64,000 nucleotides of DNA from positions 18,716 to 82,715 of the forward strand of contig JAUHXR010000002.1 in NCBI GenBank assembly GCA_030426845.1. The letters run 5' to 3'. The notes beneath the pieces were generated by a model. The model worked only from the letters and a program-made list of their open reading frames with translations. It ran no database searches and was not told where the DNA came from. Shown here piece after piece: positions 1 through 64,000 of this stretch. Each line of letters opens with the position of its first letter. Position 1 is the stretch's first letter. Source of the stretch: Polyangia bacterium (lineage in GTDB: Bacteria; Myxococcota_A; Polyangia; Polyangiales; Sandaracinaceae). The position numbers and the translations under genes were made by a program.

Positions 1-1154
1 TACCCGGCGAGCGCGGTGATCGTCGTGTCGACCTCGGCCTTGCCGGCGCCGCCGGTGTCCTGCCACACGCCCTGGGTCACATGGATCCCGTCGGACTCCG
101 CAGCCCTGCGCATCTCGCGCAGGACGTCGGTCCCCCTCTTCTGCATCGAGATCAGGTCGTCGACCCAAAGCTCCCCGTCCTTGCAGAGCGAGACCCGCAC
201 GCCCCGCGTCCAGTCGGGATCGGGGTGGTCCTTCGTCGGCTCGCTCGCGGCGCGGTCCCAGAACCTCACGGTCGCGACCGGAGGCGAGGGCGGCTCGTCC
301 ACGATCTTGAAGTCGTCGCGCTTGAAGACCTTCCCCGCGGCCGCGCGCGTTCGCCAGTTCCCCTTCTCGAGCCGCTCGCGCTCGACGCGGCCGAGCGCCT
401 GCAGGTTGCCGATGTACTCAGGGTTCGCGGCGAGGAGCGCGGCGTTGTCGGTGACGAGGGACGGGATGAAAGTGAGCGACCGAGGCATGGAGTCGGGCGC
501 GGCGAGGCGCGCCTCCTTCTCGCTCGCAAACCACCGCATCTCGTCGCCCGATCGGACGAACCACCGCAGCACGCCCGCGCGCTCGGGGATCGGGAAGCCG
601 TCCTCGCCGATCCACCAGTCGATCAGCGTGGCGATGAAGCTGTCCGGGTCGGGGTTGCAGGTGAGCCGCATGTAGGGCCGCACGCCGCACGTCGATCGGA
701 GCCGGCCGAACAGGTACCAGACCTGCGAGGCGGTGAAGTGCGTCGCCTCGTCGAAGCCGATGAACGCGTACTGCTGCCCTTGGTGCGCGAAGCGATCGGA
801 CTCCCGCTGGAGGTGGCGGAACTGGATCCGTGCGTCGGGCTCGAAGCGCCAGTCGAGGATGTGACCGCCGCGCGCGCGGCCGCCGAAGGTCCGGTAGAAC
901 GTCCCGCCGGGGAGCCCAGATCCGTGCGACTCGTCCCAGAGGCCGCCGCCCCCGGTGAGCTCAGGGGAGGTTCGCCGGAAGAGCACAGCGCGGTAGCCCG
1001 GCACGTGGCTCCACTTCACCGCCTCGTAGAGCAACGCGAAGCTCTTGCCGCCGCCCGCGCCCCCGCCGAAAACGCAGATGTCCGCCTCACACCGGGCGAA
1101 CTCGGTCTGGGGTCCGGCCTGGGGCCCGATCGGCGGCGGAGCGTCGATCGCCAT
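1..1154 (-). CDS. Phage terminase large subunit (3' part missing at the window edge)
   Basis: This is the ATPase/nuclease that packages DNA into the procapsid. From the ATG at 1154 the frame stays open to the left edge (about 384 codons). Residues 30-38 form a Walker A motif (GGGAGGGKS). Further on come an IGFDEA Walker B-like motif and the start of the RNase H-like nuclease domain (VRFWDRA). The C-terminus is cut by the window. The start lies 7 nt after the small terminase stop, the usual order small then large. Family assignment rests on these motifs and the neighbour. Confidence 0.9.
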   Translation of the reverse strand, partial: MAIDAPPPIGPQAGPQTEFARCEADICVFGGGAGGGKSFALLYEAVKWSHVPGYRAVLFRRTSPELTGGGGLWDESHGSGLPGGTFYRTFGGRARGGHILDWRFEPDARIQFRHLQRESDRFAHQGQQYAFIGFDEATHFTASQVWYLFGRLRSTCGVRPYMRLTCNPDPDSFIATLIDWWIGEDGFPIPERAGVLRWFVRSGDEMRWFASEKEARLAAPDSMPRSLTFIPSLVTDNAALLAANPEYIGNLQALGRVERERLEKGNWRTRAAAGKVFKRDDFKIVDEPPSPPVATVRFWDRAASEPTKDHPDPDWTRGVRVSLCKDGELWVDDLISMQKRGTDVLREMRRAAESDGIHVTQGVWQDTGGAGKAEVDTTITALAG

Positions 1155-1161
1155 CGCAGGC

Positions 1162-1626
1162 TCACCCACCCCCAACGACCTCCGGAGCCGGGCCGCGACC
1201 GTTCCCGACCCAGTTCACGATCTGGACCTGCACCGCGCTGGCGTCCTTCGCGTCGCCAGGGTCGTCGCCCGCGCCCGCGCGCCCCCAATCCCCATCGAGC
1301 CGCGCGGCGAGCTCGATCGCCCGAACGCGGTCCGCGTCCTTGGCCTCACCGTCCTCGGCGATCTTGGCGAGGATCTCGAGCTTGCGGGCGAGCTTCATCA
1401 CCGCCACGCCCTCGCGCTCCGCGATCTCCGCGCCCTCGGCGCGCAGCTGCGCGATGCGCGCCTTGACGCGCCGATCCCGCATGAGCTTCGAGGCTCGAAC
1501 GGCGAGCGTCTTCTCGTCGCCCGCGTAGCCGGCCGCCTTCGCGGCGCGCCACCCCGCGCCTGTCGATCCGCCGAGGCGCACGCGCTCCGCGCAGAACCGC
1601 TGCATGAGGCGGGTCATCCCGCTCAC
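1162..1626 (-). CDS. Phage terminase small subunit
   Basis: A 154-aa protein of the Terminase_2 type. The N-terminal part contains the helix-turn-helix pattern typical of that family (KAAGY around residues 30-34, then SKLMRDRRVKARI), which binds the packaging site on phage DNA. A basic, Gly-rich tail follows. It starts with GTG, overlapping the upstream stop by 4 nt; an in-frame ATG lies three codons later and is an alternative start. It is directly upstream of the large terminase. Confidence 0.85.
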   Translation of the reverse strand: MSGMTRLMQRFCAERVRLGGSTGAGWRAAKAAGYAGDEKTLAVRASKLMRDRRVKARIAQLRAEGAEIAEREGVAVMKLARKLEILAKIAEDGEAKDADRVRAIELAARLDGDWGRAGAGDDPGDAKDASAVQVQIVNWVGNGRGPAPEVVGGG

Positions 1627-1844
1627 GGCGCGTTACCCCCGCGGGGGATCTTACCCGCTGTGTGAGTCCGACGAGCCGGGGGGACGGCGGAAGCCTGCCT
1701 GACCCGGGGGGGAGGGTCAGTGCGCGACCACGCCTCCTTGACGCGGCGACCGAGGAGCTCTCTGCAGACGTCCCGCGCCTCCTCGTCGGTGAGCCTCTCC
1801 ACGCCGAGGATGACGCGGGCGATGGCTTCGTTCGCGAGCGTCAT
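1623..1844 (-). CDS. Small phage protein, unknown function
   Basis: A 73-aa protein starting at the ATG that overlaps the upstream lipoprotein stop (ATGA). The N-terminal half is a predicted amphipathic helix pair (IARVILGVERLTDEEARDV) and the tail is basic and Pro/Arg-rich. It lies immediately upstream of terminase small subunit, overlapping it by 4 nt. I do not recognise the family. Confidence 0.6.
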   Translation of the reverse strand: MTLANEAIARVILGVERLTDEEARDVCRELLGRRVKEAWSRTDPPPRVRQASAVPPARRTHTAGKIPRGGNAP

Positions 1845-2161
1845 GGGTCCCCCGGATCGCAGAGGCACGCGACCTCGCGAAGCACGCGCTCGTCCATCCA
1901 GCAACGGTCGACCGCCGCGTGGAACTCGGTGGCGGGGCAGTCGAGGTACCCACCCCGGTTGCCGCACCACGAGAGCTCGTTCTCGAGGCAGCGCCCGAAG
2001 TGCTCGTCCTCGCACGACTGCCGCTCCTCGCTCGCGCACGCCGCGCCGCCGCCCGCGGCTCGGCACTCGTTGATGGTCTCCGCCCCGTCGCATGCACGCT
2101 CGTGAGTCGCAGCGCACGCGGTGAGCGAGAGGAGCCAGAGGGCAAACGTTGCCCGCTTCAT
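1841..2161 (-). CDS. Cys-rich phage lipoprotein
   Basis: A 106-aa protein with a lipoprotein signal peptide: basic start (MKRA), hydrophobic stretch, and lipobox LTAC with the lipidated Cys near residue 16. The mature part is short and holds ten further cysteines, suggesting up to five disulfide bonds outside the cytoplasm. It overlaps both neighbours by 4 nt, so it is expressed with the replication/packaging operon rather than from an obvious separate promoter. Possible roles are superinfection exclusion or an outer-membrane lysis factor; neither is shown by the sequence. Confidence 0.75.
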   Translation of the reverse strand: MKRATFALWLLSLTACAATHERACDGAETINECRAAGGGAACASEERQSCEDEHFGRCLENELSWCGNRGGYLDCPATEFHAAVDRCWMDERVLREVACLCDPGDP

Positions 2162-2457
2162 CGACGACCTCCCACGCGCTTGACGACCTGCCTCACCGCG
2201 GCGGCGTACAGCGGCACCGCGTAGTCGAGGCGCGGCTTACCTCCGGCGATGCTGACGCGCGCGAGCAAGAGCAGCTCGTCATCGGTCGCTCGCAGGTGCG
2301 CGCGGACCTCGGGGTGTGAGACCGCGACGTAGGGGCCGCCCAGCCCATCGAGAACCTCGGCGCGCGCTCGGCGCCCATCGATCATGCGCGCGTCGAACTC
2401 CAGCCCGAGCAGCGCGCGGACGAGGGCGCGGCCGAGCCTCTCCTCAGCGCCCGTCAC
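2158..2457 (-). CDS. Phage protein of unknown function
   Basis: A 99-aa protein starting at GTG within a GTGA overlap with the upstream gene. The sequence is mixed alpha/beta without transmembrane segments or Cys motifs. It is encoded in the DnaC-to-terminase stretch of the operon and ends in an ATGA overlap with the lipoprotein gene. Not recognised. Confidence 0.6.
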   Translation of the reverse strand: MTGAEERLGRALVRALLGLEFDARMIDGRRARAEVLDGLGGPYVAVSHPEVRAHLRATDDELLLLARVSIAGGKPRLDYAVPLYAAAVRQVVKRVGGRR

Positions 2458-2714
2458 CGGCCGCCCCCGACGCACATGAAGACCGCCTCGAGCTTCCCCG
2501 TCTCCCGGTTGCGCGCCTCGCACACGACCTCGCGCGGCCTCCCGTCGGGCACGCGCGTCCACGGGGTCTGACGCCGCAGGTCGTCCGCCCGGAGGCGACG
2601 GTCGAGGGCCTGCTCCTCGGCAGCGGTCGGGCCCGTCCACGGCGCGCGCCGACGCCGCTGGTGCCGCTCGTCGTTCGCGAGGGCTCGGGCCAGGTCGATG
2701 GCGGTCGCGGTCAT
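2454..2714 (-). CDS. Phage protein of unknown function
   Basis: An 86-aa protein starting at an ATG that overlaps the stop of the DnaC-like gene. It has an Arg-rich middle and a C-terminal segment with two cysteines (VVCEARN, FMCVGGG). No known domain is evident. Its position right after the helicase loader could mean a replication accessory role, but this rests only on context. Confidence 0.6.
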   Translation of the reverse strand: MTATAIDLARALANDERHQRRRRAPWTGPTAAEEQALDRRLRADDLRRQTPWTRVPDGRPREVVCEARNRETGKLEAVFMCVGGGR

Positions 2715-3382
2715 CGGACCGGCCTTGAGCGCAGGCTCTGCTCGACTGGCAGGGACCGCAGGATGGCGATGCCGTGCTCGTCGCTCCCGCGGCCGAGACG
2801 GTCGAGCGTGCGGTCGTCGTACCTCGCGACGAGCCGCGCGGGGTCGAGGTTCGAGAGCAGCATCGTGCGGCGCGGCAGGCGCTGCCTCGCATCGATGATG
2901 TCCTGCAGCATGTCGGCCGCGTCGCCCTGGCCTCGCTCGCTCCCGAGCTCGTCAATGACGAGGAGCTCGCACGAGCGCGCGGCCCGGTACGCGTCGCGCT
3001 CGCGCACCGTGGTGCCGAGCATCAGCTCCTCGAGGTCGCGGGCGCGGTAGTAGCGCCCTGGGAGCCGCGCGAGCGCCCACCCGGCCGCGACGGTCTTCCC
3101 GCCGCCGGGGCGGCTCAGGAGCACCAGCGCGGGCCGCGACGACAGCAACCAGCCGCGGGTGAGCTGGAGCGCCCGCGTGTCGAGCATCTCGTTCGCGACG
3201 ATGGCCTTCTCGCCGTCGGAGTCGAGGCGCTCCGATACCCCCGACGCATCGAGCAGCCGCTTGCGCTGTCGGGTGACCTCCTCGGTCTCCCAGGCCTGGA
3301 ACTCCTCCTCGCTCACCGCGAAGGTCCTCGCGCGGTCGATGACCGCCGAGAGCGCGTCGTCCAGCTTCGCCAGGTCACCCAT
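2711..3382 (-). CDS. DnaC/IstB-like helicase loader ATPase
   Basis: A 223-aa AAA+ ATPase. It has Walker A RPGGGKT at residues 91-97, Walker B LLVIDE at about 140-145, a sensor-1 type segment (MLLSNLD) and a C-terminal Arg cluster (RTLDRLGRG) typical of DnaC/IstB proteins. Phage loaders of this type place the replicative helicase on DNA opened by an O-like initiator. The start overlaps the stop of the adjacent O-like gene by 8 nt, the classical O-P/initiator-loader order. IstB of insertion sequences is excluded because no transposase is nearby. Confidence 0.85.
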   Translation of the reverse strand: MGDLAKLDDALSAVIDRARTFAVSEEEFQAWETEEVTRQRKRLLDASGVSERLDSDGEKAIVANEMLDTRALQLTRGWLLSSRPALVLLSRPGGGKTVAAGWALARLPGRYYRARDLEELMLGTTVRERDAYRAARSCELLVIDELGSERGQGDAADMLQDIIDARQRLPRRTMLLSNLDPARLVARYDDRTLDRLGRGSDEHGIAILRSLPVEQSLRSRPVR

Positions 3383-4376
3383 GCCGCACCTCCTCCGTCG
3401 GGATGTCCGCGTCTCCGAAGCTCAGGGGCGCCGTCGTCGGGTCGCCCTTGAGGATCACGCTCTCGCTCTCGCCGCCTCGGCCGCGTTGGCGGCCGCGCTT
3501 CGTCCACGGCTTGCCGCCCGAGACCTTCGACGCGACGAACTTCCGCCACGAGTTCGCCGAGCGGATGTCGACCACGGCGAGCCACTCCCGAGCCCAGCCG
3601 TCGAGCACGACGTTCACGTCGAGGCCTCGCTTGGAGGCCCACGCGTCGGCCTCGTGACCGACCTCGACGTGGAGCGGGCGGTCGGTCTCGCGACCGCGGT
3701 ACTCGCCACCGTCGCTCTCGATCGCTCGCTTCATCGCCCCCGACGACGCCACGACGAGGTCGCTCGTCCGCTGCATGTCGATCACGTCCTGAGGCGGACG
3801 GGGGGTAGGGGGGGGATCCTGATCCTGATCCTGATCCTGATCCTCCCCGCAGAGCCGGATCCCCTTCGGAGGGGCTTCGCGCCTAGTTTGATGCCCCTCC
3901 GAAGGGGCATCGTGTTTCGACGGATGCCCCTTCGAAGGGGCATCGGGTCCCGGCGTGCCCATGGCCGCTTCGTCAGGGAACCAGTCCGCGTACTTGGCCC
4001 AGAAGCGCCCCACGAACGGGTGGTCCTCGTAGGTTTCGACCAGCTTGCGGATCGACCCGCGACGCTTGTCGCCCGCCTTGAGCGAGCGCCCCACCTCGAC
4101 CCGGAGCATGTTCGGGACCCACGCGAGCTCGTCCTCCTCGTCGACGAACGCGAACCCGGCCTCCTCGATGCGCGCCAGCGCCCGCCGGACCTCGTCCTCG
4201 GACTGACCAGTGTGCGCGGAGATGGTCGGGACGTTGACGTGGTAGAGGCCCGTCATCGTCGCGTTCGGCGCGGTCGCGAGGTAGAGCGCCACGACCTGCG
4301 CCACGGGGTCTCCGCGGAGGCGCTTGCCGCTTCCGCGGATCCACAGCATCGGGCTCACCTTCCGGTAGTCCTGCAC
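3375..4376 (-). CDS. O-like phage replication initiator
   Basis: A 333-aa protein starting at GTG, with its first base shared with the preceding stop (TAGTG). The N-terminal half (about 1-130) looks like the winged-helix region of phage replisome organisers (SGKRLRGD, GLYHV, EEAGF). The middle (about residues 138-190) has three 11-aa repeats of the D-A-P-S-(K/E)-G-H type and a DQDQDQDQ run. The C-terminal part carries a Trp-rich helix (WAREWL, SWRKF) and a basic tail. It sits immediately upstream of the DnaC-like loader. The repeats correspond to palindromic DNA iterons, as in phages whose origin lies within the initiator gene. Confidence 0.75.
   Translation of the reverse strand: MQDYRKVSPMLWIRGSGKRLRGDPVAQVVALYLATAPNATMTGLYHVNVPTISAHTGQSEDEVRRALARIEEAGFAFVDEEDELAWVPNMLRVEVGRSLKAGDKRRGSIRKLVETYEDHPFVGRFWAKYADWFPDEAAMGTPGPDAPSKGHPSKHDAPSEGHQTRREAPPKGIRLCGEDQDQDQDQDPPPTPRPPQDVIDMQRTSDLVVASSGAMKRAIESDGGEYRGRETDRPLHVEVGHEADAWASKRGLDVNVVLDGWAREWLAVVDIRSANSWRKFVASKVSGGKPWTKRGRQRGRGGESESVILKGDPTTAPLSFGDADIPTEEVRHG
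3815..3844. repeat. (GATCCT)5 tandem repeat in the replication gene
   Basis: Five exact copies of the hexamer GATCCT stand next to a G-rich run (3801-3815). On the coding strand they encode alternating Asp and Gln. They lie 14 nt from the palindromic iterons and contain repeated GATC, the site of Dam-type methylation; the phage encodes its own Dam-type enzyme. Confidence 0.9.
3858..3944. repeat. Three palindromic iterons, putative phage replication origin
   Basis: Three copies of a near-identical palindrome lie at 3858-3878, 3890-3911 and 3923-3944. The last is a perfect 22-bp palindrome: GATGCCCCTTC followed directly by its reverse complement. The second has one mismatch and the first is slightly diverged. 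They are spaced 32-33 bp apart, about three helical turns, so all present the same face. They lie inside the initiator gene, which is where lambda-type phages keep their origin. They also encode an 11-aa protein repeat, so protein-level selection is an alternative explanation. Confidence 0.6.
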
Positions 4377-5638
4377 TACTCCTCCTCGTCTCCCAGCGGG
4401 GCCCACAATCGCGACCGATGTCGACCGGAAGTCCAGCCGACCCTCTTCCATCCGAGATGCGCGAGCGCCTGACCGACGTACCCGGCAACAGCGCTAGGCG
4501 TGGCGCCCCATAGCGCCTGCACTCGCACCAGGTCCTCGCTTCGAGCGATCGCCGACACTACAGCTGAGTCGGACGCGGCAACGGACGCCCGAACGGCGTC
4601 GAAGACGTCTTCCTTCAGCGTCCGGCCCTCGGCCTTCATCCGAGATGTTCGCGCGCGCAGTTCACTCCATCGCCTTTGGCGGTCGGCGGCTTCGTCGGCT
4701 GCTCGCTGCGCTCGATCGGCCGCCTCCGCCTCTTCGCGAACTAGTCGGCCTACGATGTCGGCGGCCGTTCTCATCAGCCGCGGCTGGTCGCTGGCCCCTA
4801 TCGCCACTTGGGTGGCGAGACTGATCGCAAGATCGGCAGATCCCAGGCGTTCGGCGCAGAGCGCCGCATTGAAGAGGCTCTCCCACTTGGCTGCCGAGTC
4901 GGCGGTCCTCTGAAACAAATGAAGTGCTCGGTCGAACCACCCGACTTCGAAACAAGCAAGACCTTCCATGAAGGCTGCTTGCACATCAAATGCAAGGTTT
5001 CGCGATGCCAGTAGGTGGGAGGCCGCCTCTTCGTATGCGCCTCTGTTGTAGGCATCGATACCCTTCTCGTGGAGTTGCTGGCGACGCCTGTGTCTTTCCT
5101 CGATTGTCAGTGACTCTGCCTCGCGTTGCTCCCGCAGTCGTCGAAGCACGCCGAAGAAGTATCTAGCTTTCCCCGAGTAGGTCAGGTCCCTCTTCCGAGC
5201 AACGGCTTCCATCCCCTGGGCCAAGTGCTCCGGCGACTCTTCAATAACGAGTCGCGGTAGAGCTCCCTCTACGGTCCGCGGTGTGCGCCCGCCAACGATG
5301 TGCGACCACATCTCCATCGCCCTCCCGACCATGGCATCGACCATTCGGGCCCTATCCGCCTGTGCGTTTGCCAGGGCCGCCGCGTCCTCGGCCCTAGACA
5401 CCGCCTCGTCCAACGGGACCATGCTGGGATGAGACTCGTGAAGATGTACGTTTGATTTGCCGAGGTTGCACCGGTCACACGACGTGACCAGGTTGGCCGG
5501 GTCGTCTGAGCCGCCCCTGGATGACGGAATGATGTGGTCGACGTGGAGCTGAGCGTCGTTAGCGGTGGCGCCGCAATAGACGCACCGAAACCCGTCGCGC
5601 TTCAGCACCTCAAACCGAACTCGCTGGCTTACGGCCAT
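4376..5638 (-). CDS. HNH endonuclease fused to TPR-like repeats
   Basis: A 420-aa protein starting at the ATG at 5638. Residues 8-62 form a full HNH domain with CxxC (19-22), HxDH (32-35), Asn49 and CxxC (54-57), so it should bind metal and cut DNA. A helical region follows; about 170-300 has TPR-like helices (GIDAYNRGAYEEAA, ACFEVGWFDRAL), then a charged coiled coil. Base composition is clearly less GC-rich than the neighbours, especially 4880-5150, and it has a 28-nt gap upstream instead of the usual overlap. This suggests a separately acquired cargo gene. It could be a defence or superinfection gene. Confidence 0.75.
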   Translation of the reverse strand: MAVSQRVRFEVLKRDGFRCVYCGATANDAQLHVDHIIPSSRGGSDDPANLVTSCDRCNLGKSNVHLHESHPSMVPLDEAVSRAEDAAALANAQADRARMVDAMVGRAMEMWSHIVGGRTPRTVEGALPRLVIEESPEHLAQGMEAVARKRDLTYSGKARYFFGVLRRLREQREAESLTIEERHRRRQQLHEKGIDAYNRGAYEEAASHLLASRNLAFDVQAAFMEGLACFEVGWFDRALHLFQRTADSAAKWESLFNAALCAERLGSADLAISLATQVAIGASDQPRLMRTAADIVGRLVREEAEAADRAQRAADEAADRQRRWSELRARTSRMKAEGRTLKEDVFDAVRASVAASDSAVVSAIARSEDLVRVQALWGATPSAVAGYVGQALAHLGWKRVGWTSGRHRSRLWAPLGDEEE

Positions 5639-5666
5639 GACACCTCCATGGCGGCAAGAGTAGGTG

Positions 5667-6602
5667 TCACGGCGCCCACCCGTCACCCCGACGCAGCGGT
5701 CCGAGGACCGCGCCGTACGCCTCGAAACGGGCGGCGAAGACGCTCGGCTCTTCGCCCGCGTAGAAGAACGCCTGGCCCTGCCTCGTGCCCCTCACGGGCT
5801 TGCCCGTGGCGTCGAGGAACGGGATCCGGCCATCGGTTAGGCAGACCGGGAACCGACGCAGCAGCTCCTGACACCAGTCGGTGTCCGTCGTGTTGTTCAC
5901 GAGCACGATGCCCGCGACGAGCGCGCCGGACTCGTACGCCTCCACGAACCGCGTGGTGAAGCGCTCGACCAGCGGCGAGGAGTAGGGCGGGTTGAGCCAC
6001 ACCCGGCCGGCCCACGCCTTCGACAGGCCGTCGTCGGCCGCCGTGTAGAACGTCTTCGCGCGGACGAACCGCTGCGCCCCCACGTTGCTCGCCGGGTCGA
6101 GGTCGATCTCCCCGAGCACCTCGCGAGCCGCCTCGAGGTACTTCGGCGGCGTGCCCCAGGAGTCACCGTCGTAGTCGGGCGCGTCGCTCGTCGCGCGGAT
6201 GGTGCCCGCGGTCGTGAGGCGCTCGCCCTTCTCCCGGATCACGGCGACGTGGTGATCGAAGTCGTCCTCGGGAACGCTCGCGAGCTTCTGCCACCGCGAG
6301 GACTGATCCTTCGAGATGCCCAGGTCCTCGAGCGAAACGCTCGCATCGTCCGACCGTTTCCGCCGGCCCGGCCTGAGAACCGCGCTGCACAGCTCCCCGA
6401 GGCGGCGCTCCGCCCGGAGCGCGATCTCGGCCGCGTCCTGCTGAGCGTCGAGCGCTGCCCCGCGGGACCGGTGGTAGACCTCGATCGCGCGGGCGCGGTC
6501 ACGGATCGACCGGACGTCGTCGAGGTTCTTGCAGCGCGCCAGCCACGCCGCCGCGCGCTCGACGTCGAGCCGGTCACCGTCCTCTCGGAGAGCGAGGGTC
6601 AC
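5667..6602 (-). CDS. Phage DNA N6-adenine methyltransferase (Dam type)
   Basis: A 311-aa protein starting at GTG in a GTGA overlap. The C-terminal two-thirds matches the phage Dam family: SWGTPP at about 148-153, DLDPASN at about 167-173, and the catalytic NPPY at 204-207. It would transfer methyl groups from S-adenosylmethionine to adenine, likely in GATC. The N-terminal 140 residues are a helical extension with a HTH-like segment (LGISKDQSSRWQKL) resembling ParB-type DNA-binding regions. It may protect phage DNA or mark the origin. Confidence 0.85.
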   Translation of the reverse strand: MTLALREDGDRLDVERAAAWLARCKNLDDVRSIRDRARAIEVYHRSRGAALDAQQDAAEIALRAERRLGELCSAVLRPGRRKRSDDASVSLEDLGISKDQSSRWQKLASVPEDDFDHHVAVIREKGERLTTAGTIRATSDAPDYDGDSWGTPPKYLEAAREVLGEIDLDPASNVGAQRFVRAKTFYTAADDGLSKAWAGRVWLNPPYSSPLVERFTTRFVEAYESGALVAGIVLVNNTTDTDWCQELLRRFPVCLTDGRIPFLDATGKPVRGTRQGQAFFYAGEEPSVFAARFEAYGAVLGPLRRGDGWAP

Positions 6603-6922
6603 GCCGCAGACCTCCCGAGCCGGCGCGAGAGCCCGTCGAGGATCCGGTCGACGTCCGCGAGCTCGTGGACGTAGCCGGAGTGCCAGCCGCGCACGAGGCG
6701 GTGCGCCTTGCCCTCGCTCCACTTCACGCGGTCCTCCTCGCCCACCCGGATGAAGAGCCGCACGTGCGCGGGCGCGGCCGCGGCGGGCCGTGCGAGGACG
6801 AGCACATCGCGCTCGGGCTCGTCCTCGAGTCGGATCGCGGCGCGCTCCTCGACGTCGAGCACGTCGGGCGCGGGCATCGCCCATCGCGACCTCATGCCGG
6901 CGATCGCCTCCTCGGGGGTCAC
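6599..6922 (-). CDS. Phage protein of unknown function
   Basis: A 107-aa protein with a GTG start chosen because it forms the GTGA overlap with the preceding stop; longer versions would run well into the upstream gene. It has an alpha/beta central part (VRLFIRVGEE) and a helical C-terminus. Not recognised. Confidence 0.6.
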   Translation of the reverse strand: MTPEEAIAGMRSRWAMPAPDVLDVEERAAIRLEDEPERDVLVLARPAAAAPAHVRLFIRVGEEDRVKWSEGKAHRLVRGWHSGYVHELADVDRILDGLSRRLGRSAA

Positions 6923-7119
6923 GACGCGAGCTCCATCGCGAAGCCGCGCGCGGTGAAGCACCGCGGGCAGGTCCAGCCCTGAACCACGGCGGCCGCCTCG
7001 TCGTTGCGGAGGTCGCGCACCGGGATCGCGGCGAAGACGCGCTCCTCGCTCGGGTGGCGCGGGCAGCGGCCCGCGACCTCGCCGGCGGGCGGGTCGATGC
7101 GGTAGCGGTCGAGGCTCAT
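6919..7119 (-). CDS. Small phage zinc-ribbon-like protein
   Basis: A 66-aa protein starting at an ATG in an ATGA overlap. It carries CPRH and a later CPRCF motif, giving three Cys plus His that could bind one zinc ion. Such small treble-clef proteins are common in phage early operons. No specific function can be assigned. Confidence 0.6.
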   Translation of the reverse strand: MSLDRYRIDPPAGEVAGRCPRHPSEERVFAAIPVRDLRNDEAAAVVQGWTCPRCFTARGFAMELAS

Positions 7120-7214
7120 CGGCGGCCGCCTTCCCAGGTGAGCCACGCGAGGACGAGCACCGGCGACATGAGCAGCGCGCCGTGCACGAACGCAGTGATC
7201 AGCTCGTCGATCAT
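7116..7214 (-). CDS. 32-aa single-pass membrane peptide
   Basis: A very small protein (32 aa) that is mostly one hydrophobic helix (ITAFVHGALLMSPVLVLAWL) with an acidic N-terminus and a Gly-Arg-Arg end. It is supported by ATGA overlaps with both neighbours. It may be a lysis accessory or a membrane-signalling peptide. Confidence 0.5.
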   Translation of the reverse strand: MIDELITAFVHGALLMSPVLVLAWLTWEGGRR

Positions 7215-7825
7215 CGCGACTCCCGCGCCGGCACGAACGTGCCGCTCGCCAATCGGAGACGTGCGCGCGCGAGCTCCTCCTTTGACCGGCTCGCGACAGC
7301 GCCCGGTACGTGCCTCCACGTGCGGCCGGTCACCGCTCGTTGGGCCGTCTGCTGGCTCACCCCGAAACGCCGACCAACTTCACGCTGGGTCAGCCCCTCG
7401 CCGTAGAGCCGCCGCATCTCGCGGACCGTTGACTCGGTCAGCTTCGCTTCCGGCTTGCGAGAGCCCCGGGGCATCGTCCCATGGACGATGCTGTCCGCCA
7501 TGTTCGCCATCCTCGTCGCCCAGCGAAGATTGGAGACCCGGTTGTTGGTCTTGTCGCCGTCGTTGTGGGCGACATCGTGGCCCTCAAGGGCCGGCCCGAG
7601 GAACGCGAGGGCGACGAGACGATGCACTCGTCTCCACGTACATCGCCCGTCGCGGTAGAGGCCGACACCTCGATACGGGCTGCCAGTTGGGGTCAGGATC
7701 CGGCCTCGGAGGCGACGCGCATGCCGACCGTGACCAGACGTGCGCTCGAGGCTTCGCACGCGCCCGGCGCTGGACACCTCGTAGAGCCCCTCGAACTCCG
7801 GAACGGGACGCCACTCCTCGATCAC
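7211..7825 (-). CDS. NUMOD4-HNH homing endonuclease
   Basis: A 204-aa protein starting at GTG (GTGA overlap). The N-terminus is a NUMOD4 motif (FEGLYEVSSAGRVRSL). An HNH_3 domain follows (RVHRLVALAFLG, then HNDGDKTNNRVSNLRW), and a C-terminal HTH with TQREVGRRFGVSQQTA binds DNA. Free-standing homing endonucleases of this type spread between phages by cutting recipient genomes that lack them. Here it sits between a lytic enzyme candidate and a small membrane gene and respects the overlap scheme, so it may be domesticated. Confidence 0.85.
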   Translation of the reverse strand: MIEEWRPVPEFEGLYEVSSAGRVRSLERTSGHGRHARRLRGRILTPTGSPYRGVGLYRDGRCTWRRVHRLVALAFLGPALEGHDVAHNDGDKTNNRVSNLRWATRMANMADSIVHGTMPRGSRKPEAKLTESTVREMRRLYGEGLTQREVGRRFGVSQQTAQRAVTGRTWRHVPGAVASRSKEELARARLRLASGTFVPARESR

Positions 7826-8397
7826 GAGGCACCTCCAGCGTCCCAGAACGCGTTCCGAGTCTCACCGCAAGACACCTCTCGCCATCCGGCTCGCTGGGCC
7901 CGCTCCCAGTCGATCCCGTGGCGCATGCCCCAGTGATCGGCGGCGGGACAGGGGTCCGGCACCTCGCCACGCAGCACCGCTCGGACGTGCCTCAAGACCG
8001 CGATCCAGCGGGGGCGGTAGCGAGCCCACCGCAGATTCTCGGGCCAAGCCTGAGGCCGCTCGGCGCTGTAGATGAGACCGGCGATCCAGGCGCGCGCGTC
8101 GTCGCGGTCGCGATCGAAGTGGCGGGTTGAGTAGAGCTCCGCCATCCGAACGACCGACACTCGGCGCCGGATCGCGCGACGTCGCAGCGTGAGAACGATG
8201 GCGGTGCAGTCGCCTGTTTCCGTGGAGTCGAATCCAGCCTCCCCGACACACACGCGGGCGAGCGCCTCGACGGACGCAGGCGGCGGCCATTCCTGCGCGT
8301 GTCCGATGCCGCGCAGCGTCCACCACGCGAGGGCGAGGAGGCCCCAGAGGAACCCCACGCGGAGCGCGTGGGCGAGGCGGTCACGCCAGCCGGGCAT
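7822..8397 (-). CDS. Putative phage lytic enzyme (SleB/transglycosylase-like) with N-terminal anchor
   Basis: A 191-aa protein. Residues about 13-30 form a hydrophobic signal/anchor (GFLWGLLALAWWTL). The body has CVGEAGF and DCTAIVLTLRRRA, resembling the E-A-G and A-x-x-x-x-x-x-R pattern of SleB-like cell-wall hydrolases, and a C-terminal DHWGMRHG ... WREVSCGET block. It lies right after a 51-aa holin-like gene, which supports a role in peptidoglycan cleavage at lysis. The catalytic assignment is tentative. Confidence 0.5.
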   Translation of the reverse strand: MPGWRDRLAHALRVGFLWGLLALAWWTLRGIGHAQEWPPPASVEALARVCVGEAGFDSTETGDCTAIVLTLRRRAIRRRVSVVRMAELYSTRHFDRDRDDARAWIAGLIYSAERPQAWPENLRWARYRPRWIAVLRHVRAVLRGEVPDPCPAADHWGMRHGIDWERAQRAGWREVSCGETRNAFWDAGGAS

Positions 8398-8552
8398 CAC
8401 CACTCCCCCACGGCGAGACGCCAGATCACGATGGAGACGGCCAGGGCCGTCGACCCGAGGAACAGCGACAGGGTCAGCGCGCCGCACCCGAGGAGCCACG
8501 CGAGCGTCTCCGCCTTCGACTCGGTCACCAGGGGGTCTTCCTTCTGGCTCAT
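8397..8552 (-). CDS. Holin-like small membrane protein
   Basis: A 51-aa protein starting at the ATG at 8552. It has a charged N-terminus (MSQKEDP) and one long hydrophobic region from about residue 17 to 45 that could form one long or two short transmembrane helices. Its stop shares one base with the start of the lytic enzyme candidate, and its start overlaps the upstream gene (ATGA). Size, hydrophobicity and position fit a holin or pinholin. Confidence 0.6.
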   Translation of the reverse strand: MSQKEDPLVTESKAETLAWLLGCGALTLSLFLGSTALAVSIVIWRLAVGEW

Positions 8553-8788
8553 GACGGTCCTCCCTCGGTGGCGACGTAGACGGTCAGCCCCGCGATGCGC
8601 GGGTGCGCTTGTGGTCTCAGCCGCCTCACCGGCTCGGTCGGCGGCCTGCAGAACGGGGACGGGCGCCGGCGACGCGGATCGATCCGTGCCGGCTCGGGAC
8701 GGGTGCCGCCGACCAGCGGTCCCGCGACGAGGAGCCGCCCGGCGACCAGGACGAGGCCCACCAGGGCGCCCACGAGGACGCCGGTCAC
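8549..8788 (-). CDS. Small membrane protein, first gene of the minus-strand phage operon
   Basis: A 79-aa protein with a GTG start at 8788. The N-terminal 25 residues are hydrophobic (LVGALVGLVLVAGRLLVAG), followed by a basic, Pro-rich tail. No gene lies closer upstream on this strand, so the operon promoter should be in 8789-8922. It may be a spanin or holin partner given the next genes; unproven. Confidence 0.5.
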   Translation of the reverse strand: MTGVLVGALVGLVLVAGRLLVAGPLVGGTRPEPARIDPRRRRPSPFCRPPTEPVRRLRPQAHPRIAGLTVYVATEGGPS

Positions 8789-8922
8789 GCCGCCCTCCGA
8801 GCGCCCGGGGTTCCCTTCGCCCGGATCGTGGCTACCGTGCTCGAGCGGTCGAAGCGCACCCCCGGAGCCCCCGGGTAGCCGACTGCGGTACCCTCCCTGA
8901 GACCCCTCTCAGGAGACGACGA

Positions 8923-9552
8923 ATGCAACGACGATTGACCCGGTCCGTAGCCCTGGGGGTGCTTCTGCTCGGCGCGTGCGGAGAAAGCACCCCTGCCTCC
9001 CCGTTGCCGCCCATGCCAGCCGAGTCGGCGGAGACGCCTGAGGCCGAAGCTCCTACCGGTCCGCAGCCAGTAACTCGCTCGATCAGCGTCGCGCGGTTCG
9101 ACAGCAACGATCAGCTGTCCAACTGCGCCGACAACACGATCACCGTTCGGCCTCGCGAGAACGTCGGCGGCGCTTGGCCTCCGGACGACGAGATGTGGTC
9201 GAGCCTCGCGGCCCGGATGGCCGGCGAGAACACGCTCCTGCGCCGCTCGTGCGGAGAGCAGTTTCCCCACCACCCTGCTCTCGCCACCTGCGCCGCGGTC
9301 ATGGACGATGAGACGGAACGCCCCACGTCTGACGAGGAGGAGAACATTCGGGAGGCCGCTCACAGCATCCGAGTCGAGACGACGGAGTTTTTCTACGGCC
9401 TGCGAGTCCTCGAGAACGATGCTCAGATGCGGCAGTGTCTCGAGATCGGCGGAGAGTGGACGCCCGTCGCCCCTGACAGCCCGGAGGCAGCTCGGGCGCA
9501 CCTCAGCAGGGCGCGACGGACAGCGGAGGAACTCCGTCAGCTCGGTCGGTAG
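8923..9552 (+). CDS. Prophage-encoded lipoprotein
   Basis: A 209-aa lipoprotein: basic start (MQRRLTR), hydrophobic core, lipobox LLGAC near residue 20, then a Pro/Ala/Glu-rich linker. The mature part has a cluster of cysteines and a helical C-terminus. An AGGAGA ribosome site lies about 8 nt before the ATG. It is a single gene, divergent from the lysis genes and convergent with the XRE gene, the usual setting of a lysogenic-conversion (moron) gene. It might alter the cell surface of the lysogen. Family not recognised. Confidence 0.75.
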   Translation: MQRRLTRSVALGVLLLGACGESTPASPLPPMPAESAETPEAEAPTGPQPVTRSISVARFDSNDQLSNCADNTITVRPRENVGGAWPPDDEMWSSLAARMAGENTLLRRSCGEQFPHHPALATCAAVMDDETERPTSDEEENIREAAHSIRVETTEFFYGLRVLENDAQMRQCLEIGGEWTPVAPDSPEAARAHLSRARRTAEELRQLGR

Positions 9553-9558
9553 CACCGG

Positions 9559-9789
9559 TCAGCTCCCGGTCGCGTCGAGCTCGACGTCGATAAGCCCCTG
9601 GAGCCCCAGCAGGTCGACCACGGTGACCTCGCCGCCCGTGGCGGCGGCCAGCTTCTTGGCCGTCTCGAGACGAGGGACTGAACGTCCCTCAGCGATGTCG
9701 TGGATGGTCTGCCAGCGAAGGCCGGTGGACTTGTGCAGGTCGGTCTTCACCGACTTCCCGTACTTCTCGACGTACTCCGCCAGCGTCAT
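9559..9789 (-). CDS. XRE-family transcription regulator (Cro/CI type)
   Basis: A 76-aa protein, essentially one HTH domain: LHKSTGLRWQTIHDIAEGRSVP forms the two DNA-binding helices (listed here as positions 19-40). The start at the ATG at 9789 puts the operators just upstream. It faces away from the second XRE gene, forming a genetic switch. No dimerisation domain follows, so it resembles Cro more than CI. Confidence 0.8.
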   Translation of the reverse strand: MTLAEYVEKYGKSVKTDLHKSTGLRWQTIHDIAEGRSVPRLETAKKLAAATGGEVTVVDLLGLQGLIDVELDATGS

Positions 9790-9800
9790 GCCGTAGACGC

Positions 9801-9847
9801 TACGGCGTACCGTGGAGCGGCGCAAGCCAAAACTTACGGTGTACCGT
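9801..9847. promoter_or_regulatory. Two operator sites between the divergent regulators
   Basis: TACGGCGTACCGT (9801-9813) and TACGGTGTACCGT (9835-9847) differ at one base and each contains the dyad ACGG-N4-CCGT. They are 34 bp apart, start to start, in the divergent region of the two XRE genes. Related TACGG/GTAC elements recur before the plus-strand operon, so these are likely repressor sites. Confidence 0.7.
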
Positions 9848-9893
9848 GTGCCATCGGCTCGCGGACCTCCCTCAGCTCGACCAGCATGATCTT

Positions 9894-10346
9894 GTGAAAG
9901 AGCGTCAGTCCACCGAAGACCTGAACGTCCGTTCCGATTCCGAGCAAGAGGAGCGGACGCAGTTCGTAGCCGAGCGCATCCGCGACGCGATGCGCCGACG
10001 GGGGTGGGTAGACGATGAGGGCCGGCCAGACATCACCAGGCTTGCGGACGCCACCGGCGTCCGGTGGCAGACCGCGCAGTATTGGGTCGAGGGCCGCAAC
10101 AAGCAGCCGCCGCGCCCCAAGAACCTCGGGAAGATCGCGCGGGCGCTCGACATGAGCCTCGAGGAACTGATCGGCGCGGCGATGGGGCGCGAGCCTGAGG
10201 GCAAGGCTTGGCGCGAGTTCCTCGACACGGAGCTCGGCCGCAGCATGACCCCCGCTGAGCGGCACGCTCTGGCGGTGATGCTGTGGCCGAACCGTCCGCC
10301 CGACGTCGGCAGGTACGCCATGGCCCTCGCGATGCTCCGCGCGTAG
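9894..10346 (+). CDS. XRE-family phage regulator (150 aa)
   Basis: An HTH protein with the DNA-binding region at about residues 45-95 (DITRLADATGVRWQ, QYWVEGRNKQPPRPKNLGKIARALDMSL, split here). The RWQT turn is shared with the opposing XRE gene. The GTG at 9894 is preferred because an upstream in-frame GTG at 9846 would lie inside an operator. A helical C-terminus may serve dimerisation. It probably controls the plus-strand operon that follows; a CI-like role is an inference from position. Confidence 0.75.
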   Translation: MKERQSTEDLNVRSDSEQEERTQFVAERIRDAMRRRGWVDDEGRPDITRLADATGVRWQTAQYWVEGRNKQPPRPKNLGKIARALDMSLEELIGAAMGREPEGKAWREFLDTELGRSMTPAERHALAVMLWPNRPPDVGRYAMALAMLRA

Positions 10347-10365
10347 CTGGCCGATCCGTCGATTC

Positions 10366-10422
10366 TACGGCCCGGCGTACTTTTTCGGTTGCTGAGTACG
10401 GTACGGCGTACTACGGTGCACG
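10366..10422. promoter_or_regulatory. Operator cluster before the plus-strand operon
   Basis: TACGGCCCGGCGTAC (10366-10380), GTACGGCGTAC (10401-10411) and TACGGTGCACGG (10412-10422) repeat the TACGG/CGTAC pieces of the sites at 9801-9847. They end three bases before the start codon at 10425, so binding here would block transcription or translation of the operon. Confidence 0.55.
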
Positions 10423-10424
10423 GC

Positions 10425-10646
10425 ATGGAGGTCCCGATGCTGCTGAACCCCGCCGAAAGCGCCTTCCTCGCCGCCGAGCGAGAGGCCGCGCGCTTCGTAG
10501 ATGAGCTACGCCGCCGCGAGCCCCTGACGCTCGTGGTCGAGGCCGACGAGGAGGGCGCGCCCCGCGTCGTCTCCCGTCCGCTCCCCATCCGACCGAGCGC
10601 CGTCCGGCGCGCCGCGAGCCACCGCGCGCTCGCGAAGGCGGGCTGA
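10425..10646 (+). CDS. First gene of the plus-strand phage operon, unknown function
   Basis: A 73-aa protein starting at the ATG just after the operator cluster. The N-terminal half is helical and charged (AESAFLAAEREAARFVDELRR), and the tail is basic. No known domain is visible. Its position at the operator makes it a candidate early protein, such as an antirepressor or host-takeover factor, but nothing in the sequence proves this. Confidence 0.55.
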   Translation: MEVPMLLNPAESAFLAAEREAARFVDELRRREPLTLVVEADEEGAPRVVSRPLPIRPSAVRRAASHRALAKAG

Positions 10647-10649
10647 CCC

Positions 10650-10940
10650 ATGGTCACGCTCGAAGCCCAGGGCCCCGGCCTCCGCGCCGCCGCCCAGCTC
10701 TGCGCCGGCCGCGTCCGCCTCGCCGCGGTCGACCTGGACGGTGAGCAGCTGCTCGCCTTCGACCTCGACGACGAGGGCGTCCTCCGCATCGTGATCGCGG
10801 ACGTCATCGACGGCGTCGTCGTCGAGCGCTGCACCGCGACGCTCCTCACCCGGCAGCCCGCCTCGCCCCGCGCGCGCCGCCTGCGCCCGCTCTGCTCCGT
10901 CACCCGGGCCCGGCCCCTCGACCTGTTGGAGGCCGCGTGA
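10650..10940 (+). CDS. Phage protein of unknown function
   Basis: A 96-aa protein rich in predicted beta strands (VRLAAVDLDGEQLLAFDLD) with a basic C-terminus. It starts 3 nt after the preceding stop and ends in a GTGA overlap. Not recognised. Confidence 0.55.
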   Translation: MVTLEAQGPGLRAAAQLCAGRVRLAAVDLDGEQLLAFDLDDEGVLRIVIADVIDGVVVERCTATLLTRQPASPRARRLRPLCSVTRARPLDLLEAA

Positions 10941-11155
10941 TGGCCGTCCCCTTCCGCCGACTTCACCGGTCCCATGGGGGCCGGCCCCACTCCTCGACCC
11001 CGCTCTCGAACCCCGACTCCTTGCTCGGCGCTCAGACCGAGGTCGTCTGGAAGAACGAGCCCATCGCGGTAGGCGATCGCGCCTACCGGCGTGCCGAGGC
11101 GAAGCGCGCGCGGCGCGCTGCGCGGCGGCTCGCCGAGCAGGGGAGGGCGGTCTGA
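10937..11155 (+). CDS. Small basic phage protein
   Basis: A 72-aa protein. Start is either the GTG in the GTGA overlap (10937) or the adjacent ATG (10940). The C-terminus is a strongly basic helix (RRAEAKRARRAARRLAEQ), so it may bind nucleic acid. Not recognised. Confidence 0.5.
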   Translation: MMAVPFRRLHRSHGGRPHSSTPLSNPDSLLGAQTEVVWKNEPIAVGDRAYRRAEAKRARRAARRLAEQGRAV

Positions 11156-11445
11156 TGCCCGCCACCTGGGAGTGCGAGGACGGCCTCGACGAGGAGCGCT
11201 GGGAGCGGGAGATGTCCCGGACGCCCCACACCGACCGCGCGGCCTTCGTGCCCCGGAAGGGGGCCGTCCGGCGCTTCACCTGCGGCGCCTGCGGGCAGGT
11301 CGCGATCGAGCGCTGGCACGGCGCGGGCGCGGCCGAGTTCACCGTCGGGCTCGAGGGCGGCGGCGAGTACGACCCGCGCTGCCCCGCGCACCCCGCGGGC
11401 CTGGCGCGCGGGTTCCACACCCCGTCGGTCGAGGTGCTCGCGTGA
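11155..11445 (+). CDS. Phage zinc-ribbon-like protein
   Basis: A 96-aa protein with TCGACG and later RCPAH, giving a Cys2-Cys-His zinc site typical of small treble-clef proteins. Its ATG shares one base with the preceding stop (TGATG). Function unknown; nucleic-acid binding is likely for this fold. Confidence 0.55.
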   Translation: MPATWECEDGLDEERWEREMSRTPHTDRAAFVPRKGAVRRFTCGACGQVAIERWHGAGAAEFTVGLEGGGEYDPRCPAHPAGLARGFHTPSVEVLA

Positions 11446-11741
11446 GCCTCCTCGAAGCCGTCACGGCCGCCTACGCCGACAACCGCGCGACCGGGGCCTC
11501 GATCCCCGACGCCCTCGCGCGCCTCGCCGAGGACGAGCGCGACCCCCGCCGGCGCGTCCTCGTCGCGAACCGCGCGCTCGAGCTCGCCGAGCTTGCCGAC
11601 GACGACCTCGCGACGCGTGCGGCGGATCAGGGGTTCCGCGGGCTCGTCTCGCGCGACCTGATCATCCGTCAGCTCGCTCTCCACGAGGTCCGCAACGAGG
11701 AGTGCGCGCGGATGCTCCTCGAGGGGGAGGGCCTGCCGTGA
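11442..11741 (+). CDS. Helical phage protein of unknown function
   Basis: A 99-aa all-helical protein starting at GTG within a GTGA overlap. It is rich in Ala, Leu, Arg and Asp (IPDALARLAEDERD, LIIRQLALHEVRNEECA). No domain recognised. Confidence 0.55.
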   Translation: MSLLEAVTAAYADNRATGASIPDALARLAEDERDPRRRVLVANRALELAELADDDLATRAADQGFRGLVSRDLIIRQLALHEVRNEECARMLLEGEGLP

Positions 11742-11887
11742 TCCGCTTCAGCATCGCCCTCGCCGCCGGCTGGCTCCACGCCTGGGCCCACCGCGAGCTC
11801 GGCTGGTATCCCTGCGAGTACCCGCCCGACACCTACGACTACCAGGGCGCGCCCCGGCGCTGCGAGATCTGCGGGAGGCCCGACTGA
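11738..11887 (+). CDS. 49-aa phage protein with C-terminal CxxC
   Basis: A very small protein starting at GTG (GTGA overlap). It has an amphipathic Trp-rich N-terminus (GWLHAWAHRELGW) and ends in RRCEICGRPD, half of a zinc knuckle; a single Cys stands earlier (WYPCEY). Overlaps on both sides support that it is translated. Confidence 0.5.
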   Translation: MIRFSIALAAGWLHAWAHRELGWYPCEYPPDTYDYQGAPRRCEICGRPD

Positions 11888-12147
11888 CCGAGCGACCCGC
11901 CGACCCGCGCGCGGTCGCCATCCTCAGCGCCCTGGCCCAGCAGCCGGGCGGGCCCGAGGCCCAGCTCGCCGCCCTCGGCTACGTCGCCGGGCTCATCGCC
12001 ACGCGCGCCGAGCTCGACGGGATGCTCTGCCAGGACGACGCCGAGATGGACCTCGAGGCCGGCTTCGATCGCGGGCGCGTCGAGATCCTCGCGGCCGACC
12101 GTGACGAGCGGGCGCCGCGGTTCCGCCTGCTGCGAGGTGGAGCGTGA
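11884..12147 (+). CDS. Phage protein with apparent CTG start
   Basis: An 87-aa open frame that has no ATG or GTG near its 5' end. It begins exactly at a CTGA overlap with the previous stop and ends exactly at a GTGA overlap with the next gene, matching the scheme of the operon. The product is helical (ILSALAQQPGGPEAQLAALG, LAT, MDLEAGFDRGR). The perfect fit at both ends is the evidence that it is real. The next usable start, an ATG near 12020, would halve it. Confidence 0.55.
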   Translation: MTERPADPRAVAILSALAQQPGGPEAQLAALGYVAGLIATRAELDGMLCQDDAEMDLEAGFDRGRVEILAADRDERAPRFRLLRGGA

Positions 12148-12668
12148 CCGCGCTCGAGCCTGGTACCCGCGTGCGCGTCTCGCGCTCCATGCGGCCCGCC
12201 ATCGTGGGCGAGGTCGAGCGCGTCGAGGGCGCCAAGGTCTTCGTCGTCCCCGAGGGGAAGTCGAAGGCGCTCCCCTTCGCTGCAGGCCTCGTGCGGCCGC
12301 TCGAGCGGCGCCCGCCGGCGCCCGAGCCGATCACCGTCGTGCCCGACTTCACGCCGACCGAGCCCCGAGCCGTCCCGCGAGAGCGCCTCCCGGCGCGCGA
12401 CGAGGGCTACCTCGACTTCGTCCGCTCGCACCCCTGCATGGCCTGCACGTCGCGCCGGCTCGTCGAGGCGCACCACTGGGCCCGCGTGCGGACGCTCGCG
12501 AAGAAGGTCGACGACTACCGGACCGTCCCCCTCTGCCACGACTGTCACCAGGAGTTCCACGACACGGGCTCGATCGGGCCGTGGAGCGCGAAGCAGACGC
12601 GGGTCTGGTTCCTGATCGCCCAGAACGAGCTGCTCGTGGAGTGGGCCGTGCGCGGGAGGGCAGCGTGA
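12144..12668 (+). CDS. Phage HNH nuclease (DUF968-like)
   Basis: A 174-aa protein. The N-terminal 60 residues form a small beta domain (TRVRVSRSMRPAIVGEVERV). The C-terminal part matches the DUF968/HNH family of phage recombination-region proteins: HPCMAC, VEAHHW, DDYRTVPLCHDCHQEFH. Two CxxC pairs and the histidines form the metal and active site. Such enzymes are seen beside recombination and replication genes. GTG start in a GTGA overlap. Confidence 0.75.
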   Translation: MTALEPGTRVRVSRSMRPAIVGEVERVEGAKVFVVPEGKSKALPFAAGLVRPLERRPPAPEPITVVPDFTPTEPRAVPRERLPARDEGYLDFVRSHPCMACTSRRLVEAHHWARVRTLAKKVDDYRTVPLCHDCHQEFHDTGSIGPWSAKQTRVWFLIAQNELLVEWAVRGRAA

Positions 12669-12895
12669 AGCGCGCGGGCGTGCTCCGGCTCGTCGGGGTC
12701 GACCTCGACCCGCGGTGGCTGACCCTCGACAGCAGCTTCGGGATCGCGCGGCGCCCGTCGCCCTCGTGCACCTGCGCCGACGTCGTCGGAGAGCAGGCCT
12801 ACTTCGATCATGGCTGCGAGATCCACGACTCCCGCGCGGGCGCGGCTCGCTTCGTCGACGCGCGGCTCGCGCGGGCGGGGAGGGCGGACTCGTGA
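12665..12895 (+). CDS. Phage protein of unknown function
   Basis: A 76-aa protein starting at GTG (GTGA overlap). It has a beta-rich N-terminus (GVLRLVGVDLD) and a CTCADV ... HGCEIHD segment with three Cys and two His that could bind a metal. Not recognised. Confidence 0.5.
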   Translation: MKRAGVLRLVGVDLDPRWLTLDSSFGIARRPSPSCTCADVVGEQAYFDHGCEIHDSRAGAARFVDARLARAGRADS

Positions 12896-13953
12896 CGTCC
12901 ATCGAGTGGACCGAGGCGACCTGGAACCCGGTCGTCGGGTGCTCGCGCGTGTCGAAGGGCTGCGAGCGCTGCTACGCCGAGCGCGTCGCACACCGCGGCA
13001 TGCAGGCTGCGCACCGCGGGCTGACCGTCATGGGCCGGAAGGGGCCTCGCTGGAACGGCAAGGTGCGCACGCTCCCAGAGCGCCTCGAGCAGCCGCTCCG
13101 GTGGCGGAAGCCTCGCCGCGTCTTCGTCAACTCGATGTCCGACCTGTTCCACGAGTCGGTGCCCTTCGAGTTCATCGCGGCCGTCTTCGGCGTGATGGCC
13201 GCGAGCCCGCAGCACACGTTCCAGATCCTGACGAAGCGCGACCCGCGGCGGTTCTTCGAGTGGCTCAAGGCGGAGGGCGAGGGATGCGCGTCGTTGTCCG
13301 ACGACGGCTCCCCCATGACGGTCGCGTGCATCATCGAGGCTCAGCGGCAAGATCGCCGCTTCTTCAGCGAGGTGCCGCCGAACGGCCTCGGCCGTGTCCG
13401 GTCTGAGGGCGACCGTGACCCCTGGCCCCTTCCGAACGTCTGGCTCGGCGTCTCCGTCGAGAACCAGGAGACCGCTGACCAGCGCATCCCCTGGCTGCTC
13501 GAGTGCCCGGCCGCGGTGCGGTGGGTGAGCTATGAGCCTGCGCTCGGGCCGGTGGACTTCTCGCGGTGGCTCGACGCGAAGAGGTTCGCGTGCCCTCGCT
13601 GCGGCAAGCACCCGAATGAATGTGAAGACCCGGACGTCTGCGCAGCGTCCCCCGGCGGCTGGGCGCTCGACTGGGTCGTGATCGGCGGCGAGTCCGGCCC
13701 GGGCGCGCGTTCCTTCGACCTCGCGTGGGCGCGGTCGACGATCGAGCAGGGCTGCGCAGCCGGCGTGCCGGTGTTCGTGAAGCAGCTCGGCGCCGAGCCG
13801 CGCGCGACGGTCGTCCGGGATGGGGAGCGCACCGACACCTGCGACGATGACTGGCGCTACATCCTGCTCACGAAGCGCGACCGCAAGGGCGGCGACACGT
13901 CCGAGTGGCCCGAGGATCTCCGCGTCCGCGAGTACCCGAGGAGCACATCGTGA
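12892..13953 (+). CDS. Gp37/Gp68 family phage protein (DUF5131)
   Basis: A 353-aa protein whose N-terminus is the family signature: SIEWTEATWNPVVGC followed by KGCERCYAE. The three cysteines (C-x6-C-x2-C) resemble a radical-SAM iron-sulfur site, although the activity is not established for the family. Later conserved blocks include LTKRD, NVWLGVSVEN, RWVSYEPALG and WVVIGGESG. A zinc pair (FACPRCG) is inserted at about 225. It starts with GTG in a GTGA overlap and is widespread in phages and other mobile DNA. Confidence 0.85.
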   Translation: MTSIEWTEATWNPVVGCSRVSKGCERCYAERVAHRGMQAAHRGLTVMGRKGPRWNGKVRTLPERLEQPLRWRKPRRVFVNSMSDLFHESVPFEFIAAVFGVMAASPQHTFQILTKRDPRRFFEWLKAEGEGCASLSDDGSPMTVACIIEAQRQDRRFFSEVPPNGLGRVRSEGDRDPWPLPNVWLGVSVENQETADQRIPWLLECPAAVRWVSYEPALGPVDFSRWLDAKRFACPRCGKHPNECEDPDVCAASPGGWALDWVVIGGESGPGARSFDLAWARSTIEQGCAAGVPVFVKQLGAEPRATVVRDGERTDTCDDDWRYILLTKRDRKGGDTSEWPEDLRVREYPRSTS

Positions 13954-14171
13954 CCGCCGAGCCTGAGCGCGTGACGCACCTGCTCCTCGTCCCCTCGAGC
14001 GTGAGCGACCTCCGCATGTACTGCGGCCTCCGGGCCATCGGCGCGGAGCCGCACCACCACATCGCGGGGCGCGCGGAGCTGATCACCTGCAAGGACTGCC
14101 TCGCGAACGCGCGCGTCGCGTTCGAGCACCTGAGCAAGGTCCTCCTCGGACCGCGGAGGAACGATGGCTGA
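13950..14171 (+). CDS. Small phage protein with putative zinc site
   Basis: A 73-aa protein starting at GTG (GTGA overlap). MYCGLR, EPHHHIAGR and ITCKDCLA supply Cys and His residues for one zinc ion. The helical C-terminus reads ANARVAFEHLSKVL. It resembles small phage zinc-binding proteins of unknown role. Confidence 0.55.
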   Translation: MTAEPERVTHLLLVPSSVSDLRMYCGLRAIGAEPHHHIAGRAELITCKDCLANARVAFEHLSKVLLGPRRNDG

Positions 14172-14367
14172 GCAGGCGACCGCCGAAGAGCTCGCAGCCC
14201 TGCGGCGCGAACTCGAGGAGACCCGGCGCGACCTCGGCGAGGTCAAGGCGCTCCTCCGACAGCAGCTCGAGCGGCGCGCGCCGCGGCGGCCGCCGCCCGG
14301 ACCGCGGGCTACCCCGGAGGTCAGGGAGAAGGTGCGGGCGAAGCTCGCGGGAGGTGGACGTGGCTGA
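14164..14367 (+). CDS. Small coiled-coil phage protein
   Basis: A 67-aa protein with a long charged coiled-coil helix (LAALRRELEETRRDLGEVKA) and a basic Pro/Arg tail. It is encoded with an 8-nt overlap of the type ATGGCTGA, the same pattern used by the next two genes. Not recognised. Confidence 0.5.
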   Translation: MAEQATAEELAALRRELEETRRDLGEVKALLRQQLERRAPRRPPPGPRATPEVREKVRAKLAGGGRG

Positions 14368-14560
14368 CCCCCGACCCTGCCCGTTCTGCGGGAGCACCCG
14401 TGTCCAGGTGCAGACCGGCGAGTGCCGTGGCGCCGTCTCCGACGAGCCCCGCTTGGAGTACTGGATCACGTGCTTCGGGTGCGCGGCAGAGGGGCCGTGG
14501 TCCAGGACCGAGGCCGGCGCGGTCCGCATGTGGAACATGAGGGAGGCCGACCGTGGCTGA
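14360..14560 (+). CDS. Lar-like restriction alleviation protein
   Basis: A 66-aa zinc-ribbon protein: CPFCGS at the N-terminus, ITCFGCAAEGPW in the middle, and a C-terminal AVRMWNMR, the order seen in the Lar family. Lar proteins of Rac-type prophages lessen host type I restriction. The GTG at 14360 is chosen because it gives the same 8-nt overlap (GTGGCTGA) as its neighbours and has GGAGG 5 nt upstream; the GTG at 14354 is the alternative. Confidence 0.6.
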   Translation: MADPRPCPFCGSTRVQVQTGECRGAVSDEPRLEYWITCFGCAAEGPWSRTEAGAVRMWNMREADRG

Positions 14561-15014
14561 GCGCGACTGGAAAGGTGCCGCGTTCTTCGGTGACGCCGAC
14601 GACGAGGGGCTCCTGCACGAGTGCCCCGTGGAGTACGTCGCCGCGGTGCTCGAGGACCGGCACGGATACGCCACCACGCCGGAGGAGGCCGACGAGATCG
14701 AGCGCTTGATCCGCGATGGTGAGGAGTCGATCGAGGTCGTGGGCTACCAGCGCGTCAGCCTCGGCAATCGGTACATCAAGGCGTGCGCTCGGAACGCCGC
14801 GGAGTCGCTCGCCGACGGGCTCCGCGACGAGGGCTACATCGACCCGGACGGCTACGACGGGTTCGACGCGTTCGTCCGCGCGTGCGCCCCCGCGATCCAC
14901 GCGACCGCGGTTCGGGTGCTCCGAGAGATGGGCGGCCCGTGGACGTGCGAGGGGGTCTCGCGCCACGTCTACGGGACCGAGGAGCTCGTCGCGATCGCGC
15001 GAGGTGAGCTGTGA
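14553..15014 (+). CDS. Acidic phage protein of unknown function
   Basis: A 153-aa protein rich in Asp and Glu, mostly helical, starting at GTG in an 8-nt GTGGCTGA overlap. Segments such as ECPVEYVAAVLED and FVRACAPAIHATAVRVL suggest a compact helical domain. A high negative charge is common in DNA-mimic inhibitors, but no motif supports such a role. Not recognised. Confidence 0.55.
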   Translation: MAERDWKGAAFFGDADDEGLLHECPVEYVAAVLEDRHGYATTPEEADEIERLIRDGEESIEVVGYQRVSLGNRYIKACARNAAESLADGLRDEGYIDPDGYDGFDAFVRACAPAIHATAVRVLREMGGPWTCEGVSRHVYGTEELVAIARGEL

Positions 15015-15448
15015 GCGTGAGCCTCAAGGCGGCAGCGCTCGAGGTCGCAGCGATGCTGCGCGACCGCGCCGAGGAGCCCTGCTACGGGCACCCGGTGACC
15101 CAGAACCCGCACGACTTCACGCCGGACGAGGAGTCGTGCAGCGAAGCGGAGATCGAGCGCCACCGTCGCGCTCTCGAGGCGTGGGACCGAGGCGAGCCCA
15201 TCGTCACGCCCGGACCGTGGACCGCGTGGCCGACTGAGGAGGCTGCGCAGGAGCACGCACACCGCTGCATCGCGAGCGGGGCCGACGCCGCCTCCGTGCA
15301 TCGCGACCGCGAGCGCGACTGCTGGACCGTGCACGCCCACGTCGGCGGCTGGGGCATCGGCACGACCGTCTTTCGCGACGAGGAGATGCTCCGCGCCGCC
15401 GAGGTCGTCGAGCAGCTCGCGGCCAGCCTGCCGGGGGACGCGGAGTGA
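15011..15448 (+). CDS. Phage protein of unknown function
   Basis: A 145-aa protein, GTG start, GTGA overlap at both ends. It has an N-terminal helix, an acidic linker (DFTPDEESCSEAE) and an alpha/beta C-terminal part (WTVHAHVGGWGIGTTVF). It lies directly before the integrase, where an excisionase often lies, but it lacks a winged-helix Xis pattern. Confidence 0.55.
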   Translation: MSVSLKAAALEVAAMLRDRAEEPCYGHPVTQNPHDFTPDEESCSEAEIERHRRALEAWDRGEPIVTPGPWTAWPTEEAAQEHAHRCIASGADAASVHRDRERDCWTVHAHVGGWGIGTTVFRDEEMLRAAEVVEQLAASLPGDAE

Positions 15449-16635
15449 CCCGCCGACGCTGGGGCTCGATCTCACCGCACCGCGGCGGGTACATGGCCCG
15501 GCTGGGCGACCCGAAGCGCACCTACCTCGGCACGTTCAGGACCGAGGAGGACGCGAACGCGGCCTTGCTCGAGGCCTTCGAGTTCCAGCGGCACCAGACG
15601 GCGGACGGGACCGGCGCGACGACCCTCGTGAGCTACGGGCGCGCCTGGCTCGCCGCCGAGCGCGCGCGCGGCCGGCGCCGCGGCCTCGACCGCGAGGAGG
15701 CGCGCTTCGCGCGGCACATCGCCCGCGCCCCGTTCGCGACCTGGCCGCTCACCGCGATCACGCAGCGCGACGTCCAGCGCTGGATCCGCGACCTCGCCGA
15801 CGGGCGCGCCGAGGGGCCCCGCGCGAAGGGCCAGCGCCGCTCGCGGCAGACGGTCAGCAACGTCCTCAACCTGCTCCGCGCGATCTTGAGGAGCGCGGTC
15901 GAGGAGGAGGCGATCGACGCGTCGCCCGCGACCGGCGTCGTCGTCCCGCGCGCGCCGACGAAGGAGGAGCCGTTCACCTACCTCGACGCGGCCGAGCTCG
16001 AGGCGCTCCGCACCGCGACCGTCATCCCGCTCGCGCAGCACTCGGCGTTCCTCCTCGCCGCCTACGCGGGCCTGCGCCCCGGTGAGCTGTGGGGCCTGCT
16101 CTGGGGCGACGTCATCCTCGAGGGTCGCGCCGAGGTGATCGTGCGGCACTCGCGGCGCGCGGCGACGAAGGGCGGCCGCGTGCGACGCGTCCCGCTCCTC
16201 GAGCCCGCGCGCGATGCGCTCGAGCGGTGGCGGGACGAGCGCGCGGGCGAGGTCGACGAGCTCGGGCGCGAGGTCGTACGCGACGACGCGCTCGTCTGGC
16301 CGAGCGCGGACGGCGGCTGCTACCGCGCGGGCTACGACGCGGGCTGGGTCGACCGGCCGCAGCGCTCGCGAGCGGGGGAGCTCTACACCCAGCCGGGGTG
16401 GGCGACGCGCGCGGGGATCGAGCGCCACGTGCCGCTCAAGGCCCTGCGCCACACCTGCGCGTGTCACCTGCTCCGAGGGACCCACGTCGCCCGCGGGTGG
16501 GTCGCGCGGCCGCTCCGCATGGAGGAGGTGCAGAGCTGGCTCGGGCACGCGTCGATCACCACGACCGAGAGGTACTACGCGCGGCTCGCGCCGGGCGGGC
16601 TGCTCGATGTCGTGCCGCCGGGGGACGATCGGTGA
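15445..16635 (+). CDS. int: Tyrosine-family phage integrase
   Basis: A 396-aa site-specific recombinase. The N-terminus has the AP2-like arm-binding domain (GSISPHRGGYMARLGD ... YLGTF). The core-binding domain spans about 65-160. In the catalytic domain, box I is AGLRPGEL, box II is KALRHT (Lys in place of the usual first His of HxLRH), and the end is WLGHASITTTERYYA with the nucleophilic Tyr. It would join phage and host DNA at the 3' end of the tRNA-Thr gene about 400 nt downstream. It is the last gene of the tightly overlapped operon (GTGA). Confidence 0.95.
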   Translation: MTRRRWGSISPHRGGYMARLGDPKRTYLGTFRTEEDANAALLEAFEFQRHQTADGTGATTLVSYGRAWLAAERARGRRRGLDREEARFARHIARAPFATWPLTAITQRDVQRWIRDLADGRAEGPRAKGQRRSRQTVSNVLNLLRAILRSAVEEEAIDASPATGVVVPRAPTKEEPFTYLDAAELEALRTATVIPLAQHSAFLLAAYAGLRPGELWGLLWGDVILEGRAEVIVRHSRRAATKGGRVRRVPLLEPARDALERWRDERAGEVDELGREVVRDDALVWPSADGGCYRAGYDAGWVDRPQRSRAGELYTQPGWATRAGIERHVPLKALRHTCACHLLRGTHVARGWVARPLRMEEVQSWLGHASITTTERYYARLAPGGLLDVVPPGDDR

Positions 16636-16660
16636 GGCACTCAGCTATGGTGGTGGCGTC

Positions 16661-16933
16661 ATGACCGAGATTGACTGGGCGGCGTGGGCTCGCGAGACGC
16701 TCCGTGACCTCACCGAGCGTGGGGTGGAGTACGGGTCCGACTACGTGATGGCGGATTGTCCGGCGTGCGGGAGACACCGGCTTCAGACCCCCGACTGCGT
16801 TTGCGAGAAATGCGGCTGGGCCCTGGCCAACGCCTTCCCCGAGAGCACAGCGAGCCACTCGGGTGTCAACGTCTCTACCGCGGCTTGCGGGAGTGATGCC
16901 CAGAAAGCCCCGGCCGGGGGCCCTGACAACTAA
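16661..16933 (+). CDS. Zinc-ribbon protein between integrase and attachment site
   Basis: A 90-aa protein starting at the ATG at 16661, 25 nt after int. It contains two pairs, CPACGRH and CVCEKCGW, forming one zinc ribbon, preceded by an acidic Trp-containing helix (IDWAAWARETLRDL). The C-terminus is disordered. It is the only gene between int and the tRNA and could be a directionality factor or a small cargo protein. Confidence 0.6.
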   Translation: MTEIDWAAWARETLRDLTERGVEYGSDYVMADCPACGRHRLQTPDCVCEKCGWALANAFPESTASHSGVNVSTAACGSDAQKAPAGGPDN

Positions 16934-16939
16934 CGTTCC

Positions 16940-17031
16940 GACCCTGCGATTTTGACGGAAACAAGCAAGGAAACATCCACACTCGAACCACGACCCCTGA
17001 ACGCGCGTGCGGCCCCGGAAAACGCAGGGTC
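16940..17031. repeat. 9-bp inverted repeat beside the attachment site
   Basis: GACCCTGCG (16940-16948) and its exact reverse complement CGCAGGGTC (17023-17031) flank 74 nt, ending 10 nt before the tRNA gene. Tyrosine integrases use repeated arm sites next to the core, so these may be arm-type sites. Confidence 0.45.
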
Positions 17032-17041
17032 ATTCCGAGAT

Positions 17042-17114
<73 letters not shown>

Positions 17115-17174
17115 GTCCCCCTTGAGGGAGCGATGAGTTAGCCAACCGCCCGAGGGGTGTCAAGCGACTCTCGC

Positions 17175-17582
17175 TCAGGCGGTCGCGGGGGGCTCCGGGT
17201 CGCTGGCGAGGACCGCGCGCTCGTCGTCCTCCGGGACGAAGCTCCGGTAGTCGCCGCTGCCCGGCGCGGTCTCCACCAGGAGGCGGCCGCAGGCCTCGCA
17301 GGCGTAGACCTGGCGGGTGTAGCGGGCCGCGTGCTCGCTCAGCGCGTCGGCCAGGGCCGCCGCGTCGTCGACGTCCGCGTCGGGGGCGCCGGGGAGCATG
17401 CGGTCGAGCACGCCCTGGCGCTCGGTCTGGCGGCGCGCGTTGCGCAGCAGGCCGAGGGTCTCCCGCACGATCCCGTCCCAGTAGAGCTCGTCGTGCTCGT
17501 CGACGTGGAGGTAGGCCTTGTACGGCAGCCGGTCGCTGACGTCGGGGAGCACGTGGCCGCAGCGGCACTGGACGGTGGGCAT
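17175..17582 (-). CDS. Zinc-binding protein of unknown function
   Basis: A 135-aa protein with CRCGH at the N-terminus and CEACGR in the C-terminal half, which together could form a zinc ribbon around a helical insert (RETLGLLRNARRQTERQ). It is the first chromosomal gene past the phage junction, with 60 nt between it and the tRNA. It is divergent from the threonine aldolase gene. Function unknown. Confidence 0.7.
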   Translation of the reverse strand: MPTVQCRCGHVLPDVSDRLPYKAYLHVDEHDELYWDGIVRETLGLLRNARRQTERQGVLDRMLPGAPDADVDDAAALADALSEHAARYTRQVYACEACGRLLVETAPGSGDYRSFVPEDDERAVLASDPEPPATA

Positions 17583-17631
17583 CTCGAGTGCCGTCTACCA
17601 CACGCGCCAGCGTTTCGTATGCTGCCGCTCG

Positions 17632-18675
17632 ATGACTCGCTCCTCCACCCCCTCGACGCCGATCGATCTGCGCTCCGACACCGTGACCCGGCCCGGCCCG
17701 GCGATGCGCGAGGCGATGGCCTCCGCCGAGGTCGGCGACGACATCTACGGCGAGGACCCGACCGCCAAGGCGCTCGAGGCGCGGGCCGCCGAGGTGCTCG
17801 GCAAGGAGGCGGCGCTCTTCGTCTCGAGCGGGACGATGGGCAACCAGCTCGCGCTGCTGATCCACTGCCGCCCCGGCGACGACGTGGTGATCGGCGAGGA
17901 CGCCCACTGCAAGCTCTACGAGTCGGGCGCGGGCGGCGCGATCGCGGGCGTCCAGTTCACCCAGGCGGGGCGCGGCGGGTTCTTCGACGTCGCCGAGCTC
18001 GAGGCCGCGATCTACCCGACCGCCGCCTACTACATGCCCCGCACCCGCCTCGTCGCCCTCGAGAACACCCACAACCGCGGCGGCGGGACGGTCTGGCCGG
18101 TCGCCCAGGCCGAGGCGGTCGCCGATCGTGCCCGCGCCCTCGGCCTCGCGACCCACCTCGACGGAGCGCGGATCTGGAACGCCGCGGTCGCCACCGGGCG
18201 CAGCGCGGCCGAGCTCGCGGCGCCGTTCGACACCGTCACCGCGTGCCTGTCGAAGGGCCTCGGCGCTCCGGTCGGCTCGGTCCTCGCCGGCTCACGCGCC
18301 GCGATGGAGGAGGCGCGCCGTTTCCGCAAGATGCTCGGCGGCGCGATGCGGCAGGTAGGCGTGCTCTGCGCGGCCGGCCTCTACGCCCTCGAGCATCACC
18401 GGGCACGCCTCGCCGACGACCACGCCAACGCGCGCCGGCTCGCGGAGGGCGTCGCGACGCTCGACGGCTGCGCGGTCGACCTCGCGACCGTGCAGACCAA
18501 CCTCGTGATGATCGACGTGGCCGACGCCCCCGCCTTCGCCGACGCGATGCGGGCCCGGGGCGTGCTGGTCAGCCCGTTCGGGCCGCAGCGAATCCGCGCG
18601 GTCACCCACCTCGACGTCAGCCGAGACGACATCGACGCGGCGATCGAGGCCGCGCGCGAGGTGACCCGCGGCTGA
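17632..18675 (+). CDS. ltaE: Low-specificity L-threonine aldolase
   Basis: A 347-aa PLP enzyme, a normal length for the family, that cleaves threonine or allo-threonine to glycine and acetaldehyde. Signature blocks: IDLRSDTVTRP at the N-terminus, GDDIYGEDP, SSGTMGNQ, LENTHNRGGGTVWP, HLDGARIWNA, and the PLP lysine Lys208 in CLSKGLGAPVGS. The ATG at 17632 begins just before the conserved N-terminus. A GC-rich hairpin follows the stop. Confidence 0.93.
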   Translation: MTRSSTPSTPIDLRSDTVTRPGPAMREAMASAEVGDDIYGEDPTAKALEARAAEVLGKEAALFVSSGTMGNQLALLIHCRPGDDVVIGEDAHCKLYESGAGGAIAGVQFTQAGRGGFFDVAELEAAIYPTAAYYMPRTRLVALENTHNRGGGTVWPVAQAEAVADRARALGLATHLDGARIWNAAVATGRSAAELAAPFDTVTACLSKGLGAPVGSVLAGSRAAMEEARRFRKMLGGAMRQVGVLCAAGLYALEHHRARLADDHANARRLAEGVATLDGCAVDLATVQTNLVMIDVADAPAFADAMRARGVLVSPFGPQRIRAVTHLDVSRDDIDAAIEAAREVTRG

Positions 18676-18680
18676 ACGAT

Positions 18681-18705
18681 CGCCGCGGGGACGCGCTCCG
18701 CGGCG
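18681..18705 (+). terminator. Hairpin after ltaE
   Basis: CGCCGCGG (18681-18688) pairs with CCGCGGCG (18698-18705) around a 9-nt loop, 5 nt after the ltaE stop. There is no T-run, so a rho-independent role is uncertain. Confidence 0.4.
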
Positions 18706-18842
18706 GCTCAAGCCGGGGGGCGACGAAGACAGCGCTTCCCGACGGAGACAGCGCCTCCCGACGGGACGAGCCTGACAGGGCCGAGCGAACAGGGCCGAAC
18801 GGCGACGCACGCGCGAGGAACGAGACGAGCCGGGACGAACGA

Positions 18843-19253
18843 TCAGAGCTCGTCGTCGTCGAGCTCGATCTCGCCGTCGTCGTCGTCGTCGTCGTCGTCG
18901 CTCTCGTCGTCCTCTTCCTCGTCGTCGTCGTACTCCGGGTTGGAGTACTTGATCTCGACGCCGAGGTCCGAGAGGGCCTGCTCGAGGACTTCGAAGAGCT
19001 CGTCGACCTCGTCGCCCGCCCACTCGTCGAGGACGTCCGAGAGGAACTCGTAGAACTCCCCACTCTCGGTGCGGCGCTCGATCTCTTCGATCTCCTCGTC
19101 CGAGAAGGCCTCCATGAGATCTTCGCGGAGAGTGTCTTGATCCCCCTCTTCGACCGCGTCCTGAGCGGAGAGGCGAATCTGGCGAACGGCACTCTTCCGG
19201 AGGTAGATATCCATCCCTACGACCTCGTCGACGTCAACGGTGCGGCCACCCAT
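18843..19253 (-). CDS. Highly acidic small protein
   Basis: A 136-aa protein from the ATG at 19253 (a later ATG at 19214 is possible). The N-terminal part is helical (KSAVRQIRLSAQDAVEEGDQ), and the last 30 residues are almost all Asp and Glu. Acidic tails like this occur in chaperone-like or nucleic-acid-mimic proteins. No family recognised. It is divergent from the next gene, with only 48 nt between them. Confidence 0.75.
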   Translation of the reverse strand: MGGRTVDVDEVVGMDIYLRKSAVRQIRLSAQDAVEEGDQDTLREDLMEAFSDEEIEEIERRTESGEFYEFLSDVLDEWAGDEVDELFEVLEQALSDLGVEIKYSNPEYDDDEEEDDESDDDDDDDDGEIELDDDEL

Positions 19254-19301
19254 ACCGAAGGGTCTGCACCCTGTCAACGAGACGCTGATACCCTTTCGCA
19301 G

Positions 19302-19964
19302 ATGCTCGCTCGGTCCCTCGGAACGACGCTCCTCACGGCAGGGCTCCTCGCGCTCGCGAGCCCGGCCGCCGCGCAGCCCGAGGACCCGCGCGTTCACCAC
19401 GTCACGCCGCCCCCGGCGCCCGACACGCTCGATCCCGAGCTGCTGGTCGCGGTGGGCCTCGGGGCTATCGTCCCGCTCGAGCACACCGACATCTGTCCGG
19501 GGGACTCGCTCTGCGTCCTCGGGGCGGGCGGCGCGTTCAACGTCGAGATCGAGCGGCGCTGGCCCTTCGGCCTCGGCCTGACGGTCGGCTACGACGCGTG
19601 GTTCGTCGACTCGGGCGGCGTGTTCGAGATCGGCGTCGTGCAGATCGTTCACGCGGGCCTTCGCTTCACCTTCGCGACCGACGAGATCGTCCACCCCTCG
19701 GTCTCGATCGGCGCGGGGGCGCTGGTCTTCGGAGACACGTTCCTCCCGTCCACCCTCGGCGGGGCCGCGCAGGCGAGCGCGGGGGCCGAGGTCGAGCTCA
19801 CCGGATCGGTCGCGCTCCTCGCCGGCGCGCAGCTCTGGCTCTTCACCACGAGCCCCTTCACGACGGGCCGCGATCGCACGATGCGCTCCGAGGGCCTGGG
19901 CCTCAACGTCACCCTCCAGCTCAACCTCGGGCTGTCGATCCTCGCGGACTCGGGCGCGCACTGA
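19302..19964 (+). CDS. Outer-membrane beta-barrel candidate
   Basis: A 220-aa protein with a signal peptide ending near ASPAAAQ (residue about 24). The mature part alternates hydrophobic and Gly/aromatic residues in short strands (FGLGLTVGYDAWF, LGLNVTLQLNLGLSI), as in small eight-stranded barrels. A Cys pair (DICPGDSLC) may form a disulfide in one loop. No specific role can be assigned. Confidence 0.7.
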   Translation: MLARSLGTTLLTAGLLALASPAAAQPEDPRVHHVTPPPAPDTLDPELLVAVGLGAIVPLEHTDICPGDSLCVLGAGGAFNVEIERRWPFGLGLTVGYDAWFVDSGGVFEIGVVQIVHAGLRFTFATDEIVHPSVSIGAGALVFGDTFLPSTLGGAAQASAGAEVELTGSVALLAGAQLWLFTTSPFTTGRDRTMRSEGLGLNVTLQLNLGLSILADSGAH

Positions 19965-20066
19965 GCGGCGACCCCGGCGTCGCGTCACGTGAGGCCGTTT
20001 CAGGCCGTTTTCGCGGGCCGTTCCACGCTTGACGAAGGCGGGCGCCACGGGTTCCACTGCGGCCGG

Positions 20067-21296
20067 ATGAAGAGCTGCAAGAACTGCGGGGCGCAGAACC
20101 CGGAGTCGAGCCTGTACTGCCAGGACTGCGGTGCGCGGCTCGGGGACTGGAGCCCCGCGGAGGCACCCAGCCGCTCCGCGACGCCGCCCACCGGGTTGTC
20201 GCGGCAGGAGGCGGCGGCGCCCCGGCCGCCCTCGCAGCAGCAGTGCCCTCGGTGCGGCTTCGAGAACGCGCCCCACGTCCGCTTCTGCAACAACTGCGGC
20301 TTCTCCCTGAAGCCGGCGGACGCGCCCGCGGCCGAGCCGTCGGGCGCGGCGACCGACGCGGTGGCGGTGCCCTCGGCCGCCGACGCGGTGCCGGTCACCA
20401 ACCCGCCCGGCCGACCCTCGGAGGGATCGGTCTGCTGGCGCTGCTACGGAGTCGGCGATCCCGGCGCCGACTTCTGCAAGTTCTGCGGCGCGCGCTACGC
20501 CGACGCGCCCGCGTCGCGGCCCGAGCCCACCCCCGCGCCGGCCGCCTCACGCGCGGCGGACGCGTTGGATCGATCGGGCGAGACGCCGCTCACCCCGCCG
20601 CCCGCGACCGACCCGCCGCCCGCGCGCGCCTCGGAGAAGAGCGCCAGCCGCGGCTCGCTCGTATCGATCCTCAAGGACGGCAGCGACGGGCGTCGCTACC
20701 CGCTCTACGACGAGAAGACCGACCTCGGCCGCGAGGAGGGTCAGATCGTGCTGCAGGACGATCCCTACCTCTCGCCGCGCCACGCTCGCGTGGTGCTCCG
20801 AGGCGGCACCGCGACGGTGCGGGACCTCGACAGCGTCAACGGGGTGTACGTGCGCCTACGCGAGCCGATGGACCTCGGGGACGGCGACTCGATCCTCCTC
20901 GGGCAGCAGGTGCTCCGCTTCGAGGTGCTGGCCGAGAGCGAGCTACCGCTCGGGCCGGCGACCCAGCACGGCGCGATGGTCTTCGGGACGCCGGAGGTCC
21001 AGCGGGTCGCGCGCCTCGTCCAGTACACGACCGAAGGGGTGGGACGCGACGTCCATTACCTGTATCGTGACGAGACCGTGATCGGCCGGGAGCAGGGGGA
21101 CATCGTCTTCACCGACGATCCGTTCATGTCGCGCCGTCACGCGACCATCTCCATCGATCGGGCGAGCCGTCGCTTCGTGCTCCGCGATCTCGGCTCCTCC
21201 AACGGCACCGCGCTGCGGATCCGGGGCGAGCGCAAGCTCTCCGCCGGCGACCAGTTCCGCGTGGGGCGTCACCTCTTCCGCTTCGAGGCGAGCTGA
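20067..21296 (+). CDS. Zinc ribbon and tandem FHA domain protein
   Basis: A 409-aa cytoplasmic protein. The N-terminal half holds three zinc ribbons: CKNCG/CQDCG, CPRCG/CNNCG and CWRCY/CKFCG. A Pro/Ala-rich linker leads to two FHA domains at about 205-295 and 320-405, each with GRE, SxRHA and SxNG phosphothreonine-binding residues. FHA domains read Ser/Thr phosphorylation. The PP2C phosphatase gene begins 2 nt after its stop, and an FHA protease follows, so the three likely act in one phospho-signalling pathway. No kinase is encoded nearby. Confidence 0.88.
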   Translation: MKSCKNCGAQNPESSLYCQDCGARLGDWSPAEAPSRSATPPTGLSRQEAAAPRPPSQQQCPRCGFENAPHVRFCNNCGFSLKPADAPAAEPSGAATDAVAVPSAADAVPVTNPPGRPSEGSVCWRCYGVGDPGADFCKFCGARYADAPASRPEPTPAPAASRAADALDRSGETPLTPPPATDPPPARASEKSASRGSLVSILKDGSDGRRYPLYDEKTDLGREEGQIVLQDDPYLSPRHARVVLRGGTATVRDLDSVNGVYVRLREPMDLGDGDSILLGQQVLRFEVLAESELPLGPATQHGAMVFGTPEVQRVARLVQYTTEGVGRDVHYLYRDETVIGREQGDIVFTDDPFMSRRHATISIDRASRRFVLRDLGSSNGTALRIRGERKLSAGDQFRVGRHLFRFEAS

Positions 21297-21298
21297 CG

Positions 21299-23530
21299 AT
21301 GACCACCGGCAAGGGCAAAGGGAAGAAGGGGCGCGTGGGCTCGTCGCTCACCGACGCCGTCGTCGCGGCCCTGGCTCAAGTGGACGACAAGCCGGGGGCG
21401 GCCAAGGGGAGCGGCGAGCCGGCGCCGGTCAACGGGGCGCGCCACGGGTTCCGCTCGGGGCCCGGCTCGTTCGCCGATCTGAGCCGCCGCTGGGCGGGCG
21501 GCGCGCCGATGACCTCCGAGCCGCCGCGCGCGTCGGGGCCGGCCCCCGAGCCGGCGCCGGTCGAGGTCGAGGCGCGGGCCGAGTCGCTGCCCGCGCCCGA
21601 GCCGCCGATGGTGACCTCGACCGAGGCCACGATCCCCGGCATGCCGGCAGCGCTGTCGCCGGAGGGCGAGCCGCCGGCTTCCGAGGCCTCGCAGGCCGAG
21701 GCGAGCGCGGACGAGACCGCCGAGCGAGCGGCCGATGGGCCCCCGAGCGCCTCGGACGAGACGCCGGCCGCCGCCGAGCCCGCCGCCGCCGAGCCCGGCT
21801 CCGACAAGGCCGGCTCCGACCAGCCCGGCTCCGACCGGCCCGCCGCCGAGGAGTCGGCCGAGCCCCGGGCCGCGGAGGCCGGCGGCCCAGTGCTGGTCAG
21901 CTACTACGGGCGGACCGACGTCGGGCTCGTGCGCGAGCACAACGAGGACAACTTCCTCGTCGCCGATCTCGCCGAGGGCGTGCGTGACCCGGACAAGCCG
22001 TCCGACGCCACGGTGGGCCCCGCCGGGTGCGTCTTCGCGGTCTGCGACGGCATGGGCGGCGCGGCCGCCGGCGAGGTCGCCTCGCAGATGGCGGTCGACA
22101 CCGTCCACGAGGTGATGGGCGGCTCGCCGCCGGCCGAGGACCGCGACGACTTCGCGCGCCGCCTCGTCACCGCGATCGAGGAGGCCGGCCAGCGCATCTT
22201 CAGCGCGGCCAAGATGGACCGCTCGCGCCGCGGTATGGGAACGACCGCCACGGTCGCCGGGATGGTCGACAACGTCCTGTTCGTCGGGCAGGTCGGCGAC
22301 TCGCGGGCCTACGTGCTCCGCGGCGACCAGTTCGCGCAGGTCACGAAGGACCAGTCCCTCGTCAACCAGCTCATCGAGGCGGGGCAGCTCACCGAGGAGG
22401 AGGCGGAGGCGTTCGAGCACTCCAACATCATCCTCCAGGCGCTCGGCACCACCGAGGAGGTCACCGTCGACCTCACGTTCCTCGAGCTGCGGGAGGGCGA
22501 CCGCCTGATGCTCTGCTCGGACGGCCTCTCCGGCCTCGTGCACGGCGACATGATGCGCGAGGTCCTCCAGGAGACGGAGGACAAGGAGGCGGCCGCCGCC
22601 AAGCTCATCCAGATGGCCAACGCGGGCGGCGGCCACGACAACATCTCGGTCATCGTGGCCGACTTCCACGGCGGCGGGCTGAGCGACGACCAGAGCGCGC
22701 CCGTCCGCTACCAACAGTATCCGCTCCCGCCCTCCGACAAGCGGCGCCAGTCGCTGCCGCCGCGCGCGATCAGCATGAAGCCGGGGGCGACCAAGCCCGG
22801 CGCGGACGTGAAGCGGGACGCGACCGGTCCGTCGCACGACGTGGAGCTGCCGCCGGCGGGTGGCGGCAGCAACGCGCTGCTCTACGCGGTGATGGTGCTG
22901 CTGCTCCTCGTCGGCGCCGCCGGGGCGTGGTTCCTCTGGGGCGGCTCGGGGGCCGGCGACGAGGGCAGCGATCTGCCGCCCCCGCCCGACGCGCCGGTCG
23001 CCGATCCGACGCCGGTCGAGGAGCCGCTCCCGGAGCCGCCGCCGGCCGAGCCCGGGACGATCACGATCACCAGCGACGTGGAGGGCGGCACGCTCTTCAT
23101 CAACGGCGAGGACCGCGGCCCGCTCGAAGACGGCCAGCAGGTGACCCTCGCGCCCGGGGGCTACACCCTCGAGGTCCGGGTCGGCGAGACCGCCATCTCG
23201 CAGCAGACCGTGACCGTGACCGAGGGCGCGGCGATCGACGTGAGCCTCAGCGTCCCGGTGGGCGCGGCCGACGACCTGCCGGACACCGGAGGCGCCGGCA
23301 CCGAGGGCGACGCGCCCGACCAGGGGACCGAAGCGGCGGGGCAGCAGGGTGGCTCAGGGCAGGGCAGCTCGGAGCAGGGTAGCTCAGGGCAAGGTAGCTC
23401 AGGACAGGGTAGCTCAGGGCAGGGCGATACGGGGCGCTCGACCCGCCGCGGCTCCGGGCGCACTGGGGGCCGCAGCACGCCCGGGGGCAATACCCCCAAC
23501 AACGGACCGCTCCCGACCAACCCGTTCTGA
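21299..23530 (+). CDS. PP2C-type Ser/Thr phosphatase with membrane anchor and PEGA tail
   Basis: A 743-aa protein. Residues 1-195 are disordered, Pro/Ala/Glu-rich. The PP2C domain spans about 199-456, with metal-binding residues in CDGMGG (249-254), GDSRAY, CSDGLSG and GGHDN (444-448), so it should be active. A transmembrane helix lies at 525-547. Outside the membrane, a PEGA domain (about 587-652) and a Gly/Ser/Gln repeat tail follow. PP2C enzymes oppose Hanks-type kinases. The phosphatase domain precedes the helix, hence is cytoplasmic. It is flanked by two FHA proteins. Confidence 0.92.
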   Translation: MTTGKGKGKKGRVGSSLTDAVVAALAQVDDKPGAAKGSGEPAPVNGARHGFRSGPGSFADLSRRWAGGAPMTSEPPRASGPAPEPAPVEVEARAESLPAPEPPMVTSTEATIPGMPAALSPEGEPPASEASQAEASADETAERAADGPPSASDETPAAAEPAAAEPGSDKAGSDQPGSDRPAAEESAEPRAAEAGGPVLVSYYGRTDVGLVREHNEDNFLVADLAEGVRDPDKPSDATVGPAGCVFAVCDGMGGAAAGEVASQMAVDTVHEVMGGSPPAEDRDDFARRLVTAIEEAGQRIFSAAKMDRSRRGMGTTATVAGMVDNVLFVGQVGDSRAYVLRGDQFAQVTKDQSLVNQLIEAGQLTEEEAEAFEHSNIILQALGTTEEVTVDLTFLELREGDRLMLCSDGLSGLVHGDMMREVLQETEDKEAAAAKLIQMANAGGGHDNISVIVADFHGGGLSDDQSAPVRYQQYPLPPSDKRRQSLPPRAISMKPGATKPGADVKRDATGPSHDVELPPAGGGSNALLYAVMVLLLLVGAAGAWFLWGGSGAGDEGSDLPPPPDAPVADPTPVEEPLPEPPPAEPGTITITSDVEGGTLFINGEDRGPLEDGQQVTLAPGGYTLEVRVGETAISQQTVTVTEGAAIDVSLSVPVGAADDLPDTGGAGTEGDAPDQGTEAAGQQGGSGQGSSEQGSSGQGSSGQGSSGQGDTGRSTRRGSGRTGGRSTPGGNTPNNGPLPTNPF
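23348..23422. repeat. 15-bp tandem repeat (five copies)
   Basis: Five copies of a unit like GGTAGCTCAGGGCAG encode Gly-Ser-Ser-(Gly/Glu)-Gln in the phosphatase tail. Copies differ by a few bases, so they are not all recent. Confidence 0.85.
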
Positions 23531-23597
23531 CCCCCCGGCGGCCGAGGGCGCGGATTTCGAGCAATCCTGCCGAGATCCCCTATGATCGCCGGCGGCG

Positions 23598-25262
23598 ATG
23601 ATTCGCCTCCACCAGACCTTCGGGGCCCACGCTGGGAGAGTCCTCGAGCTCGACCGCGACGTCGTCCGTCTCGGCCGGCTGCCCGACAACGAGGTGTGCT
23701 TCGATGCGCACGCCGATCTCGACGCGTCGGGGCGGCACGCGGAGATCCGCCGCGAGGGCGGGCAGTGGGTGCTCGTCGACGTCGGCAGCCGCAACGGGAC
23801 GCTCGTGGGTGGCCGCCGGGTCACGCGGCACGCGCTCGTCTCGGGTGACGAGATCGAGTTCGGGGTCGGGGGGCCGCGGATCCGCGTCGAGCTGCTCGGC
23901 GCGGTCGGCAGCAAGCACACCGCCCAGGCCACGCCGCTGTCGGCGCCTGGCCACGCGACGGGGGCGGCCACGCCGATGCCCCTCAGCCATCCGCCGGTCG
24001 GGCCGCCCAGCGAGCTGCCGCCGTCGGCCGGCCTCGGGCCGCCGGGCGCGGGCGTCTCCCTCCCGATCGGCACGCCCTCGCCGTTTCCCGGGCAGCCCCT
24101 CGCCGGCACCCCGCCGCCGTCCTCCCACGGGCCCTCGCAGATCCCCGCGTCGGCCCCCGGCCTCTCGGCCGCGCCGGGGGGCGAGCCGCGGCGCTACGGG
24201 CAGCGGACGGTCGGGATGATGATCCAGGCCGCGCTCGCGCAGGCCGAGCAGCAGCAGCAGCGAGGCGGCAACCGCTCGACCGCGTTCCTGCGCGCGGTGG
24301 CCACCGAGGCCGCCCAGTCGAGCTCGCGCGGCGTGAAGGTCGCGCTCTTTCTGCTCACCTTCCTCCTGCTGCTGACGCTCGGCGCGGTCATCGCGCTCTT
24401 CTTCTACGCGCGCTGGCAGGAGCAGGAGCTGCGCGACGAGAACGTCGAGCTGCAGCGCCAGCTCGCCGACCTCGGCGCGGGCGAGTCGGCCGAGCGCGAT
24501 CGCCTGGCGCAGCGGATCCAGGAGCTGAACGAGCAGCTCAGCGACCAGAACGAGCAGCGCGGCTCGCGCATCGCCGAGGAGAACGACGGCACGGTCTGGG
24601 CGCTGCTGCGCACGCACAACGGGCAGCGCTCGGTGCTCTGCACGGGGTTCGCGGTGCGGCGCGATCTGCTGGCGACCAACGCGCACTGCGTCGAGGCGCT
24701 CGAGCGCGCGCGCAGCCGCGGTGACGCGGTCGAGGCCGTGCACAACCACGGCGGCCAGGGAGTGCCCATCGGGCAGATGTGGCGCCACCCGCGCTACGAC
24801 GCGGACGTGCCCGCGAGCCCGGACGTCGGGCTGGTGCGCATCAGCGGTCAGACGACCCAGCAGGTCCGCCTCGCGAGCCTCCCGGAGCTGCGCCAGCTCG
24901 GCGCGGGCGACGACGTCTTCGTCCTCGGCTTCCCGAGCGCGATCGCGGAGAACGGCGCTCCGGTGGCCGGGATCGCGACCGGCGTGATCGGCCGCCTCAC
25001 CGCGTTCGACGGCACGGCGGCCGAGCCCGAGGCGCGTTTCCTCGTGTCGCACAGCGCGTTCAGCGACGACGGGACCGCAGGGAGCCCGGTCCTCGATCGC
25101 GAGGGCCGCGTGATCGCGGTGAACGCCGGCAACTTCCGGACCCGCCGGCGCGTCACCGACACCGGCACGCGGGTGACGCGGACCGTCGAGTCCGAGACCC
25201 CCTACGCGTGGGCGGTGCGCGCCGACCTCCTGATGCAGATCCTCGCCGGCCTGCCCGAGTAG
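23598..25262 (+). CDS. FHA-transmembrane-trypsin-like protease
   Basis: A 554-aa protein. An FHA domain (about 20-95; LGR, SGRHAE, SRNGT) is followed by a Pro-rich linker, a membrane helix at 247-271, a coiled coil (273-320) and a trypsin-like/HtrA domain (about 328-550). The triad is visible: His363 (TNAHCVE), Asp409 (SPDVGLV) and Ser496 (GTAGSP). So a cytoplasmic phospho-reader is joined to an extracytoplasmic protease. No PDZ domain is present. It lies 67 nt after the PP2C gene in the same orientation. Confidence 0.88.
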   Translation: MIRLHQTFGAHAGRVLELDRDVVRLGRLPDNEVCFDAHADLDASGRHAEIRREGGQWVLVDVGSRNGTLVGGRRVTRHALVSGDEIEFGVGGPRIRVELLGAVGSKHTAQATPLSAPGHATGAATPMPLSHPPVGPPSELPPSAGLGPPGAGVSLPIGTPSPFPGQPLAGTPPPSSHGPSQIPASAPGLSAAPGGEPRRYGQRTVGMMIQAALAQAEQQQQRGGNRSTAFLRAVATEAAQSSSRGVKVALFLLTFLLLLTLGAVIALFFYARWQEQELRDENVELQRQLADLGAGESAERDRLAQRIQELNEQLSDQNEQRGSRIAEENDGTVWALLRTHNGQRSVLCTGFAVRRDLLATNAHCVEALERARSRGDAVEAVHNHGGQGVPIGQMWRHPRYDADVPASPDVGLVRISGQTTQQVRLASLPELRQLGAGDDVFVLGFPSAIAENGAPVAGIATGVIGRLTAFDGTAAEPEARFLVSHSAFSDDGTAGSPVLDREGRVIAVNAGNFRTRRRVTDTGTRVTRTVESETPYAWAVRADLLMQILAGLPE

Positions 25263-25301
25263 CCTCATCCCCCGCGGGGCGAGGCGCCCGGGAGCACGGG
25301 C

Positions 25302-26108
25302 TCAGAAGACCCCGCGGACGGCGCCGACGCAGCCGGTCGGTCCGCATGCGGCGGACGCCTCGACCTCGCCGCCGTCGTCGAGCACCCACCAGAGCACGCC
25401 CGCGGCGGCGGCCACGAGGGCGACGCCGAACAGGACGTCGGTGCTGACGGTCAGCGCGGTCAGCGTGTCGATGTCGCCCGCCTGCTCCGCGCTGCACGCG
25501 CCGCCCGGGCACTGCGCCTCGAGCGAGCCGTACTGCTCGTTGGCGAGGATCGCGGTCACGACGCCCGCGACCAGCGCCGCGCCCCCGACCCCGAGGAGGA
25601 TCGCCGGCCCGGCCCGCGATGGCTCCTCGCGGGCCGGCGGCGTCGGGTCGGCCGGCGGGTCGGCCTCGCGCGCCGCCTCCTCGGCCGCGCGCGCGTCGAG
25701 CTGGGCCTGGATGACCTGGATGCGCCGCTCGACGTAGTTGCGGTTCGCCGCCCGAGGCATCGCGGAGAGGAACGCGCGGTAGCCCGCGGCCGCGTCCTCG
25801 AGGCGCCCGAGTCGGTCGAGCGAGGTGGCGATGTTGTAGAGCAGCTCGGGGTGCTCGGTGAGCGCGTAGGCCTCGCGCCAGCTCGCCAGCGCCTCTTCGA
25901 AGCGGCCGTCGCTGAACGCGTCCTGCCCGGCCTGGAACAGGCTCCGCGCCTCGCGGTCCTCGCTGTCGGCCTGCTCGCGCGCTTCGCGCTGCTCGTCGGG
26001 CGGGCCCTCGCCCGAGGGCGACTGCGCGGCGGCCGTGGCCGAGAGCCCGGCCCAGGCGAGCGCGATCGTCAGGAGCCAGAGGGGGGTGCGCGGCTTGGTC
26101 ATGGTCAT
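25302..26108 (-). CDS. TPR protein with signal peptide and membrane helices
   Basis: A 268-aa protein. A signal peptide ends near SATAAAQ (residue about 29). Residues 45-140 form TPR-like helix pairs (ARSLFQAGQDAFSDGRFEEA, YNIATSLDRLGRLEDAAAGY, given as separate parts). Two hydrophobic segments follow (GPAILLGVGGAALVAGVV and VLFGVALVAAAAGVLWWV). It starts 8 nt after the RCC1 lipoprotein gene and probably belongs to the same operon. Such proteins often serve as periplasmic scaffolds in myxobacteria. ATG at 26102 is an alternative start. Confidence 0.8.
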   Translation of the reverse strand: MTMTKPRTPLWLLTIALAWAGLSATAAAQSPSGEGPPDEQREAREQADSEDREARSLFQAGQDAFSDGRFEEALASWREAYALTEHPELLYNIATSLDRLGRLEDAAAGYRAFLSAMPRAANRNYVERRIQVIQAQLDARAAEEAAREADPPADPTPPAREEPSRAGPAILLGVGGAALVAGVVTAILANEQYGSLEAQCPGGACSAEQAGDIDTLTALTVSTDVLFGVALVAAAAGVLWWVLDDGGEVEASAACGPTGCVGAVRGVF

Positions 26109-26116
26109 CGGCTCCT

Positions 26117-29100
26117 TCACGGCAGGTCCATCAGGGTCGGGGCGAAGTAGAGGGGGTGGCCGCCCCCGGTCGCGCCCAGGTCGTCGGCGCCCCAGCAGGC
26201 GACCGAGCCGTTGGTCTGGAGCGCGCACGTCGTGTGGGCGCTGGTCGAGCCCGTGGTCACGGAGGTCGCGTCCGTCACCCCGCCCACGACCTGGGGCGTC
26301 ACGATGCTCCCGTAGTCGGTGCCTCCGACCGCCGAGAAGGTGTTGGCCCCCCAGCAACGTGTGTTGCCATCATCGTAGCTCGCGCAGGAGTGCGTCTCAC
26401 CCGCCGCGACCGACGTGGCGCGGGCGCTGAAGCCGGTCGTCGACACGACCACCGGGGTCGTGGCGTTGACCCCCGTGCTGCCGTCACCGAGCTGCCCCCC
26501 CCCGCCCGAGCCCCAGCAGGCGACGGCGCCGCCGGCCCGGAGCGCGCAGGCGTGCCGGAAGCCCACCGCGAGCGCAGTCACTCCGGTGAGCCCGGTGACC
26601 GGCGCGGGGCTGGTGTGCGGGGTGGTCGTCCCGTCGCCGAGCTGGCCGGTCGTGTTGGCCCCCCAGCAGACCACCGTGCCGCCCGCGCGGAGCGCGCAGG
26701 TGAAGTCGCGGCCCACGCCGAGCTGGGTGGCGTCGGTGATCCCCGAGACGAGCCCCGGGGCGCCGTCGGCGCCGCCGGTGTCCCGGCCGAGCTGACCGCT
26801 GTCGTTGGCGCCCCAGCAGTAGACCGAGCCCTGGCCGCTTCCCGCCGCCGACTCCTGGATGGCGCAGGTGTGGTTGTCGTCGATGGCGACCGCGATCTCC
26901 TCGCCGCCCGGGATGTCGACGAGCGTCGGCTCCGTCGTGTTCGCGGTCGGTCCGCCGGTCTGCCCGCGGTTGTTCTGGCCCCAACAGAGCACCTGGCGGC
27001 CGTCCGGGGGCCCCGCGTCGACGATCACGCAGGTGCCGTCGCGCCCCGCGCTGACGTGCTGCACGCCGAGGAGGCCGCTGACCGCCGAGGCGTAGCTCTC
27101 GGCGCTGGGCTGGCCGGCCTTGTTCCACTCGGAGCTCCCCCAGCAGTAGAGCGCGCCGAGCCGGATCCCGCAGCCGTGGTTGAACCCGAAGCTCACCTCG
27201 GTGAAGTCCGTCGGGGCGACCCCGGCCTGGTCGACCACCGTCACCGCGCTCTCCGCGTAGAGCGTGGGCCGGAGGATCTGGCCCTCGCCGCTCCGACCCC
27301 AGCAGTAGACGCGGCCGTCCTGGATGCCGCACGCGTGCCCGAGGCCCGAGTGGACCGTGCGCATCGCGTCGAGCCCAGGCACGCGGATCGGCGGGTCGCC
27401 GTTCTGCGTGAGCGGCGCGCGCAGGCCATCGCCGAACTGCCCGTTTCGGTTGTTGCCCGCGCACCGGACGCCGTCGCTCATGCGCCAGCAGAGGGCGTAG
27501 TTCACCATCCACGCCTCGAGCACCCCGCTCGGCTCGCGGGTGACCGGGACCGTCTCGTAGTCGACGGGGACCCGCGTCCCGAGCGCGCCGGCCGTGTTGT
27601 AGCCCCAGCAGCGGAGGCTGCCGCCCGTGCCGATGGTGCAGAAGGTCCGGTACTCGCGGAGGATCTCTCTCGCGTCGCTGACGCCCATCACGGTGACGGG
27701 GACGTGGCTCGACGTGGTGGTCCCGTCGCCCAGCGTGCCGTACTGGTTGTCGCCCCAGCACCGGACCGTCCCGTCGGTCAGGACCGCGCAGCTCGCCGCG
27801 TTGGAGGTCGCCACGTCGGTCGCGCTCATCGGCAGCGGCACGCGCGTAGCCTGGTTGGTGGTCGCCTCGCTCGTCGGGCGCCCCGTCTGACCGCGCGTGT
27901 TCTGGCCCCAGCACCAGACCCCGCCCAGGTCGTCCAGCGCGCAGGTGTGGGCGTCGCTGGTCGCGACGGCCACGAAGCTCCGGGCCGCGAAGGCCGCGTC
28001 GGCGCTCGTCACGAGCTGCGGCTCCGCTTCGCGAAGGGCGGGCGGCGGGTCGATGCCGAGCTGTCCCTGCGGCCCGAAGCCCCAGCAGCGGAGGCGGCCG
28101 TCGAGGCCGATGACGCAGGTCTGGTTGGCGCCCGCGCTGACCGCGCGGACGAGCAGCGGCGGCGCGCCGGGCGAGAGCGACTCGCGGACCATGACCGCCT
28201 CCTCCGGGCTGCGGGGCAGCAGGTCGGGCGCGGACTGGGCGTGCCGGTTCCGTCCCCAGCACCACAGCTGCCCGCTCTGGCGGATGACGCAGGTGTGCCC
28301 GATCGAGCCGGCGACGTCGATCGCCGGGTCGCACACCCCCGCGACGCAGGCGGTGCCCGGGCTGCACACGACGCCGCACCCGCCGCAGTGGAAGGGATCG
28401 TCGAGGAGGCTCGCCTCGCAGCCGTTGCGCCCGTCGCCGTCGCAGTCGCCGAAGCCCGCGGCGCACTCCTGGACCTCGCACGCGGAGCTCTCGCAGGTCG
28501 TCGAGACGACCTGGGCCGTGCCGCAGGCCATGTCGCACCCGCCGCAGTGGCTCACGCTGCTCGTGGTGTCGACGCAGCTCCCGCCGCACACCGTGCCCGC
28601 GCAGGTCGCCGAGCACACCGGCGACGCGCCCGTGCTGTCGCAGAGCTCGCCGCTCGCGCAGGCGACGTCGCAGGCGCCGCAGCTCGTGGCCGAGGCGAGA
28701 TCCGCCTCGCAGCCGTTGGTCGCGTCGGAGTCGCAGTCCTCGAAGCCGGCCATGCACCCGCTGAGCGTGCAGGCGCCCGCCTCGCACGCGCCGACCGCGT
28801 TGGCGAGGTTGCAGGCCATCCCGCATCCCCCGCAGTGCGTGAGGCTGGTGTCGGTCTCCGCCTCGCAGCCGTCGGCCGCGGCGCCGTTGCAGTCCGCGTA
28901 TCCGTCCTCGCAGCCCGCCGGCGCGCAGCGGCCCGCGACGCACTCGGCCAGCGCGTGCGGACCCACCGTGCAGTCGGCGGCGGTCACGCACGGCTCGCCT
29001 CCGGGCGGGCCCGCGTCGATGACCGTGAAGTCGCCGGAGCTGCGCACCAGGCTGCACCCCGAGAGGAGCAGCCCGGCGCCGAGGGAGAGCGCGAGGAGCG

Positions 29101-29137
29101 CGCGCCGCGGGTTCGGAGGGGCGAGAGTGACGTCCAT
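26117..29137 (-). CDS. Cys-rich and RCC1-repeat lipoprotein
   Basis: A 1006-aa secreted lipoprotein (lipobox LLSGC at about residue 28). Residues 45-270 are Cys-rich repeats of the type HCGGC-x2-AC with CDGDGRNGCEA, related to MopE-like motifs found in Myxococcota. Residues 275-1006 contain many RCC1-type repeats with the pattern HTCAL...G.V.CWG.N..GQLG, forming beta-propellers. The cytoplasmic RCC1 role in eukaryotes does not apply; here the propellers probably bind partners outside the cell. It follows the subtilisin gene after 51 nt. Confidence 0.9.
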   Translation of the reverse strand: MDVTLAPPNPRRALLALSLGAGLLLSGCSLVRSSGDFTVIDAGPPGGEPCVTAADCTVGPHALAECVAGRCAPAGCEDGYADCNGAAADGCEAETDTSLTHCGGCGMACNLANAVGACEAGACTLSGCMAGFEDCDSDATNGCEADLASATSCGACDVACASGELCDSTGASPVCSATCAGTVCGGSCVDTTSSVSHCGGCDMACGTAQVVSTTCESSACEVQECAAGFGDCDGDGRNGCEASLLDDPFHCGGCGVVCSPGTACVAGVCDPAIDVAGSIGHTCVIRQSGQLWCWGRNRHAQSAPDLLPRSPEEAVMVRESLSPGAPPLLVRAVSAGANQTCVIGLDGRLRCWGFGPQGQLGIDPPPALREAEPQLVTSADAAFAARSFVAVATSDAHTCALDDLGGVWCWGQNTRGQTGRPTSEATTNQATRVPLPMSATDVATSNAASCAVLTDGTVRCWGDNQYGTLGDGTTTSSHVPVTVMGVSDAREILREYRTFCTIGTGGSLRCWGYNTAGALGTRVPVDYETVPVTREPSGVLEAWMVNYALCWRMSDGVRCAGNNRNGQFGDGLRAPLTQNGDPPIRVPGLDAMRTVHSGLGHACGIQDGRVYCWGRSGEGQILRPTLYAESAVTVVDQAGVAPTDFTEVSFGFNHGCGIRLGALYCWGSSEWNKAGQPSAESYASAVSGLLGVQHVSAGRDGTCVIVDAGPPDGRQVLCWGQNNRGQTGGPTANTTEPTLVDIPGGEEIAVAIDDNHTCAIQESAAGSGQGSVYCWGANDSGQLGRDTGGADGAPGLVSGITDATQLGVGRDFTCALRAGGTVVCWGANTTGQLGDGTTTPHTSPAPVTGLTGVTALAVGFRHACALRAGGAVACWGSGGGGQLGDGSTGVNATTPVVVSTTGFSARATSVAAGETHSCASYDDGNTRCWGANTFSAVGGTDYGSIVTPQVVGGVTDATSVTTGSTSAHTTCALQTNGSVACWGADDLGATGGGHPLYFAPTLMDLP

Positions 29138-29188
29138 ACCGGGGTCTTCGCCGCGACCCCGGCGGATCTGACGGCCCCGGTCCGCGGC

Positions 29189-31297
29189 CTACCAGATCTC
29201 GATCTCCTCGATCGTCGACCACTTGTCGCCGCCGTCCGTGACGATGAAGCTGAGCGCGGCCGCCTCCGCGCCGCTGTCGATCGGGAGGTCCTCGATCACG
29301 TACTTGGTGCCGTAGGCGAGGGGGCTCGGGAGGACGCTCGACAGGTCCACCACGTCTCCCGAGCTCGTGTAGAGGACGGGCGGGTAGAACGTGCCGTGGG
29401 CCGACTCCTCGTTGGTGAAGATGACCGCGGTCAGCGAGCTCGGATCGAGCGCGCAGACCCGGCAGCCGCCGGTCGGCGGCTGAGGCCCGAGGGGGCCGGC
29501 CTCGCGCGAGGGGTACTGCTCGAAGGGGCACAGATCGGGGTGAGGGCCGATCGCGGACATGTCGCTCATGATCGTCCCTGCGCCGCAGGTCGGTGAGCTG
29601 ACGGCGTCGACGAGGGAGGCCGCCGAGAAGTTGGGGCCGCCGGGCGGCAGCGACGCGATCGCCCCGGGAGAGAGCACGACCGGCGAGCCGGCGCCGGGGC
29701 CGATGCGGGTCGCGGTGCAGGTCACGCCGCAGATCGTCGCGCCGGGGTCGCGCGTGCACACCTCGGCCGCGGCCTCGAGGAGCGCACCGCACATCGAGAT
29801 CCGCGCGACCGTGCCGCAGCTCCCGCCGGGGGCGCAGAAGTCCGCCGCGCCGAGGTGGCTCAGGGGGACGGCCGAGGCGTAGAGGTGATCGGCGACGTCC
29901 GACGCGGTCCAGTGCGGCGTGTAGGACCAGAGGATCGCGGCGGCGGCGGCGGCGGCGACCGGGCCGAATGAGGTGCCCGTCATCAGCGGGGTCGGGTTGC
30001 CGGGGCCGGCGCCGTCGAGGTCGAACGCGACGCTGCGCCCCGGCGCCACGAGCTCGGGCATCCCGCCGACGCGGCCGAGCTGGAGCGGCTGGTCGGACGG
30101 GTCGACCGCGCCCACCGCGTAGAGCAGCGGCTCGCCGCACGACGCGACGTCGCTCGCCCAGGCCCCGGGCAGCATCGGCCCTGCGCTCGCGCCGGGGCCG
30201 CCGGTCGCGTTGCCGGCCGACGCGAACACGAGCGCCTGGTAGCCGCAGACCGCGGCGTCGAGCGCCCGCCGCAGCGCGTCGGCCGAGGGTCGCGGGCTGC
30301 CGTCGGAGAGCACCTCGTAGCCAGGCTCGGCGCCGATCGACAGCGCCAGGATCCGCGGGGCTCCGCCGCGGGCGGACGAACCCACGGTCACCGCCTCCTC
30401 GATCGCGGCCGCGACCTGCGAGAACGTGCCGATCACCCCCCCCTCGGCGCGCTCGTCCGAGCCGTCCGGCAGGCGCTCGAGCGCGACGTGGTTGGTGAAC
30501 TCGGTGTTGCAGACGGCGCCGCTGCCGCCCGGGCAGGCGAGGGCCTCGATGAGGTGACCCATCACCGCGCCGTGGGACGACGCGCTTCCCCGCCCGGAGG
30601 GCGCGGGCGACGTGAACCCGGTGTTAGGCGGCGCGGTGTCCAGCACCGCCACGTGCGTGGTCCGCGGGAGCGGCCCGTCCACCGCCGAGACGACGGAAGG
30701 CAAGGACGACTCGGCCTCGAGCTGGGCGAGCCAGCCCTCGTAGTATTCCTCCCAGACCGCGGCCGACGCGAGCTCCGAGTCGGATCCGCCGAGGCCGACC
30801 ATCACCGGGCAGTCCGGCTGGAGCCAGTCCATCGGGGCGCGCCCGTCGTCCGACGGCGGCAGGCCCCCGGGGCCGGGGTTGTGCGTGGTGTGCTCGTAGA
30901 CGCAGTACCGACCGGCCATTGTCTCGAAGCCGTGGGTGAACAGATCGCGCACGTCCCAGCCGCCTCCCGGCACGGGGCAATGGTTGCTGGCGAGGGCGAG
31001 CCGTCCGACGAGGACGTTGTCGAGGCACTGCTCGGTGATGCCCGGTCGCGGCTCGCTCCCGACGCAGTAGACGGTGCCCACCGGCTCGTCGACCGTGCCG
31101 TCGCAGTTGTCGTCGACGTGGTTGCAGATCTCGGGCGCGCCCGCGTGGATCGCGGGGTCCGAAGGCGCGCAGTCGCTCCCGTCCGGATCACCGTCGCCAT
31201 CGGAGTCGCCGGCGACCGCGAGCCCGGTCGATCCCACGTCGGCGACGCACCCCCCGCTCAGCAGGAACGCCAACAGCCCATAGCGAATTTGCCTCAT
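29189..31297 (-). CDS. Subtilisin-like (S8) serine protease lipoprotein
   Basis: A 702-aa protein with lipobox LLSGGC (Cys17). Residues 30-72 hold a MopE-like Asp/Cys motif (CNHVDDNCDGTVDEP). The S8 domain covers about 210-480: Asp220 in VAVLDTA, His242 in SSHG, Asn363 in SAGN and Ser443 in TGTSFG, all in order. The C-terminal 200 residues are Cys-containing and beta-rich. The ATG overlaps the stop of the CHAT gene (ATGA), so both proteases are made together. It should act at the cell surface. Confidence 0.9.
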   Translation of the reverse strand: MRQIRYGLLAFLLSGGCVADVGSTGLAVAGDSDGDGDPDGSDCAPSDPAIHAGAPEICNHVDDNCDGTVDEPVGTVYCVGSEPRPGITEQCLDNVLVGRLALASNHCPVPGGGWDVRDLFTHGFETMAGRYCVYEHTTHNPGPGGLPPSDDGRAPMDWLQPDCPVMVGLGGSDSELASAAVWEEYYEGWLAQLEAESSLPSVVSAVDGPLPRTTHVAVLDTAPPNTGFTSPAPSGRGSASSHGAVMGHLIEALACPGGSGAVCNTEFTNHVALERLPDGSDERAEGGVIGTFSQVAAAIEEAVTVGSSARGGAPRILALSIGAEPGYEVLSDGSPRPSADALRRALDAAVCGYQALVFASAGNATGGPGASAGPMLPGAWASDVASCGEPLLYAVGAVDPSDQPLQLGRVGGMPELVAPGRSVAFDLDGAGPGNPTPLMTGTSFGPVAAAAAAAILWSYTPHWTASDVADHLYASAVPLSHLGAADFCAPGGSCGTVARISMCGALLEAAAEVCTRDPGATICGVTCTATRIGPGAGSPVVLSPGAIASLPPGGPNFSAASLVDAVSSPTCGAGTIMSDMSAIGPHPDLCPFEQYPSREAGPLGPQPPTGGCRVCALDPSSLTAVIFTNEESAHGTFYPPVLYTSSGDVVDLSSVLPSPLAYGTKYVIEDLPIDSGAEAAALSFIVTDGGDKWSTIEEIEIW

Positions 31298-34059
31298 TCG
31301 AGTCCTCCGAGATCCGACGTGATGATCCGGTACGCGCTCCACTCTGAGGGGAACCGTACACGTGATTCAAGCACCGCCTGGCGCAGCGCCTGGCGGTCGA
31401 GAGCTGCCTGAGCAGCGTGGTGCGCAAGGCGGCTGGCGAGGTACGCGGCCGCCTCGTCGGACACCGGCCGCGAGGTCGCGACCACCGTGGCCGAGCCGGC
31501 GAGCAGGAACGCGGGCGCGAGGCCGAGGCCCTGGACCTCCGTCGCGTCGGCGCTCGTGGCGGCGGTGGCGCAGCCCGAGAGCACGACGAGCTGCGGCGCG
31601 CCCTCGCTCGCGAGCACGTCGGCGGGGGTCAGGCGGGTGCCGCCGGCGAGCGCGATGCCGCGCTCCCAGCCGCGCAGATCGTCGCTCACGCCGTGTCCGG
31701 CGAAGTGGAGCGCGCGGACCGCGCCGAGCTGCGAGAGCACCGCGCCGCGTCGGGCCTCCTCGCCGACGAGGCTCCGCGCCCGATCGCCCAGCGCCGCCGC
31801 GAGCGCGGCGTGCTCCTCGCGCGCGCCGGGGAGGTTCCCGGCCGGATCGGTCACGAGCAGGACCGGCCCGTCGGTGTGGGGCGCGTCGTCGGTGCGCTCG
31901 GGATCGAGGTCGACGTCGAGGTCGAGCGAGTAGAGGACCTCGCGCTGCGCCAGCAGGGGCGCACCGCGCCACGGCCGTCCGTGCAGCTCGAGCGCGGCGA
32001 GCGCGGCCGGGGCGACGATCACCACGCGGTCCGCCGCCTCGACCCAGTCGTCGAATGGGCCGAACGCCCACTCGCCCTGCGCGGCCGGCTCGGCGGGGGG
32101 GGCGTCCCGGCGCGCGGCGCGGTGCTGGCCGTCGAAGTGCGCGAGCAGCAGCCAGCCCTCGCCCTCGAGCGGCTGGGCGACGAACAGCAGGGCGCCGGGC
32201 GGCGGCGCCCGGAGCGTCGCCCGCGGCTCGGGTCCGAGCGCCGCGTAGGCCGCGTCGAGCTCACGAGCGAGGCTCTGGCTCGCGGCGCGGAGCTCCTCGT
32301 CGAACGCGCCGAGGCCCTCCTCGGGGACCTCCCAGCGGGTGGCGAGCCGCTCGTCCAGCGCGGCCCGGCCCCGCCGGTAGCGGGCGAGCGCGGCCTGCCA
32401 GGCGGCGCGGCTCGGGCCGCTGAGGGCCTCGATGCGGCGCTCGCGGGCGAGCGTACGGAGCGAGCGAGCCTGCGCGCGGCGGCTGGCGGCCATCGCCTCG
32501 TCGAGCGCGCCCGCCTCGTGCAGCGCGAGGACGAGCGCGGCCGCCGTCCGACCCCGGCGCGACGCGAGCGTGTCGCGACCCGCCCCCACCGTGACCGCGC
32601 GGACCTCGGCGTCGAGCGTCTGCTCCGCGCTCCGGAGCGCCTCGATCCGCGCCTCGGCGGAGTCCGCCGCCTCGGCCATCCACCAGCTCGCCCGCCACGC
32701 GGCCTCGAGGTGGCCGGCGTCCTGCGCGCGGGTCCGCAGATCCGCGTAGATGCCGTGCGCGCGCGCGCGCTCGCCGCGCGCCAGGGCGACCCGACCCTCG
32801 ACGTCGATCAGCCAGCTCTCGAGGTCGAAGGCCGGCTCCCGCTGCAGCGCGCGCGCCCGCCGGAGCAGCCGCTCCGCCGCGTCGGGCTCGCCGCGGGCCG
32901 CCTCGACCAGCGCCCAGGTGCCGAGCCCGTCCGCCGCGATCTGATCGTTCCGGCAGGGGCCGGTGAAGCCCTCCACCGCTCGCTCCGCCGCCTCGGCCGC
33001 GCGCGTGAGCCGCCGCGGATCCACCCCGCGCGCGACCGGACCGTCCGCGAGCAGGAAGTCGAACCACGCCCGGGTGGCGAGCATGTGCGCGCGGACGCAC
33101 GCGTCGGCGGCGCTCCCCGCGAGCCCCGCCCCGGCCCCGAGGCCCGCCTCGAGCTCGGCCTCGAGCTCGGTGAGCAGGCGGTCCGCCTCGGAGACGCGGC
33201 CGAGCTGGACCAGCACGGGCGTGCGCATCTGGTTGGCCATCCAGCGGGCGTCGTCCATCCCGAGCCGTCGCGCCCAGCGCTCCGCCTCCTCGAAGCGCTC
33301 GAGCGCCCGCGCCGGCTCCGCCCGATCGAGCGCGAGCAGGCCCTCCTCGTAGGCCACGTCCGAGCGATGCTCCGCCACGACGTCGACCAGCGGGCCGATG
33401 CGCGCGAGGGCCGCCTCGGCCCCGTCGAGGTCATCCGAGAGCTTGTGCTCGGTGAACGCCAGGGCGATCCCGTCGCGGACGGCGCGCGAGAGCGATCCGC
33501 GGCCCTCGTGGAGCGTGATCGCCTCCTCGAACGCGGGGATCGCCGCCGCGTCGTCGCCGGTGGAGAGCGCGATGCGGGCCGCCTGGGACAGCGCCTGGGC
33601 GCGCGTGGTCGGGTCGGCCAGGAGCGGGGCCAGCCGCGCGCGGGCGCCGTCCAGATCGCCGGCCGCGCGGAGCTCGGCCACCTCGTCGAACCGGGGCGCG
33701 TCCGGCTCGCGGGTGAGCGCCAGGCTCCACCCGCGTCGCTCCTGGCCCGCCGACGTCACGCGGACGGCGAGGCGCCGCGCGTCGCTCGAAGGTCGCACGG
33801 TGAGCTGACGGCCGCCGGCCACCGGGTTCGACTCCACGCCCACCGGCTCGCCGTCCACCCGGACCTCGACCGCGCCGTCCCCCGGCGCCGCCCACCACAC
33901 CACGAGCCGCGGCTCCTCGCCCAGCGCGCAGACCGGCCCCTCGTGCACCGCGGCGCACCCGGCGAACACGACGCCCTCGAGTGTTGTGTCGTAGGCGAGC
34001 TCGGTCGGGCGGAGGAACAGGGCGGTGGCCGCGACCGCGAGGGCGACGCGGTCCTTCAC
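31294..34059 (-). CDS. CHAT caspase-like protease with helical repeats
   Basis: A 921-aa protein. Residues 1-20 form a hydrophobic stretch that may be a signal or anchor. A beta domain (about 40-115) is followed by a long TPR-like helical region (about 120-560). The CHAT domain (about 620-921) shows the dyad: His789 in HFAGHG and Cys830 in LVVLSGC, then FLLAGSATVVAT. CHAT proteases cleave specific partners after activation through attached repeats. GTG start overlaps the upstream membrane gene by 4 nt (GTGA), and the stop overlaps the subtilisin gene (ATGA). Confidence 0.92.
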   Translation of the reverse strand: MKDRVALAVAATALFLRPTELAYDTTLEGVVFAGCAAVHEGPVCALGEEPRLVVWWAAPGDGAVEVRVDGEPVGVESNPVAGGRQLTVRPSSDARRLAVRVTSAGQERRGWSLALTREPDAPRFDEVAELRAAGDLDGARARLAPLLADPTTRAQALSQAARIALSTGDDAAAIPAFEEAITLHEGRGSLSRAVRDGIALAFTEHKLSDDLDGAEAALARIGPLVDVVAEHRSDVAYEEGLLALDRAEPARALERFEEAERWARRLGMDDARWMANQMRTPVLVQLGRVSEADRLLTELEAELEAGLGAGAGLAGSAADACVRAHMLATRAWFDFLLADGPVARGVDPRRLTRAAEAAERAVEGFTGPCRNDQIAADGLGTWALVEAARGEPDAAERLLRRARALQREPAFDLESWLIDVEGRVALARGERARAHGIYADLRTRAQDAGHLEAAWRASWWMAEAADSAEARIEALRSAEQTLDAEVRAVTVGAGRDTLASRRGRTAAALVLALHEAGALDEAMAASRRAQARSLRTLARERRIEALSGPSRAAWQAALARYRRGRAALDERLATRWEVPEEGLGAFDEELRAASQSLARELDAAYAALGPEPRATLRAPPPGALLFVAQPLEGEGWLLLAHFDGQHRAARRDAPPAEPAAQGEWAFGPFDDWVEAADRVVIVAPAALAALELHGRPWRGAPLLAQREVLYSLDLDVDLDPERTDDAPHTDGPVLLVTDPAGNLPGAREEHAALAAALGDRARSLVGEEARRGAVLSQLGAVRALHFAGHGVSDDLRGWERGIALAGGTRLTPADVLASEGAPQLVVLSGCATAATSADATEVQGLGLAPAFLLAGSATVVATSRPVSDEAAAYLASRLAHHAAQAALDRQALRQAVLESRVRFPSEWSAYRIITSDLGGLE

Positions 34060-34820
34060 GGATCGCGCTCCAGGCGGAGCTCCGCGCGGAAGGTGCGGGC
34101 GTCGTCGTCGTCGCCGAGCTCGATCTCGACCGCGACCGGGCCGACGCGTTCGCCAAAGAGCGCGCGCGCGGTCCCCGCGATGCGGATCGCGCCGCGCGCT
34201 GAGCGCTCGACGGGCGGGTCCCAGGGCGCCCGGGCGCCGTCCGCGACGAGGAAGCAGCGGACCTCCGGCGGCGCGCGCTCCGTCTCGGGCCGCAGCACGA
34301 TCTCGACGCGCGAGCCGGGGGACAGGGTCGCCTCGGGCGCGGCCGCGCCCTCCGAGCGGAGCTCGCGATCGCCCGCGGTCAGCTGCAGCGTGTAGCCGTC
34401 GAGCGCCCCCGCGTCGGTCTGCGGGCGCAGCACCAGGAAGAGCACCGCGGCCGCCGCGGCGAGCACGACCCCCCCGGCGATCCAGGCGCGCCGGCCTCGG
34501 CCGATCGGCACGACCTCCGCGGGCGGGCGCGCGGGCGGCGCCTCGTCCGTCGCGTCCGTCGCGCTCATCGTCTCCGCGACCTTGTCGGAGGTCGTCCCCG
34601 ACAGCGCGCCCGCGGCCGCCGCGGTCAGCGCCTCGAGCGTCGCGTCGTCCATCGGTGCGAACGCCTCCCGGCGCTCGGGATCGGTGAGCGCCTCATCGTC
34701 CTCGCCCGCCGCGAGGCGCTCCCACGCCTCCCACTCCGCGCGCTGGGCCGCTTCGGCCTCCGGATCGCGCGCGCGGAGCGCCGCCGCGACCTCCTCGAGC
34801 AGCTCGTCGCCATCGCTCAT
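34056..34820 (-). CDS. Single-pass membrane protein, likely regulator of the adjacent sigma factor
   Basis: A 254-aa protein. The cytoplasmic part (1-110) is acidic and helical, one transmembrane helix lies at 112-131, and the outer part is beta-rich. It overlaps the sigma gene by 4 nt (ATGA), the usual place and shape of an anti-sigma factor, although no zinc-binding HxxxCxxC motif is present. It links the sigma gene to the protease genes. The anti-sigma role is inferred from layout. Confidence 0.7.
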   Translation of the reverse strand: MSDGDELLEEVAAALRARDPEAEAAQRAEWEAWERLAAGEDDEALTDPERREAFAPMDDATLEALTAAAAGALSGTTSDKVAETMSATDATDEAPPARPPAEVVPIGRGRRAWIAGGVVLAAAAAVLFLVLRPQTDAGALDGYTLQLTAGDRELRSEGAAAPEATLSPGSRVEIVLRPETERAPPEVRCFLVADGARAPWDPPVERSARGAIRIAGTARALFGERVGPVAVEIELGDDDDARTFRAELRLERDP

Positions 34821-35440
34821 CGAGCCGGCTCCACGCTGAGCGGCGGCCGCAGCTCCGCCGCGATCCGGTCGGCGACCTTCCGGATGCGTCGCTTGCCCTG
34901 GTAGACCGCGTCGCGGGTCATCGACAGCTCGTCGCAGATCGCCTCGACGCTCCGCTCCTCGACCCACAGCAGGGTGAAGAGCCGGAAGGCCTCCGGGGTG
35001 AGCTCCTCGCGCAGCCGCTCGATCGCGGTGGAGAGCTCCTCGCGGGCCGCCACCTCACGGTCCGGTCCGCGGGCGCTCGGCGCGCGGCGGACGAGCTCCT
35101 CGGTCTCGTAGGGCGTCTCCGTGTAGGGGCTCTGGCGGCGGCTCCGCAGCTTGGACAGGGCGCGCCGCTCCGCGACCATCGCCGCGTAGCCTTCGAGCGA
35201 GAGCCCGCCGTCCGCGCGCCAGGCCCGGAGCACCTTCGCGTCGTCGGAGAACAGCACCACGAGGACATCTTGAACCATATCCTGGAGCTCATCCCGGACC
35301 GAGCGCCCGGCGCTGCGGCGAAGGAGGACGCGCGCGACCCGCGCCTGGATCGACGGCGTGAGCCCGCGCACCAGCGCGCCCAGCGCCTCGCGATCCCCCT
35401 CCAGTGCGCGTTCGAGCTGCGAGGCGAGCGGGTTGGTCAT
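34817..35440 (-). CDS. ECF-type RNA polymerase sigma factor
   Basis: A 207-aa sigma-70 family protein. Region 2 is at about 35-105 (DMVQDVLVVLF is the core-binding helix) and region 4 at about 145-195 (LLWVEERSVEAICDELSM, VYQGKRRIRKV). Regions 1.1 and 3 are missing, as in ECF factors. The linker of about 40 residues is rather long. It is first in the minus-strand operon and is expected to drive it, and possibly other genes. Confidence 0.88.
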   Translation of the reverse strand: MTNPLASQLERALEGDREALGALVRGLTPSIQARVARVLLRRSAGRSVRDELQDMVQDVLVVLFSDDAKVLRAWRADGGLSLEGYAAMVAERRALSKLRSRRQSPYTETPYETEELVRRAPSARGPDREVAAREELSTAIERLREELTPEAFRLFTLLWVEERSVEAICDELSMTRDAVYQGKRRIRKVADRIAAELRPPLSVEPAR

Positions 35441-35464
35441 CGGGGCGGGCGGACGATCTCACAT

Positions 35465-35487
35465 CCGGGTGCTTCGCCGTCACCCGG
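35465..35487. promoter_or_regulatory. Hairpin in the leader of the sigma-CHAT operon
   Basis: CCGGGTG (35465-35471) and CACCCGG (35481-35487) are perfect inverted repeats with a 9-nt loop, 25 nt upstream of the sigma start. Could be a regulator site or leader structure. Confidence 0.4.
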
Positions 35488-35513
35488 CAGGATCTGACGG
35501 GATGATACGCGCT

Positions 35514-35546
35514 CCGGCGGTCGGGGCGAGGCGCCGCCGGTTTTTT
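35514..35546 (+). terminator. Terminator-like hairpin with T-run before a plus-strand gene
   Basis: CCGGCGG (35514-35520) pairs with CCGCCGG (35534-35540), followed at once by TTTTTT (35541-35546). It lies 36 nt before the ATG at 35582, in a divergent region, so it would act as a leader attenuator or block antisense transcription rather than end an upstream gene. Confidence 0.55.
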
Positions 35547-35581
35547 GACCCCGCCGCCCAAAGGCGAGATGACCGCCGGGT

Positions 35582-36181
35582 ATGGACGGATCCCGGGTAA
35601 CCGACGCCACGCAGTTCCACATGCGGCGAGGCGAGCTCAAGGGCGCGGTGCGCATCGTGCGCCAGCGGCCTCCGGAGCGCTTCCGGTGGCGCGACGCGGT
35701 CTCCAACGTGAGCAAGGCCGCGGCCACGCTCCGCGGGCTCGACCGCATGCGCGTGGAGGAGCCGGTGCGCGAGCTCGTGCTGGACCTCGCCGACCACGAT
35801 CTCAAGCGTGAGGTCGTGCTCGACGCGCGCAAGTTCGGGGTCGACCTCGACCGCGGCGAGCTGCTGCCTCACCTGACGCTCGCCGATCTCCGGCGCGTCG
35901 CCTACCTCACGGGCGTCGACGCGCTCCGCATCGGCAAGTACACCAAGCTCCCCGGCGGCTTCGGCGACCCGATCGACACCGCGGCCTGCGTGGTCATCGG
36001 GCGCGCGCTCGGCGAGCACCACCGCATGCGCGCCCACAAGCTCTGGCTCTCGGTGCCCGATCCCGACGGCCCGACGCGCCTCATGAAGCACCACCGGATC
36101 ATGCTCGACCGGGCCGACCACGAGCGCCGCGAGGCGGACCGCTGGCTGGCCCTCGCGAAGTCGCTCCTCGCGGGCGGCTGA
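35582..36181 (+). CDS. Conserved-looking protein of unknown function
   Basis: A 199-aa soluble protein, alpha/beta, with no membrane segment or Cys. It contains charged strands (HDLKREVVLDARKFGVDLD) and a helical C-terminus (HHRIMLDRADHERREADRWL). It diverges from the sigma-CHAT operon. I do not recognise it. Confidence 0.65.
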   Translation: MDGSRVTDATQFHMRRGELKGAVRIVRQRPPERFRWRDAVSNVSKAAATLRGLDRMRVEEPVRELVLDLADHDLKREVVLDARKFGVDLDRGELLPHLTLADLRRVAYLTGVDALRIGKYTKLPGGFGDPIDTAACVVIGRALGEHHRMRAHKLWLSVPDPDGPTRLMKHHRIMLDRADHERREADRWLALAKSLLAGG

Positions 36182-36192
36182 TCGCCCGCTGA

Positions 36193-36244
36193 GTCGATCG
36201 GAGCTGTCGATCGGAGCTGTCGATCGGAGCTGTCGACCGGAGCT
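36193..36244. repeat. 13-bp tandem repeat (four copies) between convergent genes
   Basis: Four head-to-tail copies of GTCGATCGGAGCT (the last has one change) fill most of the 62-nt gap between two convergent genes and end at the stop codon of the SulP gene. Confidence 0.9.
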
Positions 36245-38556
36245 CAGGACTCGGCCGCGGGTCGCTCCAACGCCGCGGCGCTCTCGGTCGTCGCGCTCTC
36301 GGCCGACGCGCCCGGCGCGTCGAGCGACGCTCCATCGAGCAGGCGCGTGAGCCGCTCGCCGAACGCGAGGAGCTGCTCGATCTCCTGCGGGGTCGCGCGG
36401 CGCACGAACGTCTTGAACAGCACCAGCTCGTGCCCGGTGCTCTCGAGGTGATAGACCTCTTCGCGCTCAAAGAATCGCAAGAGATCTTCACGCATGAACT
36501 CGCGGATCGCGGCCTCGTCGGGCCCCTTGAGCACGAAGCGGCGCGAGAACCCGGTGAAGTGCTTGAAGTCGATGTCCTGGAAGCCCGCGAGCTCGAAGGC
36601 GCGATCGATCAGCTCCTCCTGCTCGAGGATCAGCTCGGGCACCTCGAACGGCAGCCGCAGGTGCAGCGTGGTCGTGTGATAGACCTCCGGCACGAGCACG
36701 CCCTCGTCGAAGGTGACGTCGCTCAGCGTCAGGTCGACCGTCGATCCGTCCAGCTCATAGGTCCCGTGGACGACTGTGTCGCGGTACTCGATCGGGTGGA
36801 CGCGGAAGAAGTGGAAGTCGTCGAGGTGGTCGGGGTCCCAGTCGCGCTTGGGGTCGAACACCCACCCGCGCGCCTCGGCCGCCTCCGCGATCTCCTTCTG
36901 TCGGGGGGTGAGCCGGTGCGCGTGCTGGCGCCGCTCCTGGGCGTGAAGCGCGTCGGGGTGGTCCGAGATCGCGCGGTGCGCCTCGAGGCCGATCAGCTCG
37001 AAGCTCGCCTCGGGCGTCCCTTGCTCGAAGCGCCGGCGGAACTCGTGGCAGTAGTCGAGCGTGCAGTTGTCGACGAGCATCGCCTCGCTGAAGTCGACGA
37101 TCACCCGGTCGCGCGGCGCGAGCTCCTCGAAGACCTGCCGGAGCTTCGGGATGGTCAGGAAGCTCGCGACGCCGCGGAGGCGGAGCACGCGCGGCTCGCC
37201 CTCCTTCCGGATGCTCTCGACGTCCGTCTCGCGCAGGATGCGCAGCGCCTCGCGGGGAGGCAGGCCCAGGATGAGCAGGTGGCTCAGCAGCTCGGCGGCG
37301 AGGCCGACGGTGATCCCCCAGAGCAGGCCCTGGACGAGCGTCACCGCCAGGGTGATGCCGAAGACGAGGAAGTGGTCGGGCCCCTTGCGCAGGACGTCCT
37401 CCACGACGTGGGGCGCCGCGAGCTTGTAGCCGGTGTAGACCAGGACGCCCGCGAGCGCGGCGAGCGCGATCTCCTGGATGATCGGCGACAGGAACACCAC
37501 GAACACCAGGATGATCAAGCCGGCAAAGAAATTTGACCAACCCGTCTTGGCGCCGTGGTTCACGTTCACCGAGCTGCGCGCGACGACCGTCAGCACCGGG
37601 AGCCCGCCGAGGAAGCCCGAGGCGATCGTCGCCAGGCCCATCCCGACCAGGTCGCGGTTGAGGTCCGACCGGCGTCGGAAGGAGTCGAGCTTGTCGACCG
37701 CCTTGACGCTCACGATGTTCTCGATCGACGTGACGAGGGTCAGCGTCAGCACGACCTGCCAGAACCCGACCTCGCCGACGCGGGAGAAGTCCGGGTGCAC
37801 CAGGCTCCCGAGCAGATCGTCGGGGATCGCCACCAGCTGATGCGGGTCGAGCGCGAGGGAGCTCGCCGCCGGCCCCAGCCGCGGCGCGATGTCCTCGAAG
37901 GCGAACGCGATCGGGATCGCGAAGATCACCACCCAGAGCGGCGCCGGCACGAAGTGCACGAGCTTGGTCTTGATCTTGGGGTGGACCGCGAGGATCACCA
38001 CGCTCAGCACGCCGATCACGGTCGCCGCGGGGTCGAGGCCGGCGACGGTGGCGGGCAGGGCCCGGACCGCGTCGAGGGTGCCCCCGTCGGGCGGCGCGTG
38101 GCCGAAGACGACGTGGGCCTGTTTGCTGACGATGATCAGGCCGATCGCCGCGAGCATCCCCTGGATCACCGCGGGCGGGATGATGTCGCCGACGCGCCCG
38201 AGGCGCAGCAGCCCGAAGAGGGCCTGGATGCCTCCGGCGATCACCACCGCGCCGAGCACGTGGGGGAACGACTCGGGGCCGCCCAGGATCGCGAAGGCGC
38301 CCGCGACGATGACGACCAGGCTGTTGCCGGGGCCGTTGATCCCGACCTTGCTGCCGCGAACGAACGTCGCGACCAGGCCCGCGACCACGCAGGAGACGAG
38401 GCCGGAGATGGGCGGCGCGCCAGCCGCGGTGGCGATGCCGAGCGCGAGGGGGAGCGCCACGAGCGCGACGCTGAAGCCAGCGATCAGGTCGTTGCGCCAG
38501 TGCGCGCGCAGGCCCGAGACGTTCGTCTCGGGAGGGGGTTGGTTCGCGTAGGGCAA
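36244..38556 (-). CDS. SulP-family anion transporter with STAS domain
   Basis: A 770-aa membrane protein. Residues 22-440 contain the transmembrane SulP domain (DLIAGFSVALVALPLALGIA at the start, then GINGPGNS, and LPVLTVVARSSVN around 320). STAS follows at about 456-540 (VIVDFSEAMLVDNC). The family moves sulfate, bicarbonate or related anions. The last 200 residues are an unusual soluble extension (EYRDTVVHGTYEL ... FTGFSRRFVLKGPDE) not part of the standard domains; I do not recognise it. Substrate cannot be told from sequence. Confidence 0.9.
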   Translation of the reverse strand: MPYANQPPPETNVSGLRAHWRNDLIAGFSVALVALPLALGIATAAGAPPISGLVSCVVAGLVATFVRGSKVGINGPGNSLVVIVAGAFAILGGPESFPHVLGAVVIAGGIQALFGLLRLGRVGDIIPPAVIQGMLAAIGLIIVSKQAHVVFGHAPPDGGTLDAVRALPATVAGLDPAATVIGVLSVVILAVHPKIKTKLVHFVPAPLWVVIFAIPIAFAFEDIAPRLGPAASSLALDPHQLVAIPDDLLGSLVHPDFSRVGEVGFWQVVLTLTLVTSIENIVSVKAVDKLDSFRRRSDLNRDLVGMGLATIASGFLGGLPVLTVVARSSVNVNHGAKTGWSNFFAGLIILVFVVFLSPIIQEIALAALAGVLVYTGYKLAAPHVVEDVLRKGPDHFLVFGITLAVTLVQGLLWGITVGLAAELLSHLLILGLPPREALRILRETDVESIRKEGEPRVLRLRGVASFLTIPKLRQVFEELAPRDRVIVDFSEAMLVDNCTLDYCHEFRRRFEQGTPEASFELIGLEAHRAISDHPDALHAQERRQHAHRLTPRQKEIAEAAEARGWVFDPKRDWDPDHLDDFHFFRVHPIEYRDTVVHGTYELDGSTVDLTLSDVTFDEGVLVPEVYHTTTLHLRLPFEVPELILEQEELIDRAFELAGFQDIDFKHFTGFSRRFVLKGPDEAAIREFMREDLLRFFEREEVYHLESTGHELVLFKTFVRRATPQEIEQLLAFGERLTRLLDGASLDAPGASAESATTESAAALERPAAES

Positions 38557-38671
38557 CGGTCGCAGTCCGGCGGGCAGGGAACCGCGCGCCGCGCGCCGCG
38601 CGGTCGCCGCCCCGATCCCGGGTGGTATCGCCGATCTCGGCCGAGAAGGCGAGCCTGGCCGGCCCGCGCGG

Positions 38672-39463
38672 TCAGCGTTCGCCGGCGAGGAGTCGCTCGA
38701 ACGCCGGACCGTCGGCCCGCAGCGGGGCGAGGTCGGGGTCGCGCCGAGCCATGTCCCGGTAGTGATCGGGCGCGCGGCGCTGCTCGCCGAGGAACCCCGG
38801 CTCCTCCTCCGCCGCGAGCACCTGCGCGATCGAGGCGGCGCAGGCGTCGGTCTCGCCGGCCTGGCACTGCGTGCACGCGAGGTTGTAGCGAGTCGCGCGG
38901 ATCGACGGCCAGCGCGCGAGGGAGCGCTCGAAGAACGGGCGCGCGGCCGCGTAGTCTCCCTGCATCAGGCGCGCGATGCCCGCGCCCTCGAGCGCGGCCC
39001 AGAGGTCTCGATCCGCGAGGCCGCAGCCCTCCTCGTCCAGCGCGAGGCCGCGCTCGAACCAATTCGCGGCCTGGGACGCGCGCGGCGGCTGGGTCCGCAG
39101 GAGCAGCTCTCCGAGGCGCACGCGCGCGGTGGCGGAGCCGGGGTGCGCCCCGACCGCGGCTTCGAGCCCCGCGACCGCGGCCTCGAGCTGACCGTCCTGC
39201 ACCTGCCGCTCGTAGGCAGCGAAGTCGGGGTCCACCGACGCGCCGTCGCAGCGGACCGCCTCGGCGCCCCGGGGACCGCGCGGGGTCGACTCGGCCGTCG
39301 GTGTGCCCGTGGACTCTGCGCTCGTAGACTCAGCGCGCGCGGACTCAGCGCTCGTGGACTCTGCGCTCGTGGACTCTGCGCTCGTGTCGTCGCCGGTCCC
39401 GCAGCCGATCGCGAGCGCGAGCGCCGCTCCGACGATCGCCGCGCGCAGCGGTCGGAGCCGCAT
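38672..39463 (-). CDS. TPR lipoprotein with Ser/Ala/Glu repeat linker
   Basis: A 263-aa lipoprotein (lipobox LAIGC at about residue 21). A linker of five-residue T-S-A-E-S repeats is encoded by 15-bp DNA repeats. After a Cys-containing segment, residues 90-240 form TPR-like helices (LGELLLRTQPPRAS, ARLMQGDYAAARPFFERSL). The start shares one base with the preceding stop. The neighbour 39463-40437 is also an envelope protein, so the pair may form a complex. Confidence 0.8.
   Translation of the reverse strand: MRLRPLRAAIVGAALALAIGCGTGDDTSAESTSAESTSAESARAESTSAESTGTPTAESTPRGPRGAEAVRCDGASVDPDFAAYERQVQDGQLEAAVAGLEAAVGAHPGSATARVRLGELLLRTQPPRASQAANWFERGLALDEEGCGLADRDLWAALEGAGIARLMQGDYAAARPFFERSLARWPSIRATRYNLACTQCQAGETDACAASIAQVLAAEEEPGFLGEQRRAPDHYRDMARRDPDLAPLRADGPAFERLLAGER
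39311..39385. repeat. 15-bp tandem repeat (five copies) in a lipoprotein linker
   Basis: Five copies of a unit like GGACTCTGCGCTCGT encode the Thr-Ser-Ala-Glu-Ser linker. Three copies are nearly identical, a likely site of copy-number change. Confidence 0.85.
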
Positions 39464-40437
39464 CAGAGCTCGAACAGCGTGAGCTGGCCGACGCCGAGCG
39501 TGCCCTGCTCGGGCCCGCCGCCCTGGGTCCCGAGGAGCACGCCCGCGGTCACCCCGCCGCCGACCACGAGCACCGCGAGGAGCGTCCAGAACCACCACTC
39601 CTCGGCCACGCTGCCGCCGCCGCCGCCGTCCTCGTCGCCCGGCGTCTCCTCGTGCGTCCCGAGCCCCTGCAGCGCGGGCGGGCGTTCGTCCTCGGGGTCG
39701 ACCTGCGCCACGCCTCCGCTCGCCCCCGCGGGAACCGTGAGGCGCATCGGCTCCGCCTCGCTGCCGAGCTGGCCGAGCGGCGTCTGCGAGGGCGCGAGCG
39801 CGACGAGGTAGTAGGTCACCTCCGACGACGCGCTCGCCGCGCCGACCACCGGGACGCGGCCCTCGTAGGTCCCGTCGCCGCGCCGGCTCATCACCACGCG
39901 CCCCTCGTCGCCGCCGCTCCGGTAGATGAGGCGCACCTCGGCGACCGCGTCCGCGCCCTCGGTGACGCGCGCGACGATCTGCGGGGACTCGCGTCGGGTC
40001 AGGGTCGGCGGGGTGTGGGCGACCGTCACCGGAACCGGGTCGGGCGCATCCTCACGCGCCCGCGCGAAGGCCGCGATCACCGGCGGGCTCGCGTCGGGGT
40101 CGGCGAGCGTGTGCCCGGGGTCGCGCGCGTAGAGCCGGGCGAGGGTCTCGCGCGCGGGGCCGCGCTGGCGCTGCGCGATCTGCGCGGTGGCGAGGACCTC
40201 GAGGGCCGCGTTGCGCTGGCCCGCGTCGAGGTCGGCGCGCCCGAGCAACCCCTCGGCCGCCGCCTGTGCGTCGTCGAATCGCGCCTGGAACATCAGCTCG
40301 CGGATCTGAGCGATCGCGTCGGCCGGCGCGTCCTGGGCCGAGGCCTGGCGGGGCGGCGCGGTCACGAGCAGGGCGGTGACGACCGCGACCATCACCGCGG
40401 CGCAGAGCGCAGAGAGCCTCGAGGTCGTCGAACGCAT
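39463..40437 (-). CDS. Envelope protein with signal peptide, TPR-like and C-terminal membrane helix
   Basis: A 324-aa protein. A signal peptide ends near RQASAQ (residue about 35). Helices at 40-115 resemble TPR units (LMFQARFDDAQAAAEGLL); residues 140-235 form a beta domain (VAEVRLIYRSGGDEG, EVTYYLVAL). A membrane helix lies near the C-terminus (WWFWTLLAVLVVGGGVTAGV). Such proteins are common in myxobacteria beside TPR lipoproteins. It starts a two-gene unit with 38672-39463. Confidence 0.75.
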   Translation of the reverse strand: MRSTTSRLSALCAAVMVAVVTALLVTAPPRQASAQDAPADAIAQIRELMFQARFDDAQAAAEGLLGRADLDAGQRNAALEVLATAQIAQRQRGPARETLARLYARDPGHTLADPDASPPVIAAFARAREDAPDPVPVTVAHTPPTLTRRESPQIVARVTEGADAVAEVRLIYRSGGDEGRVVMSRRGDGTYEGRVPVVGAASASSEVTYYLVALAPSQTPLGQLGSEAEPMRLTVPAGASGGVAQVDPEDERPPALQGLGTHEETPGDEDGGGGGSVAEEWWFWTLLAVLVVGGGVTAGVLLGTQGGGPEQGTLGVGQLTLFEL

Positions 40438-40448
40438 CGCTCGGGATG

Positions 40449-42194
40449 CTACGCGCTGCCCGTGGCCTCTGCCAGCCCGGCCGCGAGGGCGTCGAGCAGC
40501 GCCTCGCCGCGGCCACGCGCGTCCTCGACCGACTCCGCGGGCGCCATGTCCACGCGCACGTCGAAGTAGAACTTGATCTTGGGCTCCGTCCCGCTCGGCC
40601 GGAGCATCACCCGGTGGCCGCCCTCGAGCTCCATCGCGAGCACGTCGCCGCGCGGGAGCCCGAGCGGGGTGACCGAGCCGTCCGCGGCCCGCCGCTCGCC
40701 CGTCGACAGGTCGAGGAACGCGGCGACCGCGTGCCCGCCGACCGCGGCCGGCGGGGTGTCGCGGACCGCGCTCATCACCCGCGCGATCTCGGCCTTGCCC
40801 TCGCGGCCCGGGTGCACCTTGGAGACCTGCCGCGAGAGGAACATCCCGTACCGTCGCCACACCGCCTCGAGCTCGTCGAGCAGCGTCTTGCCCTGGCTCT
40901 TGCACCACGCGGCCATGTCCGCGACGCAGACCGCCGTGCTGATGCCGTCCTTGTCGCGTACGAGCTGCCCGATCGTGTAGCCGAGCGCCTCCTCGTAGCC
41001 GAAGACGAAGCGCGCCCCCTCGCGCTCGAGCCGCAACGCGGTGTTCGCGATCCACTTGAAGCCGGTCAGCGTCTGCTCGTACCGCGCGCCGTGGGCGCGG
41101 GCGATCGCTCCGAGCATCGGCGAGCTGACGATGGTGTTGACGACGAGGCGCGCGTCGCCCGCGGGGCCCTGATCGAGGAGGTAGTGGCCGAGGAGGCAGC
41201 CGACCTCGTTGCCCGTGAGCTGCACGAAGTCGCCGCCGGCGCCACGCGCCGCGACCGCGAGCCGATCCGCGTCGGGATCGTTGGCGAGGACGAGGTCGGC
41301 GCCCTTGGCGCGGCCGAGCGCGAGGACGAGGTCCATCGCGCCGTCCTCCTCCGGGTTCGGAAACTCGACCGTGGGGAACGCGCCGTCCGGCTCCGCCTGC
41401 TCGGGTACGCTCCACACCTCCGTGAACCCCGCGTCCGCGAGCGCGGCCCGCGCCACGCGGTCGCCGACCCCATGCAAGGCGGTGTACGCGATCGAGACGT
41501 CCCGCGGCAGGCCCGGATGCACCGACGCGCCGCGCACGCCCGCGAGGTACGCGTCGACGAGGCCCTGCCCGAGCGGCTCGAGCCGGCCCGCCTCGCGCGC
41601 GTCGGACCGCGACCTCCGCGCGATCGAGTCGAGGGCCCCGACCTCCGCGATCGCGGCCGCGATGCCCGCGTCGGTCGGCTCGATGATCTGCGCGCCGTTC
41701 TCCCAGTAGACCTTGTAGCCGTTGTAGTCCGGCGGGTTGTGGCTCGCGGTCACCATGATGCCGGCCGCGGCCCGGGTCTCGAGGCACGCGAAGGCGAGCA
41801 CCGGCGTCGGCACGACCTCGTCGAAGGCGTAGACCTTGAGGCCCATCCCCGCCGCGACCTCCGCCGCGTCGGCCGCCATCTCGCGGCTCAGCCGCCGGCC
41901 GTCGAAGCCGATGCAGATCCCGCGGTCGGCCGCGCCCTCGACGTGCGCGAGGACGTAGGCGCACAGCCCGGCGGTTGCGCGCAGGACGACCTTGCGGTTC
42001 ATCCGGTTGGGCCCCCCGCCGATCAGCCCGCGCAGCCCGGCCGTCCCGAAGGCGAGCGGGCCGACGAAGCGATCGCGCAGCTCGTCCACCGCGCCGGCCT
42101 CGAGCAGCCGCCCGAGCTCGGCGCGGGTCTCGGGGTCGGGATCGTCGGCGCGCCAGGACTCGACCGCGGCGCGCAGCGCATCGGGGATGGTCAT
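40449..42194 (-). CDS. Phosphohexomutase (phosphoglucomutase/phosphomannomutase)
   Basis: A 581-aa enzyme of the alpha-D-phosphohexomutase family. The phosphoserine is Ser151 in TASHNP; metal-binding DPDADR is at 306-311; the sugar-binding EEALGY and phosphate-binding RPSGTEPKIKFY segments are present. It interconverts hexose 1- and 6-phosphates. The length and TASHNPPDYNGYK pattern fit the group of PgcA-like phosphoglucomutases and phosphopentomutase-like enzymes (about 570-600 aa); the exact sugar is not decided by motifs alone. Confidence 0.93.
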   Translation of the reverse strand: MTIPDALRAAVESWRADDPDPETRAELGRLLEAGAVDELRDRFVGPLAFGTAGLRGLIGGGPNRMNRKVVLRATAGLCAYVLAHVEGAADRGICIGFDGRRLSREMAADAAEVAAGMGLKVYAFDEVVPTPVLAFACLETRAAAGIMVTASHNPPDYNGYKVYWENGAQIIEPTDAGIAAAIAEVGALDSIARRSRSDAREAGRLEPLGQGLVDAYLAGVRGASVHPGLPRDVSIAYTALHGVGDRVARAALADAGFTEVWSVPEQAEPDGAFPTVEFPNPEEDGAMDLVLALGRAKGADLVLANDPDADRLAVAARGAGGDFVQLTGNEVGCLLGHYLLDQGPAGDARLVVNTIVSSPMLGAIARAHGARYEQTLTGFKWIANTALRLEREGARFVFGYEEALGYTIGQLVRDKDGISTAVCVADMAAWCKSQGKTLLDELEAVWRRYGMFLSRQVSKVHPGREGKAEIARVMSAVRDTPPAAVGGHAVAAFLDLSTGERRAADGSVTPLGLPRGDVLAMELEGGHRVMLRPSGTEPKIKFYFDVRVDMAPAESVEDARGRGEALLDALAAGLAEATGSA

Positions 42195-42251
42195 CCGGGC
42201 GAGTCTACGATCCGCGCGCGCGATCGGCGAGGGTGGCCGGCGCGCGCGAGG

Positions 42252-42506
42252 TCAATCCTCGTCGCCGTCGATCGCGCGGCGCAGCTCATCACGGATCCAC
42301 CGGCGCCAGATCCGCGTCGGGAGCTCCCGCGCGGCCGGCAGCGGCCGCGTGATCCCCTTGGCCGTCTCGACCTCGGGGCCGCGCGCTCGCTCCGGGGCCG
42401 GGTCGTCCTCGGTCGGGCGCGCCGCCCGCGGGAGGCTCCGTCGCGTGCCCGAAGCCTCCTGGGGCCAGGCGGTCTCCGCGTCCTCGTCTCGTTCGTCTGC
42501 CGTCAA
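42252..42506 (-). CDS. Possible small charged protein with TTG start
   Basis: An 84-aa frame with TTG start and GAGG about 10 nt upstream. The C-terminus looks like a real helix (RIWRRWIRDELRRAIDGDED), and the middle is disordered. It diverges from the vWA gene by 72 nt. GC-rich shadow frames can look similar, so support is weak. Confidence 0.3.
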   Translation of the reverse strand: MTADERDEDAETAWPQEASGTRRSLPRAARPTEDDPAPERARGPEVETAKGITRPLPAARELPTRIWRRWIRDELRRAIDGDED

Positions 42507-42578
42507 CCGCGCCTCGCCCTCAGTCTCCCCCCGCCATCGGCTCGCGACAACCCCTGCCGCCTGTGCCAGCGTGGAGCC

Positions 42579-43868
42579 GTGCGCTCGGTTCTCTTCTTCG
42601 CGGCCGCGCTCGGCTCGGCCACCGCCCTGACCCTCGGGTGCACCACCGCGACCGATCCGGACGCGGGCGGCGCCGACGCCGGGCCCCACGACGCCGGCCC
42701 CCGAGCCGACGCGGGCCCCTACGACGCGGGCGACCCGTTCGCCACCGACGCGTCGTGCGGGCGCGCGGTCATCGAGGCGGACCGGCTCCCGGGCAGCGTG
42801 CTCTTCGCCTTCGATCGCTCCGGGAGCATGGACGTGCCGCCGGGCGGCCCGGGCCCCGGCCCGAGCCGCTGGGACGTCGCGGGCGGCGCGGTCCTCTCCG
42901 TGCTGGACGCGCTGCCCGACGAGGCCAACGTGGGGATGCTGCTCTTCCCGGTCCCCGCGCTCGGGATGTGCAACGTCGTGCCCGGGCCCGGCGTGCCTCA
43001 GGTCCCGGTCGGCCCGCTCGCGAGCCAGCGCGCCCCGATCCGCGCAGAGCTCGCCACCGTGCCCGACGGCCCCGCGACGCCGATCTTCGCCGCGCTGCGC
43101 GCCGGGTGGGCCCACCTCGACGCGCTCGGCGCGCGGGGGGAGCGGGCGCTCGTGCTCGTCACCGACGGCCGCGAGAGCTGCGACGACGGCGCGCGCGCCG
43201 GGGTGTTCGCGGAGGCGACCGCGGCGCGCGAGGACCGCGGCCACCTCACCTTCGTGGTCGGTCTGACCCAGAGCCACTCCGATCTGTCGACCCTCGCGTT
43301 CAACGGCGGCACCGCGCGCACCGCGACCTGCCTGCCGGAGTGCACGACGCCCGCGTGCGTCCTCGACTCCGACGATCCGTGCCCGCACAACGGCGCCGCC
43401 TGCGCGACCTTCCCGGACGGGGAGGGCGGCGCGCTCGTCGGCTTCTGCGGGTGCACCGCGCCCTCCGACTGCCCCGCGCCCACCACCTGCGCGCCGGACG
43501 GGAGCGGCGCGATGACCTGTCAGGGCGCGCCGGACTGCTGCCACTACGACGCGGCAGGCCCGACGTTCGAGGCGGACTTCCGAGCCGCGCTCGACGCGGT
43601 CGTGGCCCGCGTCCTCGACCCTTGCGTATTCGATCTTCCGCGGGGAGACGACCCGGCCCGATTCGATCCCGGCCAGGTCAACGTGCGGGTCACGCTCCCG
43701 AGCCGAGACGCGAGCGTGCTGGGTCGCTCGAGCGACCCCTCGGTGGACTCCTGGGACTACGTGGACGCGGCGCAGGACGCGATCGAGATCACCGGCCCGA
43801 TCTGCGAGGCGCTGCGCGAGGGCGGCACGGTCGAGATCGTCCTCGGCTGCCCCACCGTCCTGATCTGA
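42579..43868 (+). CDS. von Willebrand factor A lipoprotein
   Basis: A 429-aa lipoprotein with lipobox LTLGC (Cys21), followed by a D-A-G repeat linker. The vWA domain is at about 70-330, with the MIDAS DRSGSM at 79-84 and a later VLVTDGRESC segment. A Cys-rich insert (ACVLDSDDPCPHNG, CCHYD) interrupts the domain. vWA MIDAS domains bind metal and protein ligands, here at the cell surface. The GTG start is placed directly before the signal peptide. Confidence 0.88.
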   Translation: MRSVLFFAAALGSATALTLGCTTATDPDAGGADAGPHDAGPRADAGPYDAGDPFATDASCGRAVIEADRLPGSVLFAFDRSGSMDVPPGGPGPGPSRWDVAGGAVLSVLDALPDEANVGMLLFPVPALGMCNVVPGPGVPQVPVGPLASQRAPIRAELATVPDGPATPIFAALRAGWAHLDALGARGERALVLVTDGRESCDDGARAGVFAEATAAREDRGHLTFVVGLTQSHSDLSTLAFNGGTARTATCLPECTTPACVLDSDDPCPHNGAACATFPDGEGGALVGFCGCTAPSDCPAPTTCAPDGSGAMTCQGAPDCCHYDAAGPTFEADFRAALDAVVARVLDPCVFDLPRGDDPARFDPGQVNVRVTLPSRDASVLGRSSDPSVDSWDYVDAAQDAIEITGPICEALREGGTVEIVLGCPTVLI

Positions 43869-43924
43869 GCGCGTGGACCGGGGGCGCCGATCGGGATCCC
43901 CGAGCCACGAGGGCTCGGGCGGCC

Positions 43925-44713
43925 TCAGCCGCCCGCCTCGCAGCGCCCGGAGCGGGGGCGAGACGCTGAGATATCCTGGTCCCGGCACAGCTGGCCGGCC
44001 GAGCAGACGTCGCCGCGGAAGCAGCCGCCTGGGCTGTTCGGGAGGCAGACCCCGGCCTGACCCGAGCCGCAGCCGGCGCTGCCTACACAAAGGGCGTTGC
44101 CGAGCATCCCTTCGCAGTGCCGGTCGTTGTAGCAAGGCGCCCAGCCGTTCCACCAGCACGCGCCCGCGCCTGGCGCGACGCAGTCCACCGTAGCTGCGGC
44201 GCAGGGTCCGGCGTGGAGCACGCTGATGCCGCGGTCGAACGCCATGCACTCGCTCGGGTAGCTCTCGCCGTCGCACCCGCAGACCTGTAGCGTCGAGTCG
44301 CACGGCGCGACCGTTTCGCAGGTGCCCTCGGCGAGGCATGCCCCTCGCGGGTGTCGGCAGCGCGTCCCGGGGATGGTCTCGCAGTCCCGGTTGGACCAGC
44401 ACGCCCCGGGCGGCGGGGCGGAGGGGCACATGCCCGCGTCGGACGCGCCGGCGTCGTCGGCGTGGCCCGCGTCGGGACGGTCGGCGTCGAGCGAGGCCGC
44501 GTCGAGCCCGGCCGCGTCGAGCCCGGCCGCGTCGAGCCCGGCCGCATCCGGGACGGCCACGTCTCCGTCTCCTGCGTCGAACGTCTCGCCCGCGTCTCGG
44601 CCCGCCGCGTCCATCCGCGGCCCCGCATCGAACTCGGGATCCGGGTCGGAGACGTCGAGCGCCAGCCCGCAGCCTGCGATCGCCAGCGCGCTCACGATGA
44701 CGAGCCCCCGCAC
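43925..44713 (-). CDS. Lipoprotein with D-A-G linker and Kazal-like Cys-rich domain
   Basis: A 262-aa lipoprotein. The GTG at 44713 gives a clean signal peptide with lipobox AIAGC at residue 15; a longer version from the ATG at 44749 would add 12 residues. A linker of D-A-G/A-A-G-L-D repeats leads to a Cys-rich part. The piece VCGCDGESYPSECMAF matches the Kazal protease-inhibitor signature (CGCDG.TY.SEC). Other Cys blocks (ACWSNRDCETIPGTRC) are of similar type. It may inhibit proteases at the cell surface. Confidence 0.8.
   Translation of the reverse strand: MRGLVIVSALAIAGCGLALDVSDPDPEFDAGPRMDAAGRDAGETFDAGDGDVAVPDAAGLDAAGLDAAGLDAASLDADRPDAGHADDAGASDAGMCPSAPPPGACWSNRDCETIPGTRCRHPRGACLAEGTCETVAPCDSTLQVCGCDGESYPSECMAFDRGISVLHAGPCAAATVDCVAPGAGACWWNGWAPCYNDRHCEGMLGNALCVGSAGCGSGQAGVCLPNSPGGCFRGDVCSAGQLCRDQDISASRPRSGRCEAGG
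44496..44540. repeat. 15-bp tandem repeat (three exact copies)
   Basis: Three exact copies of GCCGCGTCGAGCCCG encode the Ala-Gly-Leu-Asp-Ala units of the lipoprotein linker, with a degenerate partial copy next to them. Identity of the copies points to recent expansion. Confidence 0.85.
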
Positions 44714-44746
44714 CCGCGCAGCATACACCGCGACCTCGCGGATCCC

Positions 44747-44822
44747 CATCTTGGGGCGTCGCGCGAGGCGCCCCCCAAGATGTGGTGGAGCCCCCCGTAG
44801 CAAGCGGGATCCCCACCATTTT
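44747..44822. repeat. Two adjacent strong hairpins in a divergent gap
   Basis: CATCTTGGGGCG (44747-44758) pairs with CGCCCCCCAAGATG (44769-44782) apart from two bulged C. Directly after it, TGGTGG (44783-44788) pairs with CCACCA (44813-44818) with an inner CCCG/CGGG stem and a TTTT run (44819-44822). They lie between divergent genes, so they are not simple 3' terminators. Confidence 0.6.
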
Positions 44823-44862
44823 CGGGATCGACGCGCCGTTCTGCCTGTGATCTAAGGGCCTC

Positions 44863-47208
44863 GTGTGGACAGCCCAGGCAGCGCACTCTGAGCCCCTCTC
44901 CCGCGAGCCCCTCGCCCGCAAGGGCACCCCTCGCCCGCGCGCGGTCCTTCGCGTCGAGCAGGTCACCTACGAGCGGGCCGACTACGACACCGTGCTCGAG
45001 ACGGTCGACACGCCGGTGGTCGAGCTCTCGTTCGGCTACGACGGCCAGCACATCCTCGCGTGTGACCCGCGCGACCGCTTCTTCGAGGCGGCCGCCGGCG
45101 GCACCCAGGTGGTGCTCCGCGACGAGGCGGCCGAGAACCAGGCGCGCGCGGTCCTCGAGAGCTTCGGCGCGGTCGAGCTCGCGTGCCTCGACGAGGTCGC
45201 CGTCCCGCCCGGGAGCCGCGCGCACTACCTCCTCCGCTGCGACGGGGACGTCCACGACTATTGCGGGTTCACGAGCTATGCGGTGCCTCAGCTCCGCGCG
45301 CTCGGCTGGACGGTGGAGCTCGACGCGAGCTACCCGTACCGCGTCGTCAGCCCGAGCGAGACCACCTGGTACGCGGACATCGAGCCCGACGAGAAGCCGG
45401 ACTGGTTCTCCCTCGAGCTCGGCCTCGAGCTCGAGGGGCGCCGGGTCAACCTGCTCCCGGCGCTCGTCAGCCTCCTCGACGGCAGCCGCGACGGCACCTC
45501 GCTCTCGCGCCTCATCGAGCGCAAGAAGCAGATCGCGGTGCCGCTCCCGGATGGCCGCTACCTGGCCGTGCCGCCCGAGCAGGTTCGCGGGATGCTCCGC
45601 GTGATCAGCGAGCTCTACGAGGGTGAGCACGTAGAGCCCGAGGCGCTGCGCTTCAGCCGGCTCCAGGCCGGCGCGCTGCCGCGCCTCGACGAGGTCTTCG
45701 CGATGGAGGGCAGTGAGGTGCGCTGGACCGGCGACGGCGGCGTCCGCGAGCTCGGCACCGAGCTGACCGCGGAGCGCGCGCCGCTCGTGGATCCGCCCGC
45801 CCTGAAGGCGACGCTGCGCAGCTACCAGCGCGAGGGCGTGGAGTGGCTCCAGCACCTCCGGGCCTGCGGCGTCGGCGGCATCCTCGCGGACGACATGGGG
45901 CTCGGCAAGACCCTGCAGTCGATCGCCCACGTCGTCGTCGAGCACAGCGAGGGCCGGCTGACCGAGCCCGCCCTGGTCGTCTCCCCCACCAGCCTGTGCC
46001 GCAACTGGGAGCGCGAGATCCAGAAGTTCGCGCCGCACCTCCGCACCGTCGTGCTGCAGGGCAAGGCGCGGCATGGCCGCTACGAGGAGATCGCCGACGC
46101 CGACGTCGTGATCACGAGCTACCCGATCCTCGTGCGCGACACCGAGCGGCTCGAGGAGCTCGACTTCCACCTGCTGATCCTCGACGAGGCGCACACCATC
46201 AAGAACACCCGCAGCCGCGCGCACCAGGCGGCCAAGCGGCTCAACGCGACCCACCGCGTCTGCCTCACCGGGACGCCGGTCGAGAACCACCTCGGCGAGC
46301 TCTGGGCGCTCTTCGACTTCCTCAACCCCGGCTTCCTCGGCGACGAGCTCAGCTTCCGGCGCTGGTACCGCATGCCGATCGAGCAGTACGGCGACGACGA
46401 GCGCCTCGCGTCGCTGCGCCAGACGGTGAGCCCGTACCTGCTGCGCCGCCTCAAGCGCGACGTGGCCAAGGAGCTCCCGCCCAAGACGGAGCTCGCGCGG
46501 CCGGTCGTGCTGACGGGCAAGCAGCGCGAGCTCTACGAGTCGATCCGCGTCGCGGCGCACGGCGACATCCGCAAGCTGATCGCGAAGAAGGGCCTCGCCG
46601 CCTCGACCGTGCCGATCCTCGACGCGCTCACCAAGCTCCGTCAGGTCTGCTGCGACCCGCGCCTCGTCCCGATGCGCGCGGCCCGCGAGGTGCGGCGGAG
46701 CGCCAAGTACGAGCGCCTGTTCGAGCTCCTCGAGGCTCAGCTCGAGCGCGGCCACCGCGTGCTCGTGTTCAGCCAGTTCACCCGCATGCTCGACCTGATC
46801 GCGCGCGGGCTCGACGAGCGCCGCCGCGGCTACCTCATGCTGACCGGTCAGAGCCGCGACCGGCAGTCCCTCGTCGACTCGTTCGAGGCGGGCGAGGCGG
46901 ACGTCTTCCTCATCAGCCTCAAGGCGGGCGGGGTCGGGCTCACCCTCACGAGCGCCGACAGCGTCATCCACTACGACCCGTGGTGGAACCCGGCGGCGCA
47001 GGACCAGGCCACCGACCGCGCCTACCGGATCGGCCAGACCCGGCCGGTGGTCGCGACCAGCCTGTTCGTCCAGGGCTCGGTGGAGGAGCGGATGCTCGCG
47101 CTCCAGGCCAAGAAGCGCCGGCTCGCCGACGGGATCCTCGGCGGGCAGGGCAGCCGGTTCGCGCTCGACGAGGAGGACGTCGAGGAGCTCTTCGCGCCCC
47201 TCGCGTGA
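44863..47208 (+). CDS. SNF2/SWI2-family ATPase (HepA-like)
   Basis: A 781-aa DNA translocase. The N-terminal 310 residues are a domain of unknown fold. Helicase lobe 1 starts with LRSYQREGVEWLQ; Walker A is DMGLGKT (344-350) and the DEAH box is at 441-444. Lobe 2 has VFSQFTRMLDLI, FLISLKAGGVGLTLT, DPWWNPAAQDQATDRAYRIGQ. All SNF2 motifs are complete. These ATPases remodel protein-DNA complexes, in bacteria often RNA polymerase recycling or defence. No nuclease or methylase neighbours suggest the latter. GTG start follows an in-frame TAA region. Confidence 0.92.
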   Translation: MWTAQAAHSEPLSREPLARKGTPRPRAVLRVEQVTYERADYDTVLETVDTPVVELSFGYDGQHILACDPRDRFFEAAAGGTQVVLRDEAAENQARAVLESFGAVELACLDEVAVPPGSRAHYLLRCDGDVHDYCGFTSYAVPQLRALGWTVELDASYPYRVVSPSETTWYADIEPDEKPDWFSLELGLELEGRRVNLLPALVSLLDGSRDGTSLSRLIERKKQIAVPLPDGRYLAVPPEQVRGMLRVISELYEGEHVEPEALRFSRLQAGALPRLDEVFAMEGSEVRWTGDGGVRELGTELTAERAPLVDPPALKATLRSYQREGVEWLQHLRACGVGGILADDMGLGKTLQSIAHVVVEHSEGRLTEPALVVSPTSLCRNWEREIQKFAPHLRTVVLQGKARHGRYEEIADADVVITSYPILVRDTERLEELDFHLLILDEAHTIKNTRSRAHQAAKRLNATHRVCLTGTPVENHLGELWALFDFLNPGFLGDELSFRRWYRMPIEQYGDDERLASLRQTVSPYLLRRLKRDVAKELPPKTELARPVVLTGKQRELYESIRVAAHGDIRKLIAKKGLAASTVPILDALTKLRQVCCDPRLVPMRAAREVRRSAKYERLFELLEAQLERGHRVLVFSQFTRMLDLIARGLDERRRGYLMLTGQSRDRQSLVDSFEAGEADVFLISLKAGGVGLTLTSADSVIHYDPWWNPAAQDQATDRAYRIGQTRPVVATSLFVQGSVEERMLALQAKKRRLADGILGGQGSRFALDEEDVEELFAPLA

Positions 47209-47238
47209 GGGCCGGCCGGCAGGCTAGCCTCCGTCCGG

Positions 47239-47979
47239 ATGCGGACCGCCGTCACCCTCGCCGCGCTCGCGCTTGCCCTGGGCTGCGAGATCCAGGAGGC
47301 CGAGGGCAGCGTCGCGCCGGACGAGCAGGAGTACATCCCGGTCCCGATCCCGGAGATCACCGACCGGGACGTGAAGCCCGCTCACGTGGTGTACCTGAAC
47401 CGCGAGGGGGCGGTGCTGACGTCGGGCCGCGACGACTCCTCGCGCAACCTCTCGAGCATCGTCCCGCAGGAGACGCCGGAGCTGGCCATCCCCGCCTGGC
47501 GCGGGACGGCCGCGCGCTGGGACCAGATGGTCGAGTGCGTGCGCGGGCACTTCGGCGCCTACGACGTCGAGATCGTCGACCAGCGGCCGACCGTGCCCGG
47601 CTACGTGATGGTGGTGGTCGGCGGGACCGCGGGCGACCTCAGGCCGGACGGGGTGGAGCTGTCCGGGACGATCACCGGGCTCGCGCCGTTCAACGGCCAG
47701 GCGATCGAGAACGCGGTCACGCTGGTGTTCGCGCGGACCCTCCGCGAGAACGCGCAGCGGACCTGCGAGGTCGCGGCGATGGAGATCGGCCACGCCTTCG
47801 GCCTCGACCACAGCCGGCACTGCCGCGATCTGATGAGCTTCCAGCGGCCCTGCGGCGCGCGTCGCTTCATGGACGAAGAGGCCCCGTGCGGGACGACCGA
47901 GGACCGGCCGTGCTTCGACGGCGCGCCAACCCAGAGCTCCCACGCCCGGCTCCTCCAGACCCTCGGCCCCCGCCTCTGA
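47239..47979 (+). CDS. Matrixin-like lipoprotein lacking the first zinc histidine
   Basis: A 246-aa lipoprotein (lipobox LALGC, Cys16). Residues 181-191 read MEIGHAFGLDH, the metzincin zinc motif HEIGHAFGLDH with the first His replaced by Met; Glu182, His185 and His191 remain. A Met follows in RDLMSF, at the place of the Met-turn. Several cysteines surround the site. The substitution suggests a binding rather than a normally catalytic role, or an altered metal site. It lies 30 nt after the SNF2 gene, without functional link. Confidence 0.7.
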   Translation: MRTAVTLAALALALGCEIQEAEGSVAPDEQEYIPVPIPEITDRDVKPAHVVYLNREGAVLTSGRDDSSRNLSSIVPQETPELAIPAWRGTAARWDQMVECVRGHFGAYDVEIVDQRPTVPGYVMVVVGGTAGDLRPDGVELSGTITGLAPFNGQAIENAVTLVFARTLRENAQRTCEVAAMEIGHAFGLDHSRHCRDLMSFQRPCGARRFMDEEAPCGTTEDRPCFDGAPTQSSHARLLQTLGPRL

Positions 47980-48043
47980 TCGAGCGCTCACGGGGGCGCG
48001 AACGAGGGGGTTTCCCCGGGGGCGTTTGAGCTACAGTGTCGCG

Positions 48044-49906
48044 ATGCGAACCTGGCCGACCCGGTGGTTGCTCGTTGCCCTGACGCTCTGCCTCGTGCCC
48101 GGCTGCGATGGCGACGGAGGCAGCGCCGACGACGCCGGGCCGCCGGACGGGATGGACGCGGGGCCCGGCGACGCGGGCGGCCCGACCGACGCCGGCGCTC
48201 CGGACGCCGGGTGGGTGGACGTCACGCTCTACACCCCGGTGTCGCTCAGCGACGACGAGCTGGCCGATCAGGCCGTCGCGATCCTCGTGGGCACGCCGGA
48301 GCAGCCGCGCTGCACGACCTGCCACGGGCTCGTGCCGTCGGTGGTCCAGCGCTGGGGCACGGAGACGACCGACGCGCTCGCGTGCGTCGCGGGCCTCGAG
48401 CCGAACCTCGCGGCCGACGCGACCGCGATCCTCGGCTGCTTCACCGACGAGACCACCGGCATGGCCGACCCGGCGCGGCTCGGGCTCGTGAGCACCGCCA
48501 GCCACCTCGGCTGGTTCCAGCGGGCCTTCGACGTGGAGCACCAGGCCGACTCGCCCACCGAGCGCGCGATCTTCCTGATGACCGGCCACATGCCGCGCCC
48601 CCCCGGCATCGAGCTCACTCAGGACGAGGTCGATGTGCTCCTGAGCTGGGCGGTCCGCGGGCTGCCCGGGATGAACGAGCGCCTCGCGGTCGAGGGCGGG
48701 CTCGACTGCGAGCTCACGATCGAGCCGGAGGTGAACGCGCACATCGCGCTGATGCAGACCGAGGGCTGGGCGGTGCGCAACCGCGACGCCGCGATCGCGA
48801 TGCACGGCTGCGCCGCCGGCCAGACGGGCCGCGACTGCCTCAGCGCCTACCCGGACGTCTCGACCGTGCCGGCGGCCGCCGGTTGGGCCCACGCGGGCAA
48901 CCTGCGCATCCTCCACGAGTACGACTTCAGCTCGTCCTACTGGGCCAAGGCCTCCGCGGACGGCCGCTACATCGGCATGGGCGGGAGCGACGACGGCGCG
49001 GGGGCGAACTCCACGATCATCGACCTCGAGCGCCAGGTCGAGATCCCGACCCACGCGCTCTACGATCCCGGCTTCTTCCCCGACAACGGAGGTTTCATCT
49101 TCCAGGGGACGGGCGGCGGCGTCGCGTTCTGTCGTCAGAGCCTGCTCAACGGGATGCCGGCGCGCATCGACTTCTCCGAGCCGGAGTGCACGAGCCTCGG
49201 CAACCAGGTCGGCCTCTACCAGCACATCGGCCGCGTTGCGGGCGGCGACTTCTGGACGGTCTACGGCCAGTTCGTGAGCGACAACGGCGGCCACTCGGTG
49301 CGGCGGAGCTACCTCGCGGTGGACTTCAACGACCGCTCGGCCACCTCGTTCCGCCCGATCGTCGACGAGGGCTCGACCTTCAGCGCGGGCAGCCGCGTCC
49401 GGGTGAACACACCCTTCGAGGGCGACGCGGTGCTCTCACCGTCGGGCCGCCTCGCGATGCTCCGCGCGCGCGGCACGGGCGGGGTCCCCGCGGGCTACGT
49501 GCTCCGCGCGGTCCAGGCCACGCCCAACGCGGGCGGCTACGACGTGACCGCCCCGCAGATCGGGCGCTACTGCGGGCGCGGCGGCAAGGTCTCGTTCAGC
49601 TACGACGAGCGCTACGTCGTCTACCACCGCTACATCACCGACGACGAGGCGACCGAGCTCGGGTTCATCGGGGTCGGCGACCCCGCGTTCTCCGACTACC
49701 GCATGATGGGCGGCTCGAACGTCTACCTGCTCGACCTCTTCAGCGGGGTCTCCCGTCGCATCACCCACATGGCGCCGGGCCAGTACGCGCTGTTCCCGCA
49801 CTTCCGCTCGGACGGCTGGATCTACTTCCAGGTTCGCGCGACCGTCGCCGACGGGCGCTCCCACGAATACTTCGTGGCGAGCGACGCGGCCCTGCCCGAC
49901 CCGTAG
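48044..49906 (+). CDS. Lipoprotein with one CxxCH motif and beta-propeller-like body
   Basis: A 620-aa lipoprotein (lipobox LVPGC, Cys21) with a D-A-G linker. CTTCH at 90-94 could bind one heme covalently, followed by a helical cytochrome-like region to about 210 (TGHMPRP gives a possible axial Met). Residues 290-610 contain repeated SADGRYIGMGG, LSPSGRLAMLRA, FSYDERYVVYH motifs, resembling a TolB/WD40-type propeller. Its stop is one base before the next gene, also with CxxCH, so they likely form an envelope complex. Confidence 0.75.
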   Translation: MRTWPTRWLLVALTLCLVPGCDGDGGSADDAGPPDGMDAGPGDAGGPTDAGAPDAGWVDVTLYTPVSLSDDELADQAVAILVGTPEQPRCTTCHGLVPSVVQRWGTETTDALACVAGLEPNLAADATAILGCFTDETTGMADPARLGLVSTASHLGWFQRAFDVEHQADSPTERAIFLMTGHMPRPPGIELTQDEVDVLLSWAVRGLPGMNERLAVEGGLDCELTIEPEVNAHIALMQTEGWAVRNRDAAIAMHGCAAGQTGRDCLSAYPDVSTVPAAAGWAHAGNLRILHEYDFSSSYWAKASADGRYIGMGGSDDGAGANSTIIDLERQVEIPTHALYDPGFFPDNGGFIFQGTGGGVAFCRQSLLNGMPARIDFSEPECTSLGNQVGLYQHIGRVAGGDFWTVYGQFVSDNGGHSVRRSYLAVDFNDRSATSFRPIVDEGSTFSAGSRVRVNTPFEGDAVLSPSGRLAMLRARGTGGVPAGYVLRAVQATPNAGGYDVTAPQIGRYCGRGGKVSFSYDERYVVYHRYITDDEATELGFIGVGDPAFSDYRMMGGSNVYLLDLFSGVSRRITHMAPGQYALFPHFRSDGWIYFQVRATVADGRSHEYFVASDAALPDP

Positions 49907-49907
49907 C

Positions 49908-51443
49908 GTGCGCGTGGGGCGGCGCGTCTGGATCGTCGGCCTCGCGCTCGCCGCGTGCGCCGGTGAGCCCGCGCCCATCTGCGACGAGGCGGCCTCGGTG
50001 GCGCCGCTCACCGCGCCCGATCGGCACCTCCTCGGTGAGGCGATCCCGCTCGCGCGCGACCCGTCGATCCGCGCTCGCGAGGAGGAGCTCGGCCGTTCGA
50101 TGGCCGCGCGCCGGGCGCTCGGCTGGGAGCTCGCGGGCCAGCTCCTCGCGCCGGTCGAGGTCCAGGCCGGCGCGCGCGCCCTCGAGGTCCCCCGCTTCGC
50201 CACCTGGCTCGACCGGGAGGACCTGCGCCGCGTGCACCGCGCGCTGCCCCCGGGGCCGCCCACCGACGCCGCGCTCGACCAGGCCATCGCCGACGACCGC
50301 GACGCGGTGCTCGCGATGGAGGCGTGGCCGGCCGATCGGCTCGCCGCGTACATCGCCGCGGTCGACGACCCGGTCCGCGCGAACGGTCTCGGCGGGGTGA
50401 GCCGCGTGCTCTACGACCCGATCGCCGCGCGGCACCTCCTGCGCAGCGAGGCCGCGCTCCTCGCGTGCCGCGGCCGCGCCTTCGCGCCGCTCGAGGCCGG
50501 GCCGGGGCCCGCCGCGCCCACCGACGTCGCGCTCACCGTCAGCGGCTGCGGCGAGGCGCGGGGCGGCCCCTACTTCGTGGCCGACGGCGGCGCGCTGCGC
50601 GTCACGCACGGCGGCCTCGCGGAGGTCACGCTCACGGGGGCCCCCGCGCGCTGCGACGAGGCGGGCTGTGAGGTCGACGGCCCGGCTCGCGTCGAGCTGA
50701 CGGCGCGCGCGGTCGGACCCGAGCCGGCGACCGTCCGGGTGCGCTTCGACGACGCCTCGGCGTTCTGGGTGCCGTGCCTCGACGGCGCGATGCCCGACGG
50801 CGCCGCGATCGTGAAGGCCGACTACCGGCGGGTCGGCTTCGGCTTCGAGGTCGGCGCGCCTGATCTGAGCCCCGCCGCGCTCGAGGCCCTGCGCGCGGGC
50901 GACGGCGACTGGGCGAACGCGACGCCCGAGGCCGGCGTCGATCCGGGGCCCGACGCGATCCACACCGTCGAGCTCGCCGGCGGCGAGCGCTACCGCCTCG
51001 TCGGCCTCCACGCGATGGTGAAGGAGCTCGACCACTGGGTGTGGCTCACGCTGTTCTGGACGCCCGAGGCGTCGGGCTTCGCCGCCGATCGCCCGGCCGG
51101 CCTCGAGGGTCCGCTCGCTCGCTACGGGATGTGCGTCGTGACCGACTTCGTCGAGGGCGACCCCGACCCCGCGGCAGACGCGCCGCCGGGCCTCGACGAG
51201 GTGCTCGCCGCGACGTTCGAAGGGGAGGGCGGCAGCACTTGGTGCAGCAACCCTCACATCGAGGAGGGGGCGGGGAACGCGCGCACCAACTGCGTGGGCT
51301 GCCACCAGCACGCCGGCGCGGGCCTCACGAGCGAAGAGGTGCTCACCCTCGACGACTTCGGCCGCCCGCTCGCCCGCGTCGCCTTCCCGAACGACTACGT
51401 CTTCTCGACCCAGGACCTCGTCGACATCTTCCTCGAGCCCTGA
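49908..51443 (+). CDS. Lipoprotein with C-terminal CxxCH motif
   Basis: A 511-aa protein, GTG start, with lipobox LAAC (Cys17). The bulk is mixed helix and strand with several cysteines. Near the C-terminus CVGCHQH (462-468) is a c-type heme site. It is encoded directly after the propeller/CxxCH lipoprotein. The two look like partners, possibly for electron transfer at the outer membrane, though their partners are not encoded here. The rest of the sequence is not recognised. Confidence 0.7.
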   Translation: MRVGRRVWIVGLALAACAGEPAPICDEAASVAPLTAPDRHLLGEAIPLARDPSIRAREEELGRSMAARRALGWELAGQLLAPVEVQAGARALEVPRFATWLDREDLRRVHRALPPGPPTDAALDQAIADDRDAVLAMEAWPADRLAAYIAAVDDPVRANGLGGVSRVLYDPIAARHLLRSEAALLACRGRAFAPLEAGPGPAAPTDVALTVSGCGEARGGPYFVADGGALRVTHGGLAEVTLTGAPARCDEAGCEVDGPARVELTARAVGPEPATVRVRFDDASAFWVPCLDGAMPDGAAIVKADYRRVGFGFEVGAPDLSPAALEALRAGDGDWANATPEAGVDPGPDAIHTVELAGGERYRLVGLHAMVKELDHWVWLTLFWTPEASGFAADRPAGLEGPLARYGMCVVTDFVEGDPDPAADAPPGLDEVLAATFEGEGGSTWCSNPHIEEGAGNARTNCVGCHQHAGAGLTSEEVLTLDDFGRPLARVAFPNDYVFSTQDLVDIFLEP

Positions 51444-51459
51444 CCCCCGAGGAGGGGAC

Positions 51460-51510
51460 GGACCGAGCTCCTCGAGCTTGTCGTCCCAGAAAGCTCCAAG
51501 AGCTCGGACC
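51460..51510. terminator. Hairpin between convergent genes
   Basis: GACCGAGCTC...GAGCTT (51461-51479) pairs with AAGCTC...GAGCTCGG (51491-51508) with a 3-nt internal mismatch. It lies after the 51443 stop and before the opposite stop at 51570, so could serve both directions. There is no T-run. Confidence 0.45.
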
Positions 51511-51569
51511 GGCCCCGGTCCTGAGACTGCAACGAAGCCCGCCGGCCGAGATCGCCGCCGCCGCGCGCC

Positions 51570-52172
51570 TCAGCGGACGCGGCGGAAGCTCAGCCGGTAG
51601 CGGATGTCGTCCGGGAGCTGATCGGAGCCGATGCGCGCGCTCATCAGCAGCCGCGACAGATCGGGGCTGAGCCGCAGCACGTTCACGCGGAAGCCCTGGT
51701 CCTGCTGCTCGCGGTGGATGAGCTGGCCGCGCCGCAGGTGAATGCTCATGCGGTGCTCATCGCCGTTGCGCCCGCGCACGCGACGGCCGGGCGAATTGAG
51801 CACGACGCGCACCGGGCCCCAGTCTCCGATGCCGAGGCCGACGTGGGTCTCGTCGACCACGTCGATCACGATCGACGGCTCGGGCTGGACGCGGCGCCGC
51901 ATCTCTCCCCGCGCGATCTCGCGGATGAAGAGGTTGAGCTGGTCGGCGACGTGGTCGATCGCCTGCTCGAGGCCGCGTCGCTCCGACGCCGAGTTGCTGA
52001 AGCGGTAGGTGCCGGCGAAGTCCTCGAGCGACGCCACCTGCGAGCGAACCGGGGCGCTCGGCGCGAGCACGCTCGCCGCGAGGAGCGTCGCGGCCAGACC
52101 GAGGGCGAGCGTCGGCGCGACCGCTCCCGCGATCCGTCTCGACCCGCGCCCCCGCTCAGTCTGGCTCACCAT
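51570..52172 (-). CDS. Secreted or membrane-anchored protein of unknown function
   Basis: A 200-aa protein from the ATG at 52172 (a start at 52247 would add 25 residues). A basic N-terminus and hydrophobic stretch (TLALGLAATLLAASVLA) form a signal or anchor. The rest is a compact domain (FAGTYRFSNSASERRGLEQA, VVDETHVGLGIGDWGPVRVV) that resembles a lipocalin-like ligand-binding fold, but no family is certain. Convergent with the CxxCH lipoprotein pair. Confidence 0.7.
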   Translation of the reverse strand: MVSQTERGRGSRRIAGAVAPTLALGLAATLLAASVLAPSAPVRSQVASLEDFAGTYRFSNSASERRGLEQAIDHVADQLNLFIREIARGEMRRRVQPEPSIVIDVVDETHVGLGIGDWGPVRVVLNSPGRRVRGRNGDEHRMSIHLRRGQLIHREQQDQGFRVNVLRLSPDLSRLLMSARIGSDQLPDDIRYRLSFRRVR

Positions 52173-52366
52173 CGCCCGTGAAGCAGCATACGTTCCAGGC
52201 GGCACAGTGTGAACCGAGGGCCCGAGCGTTTCACTCGACCGTGACATCTTGGTCCGCGTGCGCCGATCTGGCCCGCCAGATTGTCGCGCGCTCCCGCCCG
52301 CGGCGCGGCCTGCGAGTGAGCCATCGCATGGCCCGCGAACCCCGTGGCTCCCAAGTTTGCGCCCAC

Positions 52367-53911
<1,545 letters not shown>

Positions 53912-53936
53912 CCTCACACCGAGATAGGTTGACGAC

Positions 53937-54143
53937 GTGAAGGTCGAAGGCGACGAGGCGGGCGTGGCCGCCCTCAAAGCGCTCGCGGCGCGGGACAAGG
54001 ACGCGATCAAGTTCCTCATCCAGGACGCGCGGACCAACACCGATCGGCGGACCACCTTCAAGGCCGCCGACGGCGCGACCTGGGTGCTCCGGCTCGACAT
54101 GGCGAGCGGCGACCTCGTCGTCGAGCCGCCCCCCGCGGGCTGA
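53937..54143 (+). CDS. Small protein of unknown function
   Basis: A 68-aa soluble protein with GTG start, 25 nt after the aldehyde dehydrogenase. A helical N-terminus (GVAALKALAARDKDAIKFLI) and beta C-terminus (TWVLRLDMASGDLVVE). Possibly cotranscribed with the dehydrogenase. Not recognised. Confidence 0.6.
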   Translation: MKVEGDEAGVAALKALAARDKDAIKFLIQDARTNTDRRTTFKAADGATWVLRLDMASGDLVVEPPPAG

Positions 54144-54223
54144 CCCGGTCGCCGGGGCCGAGGCGCCTTGACCGGACCCCGGACTCCCTCAAAGGTGCCG
54201 CCCTTGCGGAGGGGAGCGCACCG

Positions 54224-55945
54224 ATGAGCGAGGCCAAGTGGCGCACGTCGCCGGACCACGAGAACACCGGGTGGCCCAAGGGCGTCCCGTTCATCGTCGG
54301 TAACGAGGCCGCCGAGCGCTTCAGCTTCTACGGGATGCGCGCGATCCTCACCGTGCACCTGATGGCGCTCTACGCGCTGACGGGGGCCTCGGATCAAGCC
54401 GCGAACGATCAGGCGACCGGGGCGTACCACCTCTTCGTCGCCGCGACCTACTGCATCCCGATGCTCGGCGCGATGCTCGCCGACCGCTACTGGGGCAAGT
54501 ACCGGACGATCCTCTGGCTCTCGCTCCTGTACTGCGTGGGCCACGGCGTCCTCGCGGTCGCGGACATCCCCGACGATCCCAACCTCCGGCTCAACCTGGT
54601 GTTCGTCGGCCTCGGCTTCATCGCGGTGGGTGCGGGCGGCATCAAGCCGTGCGTCTCGGCCAACGTCGGCGACCAGTTCGGTCGCGGCAACTGGAACAAG
54701 ATCACCAGCGTCTATCAGATCTTCTACTTCTCGATTAACTTCGGCTCCTTCTTCGCGACCCTCCTCATCCCGTGGATCCGCGGCGACGGTGAGGTGCTCT
54801 GGCGCACCTCGCTGGCGTTCGGCATCCCGGGCATCTTGATGGCGATCGCGACGTTCGTCTTCTGGCTGGGGCGCGACAAGTTCGTTCACGTCCCCCCGAA
54901 GCCCGCGGGGCGTCTTGGCCGCCTCGACGTGATCGCCGGCGGCGTGATGTTCCTCGCGGCCGGCCACCTCTTCGTGACCCCGAGCGAGTGGGGCTGGGCG
55001 ATCCGCGGCGCGATCAGCGTGGTGTTCCTCGTGGTCGGCCTCGCCGTGTTCTTCTATCGACAGTCGATCGAGCAGGACGACGGCTTCCTCGCGATCGTCC
55101 TCTACAACCTCCGGGTGAAGCTCGGCGGCGCGCCGACCAAGCGCCCCCAGGCCGAGATCGACGCCGAGGGTGAGCCGGACCCCGAGAGCCCGCTGGTCAA
55201 GGGGGGCTTCTGGGCGGGCTTCTGGCGGCCCGCGATCGAGCGGTTCGGCGTCGAGGCGACCGAGGGCCCCCACGCGGTCTTCAAGGTCTGCACGATCTTC
55301 ATCTTCATCCCCGCGTTCTGGGCCATCTTCGACCAGCACGGCTCGACCTGGATCCAGCAGGCGCAGGCGATGGACACGACGCTCGTCGATCTGTCGTTCC
55401 TGACGATCGACGCCAAGCCGGAGCAGGTCTCCGCTGCGAACCCGCTGATGGTCATGGGGCTCATCCCGCTCATGGGCGGCGGCTACTGGCTGCTCAAGAA
55501 GGTCGGCATCGCGCCCACCCCGCTGCGCCGCATGGTGATCGGCCTCCTCGTCTCGGGCGCGTCGTTCGCGCTCGCCGCGATCATCGAGGGCATGATCACC
55601 GCGCAGGGCGAGGGGCAGGTCAGCATCTGGTGGCAGATCCTCGCCTACCTCGTGCTCACCTCGAGCGAGGTGCTCGTCTCGATCACCGCGCTCGAGTTCG
55701 CCTACACCCAGGCGCCCAAGCGGATGAAGTCGGTGGTGATGGGCCTGTTCCTCCTCACCGTCACCCTGGGGAACGTCTTCGTGACCGTGATGACCGGCGC
55801 CAAGGACACGCTCGCCGAGCTGCTCGACATGGAGTTCGGGCAGGCCGAGTTCTTCTGGTTCTTCTGCTGGACCGCGGTGATCGTCGGCGCGCTCATGGGC
55901 GTGCGGGCGTTCTTCTACGAGCAACGCGACTTCACCCAGGACTGA
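54224..55945 (+). CDS. POT-family peptide transporter (first of two)
   Basis: A 573-aa proton-coupled oligopeptide transporter of the major facilitator superfamily. The POT signature ERFSFYGMRAIL (ExxERFxYYG) stands at helix 1, followed by ADRYWGKYRTI and GAGGIKPCVSANVGDQF. About 12-14 transmembrane helices are expected. The length of about 570 exceeds the usual 450-500 owing to a loop (about 295-330) with charged residues. It takes up di- and tripeptides with protons. It is followed after one base by a second, shorter POT gene. Confidence 0.9.
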   Translation: MSEAKWRTSPDHENTGWPKGVPFIVGNEAAERFSFYGMRAILTVHLMALYALTGASDQAANDQATGAYHLFVAATYCIPMLGAMLADRYWGKYRTILWLSLLYCVGHGVLAVADIPDDPNLRLNLVFVGLGFIAVGAGGIKPCVSANVGDQFGRGNWNKITSVYQIFYFSINFGSFFATLLIPWIRGDGEVLWRTSLAFGIPGILMAIATFVFWLGRDKFVHVPPKPAGRLGRLDVIAGGVMFLAAGHLFVTPSEWGWAIRGAISVVFLVVGLAVFFYRQSIEQDDGFLAIVLYNLRVKLGGAPTKRPQAEIDAEGEPDPESPLVKGGFWAGFWRPAIERFGVEATEGPHAVFKVCTIFIFIPAFWAIFDQHGSTWIQQAQAMDTTLVDLSFLTIDAKPEQVSAANPLMVMGLIPLMGGGYWLLKKVGIAPTPLRRMVIGLLVSGASFALAAIIEGMITAQGEGQVSIWWQILAYLVLTSSEVLVSITALEFAYTQAPKRMKSVVMGLFLLTVTLGNVFVTVMTGAKDTLAELLDMEFGQAEFFWFFCWTAVIVGALMGVRAFFYEQRDFTQD

Positions 55946-55946
55946 G

Positions 55947-57308
<1,362 letters not shown>

Positions 57309-57383
57309 GCGCGGCTTCTCCGTCGACGGCCGGCTCCATCGCACGGGGCGGTGGTCGCGCGCCTCATCGGTTATCTTCGGCCC

Positions 57384-60242
57384 ATGGCGAGATGGGGTCG
57401 GACACTCTCGGGCGCGTGCGTCGCCGCGCTGCTCTTGGTCTCGTGCGGGGACGACGACGAGGAGGCGAGCGGCGGCGAGACGCCCGCCGAGGCGCCGGAG
57501 GCTCCCGCAGAGGAGGCGCCGCGGGGCCCTCTCCTCGAGGAGTCGGGCACCCTCGCGGCCGACGACGCGAGCGACGCGCGGGGGCGCTACGACCGCTTCT
57601 TCGTCGACGTCGAGGCCAACGATCGGGTGATCGTCGAGCTGCGCTCGGACGCCTTCGATCCGATCCTCGAGGTGACGCCGCCCTCGGCCGGCGCGCTCGT
57701 CAACGACGACTACCAGGGCGACCTCCACCGCTCCCAGCTCGAGGTGATCTCGGCCGCGGCCGGCCAGATGAAGATCGAGGTCCGCGCCTACGGCGACCAG
57801 GGCAACGGCGCGTACCGGCTGGTCGCCCGTCGCGTCACCGGCTCCGAGGGCGACAGCACCCCGCACCTCACGGTCGGCCAGAGCGTCGAGGGAGCGATCG
57901 AGGAGACCGATCACGCGCTCAGCAACGGGCAGCGCTTCGACAGCTACGTTATCCGGACCGACGCCGCGGCCCGTATCGCTGCGCGCGGCGCGACTGACGG
58001 AGCCGGGCCCCCGACCACCACCCTCGTCGGCCCGGACGGGCTCACCCTCCAGGCGAACCGCGGGGTCTACGAGGCGCCGACCGCGGGTACCTACCGGCTC
58101 CAGGTGATGGGCGCGGTGGGCGCGCGCTACCGCGTGGAGGTCCGCGCGGCCGAGGCCGATCAGGCGCCGCTCCTCGCCCGCGCGCACCACCAGTTCAACG
58201 AGCTGGTGGACCGGCTCATGGGGCGCGGCGGCGCTCCGTCGACCGCGCAAGGCTCGGGGCGGTCCGGGGGAACCGCGCAGACCGGCGGCGCGACCGGGGC
58301 CGGCTCGAACCCCAGCCCCGACGCGCCCGCCCCGCGTCCGCTGCCCGTGCGCATCGGCGATCGCCTCAACGGCAGCCTCGGCGCCAACGACGCGCGGCTC
58401 CCGAGCGGCGAGTTCTACGACGTCTACGAGCTCACCGTCGCGGCCGCGGACGAGGGCGCGGTCGCGATCGAGATGGAGTCGAGCGCGGTCGACTGCTTCC
58501 TGCGGGTCGACGGCCCGGGCGGCGAGCACTGGGAGAACGACGACCACGCGGGCACCCTCAACTCGCGGGTGGAGGTGCCGCTCACCCAGCCCGGCACCTA
58601 CCGCATCGTCACCACGAGCTACCGCCAGGGCGAGACGGGCAGCTACGAGCTCAAGGTCCTCACCCAGCGCGACACCGTGGCGACCGGCGCGCCGGCGGCT
58701 GATGCGCCGGGCCGCGAGGTCTCGGGCGAGCTCGTCGACGGCGACCGCCGCCTGCGCAGCGGCGAGTGGATGGACGAGTACGACTTCGAGTGGCCGGCGG
58801 GCACGCGGGTCCGGCTCGAGGCGCGCTCGGACGCCTTCGACACCTACCTCATCGTGCGCCCGCCCAACGGCGCGCCGCAGCGCGACAACGACGACATGAC
58901 GCCGGGCCAGGGGACGAACGCGGGCATGGACCTTCAGGTCGCGGAGGCCGGGCGCTACCGCGTGATCGTCACGAGCTACCAGCCGGGCGAGACCGGGCGG
59001 TACACCCTCGCGGTGCGCGGCTCGGACGTCGAGCCGACGATCCCTCCCGCGAGCGATGGCGCCCCCCCGAGCGGCGGGACCGCGCCCACGCCGACCCCGA
59101 GCCCCACGCCGACCCCGACCCCCACCCCGGCGCCGCCCAACGCGACGAGCCGGACGGAGACGGGCAACCTCGCGCAGGGCGACCGCACCCTGCAGAGCGG
59201 CGAGTTCGTGGACACGTTCCCGATGACCTTCACCGCCAACCGCGCGGTGCAGCTCCGGCTCGAGTCGAGCGACTTCGACACCTACCTCATCGTGCGTTCG
59301 CCGAGCGGCGATCAGACCGACAACGACGACCTCACCCCCGGCGCGAGCCTCAACAGCGGGCTCGACATCCCGGTGGCGGAGCCGGGGACCTACCAGGTGA
59401 TGGTGACGAGCTACCGGCCCGGGGAGACGGGCCGCTACACCCTCACCGTCACCGAGGGCGACTCCGTGGTCGGGCCTCCGCCCTCGGGCGGCGGCGGCGG
59501 GACCCCAGCGTCGGGCGGCGGCCGCGTGTGGGGCCTCTTCGCCGGCATCACCGACTACCCCGGGAGCACCAACGACCTGCCCGAGTGCGCCAACGACGCG
59601 CGCAAGCTCGCCGAGGCGATCCGCAACCAGGGCAACATGCCTTCCGATCAGGAGTTCCTCCTCACCGACGCCCAGGCGACCACCGCCAACATCCGTACGG
59701 CGATGCAGACGATCGGCTCGCGCATCCGCCCCGACGACGTCTTCGTCTTCTTCTACTCCGGCCACGGCGGCCAGACCGACAGCAGCCAGGACCGCCGCGA
59801 GCTCGACTCGCGCGACGAGTACCTCTTCGTCTACGACGGCCAGCTCATGGACGACGAGCTCGGCCAGCTCTTCGACGGCATCCAGGCGCGCGTGGCCCTC
59901 GTCGCGATCGACGCCTGCTTCGCGGGCGGCTTCGCCAAGGACGTCATCACGCGCCCCGGTCGCGTCGGCATGTTCTCGAGCGAGGAGGACGTCACGAGCG
60001 CGGTCGCCGGTCGCTTCCAGGCGGGTGGCTACCTCTCCCACTTCCTCCGCGTCGGCATCCAGGGCGAGGCGGACAACGACCCGCAGAACAGCATCCTCAC
60101 TGTCGGCGAGCTGACCCACTACACCTGGCGCCAGTTCGGCCAGCACGCCTCCGACGTCCGCATGTCGATGGGCTACCAGCACCTCGTCGTTGACCGCGGC
60201 GCCGTCCACACCACCGAGGTCCTCTGGGCCGTCCGCCGGTAG
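57384..60242 (+). CDS. Metacaspase-type (C14) lipoprotein with repeated beta-sandwich domains
   Basis: A 952-aa lipoprotein (lipobox LLLVSC, Cys21). Five related beta-sandwich units lie at about 52-150, 160-255, 322-427, 445-546 and 590-691, resembling PPC (pre-peptidase C-terminal) domains: each has FDxYL, NDD, and ETGxY segments. A Pro/Thr repeat lies at 568-583. The C14 caspase domain (713-940) has His794 in FYSGHGG and Cys845 in IDACFAGG, both present. It starts ITDYPGSTNDL with the usual N-terminal D. It would be an extracellular or surface Arg/Lys- or Asp-specific protease. Confidence 0.92.
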   Translation: MARWGRTLSGACVAALLLVSCGDDDEEASGGETPAEAPEAPAEEAPRGPLLEESGTLAADDASDARGRYDRFFVDVEANDRVIVELRSDAFDPILEVTPPSAGALVNDDYQGDLHRSQLEVISAAAGQMKIEVRAYGDQGNGAYRLVARRVTGSEGDSTPHLTVGQSVEGAIEETDHALSNGQRFDSYVIRTDAAARIAARGATDGAGPPTTTLVGPDGLTLQANRGVYEAPTAGTYRLQVMGAVGARYRVEVRAAEADQAPLLARAHHQFNELVDRLMGRGGAPSTAQGSGRSGGTAQTGGATGAGSNPSPDAPAPRPLPVRIGDRLNGSLGANDARLPSGEFYDVYELTVAAADEGAVAIEMESSAVDCFLRVDGPGGEHWENDDHAGTLNSRVEVPLTQPGTYRIVTTSYRQGETGSYELKVLTQRDTVATGAPAADAPGREVSGELVDGDRRLRSGEWMDEYDFEWPAGTRVRLEARSDAFDTYLIVRPPNGAPQRDNDDMTPGQGTNAGMDLQVAEAGRYRVIVTSYQPGETGRYTLAVRGSDVEPTIPPASDGAPPSGGTAPTPTPSPTPTPTPTPAPPNATSRTETGNLAQGDRTLQSGEFVDTFPMTFTANRAVQLRLESSDFDTYLIVRSPSGDQTDNDDLTPGASLNSGLDIPVAEPGTYQVMVTSYRPGETGRYTLTVTEGDSVVGPPPSGGGGGTPASGGGRVWGLFAGITDYPGSTNDLPECANDARKLAEAIRNQGNMPSDQEFLLTDAQATTANIRTAMQTIGSRIRPDDVFVFFYSGHGGQTDSSQDRRELDSRDEYLFVYDGQLMDDELGQLFDGIQARVALVAIDACFAGGFAKDVITRPGRVGMFSSEEDVTSAVAGRFQAGGYLSHFLRVGIQGEADNDPQNSILTVGELTHYTWRQFGQHASDVRMSMGYQHLVVDRGAVHTTEVLWAVRR

Positions 60243-60462
60243 GCTCCGCCGCGACCGTGCACGTGCTCGTCCTCGTAGACCTGCACGTACCCGTGCTCCT
60301 CCCCGTACGCGCCCGCGCCCGTCCCACCCGGTAGCCGTGTCCCCAGCCCTCGGCGCACGGGCGGGGCGAGACCGAGCTTTCTGAACGTTTGGCCCAACCC
60401 GTCACGACCGAACCCGCGGGGAGATCCCGGTGCTCATGGCGTATGGTCCCGACGAGGAACGC

Positions 60463-61434
60463 ATGACCCACCCCAACCGCACCGATCTTCGCTGGCTCCG
60501 ACACCTCACCACCCTGCTCGTCATCGCGGCCTTCGCCGCGCTCGGCGCCGGCACCACCGGGTCCGACGAGGACGGTGGCGACGAGTCGTCCGAAGAGAAC
60601 AACCCTGGCGCGGCCGCGCGCCGCGACCTGGAGAGCCACCTCTCGAACGGCCAGGCCTACGGCGACGGCCCGGGCGGCGCCCAGATCGCCAGCTCCATGC
60701 GTGAGATGCTCGACCAGGAGATGGGCGACGCCCTCGCCGTGCGGGTCGTGCCTGGCAACCCGGAGCGCATCGTCGCGCTGCTCCGCCTCCGCGACCTGCG
60801 CGACTTCTCGGACTCCGATCGGCAGGAGTGGCTCGACTCCTTCGGCGAGACGATCCGCGACGGCTTCGGCGCCACCGACTCGCACATCGTCGTGGGCATC
60901 CGCGGCAACGTCTTCTTCGGCGCCGTCGCGGTGATGACCCCGACCGCGACCGCGTGGGACGTCGAGACCGGGACGGTCGTCTCGACCACCGCCATCGACG
61001 ACGCGCTCGGCGCGACCGCCGCGCCGGCGGCGCCGACCGATCCCCGCCAGGACGTCTACGGCGAGATCCAGGCGAGCGATCCGCCCTACCAGGGCGAGTA
61101 CGCGTCGCGCCCCGCGGATCGCATCTCGGTGACCGTGCCGGCGGGCCAGAACGTGACCGTCACGATGAACAGCCCGATCCTGGACCCCTACCTCTACGTC
61201 CTCGATCCGGCGGGCGAGGTGGTGGCCGAGAACGACGACCACGACAACCTGAACTCCCGCGTGGACTTCGTCCCCGCCGCGGCGGGCGCCTACACCGTCG
61301 TCGCCACGACGTTCGAGGCGGGCGACACCGGGGCCTACGTCATCCGGACCCGGGTCGGCGGCGCGGCGCCTCCCGCGGCGCCGGCCGAGGGAGAGCCCGC
61401 AGCCGAGGCCCCGGCCGAGGCGGTCGCGGAGTAG
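60463..61434 (+). CDS. Envelope protein with a PPC-like domain, partner candidate of the metacaspase
   Basis: A 323-aa protein. A hydrophobic segment (LLVIAAFAALGAG, about 18-30) acts as signal or anchor. The middle (about 50-185) is a TPM-like or unknown alpha/beta domain (RVVPGNPERIVALLRL). The C-terminal part (about 205-300) carries one beta-sandwich with ENDDHDNLNSRVD and AGDTGAYVI, nearly the same motif as in the metacaspase. It lies 220 nt downstream, same strand. Sharing of the domain suggests related function or target. Confidence 0.7.
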   Translation: MTHPNRTDLRWLRHLTTLLVIAAFAALGAGTTGSDEDGGDESSEENNPGAAARRDLESHLSNGQAYGDGPGGAQIASSMREMLDQEMGDALAVRVVPGNPERIVALLRLRDLRDFSDSDRQEWLDSFGETIRDGFGATDSHIVVGIRGNVFFGAVAVMTPTATAWDVETGTVVSTTAIDDALGATAAPAAPTDPRQDVYGEIQASDPPYQGEYASRPADRISVTVPAGQNVTVTMNSPILDPYLYVLDPAGEVVAENDDHDNLNSRVDFVPAAAGAYTVVATTFEAGDTGAYVIRTRVGGAAPPAAPAEGEPAAEAPAEAVAE

Positions 61435-61436
61435 TC

Positions 61437-61898
61437 GTGACCGCGCCCCGCGAACGCGCGCTCGCCTGGCTCGCCCACGTGGTCGGCCCGCTCGGCCTCG
61501 GCGGGCTGCTCTACGTCGTCGCGCGCCCGCGGGGCCTCGTGTTCTGGGACTGGGCGCGCGCCGCGCGGCTCGACGCGCCGCTGCTCGCGCTGCGCGGATG
61601 GCTCGGTCCGCTCCTCGAGGGGCTGCCCGAGTGGGTGCGCTACACCCTCCCGGACGCACTCTGGGTCTACGCGCTCACCGCCGCGATCGTTCGCCTCCAG
61701 CGCGACAGCTCCGCGCTCGTTCGCGCCCTGTACCTCGCGATCCCCGCCGCGCTCGGCCCCGGCGCCGAGCTGCTCCAGGCGGCGGGTGCGCTCCCGGGAA
61801 CCTTCGACCCGCTCGACCTCGTCGCCACCGCCGTCGCGCTCCTGCTCGGCGCGGCTCCCGCCCTCCGGCTCGCGCGCCCGGCGACCGCCTCGACCTGA
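61437..61898 (+). CDS. VanZ-like membrane protein
   Basis: A 153-aa protein with about four transmembrane helices. GTG start 2 nt after the preceding stop. The order LPDALWVYALTA, then PGAELLQAAGALPGTFDPLDLVATAVALLLG resembles VanZ-like proteins, whose conserved E..Q and D-x-x-D are in these places. Function of the family outside resistance clusters is unknown. Confidence 0.6.
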   Translation: MTAPRERALAWLAHVVGPLGLGGLLYVVARPRGLVFWDWARAARLDAPLLALRGWLGPLLEGLPEWVRYTLPDALWVYALTAAIVRLQRDSSALVRALYLAIPAALGPGAELLQAAGALPGTFDPLDLVATAVALLLGAAPALRLARPATAST

Positions 61899-61963
61899 TC
61901 CGCCCGATCGGACTCGTCCTACCGCGCTTTACTCGCCCGCGCCGTGGACCCACCCTCTGCCTC

Positions 61964-62755
61964 GTGGGGGAGTGGCTGAGCCAGGCGGGCTGGATCGACC
62001 TCGGCGGCGCCGTCGCGGGGCTCTTCGTCGGCCTCACCGCGTTCAGCGTCCTGATGGGCTTCGTCCTCGAGCGCGCCTACCGCGATCGCCGCCGCGTCTG
62101 GGACGTCCCGCTCAAGCGCGGTCAGCTCCAGAAGGAGCTCATCGGCACGGTCATCTTCGTTGCGCTCTGGGTCCCGCTCCTCACCGCCGCGCTGAAGACC
62201 GGCGTCCTCCGCGTCGTCAGCGACGCCCCCATCTGGGTCGAGGTGCTCACCTTCTTCGTCTGCTGGGTGAGCTTCCAGTGGGCCTACTGGTTCATGCACC
62301 GCGCGATGCACCACCCGCGGCTGTTCTTCATGCACCGCTGGCACCACGAGTCGCTCGTCACGACGCCGCTCACCGGCCTCTCGATGAGCCCGTGGGAGGC
62401 GATCGGCTGGTACGTCTGCCTCCTCGGCCCCGCCGCGGCGCTCAGCGCGGCCGGCCTGCTCGGCGGCTGGGGCCTGCTCGTCTTCTTCGTCATGCACTGG
62501 TACGGCAACATCGTCGGCCACGCGAACGCCGAGACCCTGCCGCGCTTCCTCGGGACGCGCCTCGGCACGGCGGTCTCCGGCAACGTCCTCTTCCACGCCC
62601 TCCACCACGCGCGCTTCGATGGCCACTACGGCTTCGGCACGGCGCTGCAAGATCGCTTGCTCGGTACCGAGTTCGACGACTGGATGTCGCTCCACGCCAA
62701 GGTGTTCGACGGCGCGCCGATGCAGAGCCTGCGCGAGCGGGGCGAGCCCAACTGA
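61964..62755 (+). CDS. Fatty acid hydroxylase superfamily membrane enzyme
   Basis: A 263-aa di-iron membrane enzyme. The His boxes are HRAMHH, HRWHHE, and HALHHARFDGHYGF, in the right order and spacing for the sterol desaturase/fatty acid hydroxylase family, with hydrophobic helices between them. It would hydroxylate or desaturate a lipid, e.g. a fatty acid or sterol-like carotenoid. The GTG at 61964 includes the first hydrophobic helix (GGAVAGLFVGLTAFSVLMGF); a later ATG would cut it. Confidence 0.88.
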   Translation: MGEWLSQAGWIDLGGAVAGLFVGLTAFSVLMGFVLERAYRDRRRVWDVPLKRGQLQKELIGTVIFVALWVPLLTAALKTGVLRVVSDAPIWVEVLTFFVCWVSFQWAYWFMHRAMHHPRLFFMHRWHHESLVTTPLTGLSMSPWEAIGWYVCLLGPAAALSAAGLLGGWGLLVFFVMHWYGNIVGHANAETLPRFLGTRLGTAVSGNVLFHALHHARFDGHYGFGTALQDRLLGTEFDDWMSLHAKVFDGAPMQSLRERGEPN

Positions 62756-62782
62756 GCCGCGCCGCGCTATCCTCGAGCGCGG

Positions 62783-63526
62783 ATGGACGGGCTCCAGATC
62801 GACGACGACGGCTTCTCGATCACCCACGACTTCTGGCGGTGGCTGTGGTGGGCGCCCGGCGACACTCCGCGGGCCGGCGACGCGGAGGCCTCGAGCCGCA
62901 CGCGCCTCGAGTGGCGCGACGTCGTTCGCCTCGACGCGACCGGGCCCTTCCCGACCCTCGACGTCCGCTACCACACCGGCCACGACGTGCGCCGCCTGGC
63001 GATCACCCCGCGCCGCAGCCCGACCGCGGCCGACCTCGACCGGCTGCGGAGCCTCTTCGATCGGGCTCGTGAGCACCTCGAGCCGAGCGAGGTGCGGAGC
63101 GGCTGGGTGACCGCGCCCGACCTCGAGTGGGAGCCGTTCGAGCGGTGGCCCGAGGAGGAGGAGGCGGTGATGGCTTCGCCCTACCGCCAGGCGCCCGACG
63201 AGCACGAGCAGGTCCGCGCGATCCGCACCCCGCCGGGGCCCTACGAGTCGCTCCTGCAGTGGCTCGACTCCTCGCCGGAGCGGCCGTGGCTCGAGCACCC
63301 GCGCCGCGTCGTGGTGACCGACCGCTACGTCTGCGTGGAGCGCCGGGATCGCCGCCGCGTGCGGGTAGACCGCGATCGCCTCCGCGGCCGCCGGCGCACC
63401 GACGACGGCGACCGCGCCTACTACTACGGTCGCCGCCTCCGCCTGCTCCTGCCGCTCCGCGACGACGCCTGCCCGGTGGTCTGGGCGCTCGACCGGGACT
63501 GCCTGCGCATCGTCGGCGCCGACTGA
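62783..63526 (+). CDS. Protein of unknown function
   Basis: A 247-aa soluble protein, Arg- and Asp-rich. The N-terminus (LQIDDDGFSITHDFWRWLWW) and repeated beta segments suggest a PH-like or similar fold, but no domain is certain. The last third is highly basic (DRRRVRVDRDRLRGRRR). It follows the hydroxylase gene after 27 nt. Confidence 0.65.
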   Translation: MDGLQIDDDGFSITHDFWRWLWWAPGDTPRAGDAEASSRTRLEWRDVVRLDATGPFPTLDVRYHTGHDVRRLAITPRRSPTAADLDRLRSLFDRAREHLEPSEVRSGWVTAPDLEWEPFERWPEEEEAVMASPYRQAPDEHEQVRAIRTPPGPYESLLQWLDSSPERPWLEHPRRVVVTDRYVCVERRDRRRVRVDRDRLRGRRRTDDGDRAYYYGRRLRLLLPLRDDACPVVWALDRDCLRIVGAD

Positions 63527-63535
63527 ACGGAGCGC

Positions 63536-64000
63536 TCAGGCGTTCGCCTCCGCGCTCGGAGCGGGCTGCTCCGCCGCCGCGACCGCCTGCACCTCGACCT
63601 CGATCGCGATCCGCTCCCCGACCAGCACGCCGCCGGCCTCGAGCGCCTGGTTCCAGGTGAGCCCAAACTCGCGCCGGTCGATCGACGTCGTCGCCGCGAA
63701 CGCGACCCGCTGGTTCCCCCACGGGTCCTGGGCCTGGCCGTTGAACTCCGTCTCGAGCACCACCTCGCGCGTCACGTCGCGGATCGTGAGCTCGCCGTGC
63801 ACCCGGTAGCCGTCGCCGGACGCCTCCACGCGCGTGCTGACGAACCGCAGCGTCGGGAACTGCTCGACGTCGAAGAAGTCGGCCGAGCGCAGGTGGTTGT
63901 CGCGGTCGGCGACCCCGGTGTCGATGCTCGCTGCGTCGATCTCGACCTCCACCTTGAGATCGCCGAGCGCCTTCGGGTCGAGCGTGGCGACGCCCTTCCA
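63536..64000 (-). CDS. YceI-like protein (N-terminus beyond the window)
   Basis: The C-terminal 154 residues of a YceI-family lipocalin-like protein. IDAASIDTGVADRDNHLRSADFFDVEQFP is the family signature (cited here in pieces: NHLRS and FFDVEQFP), followed by GELTIRDVTR and later FGLTWNQALEAGGVLVGE. These proteins bind isoprenoid lipids in the periplasm. The gene runs off the right edge with its signal peptide outside. An acidic/Ala-rich tail ends it. Confidence 0.88.
   Translation of the reverse strand, partial: WKGVATLDPKALGDLKVEVEIDAASIDTGVADRDNHLRSADFFDVEQFPTLRFVSTRVEASGDGYRVHGELTIRDVTREVVLETEFNGQAQDPWGNQRVAFAATTSIDRREFGLTWNQALEAGGVLVGERIAIEVEVQAVAAAEQPAPSAEANA

Follow-up and report, generated by a model that had tools for sequence, protein, structure and literature searches.

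The DNA analysed here, referred to below as the window, is a stretch of 64,000 nucleotides from a Polyangia bacterium of the Sandaracinaceae (contig JAUHXR010000002.1, positions 18,716 to 82,715). It carries six neighbouring genes on the reverse strand (Table 1), which are read, from the upstream end, as genes for a sigma factor, a membrane protein, a CHAT protease, a subtilisin-like (S8) protease, an RCC1-repeat Cys-rich protein and a TPR protein. As had been claimed in a previous sequence-only reading of this DNA, the first four genes are joined by three successive overlaps of 4 nt and the other two follow closely, with gaps of 51 nt between the S8 stop and the RCC1 start and of 8 nt between the RCC1 stop and the TPR start. 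The catalytic residues of both proteases, described as intact in that reading, were all found at the codons given in the table. The same source genome holds three four-gene clusters in total, and the gene order is permuted in one of them.

Table 1. Genes, gene overlaps and individual codons of the locus, in window coordinates.
Feature	Position	Strand	Remarks
Sigma gene	34817-35440	-	207 aa, ATG start
Overlap sigma/membrane-protein gene	34817..34820	-	ATGA, 4 nt
Membrane-protein gene	34056-34820	-	254 aa, ATG start
Predicted membrane helix codons (residues 115-130)	34431..34478	-	From the model, pLDDT about 45 there
Arg155 codon, membrane protein	34356..34358	-	Near-invariant ectodomain Arg, weak candidate cleavage site
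Overlap membrane-protein/CHAT gene	34056..34059	-	GTGA, 4 nt
CHAT gene	31294-34059	-	921 aa, GTG start
CHAT catalytic His789 codon	31693..31695	-	His in 81 of the 82 family sequences without a gap at this position; alignment of 85
CHAT catalytic Cys830 codon	31570..31572	-	Cys in 81 of the 82 family sequences without a gap at this position; alignment of 85
Overlap CHAT/S8 gene	31294..31297	-	ATGA, 4 nt
S8 gene	29189-31297	-	702 aa, ATG start
S8 Asp220 codon	30638..30640	-	52/52 family members
S8 His242 codon	30572..30574	-	52/52 family members
S8 Asn363 (oxyanion) codon	30209..30211	-	51/52 family members
S8 Ser443 codon	29969..29971	-	52/52 family members
RCC1-repeat Cys-rich gene	26117-29137	-	Downstream, judged outside the core cassette
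TPR gene	25302-26108	-	268 aa, downstream, judged outside the core cassette

The six genes had been proposed to form one operon. Relatives of the RCC1 gene were found at 2 of 112 other loci (L035 and L169) and relatives of the TPR gene at none of the 112, and the six-gene unit is rejected; only the first four genes recur, and the two downstream genes look, from these comparisons, like passengers. In Pfam, the RCC1 protein reaches 334 bits with the RCC1-like WD40_RLD family (cut-off 150) and the TPR protein 31.7 bits with TPR_2 (cut-off 27). The Cys-rich part of the RCC1 protein matches NF041328 below its cut-off (65.6 versus 100).

The linkage of the four core genes was followed at 69 loci fetched from relatives through family CHAT proteins (E<1e-50). 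Within 8 kb of CHAT, a sigma gene was present at 47 loci, a membrane-protein gene at 48, an S8 gene at 37 and all three at 22, and at the 48 loci with at least 4 kb on both sides the corresponding numbers were 39, 39, 28 and 20. In these counts the fused L085 and L089 were not entered under the membrane protein, and L021 and L022, first reached through S8, were also matched by CHAT. The sigma-membrane protein-CHAT-S8 order, which the earlier reading had suggested searching for, is not fixed. It occurs at 11 of the 22 loci that have the full set and, counting incomplete sets and loci cut by contig ends, 22 different arrangements were seen among the 69. Starting from the membrane protein, 90 matches (E<1e-8) were obtained in the sampled loci, for which CHAT or the membrane protein had served as query; CHAT lay within 8 kb of 67 and a sigma gene within 3 kb of 76 of them. 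CHAT is not obligatory at the other 23, several of which have a sigma factor and long flanks. The profile was built from a seed without fused proteins, and the membrane-protein counts are lower bounds because matches in L190 and L192 were missed by the ORF-based annotation.

Distance correlations between the four families ranged from 0.65 to 0.77 for all six pairs, compared to shuffled means of 0.35-0.54, and in none of 500 within-genome shuffles was the observed value reached for any pair. The highest correlation was that between membrane protein and CHAT (r 0.77), and that between sigma factor and membrane protein was 0.72. The first four genes are a real unit, whose members recur together and are co-inherited, and the situation named earlier as fatal to a system, homologues lying unlinked in relatives, is mostly not the one encountered. 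In one genome (G035), CHAT is on one contig and the sigma/membrane pair on another (L034, L164). Among loci whose flanks measure 7 kb or more on each side, 35 of 36 strong CHAT matches (E<1e-100) had at least one partner, L034 having none, and of eight weaker matches (E 1e-100 to 1e-15) four had at least one partner and four (L120, L123, L125, L126) had none; since this comparison mixes loci fetched through CHAT and through the membrane protein, linkage is quoted from the 69-locus set, and the weaker matches are not a clean negative control. Coincidental adjacency in a densely coding genome, for which the varied arrangement might speak, is contradicted by the repeated linkage and by the co-inheritance within genomes and has next to no probability.

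Conservation of the overlaps, which had been proposed as a check, was judged from the availability of a start codon at -4, not from confirmed starts, in same-strand adjacent pairs at the loci examined. By this measure the overlap recurs: such a codon is available in 39 of 66 sigma-membrane pairs and in 20 of 29 membrane-CHAT pairs, but in only 2 of 22 CHAT-S8 pairs.

The fourth protein exceeds the Pfam cut-off for Peptidase_S8 (PF00082, 36.3 versus 21.8 bits), matches PF11617 with 34.7 bits and contains a MopE-like motif at residues 42-71. Its description as an S8 lipoprotein protease was borne out for the domain and its residues, but the lipobox, LSGGC, is imperfect by eye; the protein is likely a lipoprotein. 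Of 188 genomes, 9 contain the S8 family, at 26 places in total. Twenty-three of these are loci already in the sample, with CHAT or the sigma/membrane pair, and the other three are L210 with a full cassette, L209 with a sigma-like match only, and L208, where S8 lies at the contig end and no partner is present. About half of the CHAT loci lack S8, and contig ends truncate some of these loci. Its C-terminal domain is weakly matched by small proteins encoded after CHAT in L072, L073 and L114 (E 2e-6, 5e-5 and 1.4e-4), and L074 gave matches at E 3e-3 and 7e-3; no S8 was found in L072 and L073, and L114 has one. The N-terminal part is matched by L107 and L038 (E 7e-6 and 3e-5). These matches only suggest that the C-terminal domain may be what stays constant in the fourth gene.

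The first protein passes the cut-off of the NCBIfam profile TIGR02937 (sigma70-ECF, 46.5 versus 42.9 bits), stays below those of the Pfam families for region 2 (16.9 versus 24 bits) and region 4 (16.2 versus 25.7 bits) and can be aligned with five cassette sigma factors; by its profile match it is an ECF-type sigma factor. A promoter-motif check for its regulon, as proposed earlier, yielded no shared motif in the regions upstream of 81 sigma genes, whose start positions are approximate. GGAAC was not enriched there (5 observed versus 14.9 in shuffles), and GTGGTA (10 versus 1.1) was not used as a sigma promoter motif because its occurrences are scattered in position and come partly from close relatives.

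The one-pass membrane protein of the earlier reading is in line with prediction. The structural model (m17a7760ce9f1, mean pLDDT 73.6) has N-terminal helices, a membrane helix placed with low confidence at about residues 115-130 and a beta-sandwich ectodomain at residues 139-254, for which Ig-like fold matches were obtained. In 90 aligned homologues, columns 117-132 are hydrophobic, in support of the membrane helix, and an Arg-rich stretch lies directly before them. The predicted topology is a single membrane helix that separates the N-terminal helices, on the inner side, from an outer domain. The VIA rows for the membrane protein cover the ectodomain alone. The earlier reading gave this protein no anti-sigma role; we now judge that it is probably an anti-sigma factor, because two of its homologues (L177 and L193) pass the Pfam cut-off for zf-HC2 with 27.6 and 23.6 versus 22.2 bits. 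A CxxC motif is present at the aligned N-terminal columns of 10 of the 90 homologues, seven of which also have the aligned His, and among the eight CxxC homologues scanned, zf-HC2 was over the cut-off in two, below it in three and absent in three. The window protein itself gave no match to an anti-sigma family, zf-HC2 included. In the ectodomain, the Arg155 column holds Arg in 82 of the 89 homologues with a residue there and is followed by Gly, Ser or Ala in 86 of 88. Since the model places Arg155 in a beta strand, its conservation may be structural, and as a cut site it is a weak lead.

Bacterial CHAT proteases are known chiefly from inside the cell, as components of CRISPR and further defence systems. 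The CHAT protein of the window scores 89.3 bits with Pfam PF12770 (cut-off 24), its model has a pLDDT of 85.6 and a pTM of 0.83, and it consists of an N-terminal hydrophobic segment, a beta domain (residues 31-117), a TPR solenoid and the CHAT domain (residues 623-914). Up to seven CHAT copies are present in one genome. Regarding export signals, 40 of 85 CHAT ORFs meet a crude lipobox rule, which made at least two false calls (the window protein and L085), and 29 further ones meet a signal-like rule; by eye, the window protein, which has a hydrophobic N-terminus, has no lipobox, and nor do its three closest relatives (P0007-P0009). Export is predicted for this TPR-CHAT cysteine protease. In three genomes of one genus (L085, L089 and L163), the membrane protein and CHAT are fused, which argues that CHAT works outside the membrane.

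No solved relative was obtained by phmmer with either the single window CHAT or the L085 fusion as query, nor with a CHAT-domain profile (A9) at E 0.001. With a broader CHAT-domain profile (A10), the best solved sequence match was DdvA of Myxococcus xanthus (E 3.8e-16), which is also the top Foldseek match by E-value. DdvS and DdvA (PDB 8rot, 8rw5) are an ECF sigma factor and its transmembrane anti-sigma factor. DdvA unites anti-sigma factor and CHAT in one chain, whereas these are two genes in the window and are fused as in DdvA only in the three loci mentioned above; a PDB search with the membrane-protein profile, with matches allowed up to E 10, did not return DdvA. We know of no S8 partner of DdvA. 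In 2015 the signal of DdvA was described as unknown. DdvS controls a CBASS-CRISPR defence island (PMC12288465). A second precedent is the ECF54 group of sigma factors (Casas-Pastor 2021 classification), whose genetic context according to PMC8999054 includes genes for CHAT proteins, subtilases and carboxypeptidases. Its model example is from Geodermatophilus (Actinobacteria). By gene context alone, the window sigma factor resembles it in adjoining CHAT and subtilase genes, but ECF54 is listed without an anti-sigma factor, whereas a likely one adjoins the window sigma gene. Craspase/CASP (type III-E; Csx29 TPR-CHAT, Csx30 inhibitor and CASP-sigma) is RNA-guided and tied to the CRISPR effector Cas7-11. 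There, Csx29 cleaves a sigma-factor inhibitor (PMC10028731). The window system differs in being predicted as extracytoplasmic, in its membrane-bound likely inhibitor and in its S8 partner. Pfam gave no Cas7-11 effector in those proteins of the window that were scanned. The literature searched, which did not include the main papers on DdvA and on the ECF reclassification, yielded none describing this cassette. The six-gene order that had been called new is not conserved and the sigma/CHAT/subtilase association itself has precedents; we judge the window cassette to be a split form, new but of a kind already known.

For the mode of action we favour, with a probability of about 0.47, a reading in which the cassette encodes the sigma factor, its likely anti-sigma factor, a CHAT protease with predicted export and a predicted S8 lipoprotein, and in which CHAT, on the outer side of the cytoplasmic membrane, would cut the anti-sigma factor and so free the sigma factor. 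The N-terminal helices of the membrane protein would hold the sigma factor, and TPR-CHAT with its N-terminal beta domain, probably together with the S8 lipoprotein, would sense an envelope or extracellular signal. We infer that CHAT cuts the anti-sigma factor: the ectodomain would be cut first, after which a site-2 (RseP-type) protease would act and the sigma factor would be set free. RseP-like proteases over the cut-off are encoded at two places in the source genome. S8 most likely would mature or trigger CHAT, or act on the ectodomain as well; where it stands in the sequence of events is guesswork. An outside signal would then probably switch genes on through protein cutting. The surface-signal-to-proteolysis cascade suggested previously fits the predicted topology in this membrane-signal version, but not as a six-gene unit. 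The same logic, a membrane anti-sigma factor with a first cut outside and a second by RseP, is that of the RpoE/RseA/DegS/RseP envelope stress pathway, as outlined in PMC10028731. In the window system, the first protease would be the caspase-like CHAT and not DegS. DegS is trypsin-like.

Alternatively, CHAT and S8 could be outputs, an unrelated signal freeing the sigma factor and leading to exported proteases, for example for predation or surface remodelling. This would agree with S8 being optional (37 of 69 CHAT loci), with CHAT looking exported at most loci judged and with the 23 of 90 membrane-protein matches without CHAT within 8 kb, but the three fusions place CHAT on the likely anti-sigma factor itself and the correlation of these two families is the highest of the six pairs; we consider it unlikely. 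Quite unlikely as well is that TPR-CHAT is a non-cutting sensor, a split DdvA in which an outside ligand changes its shape and the membrane protein relays this and frees the sigma factor. Such a role is suggested by the fused forms and by the nearest solved sequence relative, DdvA, being an anti-sigma factor with a CHAT fold, but the His-Cys dyad is retained in 81 of 82 members, beyond the need of a mere scaffold. Both dyad residues are also retained by DdvA in the alignment, so the dyad alone is not decisive.

A conflict or defence module, in which the cassette senses attack by a phage or rival, the proteases kill or damage the cell and the sigma factor co-regulates, is improbable. CHAT domains are known in defence systems such as Craspase and in a DGR target protein, as reported in PMC10028731 and PMC10907252, DdvS controls a defence island, and PADLOC gave a weak BovA match in the CHAT part (26.2 bits). 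Against this, PADLOC returned no further match to the four core proteins of the window, and exported proteases fit abortive infection oddly.

A wider form of the favoured reading, that CHAT cuts the anti-sigma factor, is put forward tentatively: such cassettes may be a family of parallel myxobacterial surface-sensing channels, in which the first cut in a membrane-bound anti-sigma factor is made by an exported caspase/separase-type protease paired with a subtilisin lipoprotein. This protease would be the caspase-like equivalent of DegS, and DdvA would be its fused form. In the window, the His-Cys dyad of CHAT is intact and the protease is predicted to act beyond the cytoplasmic membrane; co-inheritance, and fusion in three genomes, link its family to a likely anti-sigma factor. 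Should the proposed cutting be real, caspase-type proteases would be envelope signal transducers in bacteria, and CHAT in DdvA could be treated together with the CHAT and subtilase genes near ECF54 sigma factors as a single testable question, for which nature offers dozens of variants, split or fused and with or without S8.

The four genes of the cassette, coding for a sigma factor, a one-pass membrane protein (likely an anti-sigma factor), a TPR-CHAT protease and an S8 protease, are joined in the window by 4-nt overlaps at each junction, and the catalytic residues of both proteases were all found, in agreement with the sequence-only reading. The domain evidence for the sigma factor is adequate, as NCBIfam places it above cut-off though the Pfam regions stay below. 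Residues 42-71 of the S8 protein, between signal and protease domain, match the MopE-like metal-binding motif PF11617 (34.7 bits); short matches to this motif are abundant elsewhere in the genomes searched, and it is absent by eye from the other four S8 proteins compared with that of the window.

Features in and beside the operon (window coordinates)
Feature	Position	Strand	Details
ECF-type sigma factor	first of four, 29189-35440	minus	207 aa; NCBIfam above cut-off, Pfam regions below
One-pass membrane protein	second of four, 29189-35440	minus	254 aa
TPR-CHAT protein	third of four, 29189-35440	minus	921 aa; CHAT domain match solid
S8 protease	29189-31297	minus	702 aa; domain match solid
FHA/trypsin protein	23598-25262	plus	PF00498 60 bits, PF13365 58.6 bits
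PP2C phosphatase	21299-23530	plus	PF13672 56.4 bits

An RCC1-repeat, Cys-rich gene begins 51 nt past the S8 gene, followed 8 nt beyond by a TPR gene, and both had been counted in a six-gene unit. Relatives of the former occurred at only 2 of the 112 other annotated loci and of the latter at none of them (0/112); on these counts both genes were judged to be passengers outside the cassette, and the six-gene claim was abandoned. The FHA/trypsin and PP2C genes are neighbours on the opposite strand and run convergently towards the operon's 3' end, forming a further signalling pair that includes a protease.

A CHAT profile built from ten proteins was run on 377 genomes of the source phylum, with two candidates scored per genome, and matched 92 of them at E<=1e-15. 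Sixty regions were fetched at the stronger matches, the weaker ones, mostly the CHAT domain alone, being left out; adding the window and 12 stretches fetched earlier gave 73 loci for annotation by local profiles. The membrane-protein profile, with seven candidates scored per genome, matched 61 of the same 377 genomes at E<=0.001, many matches being weak, and 40 further stretches brought the annotated loci to 113. The S8 profile gave 26 places in 9 of 188 genomes. Since the query profiles were made from linked genes, these samples are biased towards linked forms; many of the genomes are fragmented, and gene starts outside the window are approximate. CHAT copies reached seven in one genome (G147), copy numbers being lower bounds because few candidates were scored per genome.

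The genome of the window holds two further clusters with all four families, one (L019) in the window order, the other (L020) running CHAT, membrane protein, S8, sigma. At 69 CHAT loci (E<1e-50), partners within 8 kb were a sigma gene in 47, a membrane-protein gene in 48, S8 in 37 and all three in 22; with at least 4 kb on both sides (48 loci), the values were 39, 39, 28 and 20, two fusion loci (L085, L089) being entered as without a separate membrane protein. Membrane-protein matches (E<1e-8, n=90, 113 loci; two more were lost in locus annotation) had a sigma gene within 3 kb in 76 cases and CHAT within 8 kb in 67, the other 23 being without CHAT. S8 lay in loci carrying CHAT or the sigma/membrane pair at 24 of its 26 places; one of the remaining two had a sigma-like neighbour only, and the other, at a contig end, had no partner. 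These plain counts include related loci and are not mutually independent.

As a control for co-inheritance, pairwise locus distances for each family pair were compared with those obtained after shuffling members among paralogous loci within a genome, which took in 10 to 16 multi-cassette genomes and is unaffected by query-profile bias. Correlations were 0.65-0.77 for all six family pairs, each above all 500 shuffles. Therefore, the four genes are inherited together, and their arrangement varies: the 69 CHAT loci showed 22 patterns, counting partial sets. Linkage and co-inheritance of the four genes were borne out, but not a fixed sigma-membrane-CHAT-S8 order, which occurred in only 11 of the 22 complete loci.

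Unlinked homologues, which were to count against the system, were exceptions. In genome G035 the cassette parts sit apart, in L034 and L164, and sigma/membrane pairs without nearby CHAT occur at L171, L173, L175, L178, L182 and others. No CHAT or S8 match was found beside the pair within the fetched stretch at L164 or these five loci; for L173, a CHAT gene lies about 15 kb off on the same contig. In G184, two tandem S8 family genes stand behind a single CHAT gene (L110, contig C396) and two tandem sigma genes of the family ahead of a single membrane-protein gene (L201, contig C226). One membrane-protein homologue (P0004) belongs to a record titled Acidobacteriota bacterium (MAG), and the family may thus reach beyond Myxococcota.

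In three loci from one genus (L085, L089 and L163, of G318, G386 and G361), the membrane protein and CHAT form a single open frame without a stop. Many separate CHAT proteins have a signal-like N-terminal stretch: a crude rule applied to 85 CHAT frames called a lipobox in 40, at least two of these calls (window and L085) being false, and found a signal-like stretch in a further 29. Inspected by eye, the N-terminus of the window CHAT is hydrophobic and carries no lipobox, and the same holds for the three closest relatives of this protein; export of the window protein is thus only predicted.

In the mechanism we propose, the anti-sigma factor would keep the sigma factor at the membrane until TPR-CHAT, with or without S8, senses an outside signal and cuts the ectodomain, after which RseP-type proteases, found in this genome, would complete the breakdown. 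Arg155 of the predicted ectodomain, 20-odd residues past the membrane helix, is near-invariant (82 of 89 homologues) and is followed by a small residue in 86 of 88. P1-Arg specificity is common in the protease clan of CHAT. The structure model places this Arg within a beta strand, which makes it a weak lead as a candidate cleavage site. A small protein weakly resembling the S8 C-terminal domain is encoded at L072 and L073, which have no S8, and also at L114, where S8 is present; weaker matches occur in L074.

Several known systems are related. Csx29 cleaves Csx30, an inhibitor of an ECF sigma factor, and has been likened to DegS/RseA (PMC10028731); ECF54 genes lie with CHAT, subtilase and carboxypeptidase genes, in a group listed among those without an anti-sigma factor (PMC8999054). 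In Myxococcus xanthus, inactivation of DdvA, an anti-sigma factor with CHAT in the same chain, renders the ECF sigma factor DdvS active, the signal being given as unknown (PMC4374960), and DdvS controls an antiphage island (PMC12288465). Literature searches, with incomplete coverage of key papers, brought up no publication describing this four-gene cassette. Thus, the cassette is a split, S8-bearing relative of DdvS/DdvA.
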